Origin: Desulfofustis sp.
GTDB taxonomy: Bacteria; Desulfobacterota; Desulfobulbia; Desulfobulbales; Desulfocapsaceae
Reading direction: 5' to 3'
Assembly: GCA_013042475.1 (NCBI GenBank)
Contig: JABDQA010000165.1
Location: forward strand, 1 to 32,840
DNA: 32,840 nucleotides
Positions 1 through 32,840 of this stretch are shown here, piece after piece; the stretch's first letter is position 1; every line of letters begins with the position of its first letter. The notes under the pieces are model-generated. The model worked only from the letters and a program-made list of their open reading frames with translations. It was not told the DNA's origin and made no database searches. The position numbers and the translations under genes were made by a program.

Positions 1-2232
1 CAGCGCCTTGTGCAGGTTTCTCCTGAAATCCCTGCGATCCCAGATACCCTGCACATGTCCGCGCCTCAGCGCGTTGCGGGCCGAATGATAATTAGGCGCG
101 ATGTCGATACCGGTGGTTTCCCTGATCACACGTGGTCCGGCGAAGCCGATCCGAGAACTGCGAATGGCGAACTGATAGGGTGAACAGCCCAGAAAAGAGG
201 CAACCGGTCCGGCGTAGGAATTGTTATCGTAGACGACGATATAGAGGCCGCCCGAGTCGATGTACTCGCGCACGGCCATGGTGCATTTGGGCATCTGAAT
301 GACCCCGAGGGTGCCTTCCTGAATTCTGATACCGCCGGTGGTGTGCACATAGGCGAGCAGCGGCCGTTTTTTTCTCTGGGCCAATTTGCAGGCCTGGACG
401 AATTTCTCACCCTCAGTGGAGCCGACCGTGCCGTTTCTGAAGTCGGAATAGAGCACCATGGTGACAACCTGGATGGTATCTACCGCTGCGGTAAAGGTCA
501 TATTGGAGCTGCGCCGGCCGGTCTTTTCGAGCGCTGCCTCGAGACGCTTGTTGAAGCCGGTGTATCCCAAAGGGTTCTGGGCAGTGAGATGGGTGTTGAA
601 AAAGCGTATCGAGCCCGGATCGAAAATATTTTCCAGATACCATTGGTATTCGAGCGGGAAATGATGCCCGCAGGTTTCACATACGCCGGCAAATTCGCCG
701 TATAGATCGGGAACCCAGAGATCTTTGCAGCCGTGGACTTCGGCGTTGGGACAGGATACCGTCTTGTCCTCGTTGGCCAGCGGGCTGGTGTAGGTGTCGG
801 TAATCTCGAGCGGATCCTGCTGCTGGGTGCCATTCTGACCATTGCCGGTGTAGGTGATCAGCCTGGTCGGCTCCTTCTTCTTTGCGCCGCTCAGAAAATT
901 GAGCATCGACAGCAGCGGCTCGCTTACCCGCTTCATCACCACCGACCCTTCGCCGGAGACGTCGCTGAGCATCTTCTCGAGTTGCCGTTTCTGGTTTTTG
1001 AGGATGTCGTAGCGCACGGTATAGTAGAACTGTTCGCTCTGGGTGCGCATCTGCCGGAACATGCTTTCCTGCGTTTCCGGCTTGCCTTCATAGCCGTGTG
1101 AGGCCATCGAAAGATATTTTTCCGAGCGCTGTTTGAGCAGCCGGGCGGTTTCTTCCTTGGAGAGGTCCCAGGATATTTCCACATCCAGTTCCTTATTTTC
1201 GGCCTTGGCCTTCTTCCTGCTCAATTCCCAGGTTCGAAAGGCCCGAAAACTCTTGGCCGACAGCACCACCCGATCGGTGGCGTTGACCATCTCCGAGCGC
1301 AGCTTGGCAAAGAAGGCAAAATCATCTCTGCGCGCACCCAGTGGAGGCTCCTTGATAATCCGGTCGATGATACCGTGATTGAGGTTATCCATGGCGGTCA
1401 GCCGAAGCCGGTCGGCGCAGACCTCGACCAGTTCCCGGGGCACCTTGTTGCCTTCACCGATCCTGCCCTCGATGGCGGCCGCGCCTTCGGGAGAAATGAC
1501 TGAATAATAGCCGTGACTGGCCATCAGGCGGTAGTCGGAAAGCCCGATCGCCTCGGCTCCGCCCGAGCCTCCCTCGGAAATGAAGGAGACGGTCGGCACC
1601 CGCAGTTTGGTCATTGTATAGATATTTCGGGCAATCTGCTGGGCCGCTCCAGGATACTCTTCGACCGGATAGGAACCGGGAGTGAAAACGTAAAAATGAA
1701 TGGGTATGTGCTCGGTTTCGGCGACCTTCATGTAACGCAGGGCCTTCTCGTTGCCCTCCGGCCGGCAGGAGCCGCCATTGCGGAACTCCTCACCATGACC
1801 GCATTCCTGTCCGATGACCATGACGCTGACCGTATGGATCTTTTTCTTACCGCGCCTGGTCAGGGTCGCCTTGGCGCAAATCATTGCCGGGTCGACATTG
1901 GCGTCTTCCTCGCCGCCGAGCTCGGTGTAGTCGTCGTAAACATTTTCTAAAATATCCTTGAGACTGAAACGCTGCACCGAACGGACGATGCGCACCCGTT
2001 CCATGGGGGTGAGCTGTTCCTCGGCCCGTTCCTCAAGGAAACAGATGGAGTCGTTGAGCTTGCGGATCTCGGAGCTGATCTGCTCTTCGCTGAAATCGTA
2101 GACGGTCTGCTTAAGCTGGTCGCAGGTGCTTTTAAACCCCTCGAGGTTGCCCCAGTTGGAGTAATCCTTGAGCTGGATCAGATAGTTGATTCGTTCTTCG
2201 ATATTCTGAAGCTGTTTGAGCTGTTCCTTCAT
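1..2232 (-). CDS. Fused acetyl/acyl-CoA carboxylase carboxyltransferase (AccA-like then AccD-like), 3' end outside window
   Basis: Transfers carboxyl from carboxybiotin to acetyl-CoA (or a related acyl-CoA), the second half-reaction of the carboxylase that makes malonyl-CoA for fatty acid synthesis. The frame is open from ATG 2232 to the window edge, 744 codons without a stop. The N-terminal half carries AccA-type motifs: EGGSGGAEAIG followed by YSVISPEGAAAIEG, and a TPGSYP segment. The C-terminal half is AccD-like: a Cys4 zinc ribbon (C494, C502, C518, C521, the last pair in CETCGHH), then GPVASFLG and IGFAGPRVIRETTG. In E. coli these are two separate proteins, and the alpha-then-beta order here is the reverse of the usual D-A naming. 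The first zinc knuckle is C-x7-C instead of C-x2-C. The start lies 17 nt after the biotin carboxylase stop, so the two are an operon. The exact acyl substrate is not shown by the sequence. Confidence 0.9.
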   Translation of the reverse strand, partial: MKEQLKQLQNIEERINYLIQLKDYSNWGNLEGFKSTCDQLKQTVYDFSEEQISSEIRKLNDSICFLEERAEEQLTPMERVRIVRSVQRFSLKDILENVYDDYTELGGEEDANVDPAMICAKATLTRRGKKKIHTVSVMVIGQECGHGEEFRNGGSCRPEGNEKALRYMKVAETEHIPIHFYVFTPGSYPVEEYPGAAQQIARNIYTMTKLRVPTVSFISEGGSGGAEAIGLSDYRLMASHGYYSVISPEGAAAIEGRIGEGNKVPRELVEVCADRLRLTAMDNLNHGIIDRIIKEPPLGARRDDFAFFAKLRSEMVNATDRVVLSAKSFRAFRTWELSRKKAKAENKELDVEISWDLSKEETARLLKQRSEKYLSMASHGYEGKPETQESMFRQMRTQSEQFYYTVRYDILKNQKRQLEKMLSDVSGEGSVVMKRVSEPLLSMLNFLSGAKKKEPTRLITYTGNGQNGTQQQDPLEITDTYTSPLANEDKTVSCPNAEVHGCKDLWVPDLYGEFAGVCETCGHHFPLEYQWYLENIFDPGSIRFFNTHLTAQNPLGYTGFNKRLEAALEKTGRRSSNMTFTAAVDTIQVVTMVLYSDFRNGTVGSTEGEKFVQACKLAQRKKRPLLAYVHTTGGIRIQEGTLGVIQMPKCTMAVREYIDSGGLYIVVYDNNSYAGPVASFLGCSPYQFAIRSSRIGFAGPRVIRETTGIDIAPNYHSARNALRRGHVQGIWDRRDFRRNLHKAL

Positions 2233-2249
2233 AAATCGACACTATAAGA

Positions 2250-3653
2250 TCAGAACGTCAGAAGACGATCGAGATTTTCCTTGAGATAGGAAAGATTGGT
2301 GATGATCGGCCCGCCGTTGGAATCTTTGCCGCGGATCACAGATTCATCGATGAATCGGGCCGCCCGCTGCTTGGCCTCGTCCATGGTTTCGGCCCAGACC
2401 AGGGCCAGGGCCAGGTTGGGATCGAAATCACTTGGAATCGTGTAGTCCCGGTCGGAGGGTACATGGGAATAGACCACCGACCAGTCATGGGCGGGGAAAC
2501 TGAAATCGGTGATTGTGCCGATCCAGGGCGCGAATCCACGTCTGGTATCCTCGGCCACGATGCGCAGCTCGATGGCGGCTCCCAGAAAGTTGATGTCATT
2601 CTGTTTGTAACCGGCCCGCTCGCCCAGTGCCAGGCGAATCTGTTCACGAATGAGGTTGGGCTGCTGGCCGTCCAGGTAACTGATCCTTGCGGAGATATCG
2701 TTTTCGACCTGGATTCTGGTATTCACCTCGAGCAGGTAGGGCTGCCCGGTCCGGTCAACGATCCACTCCCAGGTTCCGACATTATCGTAATTGACGTAGC
2801 TGGCCAGTTTCAGAGAATAGTCGACTATCTGGCTGAGTACCTTCTGTTCGTCAAAATTATAGGTGAAACAGGAGCTGTGGAAACCCGGCGCGGCTTCGAT
2901 CCGTTTCTGTCTGCCGGTTGACTGAATGGTGCAATTCCTGGAACTGAAATGAATTCTCTCGCTGTAGCACGAGCAGACCAGCTGGACCTCGAGGTGGTTG
3001 TAATCCTTGAGGCACTGCTCGATGAGCACGCCGCCGTCGCCGAATTGACGTTTGGCGTAATTCTGCAGCTGACGGTAGGTACGCCTGAACTGCTCAATTT
3101 CGGTCACTTCCTCGATACCCATACCGCCGCCCCCAGCCGCCGCCTTGACCAGAACCGAGGGATCTTCGATGCCCAATATGCGCTGGTTCTCGAGCAGCGA
3201 GTAGGCGATTTCCTCGGCCTCCATCTCGTTGTATATCGGCGAGTCGGTGCCTGGGATGGTGGGGATGTTGAGTTTGTTGGCCACCCGCTTGGTATTGATT
3301 TTATCACCCAGGTCCCTGATAACTTTCCAGTTCGGGCCGATGAAGGTGAGCGGCCGGTTTCGGTTCGCCGCCCGGCGGGCAAAGCGATAATCCTCGGAAA
3401 AAAAGCCGTAGCCCGGATGGATCGCCGTAGAGTCGCTATGGTCGGCAACCGCGAAGATATCGTTGGGATCGTTATAGCTGGTTATCTTCCAGGCGTTCTG
3501 CTCAGGTCCTTCGGTTCGATTCAGCCTGACATGCTCGGAATCGCGGTCAGCCTCGGTATAGACAACGACCCAGTCAAGCCCCAGATCCCGGCAACTGTTC
3601 ATGATGCGGATGGCTATTTCGCCGCGGTTGGCGATGAGCACCTTTCCTTCCAC
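2250..3653 (-). CDS. accC: Biotin carboxylase subunit of acetyl/acyl-CoA carboxylase
   Basis: ATP-dependent carboxylation of biotin on a carrier protein, the first half-reaction of acyl-CoA carboxylase. The 467-aa protein is slightly longer than the 449 aa of E. coli AccC. Visible motifs: N-terminal KVLIANRGEIAIRI, HPGYGFFSED (79-88), ATP-grasp VLVKAAAGGGGMG (168-180), NCTIQ and RQK (240-250), and the catalytic loop LLEVNTRIQVEN (307-318). That last segment normally ends in H and here ends in N. The start is GTG at 3653-3651 with AGAGGA six nt upstream, and the protein begins directly with the KVLIANRG strand. No biotin carrier (AMKM) domain is present in this protein or elsewhere in the window, so BCCP must be encoded beyond the left edge or at another locus. 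It is the first gene of the minus-strand operon with the fused carboxyltransferase. Confidence 0.92.
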   Translation of the reverse strand: MEGKVLIANRGEIAIRIMNSCRDLGLDWVVVYTEADRDSEHVRLNRTEGPEQNAWKITSYNDPNDIFAVADHSDSTAIHPGYGFFSEDYRFARRAANRNRPLTFIGPNWKVIRDLGDKINTKRVANKLNIPTIPGTDSPIYNEMEAEEIAYSLLENQRILGIEDPSVLVKAAAGGGGMGIEEVTEIEQFRRTYRQLQNYAKRQFGDGGVLIEQCLKDYNHLEVQLVCSCYSERIHFSSRNCTIQSTGRQKRIEAAPGFHSSCFTYNFDEQKVLSQIVDYSLKLASYVNYDNVGTWEWIVDRTGQPYLLEVNTRIQVENDISARISYLDGQQPNLIREQIRLALGERAGYKQNDINFLGAAIELRIVAEDTRRGFAPWIGTITDFSFPAHDWSVVYSHVPSDRDYTIPSDFDPNLALALVWAETMDEAKQRAARFIDESVIRGKDSNGGPIITNLSYLKENLDRLLTF

Positions 3654-3737
3654 ACTAATCCTCTTGTAAAAAACGTAGTTGTCCCTAAAAAGCCGATTGA
3701 GATGCCGATTCTTTCCATCGGATAAACGGCGGTCAAT

Positions 3738-3771
3738 CCTACTAATATAGTAGGCCTTCAGAAGAAATCAA
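3738..3771 (-). promoter_or_regulatory. Promoter of the carboxylase operon with an overlapping palindromic operator candidate
   Basis: On the minus strand TTGATT (3771-3766) and TATATT (3749-3744) are separated by 16 bp, a good sigma70-type match 91 bp ahead of the accC-like start. A perfect palindrome, CCTACTA-ATA-TAGTAGG (3738-3754, 7-bp arms, 3-bp centre), covers the whole -10 element. That position is typical for repressor binding. No regulator gene is adjacent, so the cognate factor is unknown. Confidence 0.5.
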
Positions 3772-3857
3772 AGATAAATAATCCTGAAGTCATTCGAGAA
3801 CCCCAAATAGCGACGCAAGAATCAGCCGCTGCGAGAAATATGTGGCGCGCTTTGTCC

Positions 3858-3918
3858 TTGACTTTCAATCAAAAGATTCCTAGAGATTTGTCAAATCGCA
3901 GTTTGATCGACAAACTGC
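3858..3918 (+). promoter_or_regulatory. Candidate promoter and leader hairpin of the corC-lnt-prfB group
   Basis: TTGACT (3858-3863), a 17-bp gap and TAGAGA (3881-3886) form a weak sigma70-like pair. Downstream, GCAGTTTG (3898-3905) and CAAACTGC (3911-3918) form a perfect 8-bp inverted repeat with a 5-nt loop, ending one base before the ATG at 3920. If transcription starts near 3893, the hairpin fills almost the entire leader and no Shine-Dalgarno is visible. It may be a DNA operator or an RNA stem affecting initiation. The internal ATG at 3956 could be the true start instead. Confidence 0.35.
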
Positions 3919-3919
3919 A

Positions 3920-4840
3920 ATGACCCATGATCCGGGTCCGTATCCGATTCGACATATGCCCAACGACAAAAGTGAAGACCCTCCATCCCCGGATGTTGAC
4001 AAGGGTTCTCTGTTAAAACGACTGCGCGATTTAATTCCTTTCGGGCGTACGCCCGACACCACCGAAGCACTGGAGCATGAAATCCAGGAACTGCTGGAGG
4101 AGGGTGAAGAACAGGGGTTGATCAGCTCCATGGAAGAGCGGATGATCTCCTCCATTTTCGATTTTCGAGATACCCTGGCGAACGAAATCATGACCCCCGC
4201 TGCCGAAATCGTCAGCTTCGAAGTCAATACCCCGATCGGCGAAATCATCGAAGCGGTGATCGAGGAGGGCTACACCCGGATACCCATCTACCGCGAAAGC
4301 ACCGATCGAATTATCGGTATCATACATGCCAAGGATCTGCTCAAGCTCTGTGCCGGTGAAACACATTGTGAGGGAGACATCGAGGCCTACCTCAACCAGC
4401 CCCATCTGGTCTCGGAAGACAAGGCCATAGTGGATCTGCTCAAAGAATTTCAAAAAAACAAGATACACATGTCGGTGGTCATGGACGAATTCGGTGCGGT
4501 ACGCGGCCTGGTCACCCTGGAAGACATCCTCGAGGAGATCGTCGGTGAGATCGATGATGAATATGATGTGGACGACGATGATTTCGAGAAGATCGATGAC
4601 TCGACCATGCTGGTCAAGGCGCGTGTTGACATCGAGGATGTGGAGCAGCGACTCGAGATTGAATTACCTGAAGGGCCTTACGAATCGATCGGCGGCCTGA
4701 TTATCCACCTGCTGGGCCGCATCGGCGTCGAGGGGGATACCGTCCAGGTGGGTGATATCAGATTGATCGTCCACACCGCAGGCCGCAGAAGAATCAAGAA
4801 GGTCAAGATCATCAGGCTTGACGTGTATGCCGACGACTGA
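3920..4840 (+). CDS. corC: CorC/YbeX-type CBS-domain protein
   Basis: A soluble CBS-pair protein of the HlyC/CorC family, linked in enterobacteria to Mg2+/Co2+ homeostasis and, for YbeX, to ribosome metabolism. The 306 aa show the expected order. A charged N-terminal region is followed by the MEERMISSIFDFRDTLANEIMTP segment (71-93), two CBS motifs (about 91-145 and 155-210, including SVVMDEFGAVRGLVTLEDILEEIVG read across 185-209), and the C-terminal CorC_HlyC domain (about 225-300). No DUF21 membrane domain is present, so it is the short YbeX type. The start at 3920 has no Shine-Dalgarno; the alternative M13 at 3956 lacks one too. The stop overlaps the lnt start by one base (TGATG), matching the ybeX-lnt neighbourhood of E. 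coli, although ybeZ and ybeY are not here. Confidence 0.88.
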   Translation: MTHDPGPYPIRHMPNDKSEDPPSPDVDKGSLLKRLRDLIPFGRTPDTTEALEHEIQELLEEGEEQGLISSMEERMISSIFDFRDTLANEIMTPAAEIVSFEVNTPIGEIIEAVIEEGYTRIPIYRESTDRIIGIIHAKDLLKLCAGETHCEGDIEAYLNQPHLVSEDKAIVDLLKEFQKNKIHMSVVMDEFGAVRGLVTLEDILEEIVGEIDDEYDVDDDDFEKIDDSTMLVKARVDIEDVEQRLEIELPEGPYESIGGLIIHLLGRIGVEGDTVQVGDIRLIVHTAGRRRIKKVKIIRLDVYADD

Positions 4841-6408
4841 TGCGCAGCGATCCGTTCCTGATAAGGGGGAGCCTGCTGATCAGTTCGGTGTTGCTCACCT
4901 GGCTTGCTTTGCCGGGAAACTTTTCCTTCTGGCCGCTGCTGGTGATCTGCCTGGTGCCACTCTTCGGTCTGCTTCACGACCTTTCCTCAATAGCTAAAGC
5001 CCTCTTCTCCGGTTTCGTCGCCGGCATCTTTTTCTACCTGCTCCAACTCTATTGGATAGTACCGGTTCTGCAGACGTATGGCGGACTGGGCTGGTACCTG
5101 GCGGTACCGGCACTGCTGCTGCTGGTCTGTTACATGAGCTTCTACCCGGCCATCTTTGCCGTCGGGTTTCATCTCATGGACAGCCGCGGACCACGGCTAA
5201 TGTTGCCGTTCGCTGCAGCTTCGCTCTGGGTCGGGCTTGACTGGGTGCGATCCTGGATGATCAGCGGCTTCCCCTGGATGGACATCGGCTATGGTCTGTG
5301 GACTCAGCCGCGCTTGCTGCAGATTGCCGACCTGGTTGGCCATCACGGTTTGACCTTTTTCATCGTTATGATCAACGCGACGCTGTTCATGGTTGTGCAG
5401 CGCAGCTATCGAAACCTGGAGCGTGCTGTCGGAGTAATCCTGCTGGCGTGCATCTGTATGCCAAGTGTTTGGTACTCTGTGGATCGTTGGGAAAAGGTTG
5501 AAAAGCTGGTCGATGCCGCCCCCGTGGCCCTGGTTGGAGTGGCCCAGGGCAATGTCGAGCAGACCAGGAAGTGGTCTCCCGAGGAGCGGCTGCGCACCGT
5601 CAAGGATTATGTTCGGCTGAGCACCGCTGCGACTGCCGGCCAGGATCCGTCTTTGATCGTCTGGCCCGAGACAGCACTGCCGTTTTATCCTCGCGCAGAC
5701 GAATTGCTGGAGCCGGTCAGCGAATTCGTCGATTTCAGCGGTACCGTGCTGCTCACCGGCGCACCCTGGTTTGAAGCCGAGCATAGCAGGACCCACCACC
5801 TGATGCGCTATTACAACGGGGCCTTGCTGATGGAGCCCGGCGCTGGATTCAGCTTTGGCTACTTCAAAAGCCACCTGGTTCCGTTTGGTGAATATGTGCC
5901 GCTGAAAAAATATCTGCCCTTTCTGGCGCCGCTGGTCGAGGCGGCCGGTGATTTCACTCCGGGGACCATCGACGCGCCGCTATTGGCGGGGCCTATCAAA
6001 GCCGGCATTCTGATCTGTTTCGAGTCGATTTTTCCAGACTTGGGCAGAGCCTGGGTCGAGGCCGGCGCCAATCTGCTGGTCAATTTGACCAATGATGCCT
6101 GGTATGGTAAATCGAGTGCCCCATATCAGAGCTGGGCGATGACCGTCTTCCGCAGTGTCGAAACCAGGAGATCACTGGTGCGTTCGGCAAATACCGGTAT
6201 CTCAGGTTTTATCGACCCGCTGGGGCAGGTGCAGCGCCAATCTGGTTTGTTCGTCGAATGGGCCGAGTCGATGGAGATCTCCCTGCTCAGCACGGAGACT
6301 TTTTTTGTTCGAACCGGTTATCGGTTCGCTCCGATTTGCGGGGCAGCAGCTGTCGTGATTATTATATTTTCGTTACTACGAAGAAATGGCGGCAGTGATC
6401 GATGGTGA
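4840..6408 (+). CDS. lnt: Apolipoprotein N-acyltransferase
   Basis: Adds the third acyl chain to the N-terminal diacylglyceryl-cysteine of lipoproteins, using phospholipid as donor, in the inner membrane with a periplasmic active site. It supports an outer membrane with triacylated lipoproteins. The 522 aa compare with 512 in E. coli. About six hydrophobic segments occupy the first 200 residues, followed by a nitrilase-like domain. The catalytic triad is visible: E277 in VWPETALPF, K343 in YFKSHLVPFGEYVPL, and C393 in GILICFES. A final hydrophobic helix (about 495-515) precedes the C-terminus. Translation is coupled to corC through a TGATG overlap, and prfB follows after 60 bp. Confidence 0.95.
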   Translation: MRSDPFLIRGSLLISSVLLTWLALPGNFSFWPLLVICLVPLFGLLHDLSSIAKALFSGFVAGIFFYLLQLYWIVPVLQTYGGLGWYLAVPALLLLVCYMSFYPAIFAVGFHLMDSRGPRLMLPFAAASLWVGLDWVRSWMISGFPWMDIGYGLWTQPRLLQIADLVGHHGLTFFIVMINATLFMVVQRSYRNLERAVGVILLACICMPSVWYSVDRWEKVEKLVDAAPVALVGVAQGNVEQTRKWSPEERLRTVKDYVRLSTAATAGQDPSLIVWPETALPFYPRADELLEPVSEFVDFSGTVLLTGAPWFEAEHSRTHHLMRYYNGALLMEPGAGFSFGYFKSHLVPFGEYVPLKKYLPFLAPLVEAAGDFTPGTIDAPLLAGPIKAGILICFESIFPDLGRAWVEAGANLLVNLTNDAWYGKSSAPYQSWAMTVFRSVETRRSLVRSANTGISGFIDPLGQVQRQSGLFVEWAESMEISLLSTETFFVRTGYRFAPICGAAAVVIIIFSLLRRNGGSDRW

Positions 6409-6468
6409 ATCGACATCTGTAAATGAAATAGAAGAGGGCGATCGAGCGAGATCGATCGGAGAATCGAG

Positions 6469-7579
6469 ATGGCACAAGAAAGCGGATCAGCGTTATCGTT
6501 TCAGAAACTCAACGATATGAAGGGTCGGATGCTCGCCTTGAAGGAGCATCTTTGACTTAGCCGCCAAGAAAGAGGAAGTCGAACGGCTGGAGCGGCAGAC
6601 GCTGGCGCCAGACTTCTGGTCGGACGGGGAGGCAGCCCGCAAAATTCAGAAACAGCTTGGTCAACTCCAGGACGTAATTGAAAGCTGGGAGGAATCTTGG
6701 TCCGAAATAGAAGAGACGCATCTGCTGCTGGAGATGGCGGTCGAGGAGAAAGACCCCGAGGCCGAGGCGGAGGTGGCCGACAATCTTGCCGTCATCGAGA
6801 AAGAAATCGACCAGACCGAATTGGAATGCATGTTCAGCGGTGAGCATGATTCCACCAATGCGATGATTTCCATTCACGCCGGAGCGGGCGGCACAGAGGC
6901 CCAGGACTGGGTCGACATGTTGCTGCGCATGTACCTGCGCTGGGCTGAAGACAAAGGCTTCAAAACCAGGTTTCTCGATTACCTGGCCGGCGACGAAGCC
7001 GGAGTAAAGAGCGTCACCATTTTTGTTGAAGGGCGACACGCCTACGGCTTCCTGCGTTCGGAGGTTGGAATTCACCGCCTGGTGAGAATATCTCCTTTCG
7101 ATGCCAGCGGCAGGCGGCACACATCGTTTGCTTCTGTGATGGTGATGCCGGAGCTCGATGATACCGTCGCGGTGGATATCAGCGAAAAGGATATCAGAAT
7201 AGACACTTACCGGGCCAGCGGTGCGGGGGGACAGCACGTCAACAAAACCGACTCGGCCATCCGCATCACCCACCTGCCCACCAACATTGTCGTCCAGTGC
7301 CAGAATGAGCGCTCGCAGCACCGCAACAAGGATATGGCCATGAAAATGCTCTCCTCGCAGCTTTTCGAGCTCGAGCGTCAGCGCCAGGCAGAGGAGCAGC
7401 AGAGTCTGCATGGGGAGAAAAAGGAAATCGGCTGGGGCAGCCAAATCAGATCCTACGTGCTGCAGCCCTATCGGATGATCAAGGATCACCGCACCGAGCA
7501 CGAGATGGGCAATGTCGACGCGGTACTCGACGGCGATATCGACGGGTTTATAAAAGCGTACCTGCTATGGGACAGATAA
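6469..7579 (+). CDS. prfB: Peptide chain release factor 2 with programmed +1 frameshift
   Basis: Class I release factor reading UAA and UGA. Translation starts at ATG 6469 (GGAG seven nt upstream), reads 28 codons to CTT, meets in-frame TGA (6553-6555), shifts +1, and continues at GAC 6554 to the TAA at 7577-7579. The combined product is about 369 aa (E. coli RF2 has 365). The second frame carries the UGA-recognition tripeptide SPF (about 208-210) and the peptidyl-hydrolysis motif GGQ (about 253-255, in GAGGQHVNKTDSA). Without the shift, only the frame from 6554 is visible, and simple callers would start it at 6734 and lose about 90 residues. It lies between lnt and a GlcF-like gene whose start overlaps its stop. 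Confidence 0.96.
6541..6556 (+). promoter_or_regulatory. prfB +1 programmed frameshift signal (SD-like AAGGAG, CTTTGAC slippery stop)
   Basis: AAGGAG (6541-6546), three bases, then CTT TGA C (6550-6556). The anti-Shine-Dalgarno-like stretch and its three-base distance to CTT match the E. coli RF2 site closely. Low RF2 slows termination at the TGA and favours slippage, giving autoregulation of RF2 level. The mechanism is established for the family; here it is read from the sequence only. Confidence 0.95.
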
Positions 7580-8844
7580 TGGGCGACGACAGCCCTACCG
7601 ATAATAGCATACAGCCTGAACAACGGTGCGCCAAGTGTGGAGCCTGCACGCCGGTCTGCCCGGTATTCAGGGCCAGCGGCAACGAGATCCACAGCGCCCG
7701 CGGCAAGCAGCACCTGGCCGAAGTGTTTGACGATCAACGGCCCGGTCCGGTATTTGAGGATATTTACTCAAAATGTCTGCTCTGCGGTGCCTGTTCACAG
7801 GTTTGTCCCCAGCATATTGACATAAGTGAAGAGGTGATTGAGGCGCGCTCAGGCTTCTCCGGGCTCTACGGTGAGCACGGCTACCAGAAATTCCTGGCAC
7901 GCAAAGCGCTGAGTCGGCCCGAGCTGCTCGGGGCCGCCCGGGTGCTGGGTAAAACGGCAGCGGAGCTGCTGTTCAGGAGACTGCCGCCAGCCAGCGGCCT
8001 GCGCTTAAGGCTCGCCCTTTTTGCCCAGACACCAAAGTCATCAGAGCTGTTGGATTCCCCGCTCAGAACAGAAAAAATCAGTTCCGTGGGCGGTGAGATT
8101 ACCTGTTTTCCAGGTTGCGCTGCCCAGTATCTCTATCCCGACATCATCGACGCCATCAGCACGATTCTGGGGCGCTACGACTGTCAACCGGCAATACCGG
8201 ACGGCTTGGGCTGCTGCGGGCTGGCCACGCTCGCTTCAGGGAAAACAGATGAAGCCCGACAGATGGCTGAAAAAAACATCAAAACACTCGAACTCAGCGA
8301 CGGACCGATTCTGGTATCCTGTGCTTCCTGTTACGCCCACCTGGCTTCCTATGGTAAATTGCTGGCCGACGACCCCGTCTGGCAGACACGGGCAAAGCTG
8401 ATCAGCGAGCGGGTCATCGAGATCAGCCTCTTTCTAGAGGCGCTGATCAAGGATGAAATGATTGCAGTCGAAGAACGAAAACAGGGACTCAAAGTGTTTT
8501 ATCACGATCCCTGTCACCTGAGAAACCAGGCGACCATCACAGAGGAACCCAGAAAAGTGCTGGCTTCTCTACCGGGTATCGAGCTGCTGGAACTCGCAGA
8601 TGGTCCCCAGTGCTGTGGACAGGGCGGCCTCTTCCATGTGGGCGCTCCGGAGTTGTCGGCGAAAATCAGGGACAATCTGGCCGATAAAATCGTCGACCTG
8701 GAGCCGGACCTGATCACCACCACCTGCTCCGGCTGTCTGATGCAGCTCAAAAGCGCCATGGCCGCCATCGACAAAGACATCCCGGTAATCCATCTCTCGG
8801 CCCTGGTGAACAGTCTTTCCGCGGACCAATCCCTGCAGCCATGA
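7579..8844 (+). CDS. GlcF/LldE-like iron-sulfur protein (two 4Fe-4S plus two CCG domains)
   Basis: Electron-transfer subunit of the kind that works with an FAD-linked glycolate or D-lactate dehydrogenase. From the ATG at 7579 it is 421 aa. The domains in order are ferredoxin cluster one (C17, C20, C23, C27), cluster two (C66, C69, C72, C76), and two cysteine-rich CCG domains: FPGCAAQY...GLGCCG...SCASC and HDPCHL...QCCGQGG...TCSGC. These are the hallmarks of the GlcF/LutA/HdrD group. The start at 7579 overlaps the prfB stop as TAATG; an in-frame ATG at 7567 is the alternative. No FAD-binding dehydrogenase partner (GlcD-like) is in the window, so the substrate cannot be fixed. Translational coupling to prfB is likely. 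Confidence 0.87.
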   Translation: MGDDSPTDNSIQPEQRCAKCGACTPVCPVFRASGNEIHSARGKQHLAEVFDDQRPGPVFEDIYSKCLLCGACSQVCPQHIDISEEVIEARSGFSGLYGEHGYQKFLARKALSRPELLGAARVLGKTAAELLFRRLPPASGLRLRLALFAQTPKSSELLDSPLRTEKISSVGGEITCFPGCAAQYLYPDIIDAISTILGRYDCQPAIPDGLGCCGLATLASGKTDEARQMAEKNIKTLELSDGPILVSCASCYAHLASYGKLLADDPVWQTRAKLISERVIEISLFLEALIKDEMIAVEERKQGLKVFYHDPCHLRNQATITEEPRKVLASLPGIELLELADGPQCCGQGGLFHVGAPELSAKIRDNLADKIVDLEPDLITTTCSGCLMQLKSAMAAIDKDIPVIHLSALVNSLSADQSLQP

Positions 8845-8925
8845 TCCATTTGTCTCCTTTTCCGACAATTTCGTGCAAGCGGGCTTTTTCGCGAACTTTC
8901 AGAGCTGTCCGCTTGTCATAACTCC

Positions 8926-9039
8926 ATGGATCTCTTTTTTTTCTATATCACCTGGCTCGCCGCCGGTATCTGCATACTCCTGTGGGGTGCTATACTCGTC
9001 CTAGAGTCATGGCGAATGGTGAGGCTGATTGTGCAATGA
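8926..9039 (+). CDS. Possible 37-aa single-span membrane peptide, in frame with the next gene
   Basis: ATG 8926 to TGA 9037-9039 encodes 37 aa with one strongly hydrophobic segment (ITWLAAGICILLWGAILVL) and a basic tail. The frame is the same as that of the transporter that follows, with only the TGA between them. No clear Shine-Dalgarno precedes the ATG. It may be a genuine small membrane protein, an N-terminal helix cut off by a nonsense change, or chance hydrophobicity. I do not recognise a family. Confidence 0.35.
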   Translation: MDLFFFYITWLAAGICILLWGAILVLESWRMVRLIVQ

Positions 9040-10668
9040 TTGGCTGACATTAAAGCGTACAACAACTTCGGGAAATGGATGAAATCGCCTCCTAGTCAAC
9101 CGTTAATCCAGAGCCGGCTTGAGCGCGTCTGGCGCTGGTTTTATGATGATTTTCTCGGTATCGTCCGGGAGATGCGCTGGAGTTACGTCCCGCCCCTGAT
9201 GGTCTACCTGGCGGCCGGCATTTCCGGCTTCACCGGTATAATCGAGAGCTTCTACGTCAAAGAGGAACTGGGGCTCTCGGCTCAATTCCTGGCCGGTTTG
9301 GGATTCTGGGTGGGGCTGCCGTGGGCCCTCAAGATGCCCCTGGGACACCTGGTCGACCTGTTCTGGCGCCACAAGGCCCTGTTCGTCTATCTCGGCGCTG
9401 TGCTTATGACCGCCAGCCTGCTCATCATGATCGGACTCACCGGCCATCCAGTGGCCATGACTGAATTTCTCAAAGCGGAACAGTGGTATATCCTGGCCAG
9501 CCTTCTGGCGCCCGTGGGCTTCGTCCTGCAGGACGTGGTTGCCGATGCCATGACCGTCGAAGCGGTGCCGACTCACGACCGGGAGGGCAGGGAGTTCGCG
9601 GAGCAGGAAATCAAGCGCATGCACATCACCATGCAGACCCTCGGCCGGATCTCAATCATCGGGGGCAGCGCCCTGGTCGCAGGTGTTGGCGGGTGGCTGG
9701 CAACGTCGCTGTCCTACCAGGTTATGTATCAGTTTGCCTTGGTCATCCCTGTCATCTCAATTCTTGGTGTGTCGCTCGGCTCGATATTCAATCGTGTTCG
9801 AGTACGTCGTCTGCAAAGGCTTGGGGTTGAACCATCCAAGACTGCAGATGCGGCAGAAGCGCTCGCCCCGAACTGGTATATACTCGGCGGCAGTGCTGCC
9901 TTTGTCGTATTGAGCCTGGTAATAGGGCTCTCCAAACTGGAGTTCAAGAAGGAGGCAATTTTTCTCGGTTCACTCGGGGTGATCGGCTACCTGATGCACA
10001 TCATACTGAGGGACCTGAACCGGGAGAAGCGGCTTGAGATTGTCGGCATTGCGGTGATCGTTTTCGTCTTTCGAGCAATGCCTGGATTCGGTGCCGGTGC
10101 GAGCTGGTGGCAGATCGACGTGCTCGGCTTTGACGAAGCTTTTTTCGGCACCCTGCGGCAAATTTCCTCGCTGCTGGTTATTGTCGGTCTATTCGGTCTG
10201 CGGGGCTGGATGACCCGACGGCCGATCCCTTATCTGATTGTCTTCCTGTCAGTCTACAGCACGGTGATGATGCTTCCCTACATCGGCATGTTTTACGGCC
10301 TGCACGAGTGGACGGCAGAACATCTCGGCTTTGGCGCCCGGACCATCGCAATCATTGATACCATGGCCGATTCGCCGCTGGGGCAAGTGGCGATGGTACC
10401 GATGCTTGCCTGGATTGCCAGGGAGGCGCCGGCCCGGCAGAAGGCCACCTATTTCGCCGTCATGGCTGCTTTCACCAATCTTGCCCTGTCGGCATCCCAG
10501 CTGGCAACTGCCTACGTGAATAGACTGTTCCTTATTGAACGGGGCGACTACAGTCAGCTGGGCAGTCTGTTTCTCACCGTCGCCCTGGTTGGCCTGGTGC
10601 TGCCCGTTGTTACTGTTTTGATTGTCAACGCATTAAAAGCAAAAAGCGTTAACCAGGCGCAGGCCTAG
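9040..10668 (+). CDS. MFS transporter of the folate-biopterin transporter (FBT/BT1)-like type
   Basis: A polytopic inner-membrane transporter of up to 542 aa with about twelve hydrophobic segments. The features YVKEELGLSAQFLAGLGFWVGLPWALKMPLGHLVD and LQDVVADAMTVEA resemble the BT1/FBT branch of the major facilitator superfamily, where (D/E)LGL, LPWxLK and DVVxDA are typical. The substrate is unknown; FBT relatives move folates or pterins but many bacterial members are uncharacterised. The start is uncertain. The longest frame begins with TTG at 9040 right after an in-frame TGA; ATG 9079 has GGGA five bases upstream and would leave a 529-aa protein with all its membrane segments. No partner gene is adjacent. 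Confidence 0.75.
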   Translation: MADIKAYNNFGKWMKSPPSQPLIQSRLERVWRWFYDDFLGIVREMRWSYVPPLMVYLAAGISGFTGIIESFYVKEELGLSAQFLAGLGFWVGLPWALKMPLGHLVDLFWRHKALFVYLGAVLMTASLLIMIGLTGHPVAMTEFLKAEQWYILASLLAPVGFVLQDVVADAMTVEAVPTHDREGREFAEQEIKRMHITMQTLGRISIIGGSALVAGVGGWLATSLSYQVMYQFALVIPVISILGVSLGSIFNRVRVRRLQRLGVEPSKTADAAEALAPNWYILGGSAAFVVLSLVIGLSKLEFKKEAIFLGSLGVIGYLMHIILRDLNREKRLEIVGIAVIVFVFRAMPGFGAGASWWQIDVLGFDEAFFGTLRQISSLLVIVGLFGLRGWMTRRPIPYLIVFLSVYSTVMMLPYIGMFYGLHEWTAEHLGFGARTIAIIDTMADSPLGQVAMVPMLAWIAREAPARQKATYFAVMAAFTNLALSASQLATAYVNRLFLIERGDYSQLGSLFLTVALVGLVLPVVTVLIVNALKAKSVNQAQA

Positions 10669-10678
10669 CCGGTTTTTT
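10650..10678 (+). terminator. Weak terminator candidate after the transporter gene
   Basis: AACC-AGGC (10651-10658) can pair with GCCT (10662-10665) and GGTT (10671-10674), leaving a bulge, and is followed by a run of T (six in total from 10673). It overlaps the stop codon. The stem is imperfect, so this is tentative. Confidence 0.3.
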
Positions 10679-11002
10679 GGGTTGACCGCCTCGGCAGACA
10701 GTGTTCTTTTGGGATATCCATGGTTCATATATACCAATGTGAGGGTGGTTCGATAAAATGGGACAGGGCGGATACATGTTCATCGGCAGCCTCTCGAACG
10801 CTTAAAATTCATTGTCAGAACGGGGCTGTGGCACTTTTCCTGGGATCATCAGCACAACTCGGGAAAACAGTGCTTATTTTTCACCTCAGTCTCTATCTGT
10901 ATTGGGGAACCGGATCAAGCGGCAACAGGGAAAGGGCCACTTGAAGGATTTCCGCATCAACATCCGGGCAGGCACAAAGCCCGCCGGGCAAGGAGCATAC
11001 CC
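10679..11002. other. Intergenic region upstream of pntA, no gene seen
   Basis: About 320 bp between the transporter and pntA. Open frames here are short, lack ribosome binding sites and recognisable protein features, and one simply runs into the pntA start. I find no convincing promoter box pair. The only clear element is the pntA ribosome binding site AAGGAG at 10989-10994, eight bases before the ATG. Confidence 0.5.
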
Positions 11003-12556
11003 ATGAGAATCGGCATACCAAGAGAAATTCACGAAGGCGAGCGCCGGGTGGCGACCACCCCCGAAGTAGCTACGCTGCTGCAGAAACTAGGTTTTGAGGT
11101 GGCAGTCGAGTCGCAGGCCGGCCAGGCGGCAAAATTTACTGACACTGCCTATACAGATGCCGGCGTTGCGGTGGTTGAAAGCGGTGCCAAGCTCTATGAA
11201 CAGTCAGATATCATTCTCAAAGTGCGCGCCCCCGTAACAGATGCGCAAAACGGCATCAACGAGCTTGAGCTTTTGCGACAGGGGCAGACGCTCATCAGCT
11301 TCATTCAGCCAGGACAGAATGAAGCCTTGATGAACGATCTGGCCTCGCGCAACATTTCGGTGCTGGCCATGGACTCGATCCCGAGGATATCCAGAGCCCA
11401 GAAGATGGATGCCTTGAGCTCGATGGCCAACATAGCCGGTTATCGTGCGGTGATAGAGGCAGCTCAGAATTTTGGCAGATTTTTCACCGGGCAGATTACC
11501 GCCGCCGGCAACATACCCCCGGCCAAGGTATTGGTGATTGGTGCCGGGGTCGCCGGGCTCTCGGCGATTGGTGCGGCCAAGAGCATGGGAGCGATCGTGC
11601 GGGCCTTCGACACCCGGCCGGAAGTCAAGGAACAGGTCGAAAGCATTGATGCTGAGTTTCTGATGCTCGATTTCGCTGACGAAGACGGTACCGGGGAGGG
11701 CGGTTATGCCAAAGTCATGAGCGATGAGTTCATCAAGGCGGAAATGGAGCTCTTTGCCCAACAGGCCCTTGAGGTGGACATCATCATCACCACTGCCCTG
11801 ATCCCTGGAAAGCCGGCGCCCGAGCTGGTCACCGAGGAGATGGTGAGGTCCATGAAAGAGGGGAGTGTGATCGTCGACCTGGCCGCCGAGATGGGAGGCA
11901 ATTGCAAACTCACCGAAGCAGACAGGGTAGTAGTAAAACATGGGGTCACGATAATTGGCTACACCGATTTGCCCTCAAGACTCGCGACCCAGTCGAGCCA
12001 GCTCTATGCGACCAATTTGCGTCACCTGCTCAGTGATCTTACCCCGGAAAAAGATGGCCGGATCGTGATCAACATGGAAGATGAGATCATCCGCGGGGCA
12101 ACGGTGATTAAAGATGGGGAGATCACCTGGCCGCCTCCTGCTCCGAAAATCTCGGCAGCGCCTTCGAAGCCTGCTCCCGAGCCGATTGTCGAACAGCGAG
12201 CGCCGAAAAAGAAACGCGCCTGGGTGCGGGTCCTGGTGCTAGCGCTTGCCGGTGCGGCCATGCTGGCAATAGGCAGAGTCGCACCGCCGGAATTCATGTC
12301 CCACTTGACGGTCTTCGTGCTGGCCTGCTTTGTCGGCTACATGGTTATCTGGAATGTGACTCCATCCCTGCACACACCGCTGATGAGCGTCACCAATGCA
12401 ATCAGTTCAATTATCATCATTGGAGCTCTTCTGGAAATTTCCTCGGACAATGGAGCAATCGTCCTACTGGCCACCATCTCGGTGCTGATTACCAGCATAA
12501 ACATATTCGGCGGATTCGCGGTCACTCAGCGAATGCTGTCCATGTTCAGGAAATAG
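11003..12556 (+). CDS. pntA: NAD(P) transhydrogenase subunit alpha
   Basis: Proton-translocating transhydrogenase subunit holding the NAD(H)-binding domain I and the first membrane helices. It couples hydride transfer between NADH and NADP+ to the proton gradient. The 517 aa match the 510 of E. coli PntA. The N-terminus [21 protein letters not shown] is shared with alanine dehydrogenase. The Rossmann motif [22 protein letters not shown] (about 174-195) and the mobile-loop region near 225-245 follow. A proline- and alanine-rich linker (about 372-395) leads to four hydrophobic segments (about 407-515), so alpha1 and alpha2 are fused as in E. coli. A strong AAGGAG lies eight bases before ATG 11003. 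pntB follows after ten bases. Confidence 0.96.
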
Positions 12557-12566
12557 GAGGGAGCCC

Positions 12567-13967
12567 ATGTCACAAGGTATCGTTACGGTAGCCTATATCG
12601 GAGCTACCATTCTCTTCATCCTTGCCCTGGGCGGTCTCAGTACCCAGGAAACCTCGCGCAGGGGCAACCTCTATGGTATGGCAGGTATGGCTCTGGCACT
12701 GCTGGCCACCCTGATCGGCATCGTCTCAGACAACTATTTCCTGTTGTTTGTCAGTGTGCTCATCGGCGGGACCATCGGTCTGATGCTGGCAAAAAAGGTC
12801 GAGATGACCCAGATGCCCGAGCTGGTCGCCATTTTACACAGCCTGGTTGGTCTGGCGGCGGTCCTCGTCGGCTTTGCCAACTTCATGGATCATACCATTT
12901 CCCTGAGCGGCGTGGAAAAAACCATTCATGACGTGGAAACGTATCTCGGCATTCTGATCGGCGCGCTCACCTTTTCCGGGTCCGTCGTCGCCTTTCTGAA
13001 GTTGAGTGCCCGAATCAGTGGTAAGCCGATGCTGCTGCCGTTAAGGCACTGGCTCAACCTGATTCTACTGGTGTTGGCCGTCTGGTTCTGCTTTGGTTTT
13101 ATAGCTCAATCAGCAGCCGGGGGCGGCATGCTGCCGCTTATCGCTATGACCGTTATATCCCTGCTCTTCGGGGTGCATATGGTCATGGCCATCGGCGGGG
13201 CCGATATGCCCGTCGTCGTCTCGATGCTCAACAGTTACTCAGGCTGGGCGGCGGCTGCCACCGGGTTTATGCTCAGCAATGATCTGTTGATCGTCGTCGG
13301 CGCCCTGGTGGGCAGCAGCGGTGCGATTCTCAGCTATATCATGTGCCGGGCCATGAACCGCAATTTCATTTCCGTTATCGCCGGCGGCTTCGGCACCGCG
13401 GAAGGACACACAGCGACGTCATCGGGAACTGATGACGAAGGTGAAGTAGTGGCAGTTGAGGATGCAGAGGCGGCCGATCTTCTGCTCCAGGCCAAGGAGG
13501 TTATGATTATTCCGGGTTACGGCATGGCGGTCGCCCAGGCGCAGCACGTGGTGAACGATATCACCAGAAAGCTGCGGGATAAGAATATCAATGTCCGTTT
13601 CGGCATCCATCCGGTTGCCGGACGTATGCCGGGCCATATGAATGTACTGCTTGCCGAGGCCAAGGTTCCCTATGACATTGTCTTTGAACTCGATGAGATA
13701 AATGATGATTTCCCGGATGTCGACGTATCGGTGGTCATCGGTGCCAACGACATTGTCAACCCGGCCGCCCAAGAGGTGCCCGACAGCCCGATTGCGGGAA
13801 TGCCGGTGCTTGAATGTTGGAAAGGCAAGACCACTATCGTTCTGAAGCGTTCCATGGCCACCGGCTATGCGGGAGTAGCCAATCCTCTGTTCTACAAGGA
13901 CAACACACGGATGTTGTTTGGCGATGCCCGGGAAAGCCTCAGTGGTGTACTTGCACTCCTTGGGTAA
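12567..13967 (+). CDS. pntB: NAD(P) transhydrogenase subunit beta
   Basis: Subunit carrying most of the proton channel and the NADP(H)-binding domain III. The 466 aa compare with 462 in E. coli. Eight to nine hydrophobic segments fill the first 275 residues, including the [26 protein letters not shown] region. Domain III then shows [12 protein letters not shown] (the [14 protein letters not shown] motif), [20 protein letters not shown], and the C-terminal [22 protein letters not shown] sits six bases before the ATG at 12567. It forms an operon with pntA and converges on ald. Confidence 0.96.
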
Positions 13968-14059
13968 ATTATGCGTCTCCAATAAATATGCGTCAGTGTA
14001 ATCCTAAGCTGGAGGGGAGCCGGATTACTGCGTAAGGCGGTTGGAAACACTAAAAGAAT

Positions 14060-14102
14060 CTCCCGGAGCCGGTAAAAAATCTGGAGATGCCGGCTCCGGG
14101 AG
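14060..14102. terminator. 13-bp perfect inverted repeat between convergent pntB and ald
   Basis: CTCCCGGAGCCGG (14060-14072) and CCGGCTCCGGGAG (14090-14102) form a perfect 13-bp stem with a 17-nt loop. It lies between two converging genes and is the obvious shared terminator. A true U-run is missing on the plus side; the minus side continues as GATTCTTTTAG. A second 7-bp stem (14103-14109 with 14114-14120) overlaps the ald stop codon. Confidence 0.6.
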
Positions 14103-14117
14103 TGAGCAGTGAGCTGC

Positions 14118-15233
14118 TCAGGAGAGGAGGGAGGAGATCTCTTTATAAGGGAGTCCGAAGGTTTCTGCGACCCGTTCGTAGGTCACGTGGCCGGACACCA
14201 CGTTGGCGCCCAGCCTGATCTCCGGATTCTCCCGGCAGGCTTTTTTCCAGCCTTTATTGGCAATTTCGATCGCGTAGGGCAGGGTGGCGTTGGTCAGGGC
14301 CAGGGCCGAGGTTTTGGCCACCGCTCCAGGCATGTTGGCTACGCAATAGTGGACGATGCCGTCGACCATGTAGGTCGGTTCTGTATGGGTTGTCGGTTTG
14401 GAGGTCTCGAAACAGCCGCCCTGGTCGATGGCGACATCGACGAGTACGGCACCCGGTTTCATCAGTGGGAGCATATCCCGGGTGATCAGTTTTGGGGCCT
14501 GTCCTCCGGGGATCAGCACAGCCCCGATCACCAGATCGGCCTCGGGCAGCAGCTGACGGAGAGTAGGCACGGAGCTCATCACCGGAAAGCAATTGGATGG
14601 CATCACTTCGCTCAGGTAGCGCAGCCGTTCCAGGCTGGTGTCGAGCAGATAGACCCGGGCGCCAAGTCCACAAGCCATTCTGGCAGCGTTGATGCCAACC
14701 ACGCCGCCGCCGATGACGATCACCGTACCGGGTGCGACACCGGGTACGCCGCCCAGTAAAACACCCCTGCCGCCGTGGGTCATCTCCAGGTATTTTGCCC
14801 CTTCCTGGGTGGCCATGCGTCCTGCGACTTCGCTCATCGGGGTCAGCAGCGGCAAGGTGCCGTCTGCCTTTTGAATCGTCTCATAAGCGATATTGATCGA
14901 TTTACGCTCGATCAGGGCCCTGGTCAACTGCTCTTCGGCTGCCAGGTGCAGATAGGTGAAGACGATCTGATCTTCACGAATCAGCGGATACTCAACCGGC
15001 TGCGGTTCTTTTACATGCATAACCATTTCGGAGCGCTGGTAGAGTTCTTCGGGAGTGCGCACGATTTCTGCGCCTGCCGCTTCATAGGCTGCATCTTCAA
15101 AACCGCTGCCGATACCCGCGTCTTTTTCGACCAGCAGGGTGTGGCCATGGGCGGCCATCGCTTCTACCCCGGCGGGTGTCATGCTTACCCGGTTCTCAGC
15201 AACCTTTATTTCCTTAAGAATTCCTGTAATCAT
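14118..15233 (-). CDS. ald: Alanine dehydrogenase
   Basis: NAD-dependent interconversion of L-alanine and pyruvate plus ammonia, in the cytoplasm. It can let the cell use alanine as a carbon and electron source or store reductant as alanine. At 371 aa it is exactly family size. Visible motifs are [16 protein letters not shown] (substrate-binding R15), [13 protein letters not shown] (active-site K near 74), [12 protein letters not shown] (H near 95), the NAD Rossmann segment [22 protein letters not shown] (about 171-192), and [23 protein letters not shown]. It follows the Lrp-type regulator on the same strand after 49 bp, a common arrangement in which the regulator controls ald. It is a paralogue of PntA domain I encoded next door. 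Confidence 0.96.
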
Positions 15234-15282
15234 CTGCTCTCCCCCAAGCGTTTGGTTATTTGTGGATGTGGCTGCGGTTGAC

Positions 15283-15726
15283 TCAAAGAATGTATGGCAC
15301 TTTCAAATTGTACCCTTTGTAGACGATAAAGCTTTCCACCGTCTGGACCCCTTCTATTTTGGCCACGTGCTCGGTGATGAATTCGAGCAGGTTGAACTGG
15401 TCGTTGAGCAACACCTGCAGAATGATATCGTAACGTCCGGTGACGATCGCCACCGACAGAACCCCTGGCAAACGGCTGAAGTCCTCGCCTTTCCTTGAAA
15501 TATCGAGATCGGTGAGTTTTACCCCGAGGTAGAGAAGGCGATGGCCTTTGAAGCTTTCGGGATCGATATTGCCGGTGAAGTCGAGGATGCCGTCCTCGCA
15601 GAGCTTGTTGACCCGGGCCCGGATGGTGTTCTCAGTAACCCCGAGCGCATCGGCAATTTTCTTGAACGATTTTCGCCCCTCTCTGAGATGCCTGATGATA
15701 TCAAGATTGAGCTGGTCGATGAACAT
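15283..15726 (-). CDS. Lrp/AsnC-family transcriptional regulator, likely controlling ald
   Basis: A 147-aa feast/famine regulator. The N-terminal helix-turn-helix (about 1-60) includes LDIIRHLREGRKSFKKIADALGVTENTIRARVNKL, read across 8-42. The C-terminal RAM/alpha-beta sandwich ligand domain (about 70-140) contains AIVTGRYDIILQVL. It stands immediately upstream of ald on the same strand, and AldR-type members of this family sense alanine and regulate ald, which makes that the best guess here. GGAG lies four bases before ATG 15726. A leader promoter candidate is at 15757-15785. Confidence 0.9.
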   Translation of the reverse strand: MFIDQLNLDIIRHLREGRKSFKKIADALGVTENTIRARVNKLCEDGILDFTGNIDPESFKGHRLLYLGVKLTDLDISRKGEDFSRLPGVLSVAIVTGRYDIILQVLLNDQFNLLEFITEHVAKIEGVQTVESFIVYKGYNLKVPYIL

Positions 15727-15756
15727 GCGGCTCCGTGGTAGAGGATATTATGAAAA

Positions 15757-15785
15757 TATGTACCTTTATTTTAGCAAAATGTCAA
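15757..15785 (-). promoter_or_regulatory. Candidate promoter of lrp-ald
   Basis: On the minus strand a consensus TTGACA (15785-15780) is followed after 17 bp by TACATA (15762-15757), in a very AT-rich stretch 31 bp ahead of the Lrp start. The -35 is perfect and the -10 is weak, as expected for a regulator-dependent promoter. Confidence 0.45.
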
Positions 15786-15789
15786 ATAT

Positions 15790-16101
15790 TGGTTATAAAT
15801 TTAATGTAAAACTAATTATTTAGGGGGTGTCCCTCACGGACCGATTTCAAGAGCACAACACGTAATTATGCCGGTTGTTAATACCTGCAGCAGGATGGAT
15901 TGGAACTGAGGGAGACAGTAAAATCGGACACAATCAGGGCGCGGGGTAGGCGGCGCTGATAATACTGATCTCGAAACGAGTAAATTTTTTTGAGGATTTT
16001 TACGTGAGAAAATTATGTACTGCAGGCAAATAGCGTGGCCGAAATCAAAGCGCGGGCACAATGAGAAATGGAGAAAAAAGCCGTTTCCGCTGAGCGTCGG
16101 G
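15790..16101. other. Intergenic region between lrp and the nqr operon end, no gene seen
   Basis: About 310 bp between the lrp promoter and the 3' end of the small Cys-rich gene. The left part is AT-rich. A minus-strand frame across 15834-16262 exists but has no recognisable content and overlaps the better small gene in another frame. I see no RNA gene or strong terminator, only a 4-bp GGG/CCC-type stem near 15823-15836. Confidence 0.4.
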
Positions 16102-16284
16102 TTAGAGCCTGGAGATGGTTGTCTGCACCGCTGAACTGCAGCTGCAGCCCAAGCCACTCTGGTGGCATCCTGCTGCACCGGAGGGGCGGGAACGAGCCGA
16201 TCTCTGTTTGCTGAAATTAAAGAGCAGGGCAGCGCCGACAAAAAGTACGATGGTGCAGACAAAGGTGGTAATAAAAATGGTCAT
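16102..16284 (-). CDS. Small Cys-rich single-span membrane protein at the NqrM position
   Basis: A 60-aa protein with one N-terminal membrane helix (about 3-24, beginning MTIFITTFVCTIVLF) followed by a basic turn and a cysteine-rich tail (C39, C46, C48 in GCHQSGLGCSC). It lies 75 bp after nqrF on the same strand. NqrM, the DUF539 protein needed to insert iron into the Cys4 centre of NqrD/NqrE, has the same size, an N-terminal helix starting in a similar way, a Cys cluster with a CxC, and this genomic position. The canonical SCGGL motif is not present, so this is either a divergent NqrM or another Cys-rich peptide such as the FeoB-associated type. AGGCGAG lies about ten bases upstream of the ATG. 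Confidence 0.55.
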   Translation of the reverse strand: MTIFITTFVCTIVLFVGAALLFNFSKQRSARSRPSGAAGCHQSGLGCSCSSAVQTTISRL

Positions 16285-16359
16285 TATCGTTTCTCGCCTA
16301 TTATCTTTTACAAAAAATGTATAATCACGAACCCCGTGGGGGCCCCTGAAGCGGAATCT

Positions 16360-17580
16360 TTATACGCCAAAATCGTCATAGTGAACATTTTCAGGCTCGA
16401 CACCGAGATTGTCGAGCATCTCCTGCACCGAATCGAGCATCATCGGCGGACCGCAGACGTAATAGTCAATATCCTCGGGTGCCGGATGATCTTTGAGATA
16501 GTTATCGTAGAGCACCAGGTGGATGAATCCAGTGTAACCCTCCCAATTATCCTCAGGCAGGGGTGCGCTGAGTGCCAGATTGAAGGTGAAATTGTCGTGA
16601 TTCTCGGCCAGTGCTTCGAATTCTTCTTTGTAGAAGACCTCTTTCATGGAGCGGCCGCCATACCAGTAAGAGACCTTGCGGTTGGTGTGGATACGCTTGA
16701 AGAGGTCGAAGATGTGACTGCGCAGCGGGGCCATGCCGGCTCCTCCGCCGATGTAAACCATCTCCCTTTCGTTCTCCTGGATAAAGAAATCGCCGAAGGG
16801 ACCTGAAATAGTCACCGGGTCGCCCTTCTTGAGATTGAAAATGTAAGACGATGCTTGACCTGGAGGGGCCGCTGGCTCGCCTGGGGGAGGGCTGGCGATA
16901 CGGACATTGAGTTTGATAATGCCGCGTTCCTCGGGATAATTAGCCATCGAGTAGGCTCGAGTCACGGGGACGTAGACGTGGGATTTGAACTGGAACATTC
17001 TGAATTTTCGCCAGTCAGCCAGAAAGCGGTCGTCGATGTCAAAGCTCTGATAATCAAGCTCGTGCGGGGGCACCTCGATCTGAATGTAGCCGCCGGCTTT
17101 GAAATCGACATGATCCCCTTCCGGGAGCTCCAGTACCAGTTCCTTGATGAAGGTGGCAACGTTCTCGTTCGAGGCGACCACGCACTCCCATTTTCTGGTC
17201 TCCAGCATCTCCGGAGGCACTTCTATTTTCATGGACCGCTTAACCGGTACCTGGCAGGCCAGCCGGTACCCTTCACGCGCTTCGCGCCGGGTGATCGCCG
17301 ACTCTTCGGTGGGCAAAATAGAGCCGCCGCCATCGGTGACAATGCAGCGGCACTGGGCGCAGCTGCCGCCGCCTCCGCAGGCGGATGACAGAAAAATGCC
17401 CTGGTCGGCCAGTGCGGTCAGAAGTTTGCCGCCCGGCTCGGTTTTAAGTTCTTTGTCGTCGTTTACAACAATGGACAGATCGCCACCCGGCAGAAGCGAC
17501 TTCTTGGTGCCCACGATCAGAGCGACCAGAACGAACTGGATGGCGAGAAATATGGATACTCCGTAAATTATTTCATTCAT
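16360..17580 (-). CDS. nqrF: Na+-NQR subunit F (NADH-oxidising flavoprotein)
   Basis: Entry subunit of the Na+-translocating NADH:quinone reductase. It takes electrons from NADH to FAD and then to a 2Fe-2S cluster. The 406 aa match V. cholerae NqrF. There is an N-terminal membrane anchor (about 4-24). The plant-type ferredoxin domain has ligands C68, C74, C77 and C109 ([14 protein letters not shown] and LACQV). An FAD-binding domain with RAYSMANYP and an NADH domain with [16 protein letters not shown] and YYVCGPPMM complete it. GGAAG lies about eight bases before ATG 17580. It is the last nqr subunit in the operon, 40 bp after nqrE, and is followed by the small Cys-rich gene. Confidence 0.97.
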
Positions 17581-17620
17581 CCGAAAACTTCCGTATGTTG
17601 GTGTTTCATTAATTCAATTA

Positions 17621-18226
17621 TTAAAAACTGATGCCGGCAAAGCCCATGAAGGCCATGGCCATCAAACCGGCGGAAATAAAAGTCATGCCAAGTCCGCGCA
17701 ACCCTTTGGGCGAGTCGGCGTATTCCGATTTTTCCCTGATGGCGGCCAACAGGATTACGGCCATCATGAAGCCGCCCCCGGCGCCAATTCCATAGGCTGT
17801 ACTCTCGAGAAAGGTGTAATCCCGCTCGACCATGAACAGTGATGCCCCCAGGATGGCGCAGTTGACCGTCAGCAGTGGCAGGAAGATGCCGAGGGTGTTG
17901 TAGAGCGCCGGCACGAACTTGTCGAGCACCATCTCCAGAATCTGGACCACGGCGGCGATAGTGGCGATATAGATCATCAGCCCGAGAAAGGTAAGGTCAA
18001 TTTCGGGCTGACCGAGCCACCCCAACGCCCCTTCCTTAAGCACGGTATTGAGCAGAAAATTGTTGAGCGGCACCGTAAGGGCGGTCAGCACAACCACTGC
18101 AAGTCCAAGGCCCACAGCCGATTTAACCTTTTTGGAAATGGCCAGGAAGGTACACATGCCGAGGAAAAAACTCAGCGGCAGATTCTCGATGAAGAGCGAT
18201 CTGAAAATGATATCGAGATAATGCAT
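17621..18226 (-). CDS. nqrE: Na+-NQR subunit E
   Basis: Six-helix membrane subunit that with NqrD holds an iron centre at the subunit interface and helps form the Na+ path. The 201 aa match the family length. The two conserved half-helix cysteines are visible: C25 in [10 protein letters not shown] and C123 in [14 protein letters not shown]. It is homologous to NqrD and to RnfA. Its start ATG overlaps the nqrD stop by one base (18226), so translation is coupled. Confidence 0.97.
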
Positions 18227-18849
18227 TATTGGCTCTCCTGCTGCTCGGGATCATAGGTGCGGATCAGCCAGATCAGCATGGCGATCAGGAAGAAACCGCT
18301 GGCCGGCAGCACCAGCATGCCGTTGGGTACGTACCAGCCGCCGTTGCTGACAGTAGTGAATATCGTGTAGCCAAAAATGGTGCCGGCCCCGAACAGTTCC
18401 CTTATGAAGGCAACGCTCATCAATATGAGGCTGTAACCAAGTCCGTTGCCGATACCGTCTATGAAACTGGGAATTGGCGGGTTGGACATGGCGAATCCCT
18501 CGGCCCTGCCCATGATGATGCAGTTGGTGATGATCAGCCCGACAAAGATCGACAGCTGTTTGGACAGCTCGTAGAAAAAGGCCTGGAGGATCTGGTCTAC
18601 CAGGATTACCAGGGTGGCGATGACCATGATCTGCAAACCAATTCTGACCGTGTTGGGTATCTGGTAGCGAACGATGGAAATGGTCAGACTCGAAAAAGCG
18701 GTTACCAGCGTCACGCAAATCGACATAACCAGCGCCGTGGACATCTGGCCGGTGACCGCCAGAGCGGAGCAGATACCTAATACCAGAAGGGCGATGGGAT
18801 TTCGTTTAAAAATGGAACGTACGATAAGTTCCTTGCTGCTTTCAGCCAT
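18226..18849 (-). CDS. nqrD: Na+-NQR subunit D
   Basis: Partner membrane subunit of NqrE, homologous to RnfE. The 207 aa carry the paired cysteines C27 ([11 protein letters not shown]) and C110 ([16 protein letters not shown]), which ligate the shared iron centre. About six hydrophobic segments are seen. Its start overlaps the nqrC end by eight bases, so nqrC, nqrD and nqrE are translated as a coupled block. Confidence 0.97.
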
Positions 18850-19624
18850 TGAGTCCTCCGTTTTTAAACTGCTCGAAAAACGGTTTGAAGCCGTGGTCTC
18901 CGAACCAGAACTGCATCATGGAGTCGACTCCCTGGGTGGTGATGGTCGCACCCGAGAGGCCGTCGATCTGATAATCCCGTTCTTCGGGGCTGGCCTGGGT
19001 CCCGCTTTTAACCACGGAAATTGCCAGCTGGTCAGTTTGGTCGTAAAGGGTTTTGTCCTGCCAACCCTTTTGCCAACGTGGGTTTTCGACCTCTCCACCG
19101 AGCCCCGGTGTCTCGCCATGCTCGTAGAAGGAGACGCCGCGGATGGTGTTCAGGTCGGCATCGATGGCCACATAGGCGTACAAGGTTGACCACAGCCCCT
19201 TACCCCGAATGGGTAGCACGACCTGCTCGAAGCTGTCGCCATCCTTGACTAGATATACCAGCGAATACTTCTCCTGACGCCTGATGCCGGCGATATCGGT
19301 GTCGGGGTCGAGATCCCGGCCGTTCTCATCGCTCATGGCGGCATCGAGCTGATCGAATTCGAATGGATCGATGTCAGGGTCCTCAACAAAGGTTCCCGAA
19401 ACCAGGTCAACGAGCCTGGTCTCGATCGTAGAAAACTGCTCTTCAACACCGACTTCTGGCTGGTAAAGTCCGGCAGCGTTGAGAATATTTTTTTTCTGAT
19501 TGAGGGTTTTGTTTACCGTCTGATAGGGCTCAAGACCAACTGCAGCAGCAGCCACCAGGGCCGAGCAGGCAAAGGCAAGCACAAGCACCGAGTAGAACGG
19601 TTTGAGAGGATGTTCTTTAGCCAT
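18842..19624 (-). CDS. nqrC: Na+-NQR subunit C (covalent FMN subunit)
   Basis: One N-terminal membrane helix (about 10-30) and a periplasmic domain carrying covalently bound FMN. The 260 aa match the family. The flavinylation motif is [12 protein letters not shown], with the acceptor threonine at T227 (T225 in V. cholerae). [11 protein letters not shown] is another family signature. The FMN is attached by ApbE, encoded at the head of the same operon. The start overlaps the nqrB end by eight bases. Confidence 0.97.
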
Positions 19625-20825
19625 TGCGAACGAGCCTCCTTCTTACATTGGCACGAACCACCAAATAATCGAAAAATGGGGCAAAGACGTTACCCAGCAA
19701 AATCGCAAGCATAACCGCCTCTGGATAGGCCGGGTTTGCCACCCGAATGAAAATTGCCAGAAAGCCGATGAGCAGGCCGTACATCCACTGGCCTGAAAAG
19801 GTCTGGGCCGCTGACACCGGGTCGGTGGCCATAAACACCAGACCGAAGGCAAAGCCGCCGAGGACGAGATGGTAATGCACCGGCAGAGCGTACATCGGAT
19901 TTGTGGGATCCGGCACCAGATTGAAGGCCATTGCGGTGACCACGGCGCCAATCAGCATCGACAGCATGATTCGCCATGAAGCCACACCAGTGACCAGCAT
20001 CAGGGCGGCACCCAGCAGGCAGGCCAGGACCGAAGTCTCGCCCATGGATCCGGGAATGGTGCCGATGAAGGCCTGGAACCAGGAGTAGTCGAGTGAGGCC
20101 AAAGGGTTGGCCGGATCAGCCTGGGGCAGCGCAGTGAGCGCGGTGGCGCCCGAGTACCCGTCAACCGCCGTCCAAACCTTGTCGCCGCTCATCTGGGCAG
20201 GATAGGCGAAATAGATGAAAGCCCGGCTGGAAAGGGCGGGATTCATGAAATTTTTTCCGACTCCGCCGAACACTTCCTTGGCGAATACCACCCCGAAACT
20301 GGTGCCGACCGCGACCTGCCAGAGCGGAATGGTCGGCGGCAGGGTCAGCGGCAGCAGCAGACTGGTGACCAGAAAGGCCTCGGAAAACTCATGCCCCCTG
20401 ATAAGGTTGAAGAGCGCTTCCCAGATGGAACCGGTGATGACCACCACCAGGTAGATGGGAAAAAAGTAGAGCGAGCCGTGTACCATGTTTGAGGTGAGCG
20501 ATTGGGGGTTGATGCCAATGATGCCCATGATCGCTCCCCGCCATCCATCCGGCATCGCACCGATCTCGACCAGCACCAGGTTTGCCTGATAACCGGTGTT
20601 CCACAGGGCCATCAGCGTGCAGGGCACGAGCGCGATGATGACCGTGATCATGATCCGTTTCAGATCGACGGCGTCGCGCACATGGGGAGCGGCCGGGGTC
20701 GACTTGGTGGTTGAGAAGAGAAATGAGTCGAAGGCCTCGTAAAGCGGGTAAAGGCTTTTAAATTTTCCGCCCTCTTCAAAATGGGGCTTTATGTCGAGGA
20801 AGTATTTATTTAGTTTGCTAAGCAT
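19617..20825 (-). CDS. nqrB: Na+-NQR subunit B (covalent FMN and riboflavin subunit)
   Basis: Main membrane subunit and Na+ channel, homologous to RnfD. The 402 aa contain about ten hydrophobic segments after a cytoplasmic N-terminal arm. The covalent FMN site VDGYSGATALT has its acceptor at T228 (T236 in V. cholerae). GVGKNFMNPALSSRAFIYFAYP is typical of the family. I see no good Shine-Dalgarno ahead of ATG 20825, which lies 16 bp after the nqrA stop, so re-initiation from nqrA is likely. Confidence 0.97.
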   Translation of the reverse strand: MLSKLNKYFLDIKPHFEEGGKFKSLYPLYEAFDSFLFSTTKSTPAAPHVRDAVDLKRIMITVIIALVPCTLMALWNTGYQANLVLVEIGAMPDGWRGAIMGIIGINPQSLTSNMVHGSLYFFPIYLVVVITGSIWEALFNLIRGHEFSEAFLVTSLLLPLTLPPTIPLWQVAVGTSFGVVFAKEVFGGVGKNFMNPALSSRAFIYFAYPAQMSGDKVWTAVDGYSGATALTALPQADPANPLASLDYSWFQAFIGTIPGSMGETSVLACLLGAALMLVTGVASWRIMLSMLIGAVVTAMAFNLVPDPTNPMYALPVHYHLVLGGFAFGLVFMATDPVSAAQTFSGQWMYGLLIGFLAIFIRVANPAYPEAVMLAILLGNVFAPFFDYLVVRANVRRRLVRNG

Positions 20826-20841
20826 AATTTACTATTCAGAA

Positions 20842-22191
20842 TCACCCTTCCTCTTCAATAGAGGTCAGCGTTTGACGTAGCATGGGACCGAAATCATTTT
20901 TTCCGGGATCAACGTAGGAGCAAAGCGCCAGGTCTTCCTCGATCAGTTCCAGACAGCCGAGTTCCTTGGCTTTCTCGGTATTGCCCGAGGCTAGGCTTTT
21001 AAGAAAATAGATCGGTACGAAGTCGAGTGGCATCACCTTCTCATAAGTACCCAGCGGATAAATCGCCCGGTTGCCACCCCAAACTGCGGTATTGAAGGGA
21101 ACTTTGTCGGGCTTGGTGAAGGCGGTTAAAAATGCCCGTGATACCGAAAACCGGTCGTTTCCGAGTCGCAGCCAGCCGAACAGCTGACGACCGTCGCCTT
21201 CGGGCAGGCAGCTCACCAACTGGTGGTAGCGGCCCAGAAATCCGTGTAATTCGTTTGCCTGGCGACCGTCAAGGATGGAGCCGGAAACAAGCCTGCCCTC
21301 AACGCCCTCTTTTAATTCACTACGGCACAATTCGGCAATCGACGCGCCGACGATCGTTTCCACATGGCGAGGGGACTCAAAACAGGGACCACCCAGGGCC
21401 ACCACCCTCTCGCTGACCAGTGCACCCGTTCTCAGCAAACCGCCGAGGGCGCAGACGTCCTGGGCACCGAGGTGCCACACCGTCTTGGTCTCGTTTACCG
21501 GGTCAACGAAATGGATATGGGTGGACGGTAATCCGGATGGGTGGGGACCTTCGAAGACGACCGGCTCGACCTGATCGGCGATAGTGTCGAGGTCATTGAG
21601 ATCACCGGCATGACATAGGTAAATGGGGATAGAGACAAGCGTGGCCAGTGCTTTCATACCGAGATAAAAATCATCTTTTCGGTGCTCGATGATGACTCTC
21701 ATGCTTGATCCCACTGGCGAGCTGTCCATGGCCGTGACGAACAGCGAGGCGGGTTCGCTGTCGATTCGCGGGATTTTCCCGTAGGGTCTGGTGCGCAAGG
21801 CGGTCCAGAGCCCCGAGTCGATCAACAGGCGGCGCAATTTTTCGGGCCCGAGACTATGGGGGTCGGAACCTGGCTCGCAGAAACTCACGCTGTCGCTTTC
21901 CGACACGCGGATGACCAGCGACTCGAACTTGCGTTTGGCGCCCCGGTTGATGGCGAGCACCTCGCCGCCAGCAGGAGCGGTGAAGACCACCCCTTCATTC
22001 TTTTTATCGGAAAACAGCGGTTGCCCGCAGGCTACCTGATCGCCAACCGCCACCAGCATAGTGGGCTTCATGCCGATATAATCGTCGCCGATCAGGGCCA
22101 CGTGTTCGACCGCAGCCGCTTTTGATATCGACGCATCGGGGGCGCCGTCGATGGGCAGATCAAGCCCTTTATCGAGTGTTATTCTTCTCAT
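20842..22191 (-). CDS. nqrA: Na+-NQR subunit A
   Basis: Cytoplasmic-facing subunit of the complex with quinone-related function, related to RnfC but without its 4Fe-4S clusters. The 449 aa match V. cholerae NqrA (446). Recognisable segments are the N-terminal ITLDKGLDLPIDG, GDYIGMKPTMLVAVGDQV, and the C-terminal DFVPIYFLKSLASGNTEKAKELGCLELIEEDLALC read across about 390-424. There are no membrane helices. The start follows the apbE stop with one base between (TGAAATG), so it is coupled to apbE. Confidence 0.96.
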   Translation of the reverse strand: MRRITLDKGLDLPIDGAPDASISKAAAVEHVALIGDDYIGMKPTMLVAVGDQVACGQPLFSDKKNEGVVFTAPAGGEVLAINRGAKRKFESLVIRVSESDSVSFCEPGSDPHSLGPEKLRRLLIDSGLWTALRTRPYGKIPRIDSEPASLFVTAMDSSPVGSSMRVIIEHRKDDFYLGMKALATLVSIPIYLCHAGDLNDLDTIADQVEPVVFEGPHPSGLPSTHIHFVDPVNETKTVWHLGAQDVCALGGLLRTGALVSERVVALGGPCFESPRHVETIVGASIAELCRSELKEGVEGRLVSGSILDGRQANELHGFLGRYHQLVSCLPEGDGRQLFGWLRLGNDRFSVSRAFLTAFTKPDKVPFNTAVWGGNRAIYPLGTYEKVMPLDFVPIYFLKSLASGNTEKAKELGCLELIEEDLALCSYVDPGKNDFGPMLRQTLTSIEEEG

Positions 22192-22192
22192 T

Positions 22193-23212
22193 TCAACTGA
22201 AGAATCCTTTTGTCTGGTATCTGTTTAGTTCTTTATCTATGAGGTAGCCCTCGCAATCCGGCAGGGTTTCGAGCAGGGCGATGGTTTCATCTGGATCGAG
22301 TACCATGCCCGCGGTGGCAAGACCATCCGCCCAGGCGACGGATGGTGCGATTACTGAACTAGAGGCAGTACGTACAGGGGAAAAGCCGGTGCGGGGATCG
22401 ATGATGTGATGATTTTTTTTGTCCTCGGTGAAGTATTGCATGTAATCGCCCGAAGTGGCGATTGCCCGGTCGCTCATCTCAATGGTGGTCATTTTCTTCA
22501 GATCGTCGCTCCGCGGGTTTCTAATGCCGATCTTCCAAGGTTTGCCGTCATAGCGGTGGCCGACTGCCATCAGGTCACCACCTGCTTCTACAAACGCATC
22601 GGTCAAGCCCATACCCAGCAGCACCTTGATCCCCTCATCGACAATGTAACCCTTGGCTACCGCATCGAGGGTTGCCGTCACGCCGGGTCTGGAGTACTTC
22701 ACCGTGCGATCCTCTACAACAATATGTCTGTAGTCGACCACTTGCAAAATTTCTTTTATTTTTTGTTGGTCGGGCAGTTTGCCGGTTTCCCTAACCTCTT
22801 TAAAGAGTCCCACGAGGGGCAGAACGGTGGGGTCGAATGCCCCGCTGGTGAGTGTTCCGAGTTCGAGGGCGAGCTTGAATACGTCGATGAGCTCTTGCGG
22901 AGCATTTTCCAGCGAACCATAGCGATTCAACTCGGAAATGGGACTATCCGGGATATAAGTGCTCATCATCTGGGAAAGTCCTTCCATGCGCTCGATACAG
23001 GCGGTGATGCCAGCCCGGCTGAAGTCCTCATCTTCGCCGCAGACGACCAGGTTGACGATGGTGCCCATCATCGGTTGGGTGTGGCGCGCCGCTGAGAGCC
23101 GGTGTGACGGCCTCAGTCCGAAATAGCCGAGGATACCGACCACGCCGCCGGCTGCAGCCAGCTGCAACAGGCGTCGTCTGGAAAATCCTTGTCGAGCAGC
23201 GGGACTGTTCAT
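22193..23212 (-). CDS. apbE: FAD:protein FMN transferase (ApbE), Tat-exported
   Basis: Mg2+-dependent flavin transferase that links FMN from FAD to threonine in SGAT motifs, here those of NqrB and NqrC, on the periplasmic side. The 339 aa begin with a twin-arginine signal (SRRRLLQLAAAGG, about 11-23), which fits export of a flavin-loaded enzyme. Family motifs follow: PMMGTIVNLVV, DSPISELNRYG, GAFDPTVLPLVGL, DAVAKGYIVDEG, EAGGDLMAVG and VIAPSVAWADGLATA. AAGGAA lies six bases before ATG 23212. Placing apbE first in the operon, ahead of nqrA, differs from Vibrio, where it lies downstream. Confidence 0.95.
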   Translation of the reverse strand: MNSPAARQGFSRRRLLQLAAAGGVVGILGYFGLRPSHRLSAARHTQPMMGTIVNLVVCGEDEDFSRAGITACIERMEGLSQMMSTYIPDSPISELNRYGSLENAPQELIDVFKLALELGTLTSGAFDPTVLPLVGLFKEVRETGKLPDQQKIKEILQVVDYRHIVVEDRTVKYSRPGVTATLDAVAKGYIVDEGIKVLLGMGLTDAFVEAGGDLMAVGHRYDGKPWKIGIRNPRSDDLKKMTTIEMSDRAIATSGDYMQYFTEDKKNHHIIDPRTGFSPVRTASSSVIAPSVAWADGLATAGMVLDPDETIALLETLPDCEGYLIDKELNRYQTKGFFS

Positions 23213-23310
23213 CGCAGTTCCTTATGGAGAAAGTGTAATTGCAACTGGCCTGTTCCAGATATCACCGTTTCTCACCTTACATTGAAGGATTCGATCGAAA
23301 AATCTTCGCA

Positions 23311-23339
23311 ACTATAAACACTGTGCCATGATCGGGCAA
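23311..23339 (-). promoter_or_regulatory. Promoter of the apbE-nqr operon
   Basis: On the minus strand TTGCCC (23339-23334), 17 bp and TATAGT (23316-23311) form a good sigma70-type match about 100 bp ahead of the apbE start. On the plus strand of the same 283-bp divergent region a perfect TTGACA occurs at 23371-23376, but no -10 stands at a usual distance. Confidence 0.5.
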
Positions 23340-23495
23340 AACAAAGATACAACCCGTGCAGCAAAAGCGGTTGACAAATCCGTGGTGAATGAAATCGTTA
23401 TGTTAGGAAGATACATACGCTTGCCAGAGAGGGATCAGCATGTGTGACCGTAAAAAACCCTCAACAGCGGTAACCATTATCCAGAGAGGTGTTGT

Positions 23496-25892
23496 GTGGA
23501 AACCAAGCTTGCCTATGAAAAACTGGGATTGTTCTATCTTGGGAAAGAATTGCCTATCGGGGAGAAGTCTTCAGCCGGGCTACCCCTGCTCTACAAGAGC
23601 AAAAACCTGACCACCCATGGAGTGATTATCGGTATGACCGGCAGCGGTAAGACCGGTCTGGGAATAGGGTTGATCGAGGAAGCCATTATGGACGATCTGC
23701 CTTCAATCATCATCGATCCTAAAGGCGATATGGCCAACTTGCTACTTACCTTTCCGAACCTGGAACCAGCTGATTTTGAACCCTGGATAGACTCGGCGGA
23801 GGCCTCGAGAAAGAATCTTTCGGTTCCCCAGATGGCGGAGAAAACGGCGTCCGACTGGCGCCAGGGGCTCGACTCCTGGGGGCAGACTGGCGAGCGCATC
23901 GCCCATCTCAGAACAAAGTCCACGGTAACCGTCTATACACCCGGCTCCAGCGCTGGCGTTCCGGTCTCAATCATGGCGAGCTTTTCGGCCCCGGCCGAGG
24001 ATGTAATGCAGGATCAGGACAGCCTCAACGCCCTGGTCGGCTCAACCGCCACCAGCCTCCTGGCTCTGATTAACATTGACGGAGATTCGCTCACCAGCCG
24101 GGAGCATATCCTGATTTCTTCAATTCTCCTGCATCACTGGAGACAGGGTGAAGACCTGTCGCTGGAAACATTGATTGGAGCCATCGTCAATCCCCCGTTC
24201 GACAAGGTTGGCGTCTTCGGGCTTACCAGCTTCTTTCCCCAGGCCGAGAGGATGAAGCTGGCAATGCTGCTCAACAATGTGATTGCCAGCCCCAGTTTCG
24301 CTTCCTGGCTGCAGGGGCAACCGCTCGACATACAGAATATTCTCTATGACCAGAACGGCCGGCCCAACACGGCCATCTTCTCAATAGCCCATCTCAGCGA
24401 AACGGAGAGGATGTTCTTCGTCACCCTGCTGCTCAATGCCATGATCGGCTGGATGAGACGCCAGCAGGGCACCTCGTCGTTGAAAGCGCTGCTCTACATG
24501 GACGAAATCTTTGGCTATTTCCCTCCCACCGGTAATCCGCCTTCGAAGAAGCCGATGCTGTTGCTGCTCAAGCAGGCTCGCGCCTTTGGTATCGGCGTGG
24601 TGCTGGCCACCCAGAACCCGGTGGATCTCGATTACAAAGGACTGTCAAACATCGGTACCTGGTTTGTCGGCCGGCTGCAGACCACGCAGGATCAGGACCG
24701 GGTCCTCGAGGGAATTGTCGGGGCCAGCGACGGTGTCCTGAATCGTTCCCTGGTGCGGAAGCTGTTGTCGGACATGAAGGGGCGGCAGTTTCTGCTCACT
24801 TCGGCCCACCTCGACGAACCACTGCTGTTTGAGACCCGCTGGGTCATGTCCTATCTGAAGGGCCCGATAAGCCTGCAGGATATCGACCGGCTCATGACAG
24901 ACCGGCCTGCTTTTGAAGAGGAGAGTGAGCCGTCTCACCCGGTTGCCGCAGACGGCTACGCGCTGCAGTCGAGCCCGCCGATTCTGGCTGAGGATATTGA
25001 ACAACGCTATCATCTGCTCAACATCTATGCCGAGGAGTACCGCTTCGAACCATGGCTGGCGGCAACCGCGGCGGTACGCTTTTACAACAATTCTCGAAAC
25101 ATTGACGAAGTGAGCCGGGTAAATTTTCGTCTTTATCTCGATGAATCGTTTGGTGAGCCAGACTGGACTGACGCCGAGCCGCTGGCGGCCGAACTTGACT
25201 CCTGTCCAGACAAATCCCCCGAAGGCAGCCGCTTCAGCGCACTGCCGCAGGGGTTCTCATCGCTGAAAAATTTCAGGGGCTGGGAAAAGGATTTCTCCAA
25301 CCACCTGTATCAGAATCAGCGCCTCCACCTTCTGCGGGCTCCATCGCTGAAGATGGAGTCGAAGCCGGGGGAATCGGAGGCCGACTTCAAGGTCCGCATC
25401 GCCGATCGCCTCAGAGAGGACAAGGACGCTGCAGTCGAAAAGCTGGCAGGTAAATTTCAGCTGCAAAAAGAGCGGCTTGAAAAGAAGCTGGACAGCGCCT
25501 ACGCCAAACTCGAAAAAGAAAAAGGCGACGTCTCGGCCAAAACCACCGATACCATCCTCAGTTTCGGCACGGCAGTACTTGGAGCATTTATGGGCCGTAA
25601 GAAATTATCCTCAACCACGATGACCAGAACGGCCAGCGGCATCAGAAAGGCCGGCAGGATCGGTAAGGAGAAGGATGACGTCAGGAGGGCAGAAGAATTG
25701 GCAGCAGGGCTCGAGCAGGAGATCGAGGAACTCGAGGCCGAGCAGAATCAGGAACTCGAAGAGCTGGCCGACTCCTTCGATCCTACTTTGGTGGAGACTG
25801 AGACCTTTGCGATCAAACCGAGACGCAGCGACATCTTCGATGTCAAGGTGTGTCTGCTGTGGGAGATGGTGTCACCGCAAATGCCTGGTTGA
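23496..25892 (+). CDS. HerA/VirB4-like P-loop ATPase with C-terminal coiled coil
   Basis: A 798-aa ATPase of the HerA-FtsK superfamily (DUF87-like). Visible motifs are Walker A GMTGSGKT (46-53), IIDPKGDM shortly after, Walker B ALLYMDE with D336-E337, and the downstream ATQNPVDLDYKGLSNIGTWFVGRL (about 370-393) that carries the sensor region. Residues about 610-770 are rich in K, E, R and L with heptad character and contain a small glycine/alanine segment, so they are probably coiled coil. HerA proper works with the nuclease NurA in end resection, but no NurA or other nuclease lies nearby, so the role is open. The start is GTG 23496 with AGAGAGG seven bases upstream. The gene is monocistronic and converges on panE. 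Confidence 0.8.
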   Translation: METKLAYEKLGLFYLGKELPIGEKSSAGLPLLYKSKNLTTHGVIIGMTGSGKTGLGIGLIEEAIMDDLPSIIIDPKGDMANLLLTFPNLEPADFEPWIDSAEASRKNLSVPQMAEKTASDWRQGLDSWGQTGERIAHLRTKSTVTVYTPGSSAGVPVSIMASFSAPAEDVMQDQDSLNALVGSTATSLLALINIDGDSLTSREHILISSILLHHWRQGEDLSLETLIGAIVNPPFDKVGVFGLTSFFPQAERMKLAMLLNNVIASPSFASWLQGQPLDIQNILYDQNGRPNTAIFSIAHLSETERMFFVTLLLNAMIGWMRRQQGTSSLKALLYMDEIFGYFPPTGNPPSKKPMLLLLKQARAFGIGVVLATQNPVDLDYKGLSNIGTWFVGRLQTTQDQDRVLEGIVGASDGVLNRSLVRKLLSDMKGRQFLLTSAHLDEPLLFETRWVMSYLKGPISLQDIDRLMTDRPAFEEESEPSHPVAADGYALQSSPPILAEDIEQRYHLLNIYAEEYRFEPWLAATAAVRFYNNSRNIDEVSRVNFRLYLDESFGEPDWTDAEPLAAELDSCPDKSPEGSRFSALPQGFSSLKNFRGWEKDFSNHLYQNQRLHLLRAPSLKMESKPGESEADFKVRIADRLREDKDAAVEKLAGKFQLQKERLEKKLDSAYAKLEKEKGDVSAKTTDTILSFGTAVLGAFMGRKKLSSTTMTRTASGIRKAGRIGKEKDDVRRAEELAAGLEQEIEELEAEQNQELEELADSFDPTLVETETFAIKPRRSDIFDVKVCLLWEMVSPQMPG

Positions 25893-25975
25893 GTAATTTA
25901 AATGCAGAAATAGCCCTTTAAAAGATCTTTGGGGATTGTGTCCCCGTACTCGCGTATTTTTAGAAAACCTGCAGT

Positions 25976-26935
25976 CTAACGCGAGCCGGCCTGTTCTTCC
26001 TTGAAGCGGATCAGCGCGCCAAGCAGGTCGCAATAGGGTGTGCTGATGTCGTGGGCTTTGCCGTGGCGTGAGACATAGCCCACCAGGCCCTCGACTTCGG
26101 TGGGCTTGTGGTTTTCCAGATCCTGGAGCATTGACGGCCGGTGGTCATAGGTTGCCGGGATGAGGGTCTCGTAAAAAAACTCCTTGTACTCGGCCGGTTT
26201 GGTCCAGGGCAGCCGGGCGCCCAGAGCGGTGACCACCGCAAAGGTCTCATCGATTATCCCGTTCATCACGATTCTGGTCTCCGGGACGCCGGCCAGGGCG
26301 CCGTAGTTCACCCCCAGCACGGCACCGAGCGGATTCAAGGCGCAATTGTAAAGCAGCTTGGCGAACAGCGACTGATGTACATCCTCAACCGCGATACAGG
26401 GCATGCCGGCCTGGTCAATGGCAGCGGCGATCGAGACGGCCGGTTCAGGAATCGTGCCGCTGATACCGGCCCCTAAATGGATCGCATCGGCCGAAACGGT
26501 GATTCGTACCCGGGCCGGACCGGTTATCTCGAATCCCGTTATGACCCGGGCTCCGAAGCTCCGCTCGGCCCCGAACAGCTCGATCAACTGTTCGATGTTG
26601 CCGCAAGCGTTTTGAATGGAAACCACCGGACAGCTGCAGTTTTGAAGTGTGCTCAGGTCATTGGCGGCGTCTGTGGTGTCGTAAGACTTGGTGGTGAGCA
26701 GGATGGCGTCGTAGTGACTCCCCTCGGTCCCGGTGATCAAACTGGTCAGGTGAAGCTTGTCGGCCTCGACATGATAGTCGCCGAAGATGCCGGATACCGA
26801 CAGGCCATGTGTCTTGATAACTTCGGCAAAACGTTCCCTCAACACAAGTGTCACCTGGTTGCCGTCGCTGGCCAGCATACAGCCAAGGGCCTGACCGACT
26901 GTTCCAGCCCCATAAATGAGAAAATGGGTGGTCAT
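25976..26935 (-). CDS. panE: 2-dehydropantoate 2-reductase family protein (PanE/ApbA)
   Basis: NADPH-dependent reduction of ketopantoate to pantoate for coenzyme A synthesis is the family activity. The 319 aa start with the Rossmann motif FLIYGAGTVGQALGCML (5-21). The catalytic segment SLFAKLLYNCALNPLGAVLG contains the conserved lysine and the N-x3-N-P pattern. The C-terminal helical domain has RPSMLQDLENHKPTEVEGLVGY, typical of the family (S-M-x-x-D-x-x-x-x-x-x-T-E-x-x). Other ketoacid-reducing members exist, so pantoate is probable rather than proven. The gene follows the 73-aa small protein by only 12 bp with no Shine-Dalgarno, suggesting coupling. No other pantothenate gene is present. 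Confidence 0.85.
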   Translation of the reverse strand: MTTHFLIYGAGTVGQALGCMLASDGNQVTLVLRERFAEVIKTHGLSVSGIFGDYHVEADKLHLTSLITGTEGSHYDAILLTTKSYDTTDAANDLSTLQNCSCPVVSIQNACGNIEQLIELFGAERSFGARVITGFEITGPARVRITVSADAIHLGAGISGTIPEPAVSIAAAIDQAGMPCIAVEDVHQSLFAKLLYNCALNPLGAVLGVNYGALAGVPETRIVMNGIIDETFAVVTALGARLPWTKPAEYKEFFYETLIPATYDHRPSMLQDLENHKPTEVEGLVGYVSRHGKAHDISTPYCDLLGALIRFKEEQAGSR

Positions 26936-26947
26936 GATTTTAATTTA

Positions 26948-27169
26948 TCATGTCCGTTTTGATTGGCCCTGCAGGCGCCGGGGAAGTTTTTGATCAAAAT
27001 GATCCTCCAAAAAGTGGTGGATTGACTTGAGACAGTCGCGGCGGCCGAGAAGATGCTGCCGCTTTTTGGGGTCGAGTGCGTGGCGGTCCCGCAGGGTATC
27101 GTCAATTTCATTAATGCGTGCATTCAGTATCTTATAGAGATCGAGAAGGTATGTATAGGCCATATCCAT
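26948..27169 (-). CDS. Small helical protein of unknown function, related to the next one
   Basis: A 73-aa charged protein with no signal or membrane segment, predicted mostly helical. The central part is KKRQHLLGRRDCLKSIHHFL followed by EDHFDQKLPRR. It aligns with the neighbouring 69-aa protein with a single gap, sharing a Y near residue 5, a G at the head of the last helix and the ending (L)-(E/K)-D-H-x-D. It lies 12 bp before panE on the same strand and 29 bp after the 69-aa gene, so the three may be co-transcribed. I do not recognise a family. ATG 27169 is the longest start; M3 is an alternative. Confidence 0.65.
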   Translation of the reverse strand: MDMAYTYLLDLYKILNARINEIDDTLRDRHALDPKKRQHLLGRRDCLKSIHHFLEDHFDQKLPRRLQGQSKRT

Positions 27170-27198
27170 CCATAGGTGATTCTAATGTTTTAGGGAGT

Positions 27199-27408
27199 TC
27201 AGGAGCCAGGCTGATAATAGGTGAAGTCCTTCAGGTCGACATGGTCTTTGAGGTAAGCGCGCAGCCAGGTTAACTCTTCGAGCTGCCCGCTCCAGTAAGA
27301 CTGGTTATGATCATCCCCGGCCTGTTCAGCCTCAGCCCGCTGTGCTTGAGCGTTTTCTATCTCGATGGTAATAAAATCGTGGAACTGGACAGAGTATTCA
27401 TTGGGCAT
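27199..27408 (-). CDS. Small acidic helical protein of unknown function, paralogue of its neighbour
   Basis: A 69-aa soluble protein beginning MPNEYSVQFHDFITIEIENA and ending WLRAYLKDHVDLKDFTYYQPGS. It looks like a two-helix bundle with a central polar turn (AGDDHNQSYW). The C-terminal helix matches that of the adjacent 73-aa protein. GAGGA stands ten bases before ATG 27408, a usable ribosome binding site. Codon use resembles the neighbouring genes. Function unknown. Confidence 0.65.
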   Translation of the reverse strand: MPNEYSVQFHDFITIEIENAQAQRAEAEQAGDDHNQSYWSGQLEELTWLRAYLKDHVDLKDFTYYQPGS

Positions 27409-27491
27409 CGGCTAAGGTCCTCTATGATTTTAGAGAGACTATTCTAATGTATGGATCTTAAAAATCCAGCCTGAACCGATGTCCACGCAGC

Positions 27492-27526
27492 TTTCCCCCA
27501 ACCAGCCTGCGCCGGCTGGGGGAAAA
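27492..27526. repeat. GC-rich hairpin without U-run
   Basis: CCAGCC (27502-27507) pairs with GGCTGG (27514-27519), extended past a two-base bulge by CCCCC and GGG arms and flanked by TTT and AAAAA. It lies just after the 45-codon ORF on the minus strand. It could act as an end-of-transcript stem, but no T-run follows on either strand. Confidence 0.4.
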
Positions 27527-27545
27527 ATGTTCCGATACGGGTCGA

Positions 27546-27683
27546 TCAGGTTTTGGGTTTGGGCGGCTTCTTTCTGGGGGCTTTTTTAAACCTCAGACAC
27601 TTTCGCAGGATTGCCTGATAGGTGTCCCAGTCTCTGGTGGCCAGCAGGCCGGTTTTGGCAAATGAAATTTCAGTGTTCTGCAT
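27546..27683 (-). CDS. 45-aa lysine-rich peptide directly behind the cobalamin riboswitch
   Basis: ATG 27683 to TGA 27546 encodes 45 aa: MQNTEISFAKTGLLATRDWD, then a helix-like YQAILRKCLRF, then a basic proline/lysine tail (KKAPRKKPPKPKT). A very strong Shine-Dalgarno AAGGAGG lies six bases upstream of the ATG. It is the first and only ORF between the riboswitch terminator (27722-27756) and a hairpin at 27492-27526, so it is the apparent regulated gene. There is no signal or membrane segment; one cysteine is present. I do not recognise any cobalamin-related family in it. It is too short for common ORF thresholds and would normally be missed. Confidence 0.6.
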   Translation of the reverse strand: MQNTEISFAKTGLLATRDWDTYQAILRKCLRFKKAPRKKPPKPKT

Positions 27684-27721
27684 CAACTGCCTCCTTGGGT
27701 TTCGGGGAGGCCGGGGGCACT

Positions 27722-27756
27722 AAAAAAGGCCCCCGGACCATGATGGTCTGGGGGCC
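27722..27756 (-). terminator. Intrinsic terminator in the riboswitch expression platform
   Basis: On the minus strand GGCCCCC-A-GACC (27756-27745) pairs with GGTC-C-GGGGGCC (27739-27728 region), with one A/C mismatch and a short loop, followed by TTTTTT (27727-27722). It sits between the riboswitch and the Shine-Dalgarno of the 45-aa ORF, as expected for transcriptional control. A further GCCCCCGG (27718-27711) can compete for the second arm. Confidence 0.85.
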
Positions 27757-27816
27757 CTGTCACCTCAGACGGGTTCCACTCAATTCCTGATCCGCGGGAA
27801 TTGAACAGTCTCTTTT

Positions 27817-27982
27817 CCAAGGCAGGTCTTCTGACTTCCGGATCATCCCGCTCATCGCGCCTTCCCGATCATGGATCAGTGGCGGTGCCTGCTTGACACA
27901 AGCGATGGCGGTACCCGGTCACAGCGGCGGGCCCGTTCCCGATTCTCACGGGATTCCCCTTTAAGTCCAATGGACGCCTGGG
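27817..27982 (-). ncRNA. Cobalamin riboswitch (AdoCbl/MeCbl aptamer)
   Basis: The minus strand shows the conserved core in order: GGGGAATCCCGTGAGAATC, GGGAACGGGCCCGCCGCTGT read up to GACCGGG, the B12-box GCCACTG (27883-27877), GGGAAGGC, GATGAGCGGGATGATCCGGA and AGTCAGAAGACCTGCC near the 3' end. Closing P1 arms are CCAGGC (5') and GCCTTGG (3'). Between the aptamer and the terminator is a perfect 8-bp stem TCAATTCC/GGAATTGA (27780-27787 with 27797-27804). Binding of cobalamin would be expected to favour the terminator and switch the downstream 45-aa ORF off. Confidence 0.93.
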
Positions 27983-27989
27983 TAGTTAT

Positions 27990-28018
27990 TGTGTATCTCG
28001 AATAACTGAACCTGTCAA
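27990..28018 (-). promoter_or_regulatory. Promoter of the riboswitch transcript
   Basis: On the minus strand a perfect TTGACA (28018-28013), 17 bp and TACACA (27995-27990) lie just upstream of the aptamer, so the riboswitch has its own promoter and is not a leader of the upstream EamA gene, which ends at 28071. Confidence 0.5.
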
Positions 28019-28070
28019 CACAATTGCGCAGGTAATGAGAGGGAAAAAATACTTAGGATTGCAGATCCGA

Positions 28071-28952
28071 TTAGTTCCTCATTTGAGCGCTGTAAGTTGC
28101 CAGGAAAATCCCCGCGAATACCAGACCAATACCTTGCAGGTGAAACAGCTCTATTGACTCCCCTAGAAACAGGATTGCCATTATTGAGCTGAACACCGGC
28201 ATCAGGTGGATGAAGACCCCAGCCCGGTTGGCACCGATGTCACGAACCGCACGATTCCAGAAGATAAAAGCCAGCACCGAGGGGAATATTGCCACATAGA
28301 CGATGGTGACGAGCGTCGGTCCATTTAGGCTCAGCCCATAGCCCATGCTCAGCTCCACAAGGTAGAAGGGCAGGATGCCGATCAGACCGGCGATCATAAT
28401 CCCCAGCAGATAAGAGAAGGGGTGCAGATCAGCCGGGTAGCGTTTCAGGTTCACCGAATAGAGGGCCCAGAGGATACCGGCGCAGAGTACCAGTAGATCT
28501 CCACGGTTGAACTCGAGCTCCACCAATGAGCTTAAATTTCCACCGACGATGATCAGGGCCACACCTGATAGTGAGACCAGGATGCCTGCCCATTGTCGCA
28601 GGCTCAGCGGTTCCTTGAAAAGCACTAAGGAGCACAGGGCGATAAGAATCGGCACGCAGGAGTTGATCAGCACGGCGTTGACCGCCGTGGTGGTTTGGAC
28701 CGCCAAGTAGATCAGCGAGTTAAACCCGGTTACCCCGAGCAGCCCCTGGAGGATGATAAATCCGCGTTCACGGAAAACGATGGCGCGCTGGTCCACAAAG
28801 GTGCGTGAGCTGAAAGCAAGCATGATCGCGAGCGCCAGAGCCCAGCGCCAGAACGACAAGGCCAGCGGCGGTATATCTGCATGCATACCCCGGCTGAGAA
28901 CGAAATTTCCGGACCAGAATAGGGTGGTGAGAACGAGCAGGAGATATGGCAT
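28071..28952 (-). CDS. EamA/DMT-family transporter
   Basis: Drug/metabolite transporter superfamily exporter of 293 aa with ten hydrophobic segments and two EamA repeats (about 1-135 and 145-290). Typical features are LLVLTTLFWSGNFVLSRG at the N-terminus, SFWRWALALAIML, NALSS-type loops, and ILFLGESIELFHLQGIGLVFAGIFLA near the end. The family exports amino acids, nucleosides or other metabolites, but the substrate cannot be read from sequence. The gene ends about 90 bp upstream of the cobalamin riboswitch, whose own promoter separates them. The start at 28952 has AAGAG immediately upstream, a poor ribosome binding site. Confidence 0.88.
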   Translation of the reverse strand: MPYLLLVLTTLFWSGNFVLSRGMHADIPPLALSFWRWALALAIMLAFSSRTFVDQRAIVFRERGFIILQGLLGVTGFNSLIYLAVQTTTAVNAVLINSCVPILIALCSLVLFKEPLSLRQWAGILVSLSGVALIIVGGNLSSLVELEFNRGDLLVLCAGILWALYSVNLKRYPADLHPFSYLLGIMIAGLIGILPFYLVELSMGYGLSLNGPTLVTIVYVAIFPSVLAFIFWNRAVRDIGANRAGVFIHLMPVFSSIMAILFLGESIELFHLQGIGLVFAGIFLATYSAQMRN

Positions 28953-29032
28953 CTCTTAATTCATTGATGCCCAATTAAAGTTGCTTACGGTAATTAAGGA
29001 GTGAATTGAGCACATTGAAGCAAGGGTTCCAG

Positions 29033-29623
29033 CTAGACGGAGGCTGCTTCCTCGTAGTCGCTCAGTGTGCAGGACTCTATATGATTGCTGGAGAGACCAA
29101 TAAAGGTATTACCCAGCTCAATTTCGATCCTGTCCCATTTAGAGCCGGTGCGAAGCACTTCGTAGACTTTTACATCGGTGAGCGGAAAGTAGCGCTGTTT
29201 TGTTTTGTTTTTAAAAAGTCCGTGAAACGTTCCGAAGATGAAATAAAAAGAATCACCTCTCATTTCAGTGATGATCTTTGCCTTCGCAAGTTCGTCCTTG
29301 GCCTTTGCCGAGAGTGTCTGGGCTCTCTGTTTTTCAGATGCATCACCTGAGGCTTCAAGCCGGTCAGTGAAGAGGATGATATCTGACAGGCGGACTTGGA
29401 GCTTTTTAAAGGAAGTAAGCTTGTCTATCCCATGCACGGAAACGATAACATCATATAATAATACCGCGTCATCGAAACTTTTCTCTGCTGGATTCTTCCA
29501 GTAGATGGTGGAGCTGTTCAACTGGTCAATGGTGCGAATTCCGTCATTTTTCAGATCGATCTTACCCGTATATCTTTTGTTCGGGGTGAAAAGAACGACT
29601 TCCCTCTGAATGGACTCTTGCAT
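29033..29623 (-). CDS. Unknown soluble protein, possibly with two DUF6812-like modules
   Basis: A 196-aa protein without signal or membrane segments. The N-terminal part VVLFTPNKRYTGKIDLKND and the following RTIDQLNS...AVLLYDV resemble the short beta-rich module seen in DUF6812 proteins (ligand-like beta sheet, then D-x-L-N-S, then a (T/L)-D-V strand). A second weaker copy may lie in GTFHGLFKNKTKQRYFPLTDVKVYEV. A central helix (about 92-120) is rich in A, K and E. A very strong ribosome binding site AGGAGGGGGAT precedes ATG 29623. It stands alone, divergent from the CoA-disulfide reductase-like gene. Function unknown. Confidence 0.75.
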   Translation of the reverse strand: MQESIQREVVLFTPNKRYTGKIDLKNDGIRTIDQLNSSTIYWKNPAEKSFDDAVLLYDVIVSVHGIDKLTSFKKLQVRLSDIILFTDRLEASGDASEKQRAQTLSAKAKDELAKAKIITEMRGDSFYFIFGTFHGLFKNKTKQRYFPLTDVKVYEVLRTGSKWDRIEIELGNTFIGLSSNHIESCTLSDYEEAASV

Positions 29624-29863
29624 ATCCCCCTCCTGTAGAATCTGTGTAACCCCAAATAATAAAAAGCGAATCTATTCTTAATGTAACCTCTTACCGATAG
29701 ATATCATCTTTTTTCGAATGGATCAAAACACTTTAGCCACATTATGTGCATCTGCAAATAAAGGCTGAATTTGTCGGCAAGATGGTGTACTTCTTGTAAT
29801 CTGGAACAAAAAATGTAGTACCTAGCAGAGTTGTTTAGTAATTGCAAACAGAGCACACGTACC

Positions 29864-31567
29864 ATGGCGAAGAAGATAGTGATAATAGGGGCGGTGGCGC
29901 TTGGACCAAAGGTCGCCTGCAGACTCCGCCGGCTCGATCCGGATGTTGGGATCACCCTGGTCGATCGGGACGATCTTATCTCCTACGGAGGATGTGGGAT
30001 ACCCTACTATGTCGGCGGAGACGTAAATGACCTGGAGGATCTTTACAAGACCACTTCCCACGCGCTCAGGGATGAAAATTTTTTTAAGAACATCAAGGGC
30101 GTCGAAGTTCTAACCTGCGTTGAAGCAGTCGAGATCGACCGCAAGAACAAGCAGGTGCTGATCAGGGAGCTCAAAAGCGGGGCACCACGGCAGTTAGATT
30201 ACGATAAGCTGGTACTGGCTACCGGGGCACAGGCGATACGGCCGCCGTTTCCCGGGGCAGATCTCCCTGGAGTATTTACTATCTCCAACCTCCACGATGC
30301 GGAGCAGATAAAACGGCTCATGACCCAGGGGAAAATAGGTTCTGCCGTGGTCATCGGCGGCGGTGCCATCGGGCTCGAGATCAGCGAGGCCTTGACCGAT
30401 CTCTGGGGCATAGAAACCACCTTGATCGAAATGGAGGACCAGGTCCTGCCGACCCTGCTTGGCAAGTGTATCGCCCGCAGCGTGGCGACCGAGTTGCGGC
30501 GCAACGGGGTCAATCTCATGTTGGCTGAGCGGGTAATGAAGATTACAGGAGGAGCCGAACACCAGGGACTCGAGGTGTATACCAGTTCAGCATCATTGCA
30601 AACCGATGTGGTTATCCTCGCAGCCGGAGTCAAACCCAATACCGATCTGGCCGCCAGGGCCGGCATCGCACTGGGGCGCAGTGGAGGGATTCTGGTGGAC
30701 CGCAGGCTGCGAACCAACGATCCCGATATTTATGCCGGGGGTGACTGTATCGAACTCAGAAACCTGGTCAGCGGCGAGAATACCCTTATGGCCCTGGGTT
30801 CACTGGCTAACCGCCAGGGCAGGGTGATCGCCACCAATTTGAGTGGCGGCTCCAGCCATTTTACCGGAACGGTGGGAACATTCTGCGTCAAGGTTTTTGA
30901 GCTTGGGGTCTGTAAAGCCGGCTTGACCTACCGGCAGGCGAAGGAGACTGGCTACGATCCGGTCTACTCGGTGGTAGCCCAGCCCGATCATGCCCATTTT
31001 TATCCCAATGCCGAATTTATCTATATGTCACTGGTTGCTGACAGGAAAAGCAGGAAAATCCTCGGCATTGAAGCCGCAGGCAGGCACGGTGACGGGGTCA
31101 AAGCGCGGGTCGACACCGTTGCCGTCATGTTAAAGAACGGTGTCGACGTCGACGAAGTGTGCTGCCTCGAAACGGGATACGCTCCGCCATTTTCTTCGGC
31201 CATGGATGTGGTGAACAACGCCGGCAATAGTCTCGACAACATTCTGGCCGGCATGAACCGGCCCATCGATGCAGCCGATTTCCTGGTCGAATTTTCTCGG
31301 GAGTCAGGTCGGGTACTCGATATCAGGGGTGAGCGCGAGGCCAGGCCATTTATAGAAAAATTCGGTTCCCGCTGGGTTAACGTTCCCCAGAAGGACTTGC
31401 GCATCCGATATCCAGAGATCCCCACCGATGAGCCCTTGTTTGTCATCTGCGATACCGGTGCCCGGTCCTACGAGGCGCAGGTTTTTCTAAACACCAAAGG
31501 AATTTCCGACACCTTGCACATCCAGGGAGGGTATGCGATGATCAAGGTCACCGATCCCGATTTCTAG
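29864..31567 (+). CDS. CoA-disulfide reductase-like flavoprotein with C-terminal rhodanese domain
   Basis: FAD-dependent pyridine nucleotide-disulfide oxidoreductase of the CoADR-rhodanese type, which reduces CoA disulfide or persulfide with NAD(P)H. From ATG 29864 it is 567 aa. The FAD Rossmann start is IVIIGAVALGPKVACRL instead of the usual GGVAGG form. The active-site cysteine C44 is in YGGCGIPYYVGG. The NAD(P) motif is VVIGGGAIGLEISEAL (about 160-175). The second FAD motif is DIYAGGDCIEL. The C-terminal rhodanese domain (about 470-567) has active-site C529 in VICDTGARSYEA. Such fusions act in polysulfide or CoA-persulfide metabolism, fitting a sulfur-reducing cell. The frame is open from a TTG at 29831, but ATG 29864 begins exactly at the first strand. 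No strong Shine-Dalgarno is visible. Confidence 0.88.
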   Translation: MAKKIVIIGAVALGPKVACRLRRLDPDVGITLVDRDDLISYGGCGIPYYVGGDVNDLEDLYKTTSHALRDENFFKNIKGVEVLTCVEAVEIDRKNKQVLIRELKSGAPRQLDYDKLVLATGAQAIRPPFPGADLPGVFTISNLHDAEQIKRLMTQGKIGSAVVIGGGAIGLEISEALTDLWGIETTLIEMEDQVLPTLLGKCIARSVATELRRNGVNLMLAERVMKITGGAEHQGLEVYTSSASLQTDVVILAAGVKPNTDLAARAGIALGRSGGILVDRRLRTNDPDIYAGGDCIELRNLVSGENTLMALGSLANRQGRVIATNLSGGSSHFTGTVGTFCVKVFELGVCKAGLTYRQAKETGYDPVYSVVAQPDHAHFYPNAEFIYMSLVADRKSRKILGIEAAGRHGDGVKARVDTVAVMLKNGVDVDEVCCLETGYAPPFSSAMDVVNNAGNSLDNILAGMNRPIDAADFLVEFSRESGRVLDIRGEREARPFIEKFGSRWVNVPQKDLRIRYPEIPTDEPLFVICDTGARSYEAQVFLNTKGISDTLHIQGGYAMIKVTDPDF

Positions 31568-31612
31568 CGTGTATTCAGAATAAGTAGTTGTTCACCAGGC
31601 ACTTACTTCCCT

Positions 31613-32107
31613 ATGCAGACAATGAAGGTGGAACCGATAGGGGTGATCAGAACCCCGTTCACCAGCCTCGAGGATATGCCGATTCAACCCGGCGGAGGTA
31701 GAGATGTGCAAGGCGAACTGATCATCAAGCCGCAGTATTGCGAGGGCCTGGCCGATCTCGACGGGTTCAGCCATCTTTATCTCATCTATCTCTTTCACCA
31801 GGCTGCAGATACCAAAATGAGTGTTGTCCCGTTCCTGGATGACAGGCCTCGCGGGGTATTTGCGACCCGCGCACCGGTTCGTCCTAATCATATTGGCTTG
31901 TCAGTTGTTGAACTTGTCCAGGTGACGGGCTGTCGGGTGAAAGTAAGGAACATCGATGTACTCGATGATACGCCACTGCTTGACATCAAGCCCTATATAG
32001 AACTATTCGATGGTGTTGCTGAATCAAGGTCAGGCTGGATGGAGGCGGTTGAGGAAGAGGTGGAAGCAAAACGATCGGATGATCGATTTAGTCGAAAACC
32101 ACGATAA
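31613..32107 (+). CDS. TrmO/TsaA-like tRNA methyltransferase family protein
   Basis: A 164-aa single-domain protein of the YaeB/TrmO family, which in E. coli N6-methylates t6A37 of tRNA-Thr using S-adenosylmethionine. Motifs are the N-terminal VEPIGVIRTPF, GELIIKPQYCEGLADLDGFSHLYLIY-type segment (about 35-62), and the signature GVFATRAPVRPNHIGLSVVEL (about 82-102; usually RPNPIGLS). D-I-K-P-Y-I follows (about 125). It lacks the extra C-terminal region of the 235-aa E. coli protein, like archaeal short forms. It lies 45 bp after the flavoprotein gene and two bases before the next gene, so it may share their transcript. Some short members may have other small-molecule roles. Confidence 0.85.
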   Translation: MQTMKVEPIGVIRTPFTSLEDMPIQPGGGRDVQGELIIKPQYCEGLADLDGFSHLYLIYLFHQAADTKMSVVPFLDDRPRGVFATRAPVRPNHIGLSVVELVQVTGCRVKVRNIDVLDDTPLLDIKPYIELFDGVAESRSGWMEAVEEEVEAKRSDDRFSRKPR

Positions 32108-32109
32108 CA

Positions 32110-32532
32110 ATGGAAATAGAGGATATGGGCAACCATGTTGAAATAGAAACATTCATTGACCAATGGCCTGAGAGCGCCAACGGCTGTCAGGCGGTCTTCA
32201 GCAGGCTGTATGATTTTCTCAAAAGACTGTCAGGCACCAGGATAGAATTTCATGCCCGGCCGGGGATTACTTACTCGCTTCGTGGAGTTCCTCAAAATGA
32301 TAGTCATTACCCGCTGTTCGTAATGATTGATGTCATTGATGACCAGCCCCGCTGGCTGTCGGTCTGTTTCTATGAGCAGCTGGTAAACGATGCCGAAGGC
32401 CGGGGAGATACAGTACCCGGGGGGCTGTTGGGCGAAGATGGACTCTGCTTTGATGTCGAGTCGGAAGATGAGGAGCTCATTCACTATCTGATGCAGCTCA
32501 TTGCCGAGGCTTGTGAAGCGGTGGGTGAGTGA
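32110..32532 (+). CDS. Unknown 140-aa acidic protein
   Basis: An acidic soluble protein (up to 140 aa) with no membrane segment or signal. Visible pieces are ANGCQAVFSRLYDFLKRL, a beta-rich middle GITYSLRGVPQND and PLFVMIDVIDD, then GLCFDVESEDEELIHYLMQL and a C-terminal helix. The layout suggests a small alpha/beta fold, but I cannot name a family. The start is uncertain between ATG 32110 (no Shine-Dalgarno, two bases after the trmO-like stop) and ATG 32125 (AGAGGAT immediately before). Its stop TGA is one base ahead of the ATG of the broken gene that follows, so these genes look like an operon. Confidence 0.7.
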   Translation: MEIEDMGNHVEIETFIDQWPESANGCQAVFSRLYDFLKRLSGTRIEFHARPGITYSLRGVPQNDSHYPLFVMIDVIDDQPRWLSVCFYEQLVNDAEGRGDTVPGGLLGEDGLCFDVESEDEELIHYLMQLIAEACEAVGE

Positions 32533-32533
32533 G

Positions 32534-32614
32534 ATGGGAAGTATCAAAGTAGTCGTCGACAATAAGGCCGCCGAGGGCTTCGTGGCTGAGCACGGCTTTA
32601 CCTTATTTAATTGA
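32534..32614 (+). pseudogene. 26-codon remnant resembling the start of a metallo-beta-lactamase-fold gene
   Basis: ATG 32534 begins one base after the stop of the preceding gene (TGAGATG). It reads IKVVVDNKAAEGFVAEHGF, which matches the N-terminal strand and LVDNxxxxGLxxEHGFS(F/L) pattern of MBL-fold proteins in the dihydropterin/AdPRib-phosphate synthase-like group. It then stops at TGA 32612. No HxHxDH motif or continuation is seen in any frame to the window end, so it is either truncated or replaced by other sequence at about 32600. A genuine 26-aa peptide is possible but less likely. Confidence 0.45.
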
Positions 32615-32840
32615 CCCGTCCGGTAACCAATATCATTGGATTCGAGCGCGCACCCAGAGCTGAAAAAGACAAGCAGGCCGGCACGCAGTAAAGAGACGAG
32701 ACTGGGCGATGAACCGATTGGCCTGGCCGCAAGGTGAAGTGAGTGCTGGTTTCGGAGCAGGATTGGGGAGGATAAAATAAATTAAGTGATGCGCAGGTCT
32801 CAGCCGGTTATCATACCATTGAGCTTTGCTGAAATGATGC
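32615..32840. other. Right-end region with no gene seen
   Basis: Two hundred and twenty-six bases with stops in all frames and no recognisable motif, repeat, tRNA or terminator. If the preceding ORF is a truncated gene, this is sequence on the far side of the breakpoint, but I see no insertion-sequence ends or target duplications. Confidence 0.4.

What the first reader, a model, noticed from the sequence alone, without database searches (positions are those of the whole stretch)
27546..28018. Cobalamin riboswitch whose only apparent target is an undescribed 45-aa lysine-rich peptide
A complete aptamer, its own TTGACA promoter and an intrinsic terminator are followed at once by a 45-codon ORF with AAGGAGG at ideal spacing. 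The ORF shows no B12 transport, B12 synthesis or B12-independent-enzyme feature. B12 riboswitches normally control transporters, synthesis genes or isoenzymes, so a small basic peptide as sole target would be new, or the true target has been lost or is regulated through a long transcript.
Basis: partly seen in the sequence, partly recalled or inferred. Interest (0 to 1): 0.78.

Follow-up and report, generated by a model that had tools for sequence, protein, structure and literature searches.

The report
B12-riboswitch-controlled small protein family
A vitamin-B12-sensing RNA switch in a sulfur-cycling bacterium really does control a tiny undescribed protein, and the same switch-plus-protein pair is conserved across about 116 species of one bacterial order, often beside vitamin B12 or cobalt genes, so this is a new B12-responsive microprotein family and not a stray reading frame.

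Summary
A full RF00174 aptamer (108 bits), an intrinsic terminator and a 45-codon ORF with a strong Shine-Dalgarno lie on the minus strand. The promoter is weak. A profile of the peptide, built without using the RNA, finds relatives in 116 genomes (38 genera) of the order Desulfobulbales. None is found elsewhere in 395 genomes drawn from the phylum. In 117 of 118 loci a B12 box lies just upstream on the same strand; the exception is at a contig edge. Rfam confirmed the aptamer in 73 of 75 loci checked. The first 31 codons align without gaps and are under purifying selection (pN/pS 0.11-0.24). The lysine-rich tail is not conserved. In 46 loci the next gene is convergent, so the peptide stands alone. 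In 26 it is the first cistron before a BtuB-like receptor, 20 of these with overlapping stop and start. In 6 it is fused to exported cobalt chelatase CbiK, in two lineages. I read it as a B12-repressed small protein of cobalt/corrinoid acquisition, acting in trans at least where it stands alone. Conservation and linkage are shown; B12 response, translation and activity are inferred. No family in Pfam, NCBIfam or PDB matches.

The parts
27990..28018 (-). putative promoter: -35 TTGACA (28013-28018), 17-nt spacer, weak -10 TACACA (27990-27995)
   Evidence: read from sequence; -35 kept in 3 of 5 congeneric loci; promoter scan finds none above threshold
27804..27996 (-). cobalamin riboswitch aptamer (RF00174), B12 box GGAAGTCAGAAGACCTGCC at 27821-27839
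   Evidence: cmscan 108 bits, model 1-189 of 189
27722..27757 (-). intrinsic terminator of the expression platform: GGGCCCCCAGACCA-TCA-TGGTCCGGGGGCC followed by TTTTTT
   Evidence: -28.8 kcal/mol with flank; equivalent hairpin found by a loose criterion in 75 of 77 homologous loci; stem nearly invariant in the genus
27690..27696 (-). Shine-Dalgarno AAGGAGG, 6 nt before ATG
   Evidence: at least 5 of 6 matches to AGGAGG in 75 of 78 homologues
27546..27683 (-). 45-codon small-protein gene MQNTEISFAKTGLLATRDWDTYQAILRKCLRFKKAPRKKPPKPKT
   Evidence: homologues in 116 genomes of the order; no Pfam, NCBIfam or PDB match
27591..27683 (-). conserved 31-codon core (E5, K10, D18-W19-D20, F/Y22, Q23, R27)
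   Evidence: gapless alignment of 40 members; column frequencies over 110 members; pN/pS 0.24 within the genus
27549..27590 (-). variable lysine/proline-rich C-terminal tail, absent in 30-aa family members
   Evidence: 18% invariant columns against 58% in the core; lengths

Best explanation
This is a genuine riboswitch-controlled gene for a new small protein. Most likely the cobalamin riboswitch is an OFF switch: with cobalamin bound, the terminator between aptamer and ORF stops transcription; when cobalamin is scarce, RNA polymerase reads through and the small protein is made (inferred from anatomy). The protein has a core of about 31 residues, predicted as two short helices joined by a turn, with a nearly invariant D-W-D-x-F-Q at the start of helix 2. 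It probably works in trans as an accessory or regulatory microprotein of cobalt/corrinoid acquisition on the cytoplasmic side of the membrane (inferred). In lineages with btuB-like operons it is also the first cistron, apparently coupled to the BtuB-like receptor; in two lineages it has become the N-terminal, presumably cytoplasmic, extension of an exported CbiK; in the window's family it mostly stands alone. Shown: aptamer, terminator, coding conservation, linkage, gene contexts, fusions. Inferred: B12 response, direction of the switch, translation, trans action, place in corrinoid acquisition.
For: Linkage: 117 of 118 peptide loci have a B12 box (at most 3 mismatches) 108-465 nt upstream, median 171, against 4.7% of random points in the same loci; RF00174 in 73 of 75 loci checked, both misses at contig edges. 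The profile search used no RNA information. Coding: ATG in all 78, Shine-Dalgarno in 75 of 78, pN/pS 0.11-0.24 in four of five groups. In the genus the conserved block is exactly aptamer + platform + ORF core (54, 52, 58% invariant), and conservation collapses after it (9%). Trans action: 46 of 118 have a convergent gene next, 16 members without btuB or fusion are exactly 30 aa long, and in L134 and L194 the peptide has its own riboswitch while the next gene has another. Role: btuB-like receptor directly next in 26 loci, usually with exbB, tonB or btuF; CbiK fusion in 6 loci in two lineages only 24-29% alike; riboswitch-peptide-Gate-type permease-cbiK in L192. The window's genome has no BtuB hit and still keeps the peptide. 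Helical hairpin predicted at low confidence (pLDDT 68).
Against: No expression, ribosome-profiling or protein data. The partner is unknown, and no sequence or fold relative with known function was found. In btuB loci a purely cis role would also fit. The stand-alone loci have no shared neighbour that names a function (NrdJ, HemC, FeoB, EamA and panE by lineage). The f4/f5 group gives a weaker selection signal (pN/pS 0.74, synonymous sites near saturation). About half of the order's genomes lack a detectable copy, so it is not essential to B12 metabolism.
Confidence: 0.55

Rival explanations
1. Cis-acting leader peptide. The ORF's translation matters, not its product: ribosomes on the uORF keep the transcript open or reinitiate at the overlapping btuB start, as for uPPE2-PPE2 in Mycobacterium tuberculosis; stand-alone copies are leftovers of lost operons.
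For: 20 of 26 btuB-type loci have overlapping stop/start (ATGA, TGATG or TTGA), often with a purine-rich, Shine-Dalgarno-like stretch inside the end of the uORF; termination-reinitiation at such an AUGA was shown for ppe2 (PMC11260477).
Against: Residue-level conservation over a gapless core; retention with purifying selection in loci with a convergent neighbour; separate riboswitches for peptide and next gene in L134 and L194; two fusions to CbiK.
Confidence: 0.2
2. Dual-function or regulatory RNA, as with EutX/Rli55: the read-through transcript acts as an sRNA and the ORF is secondary.
For: Cobalamin riboswitches controlling a trans-acting sRNA are known (PMC6317780); many loci look like short monocistronic transcripts.
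Against: Variation concentrates at third codon positions (entropy 1.54 against 1.19 and 1.13) and pN is well below pS; sequence after the ORF is not conserved.
Confidence: 0.08
3. The riboswitch controls a longer transcript and the true target is downstream (two small ORFs and panE in the window).
For: Downstream genes are on the same strand with conserved order in the genus; only a weak hairpin with T-run follows the ORF, so read-through is possible.
Against: panE has no known B12 link; other genera keep riboswitch plus peptide with quite different or convergent downstream genes.
Confidence: 0.06
4. Incidental ORF behind an orphan riboswitch.
For: The ORF is short and has no known family.
Against: 116 genomes, 117 of 118 loci linked, purifying selection.
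Confidence: 0.01

Closest known systems
Mycobacterium tuberculosis ppe2 cobalamin riboswitch with uPPE2 uORF (Kipkorir 2024, PMC11260477)
   Same: A cobalamin riboswitch directly controls a short translated ORF; the uORF overlaps the next gene by ATGA, as in many btuB-type loci here.
   Different: There the platform is translational and the uORF is a coupling device for PPE2. Here the platform is an intrinsic terminator, the peptide is a conserved protein family, and it is often the only gene or is fused to CbiK. The proteins were not compared directly.
M. tuberculosis Mbox and Rv1805A (RNA 2026, PMC12810186)
   Same: A riboswitch whose primary regulated ORF is a conserved small protein of unknown role, with a homologue outside the switch-controlled operon.
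   Different: Mg2+ riboswitch, Rho-dependent and translational control, mycobacteria.
EutX / Rli55 (cobalamin riboswitch controlling an sRNA; summarised in PMC6317780)
   Same: A cobalamin riboswitch with a short output that is neither transport nor synthesis and that may act in trans.
   Different: The output there is an RNA that sequesters EutV; here it is coding and conserved as protein.
Delta-proteobacterial B12 regulon (Rodionov 2004, PMC545781: cbiK-cbiL, btuCDF, nrdDG, cbtX)
   Same: Same riboswitch family and partly the same neighbours (CbiK, BtuF, a permease next to cbiK) in related bacteria.
   Different: No small protein is mentioned in the passages read; the only genome of this lineage in that study was Desulfotalea psychrophila (its placement in Desulfobulbales is from my own knowledge).
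Exported CbiK cobaltochelatase (PF06180)
   Same: Fused C-terminally to the peptide in 6 loci.
   Different: The peptide itself is not part of PF06180 (the match begins at residue 80 in L042); the window genome's two CbiK proteins lack it.

Membership tests
Cobalamin riboswitch RF00174 | covariance-model match over the whole aptamer above the gathering score | tested here: met
   108 bits, 1-189/189; homologous loci
Cobalamin riboswitch RF00174 | binds cobalamin and changes expression | not testable with these tools
   needs in-line probing, Term-seq or reporter assays
Transcription-terminating (OFF) expression platform | intrinsic terminator between aptamer and first codon | tested here: met
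   75 of 77 loci by a loose energy/T-run criterion
Any described protein family (Pfam, NCBIfam, PDB) | profile match | tested here: not met
   best E 0.03, isolated members only
uORF coupled to the next gene (uPPE2-like) | stop/start overlap with the next gene | tested here: not met
   not in the window (no adjacent gene); met in 20 of 26 btuB-type relatives
uORF coupled to the next gene (uPPE2-like) | expression of the next gene depends on uORF translation | not testable with these tools
   experiment needed
EutX/Rli55-like sRNA output | non-coding, RNA-level conservation of the output | tested here: not met
   coding signature; no conservation after the ORF
CbiK | PF06180 domain | tested here: not met
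   the 45-aa protein has no PF06180 match; only fused relatives contain a CbiK domain

The most novel reading that the evidence does not exclude
A dedicated B12-repressed, trans-acting microprotein family of the Desulfobulbales that tunes cobalt or corrinoid acquisition (for example by binding the cytoplasmic side of the uptake or chelatase machinery). As far as the literature held here shows, it would be the first protein output that forms a monocistronic cobalamin-riboswitch unit by itself.
Probability: 0.45. Interest if true: 0.82.

Novelty: new variant of a known kind. Interest (0 to 1): 0.72.

Why it matters
Cobalamin riboswitches are usually filed as controlling transporters, synthesis genes or isoenzymes. 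Here one controls a previously undescribed protein family of about 30-64 aa that gene finders easily miss, in bacteria important to sulfur cycling. The riboswitch gives a ready hypothesis (made when B12 is short), the btuB and CbiK contexts name candidate partners, and cultured hosts exist, so a new layer of B12 or cobalt control is directly testable. Reading 'orphan' riboswitches as markers of hidden small-protein genes carries over to other genomes.

Tried and rejected
Known-family searches of the peptide in Pfam, NCBIfam and PDB: nothing. Wider search in the phylum: only members of the order, plus one spurious 13-residue match. NrdJ as partner (it lies downstream in 5 loci): NrdJ is in most genomes of the order (192 of 258) while the peptide is in under half, so no specific link. 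A BtuB relative in the window's own genome: none at E 0.001 (MAG 91% complete, and the search had no positive control). The single-sequence structure was weak (pLDDT 61); the aligned model was slightly better (68) and too weak for a fold search, so none was run. One profile hit without a riboswitch (L189, E 0.003, no start codon, inside a 682-aa frame) was rejected as chance. Literature searches found no description of this peptide in the open-access library.

Full report
WHAT IS THERE. On the minus strand, in order: TTGACA (28013-28018) with a weak -10; a full-length cobalamin aptamer (27804-27996, RF00174, 108 bits); a hairpin plus T-run terminator (27722-27757); AAGGAGG; and a 45-codon ORF, 27546-27683. 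The promoter scan reports none above threshold, and only 3 of 5 congeneric loci keep the -35, so the promoter is plausible rather than shown. The window lies in a 3.5-Mb draft genome (G000); relatives with named records are Desulfofustis and other Desulfocapsaceae/Desulfobulbaceae.

IS THE ORF REAL. A six-frame search with the 45-aa sequence alone found matches in 23 of 58 relatives, and the first 20 loci all carry RF00174 just upstream on the same strand. A profile of the first members reached 101 of 258 genomes of the order; a profile of the 32-column core reached 117, of which one (G056/L189) is a chance hit without start codon or riboswitch. In 395 genomes drawn across the phylum only members of the order matched, apart from one spurious hit. 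I fetched and examined 118 genuine loci. In 117 a B12 box with at most 3 mismatches lies 108-465 nt upstream (median 171), against 186 of 4000 random points, a background that is itself raised by these same riboswitches. The exception, L133, has only 71 nt of contig before the ORF. Rfam was run on 75 of these loci and found the aptamer in 73; the two misses, L133 and L185, lie at contig edges. The protein searches used no RNA information, so the linkage is independent evidence for both.

CODING SIGNATURE. All 78 members tested start with ATG (a few distant ones found later appear to use GTG), 75 of 78 have at least 5 of 6 matches to AGGAGG, and pN/pS is 0.24, 0.22, 0.11 and 0.16 in four groups (0.74 in a diverse fifth, where synonymous sites are near saturation). 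Within the genus the invariant fraction is 54% in the aptamer, 52% in the platform, 58% in the first 31 codons, 18% in the tail and 9% beyond. The unit under selection is thus riboswitch, terminator and ORF core, and nothing downstream. The core aligns without gaps from the start codon. Commonest residues over 110 members: E5 92%, K10 85%, D18 87%, W19 94%, D20 93%, F/Y22 95%, Q23 95%, R27 88%. AlphaFold2 on an 11-row alignment predicts helices 3-15 and 19-30, at low confidence (mean pLDDT 68, pTM 0.35).

CONTEXTS (automatic ORF calls, so individual cases can be wrong). 46 of 118: the next gene is convergent, hence probably monocistronic; in one genus the peptide is typically 30 aa and a convergent feoB follows. 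26: a TonB-dependent receptor is next on the same strand, with overlapping stop/start in 20, usually followed by exbB, tonB, or btuF or btuF-cbiZ. The receptor matches the NCBIfam vitamin-B12 and heme receptor models about equally and below their cut-offs, so 'BtuB-like' rests on riboswitch and neighbours. 6: fused N-terminally to CbiK, ahead of a hydrophobic signal-like stretch; five belong to one group (47-94% identical), while L035 is only 24-29% identical to them, so the fusion probably arose twice. The other 40 have a same-strand gene at varying distance or end at a contig edge. In L192 the order is riboswitch, peptide, Gate-type permease (PF07670, below cut-off), cbiK, transporter; the permease may correspond to the predicted cobalt transporter CbtX of Rodionov 2004 (PMC545781), which was not tested. 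In L134 and L194 three riboswitches lie in tandem, one each before peptide, permease and cbiK, so the peptide has a switch of its own. In the window's genome the two other riboswitches precede a btuF-cbiL locus and an exported cbiK; no relative of the BtuB-like receptor was found there, and the peptide still persists.

MECHANISM. The terminator between aptamer and ORF in 75 of 77 loci (loose criterion) makes a transcriptional OFF switch most likely: protein made when cobalamin is scarce. This follows from the usual behaviour of the class and from anatomy; it was not measured. The stand-alone, separately switched and fused forms argue for a function of the protein itself. The neighbours (btuB-like, cbiK) point to cobalt/corrinoid acquisition, and in the fusions the peptide would face the cytoplasm. 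What it binds is unknown. In btuB-type loci it may in addition act as a coupling uORF, as shown for uPPE2-PPE2 in M. tuberculosis (PMC11260477).

AGAINST THE KNOWN. No Pfam, NCBIfam or PDB family. The nearest ideas are the uPPE2 uORF (cobalamin riboswitch, AUGA coupling), Rv1805A under an Mbox (PMC12810186), and the sRNA EutX/Rli55 under a cobalamin riboswitch (PMC6317780). None combines a terminator-type cobalamin riboswitch with a conserved stand-alone small protein. In the delta-proteobacterial B12 regulon paper the passages read mention no such gene. Most subscription papers are not held, so an earlier description cannot be excluded.

VERDICT. The finding stands and is larger than stated: a new B12-riboswitch-linked microprotein family confined, as far as searched, to Desulfobulbales. 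The riboswitch is a normal member of RF00174; the output is new. Existence and linkage are near certain; trans action in corrinoid acquisition is a reasoned inference.

Noticed in passing
window 27197-27408 (-) and 26950-27169 (-): Two small ORFs (69 and 73 aa) without Pfam match between the peptide gene and panE; similar ORFs occur in the same place in congeneric genomes.
   Followed up: partly
L134 1267-3316 (-) and L194 3470-5686 (+): Three cobalamin riboswitches in tandem within about 2 kb, each before one gene (peptide, Gate-type permease, exported CbiK).
   Followed up: partly
L040, L042, L094, L099, L100 and L035: CbiK with an N-terminal extension homologous to the peptide ahead of a signal-like hydrophobic stretch; L035 belongs to a different CbiK paralogue, suggesting two independent fusions. 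In L040 the otherwise near-invariant W19 is G.
   Followed up: partly
L086 7267-11133 (G000 contig 9): Own-genome riboswitch before what looks like a frame-disrupted ABC permease, then BtuF and CbiL; possible assembly frameshift or real pseudogene.
   Followed up: no
L136 695-2701 (-): BtuF-like periplasmic binding domain fused to CbiZ (adenosylcobinamide amidohydrolase) in one protein.
   Followed up: no
L016 1099-1210 (+): TPP riboswitch about 160 nt from the start of the cobalamin riboswitch, on the opposite strand (divergent).
   Followed up: no
L190 5513-5751 and L175 5644-5725: Group II intron pieces about 1 kb from the riboswitch-peptide locus.
   Followed up: no
L031, L038, L041, L093, L106: B12-dependent ribonucleotide reductase NrdJ lies on the same strand 0.5-1 kb after the peptide in two genera.
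   Followed up: yes
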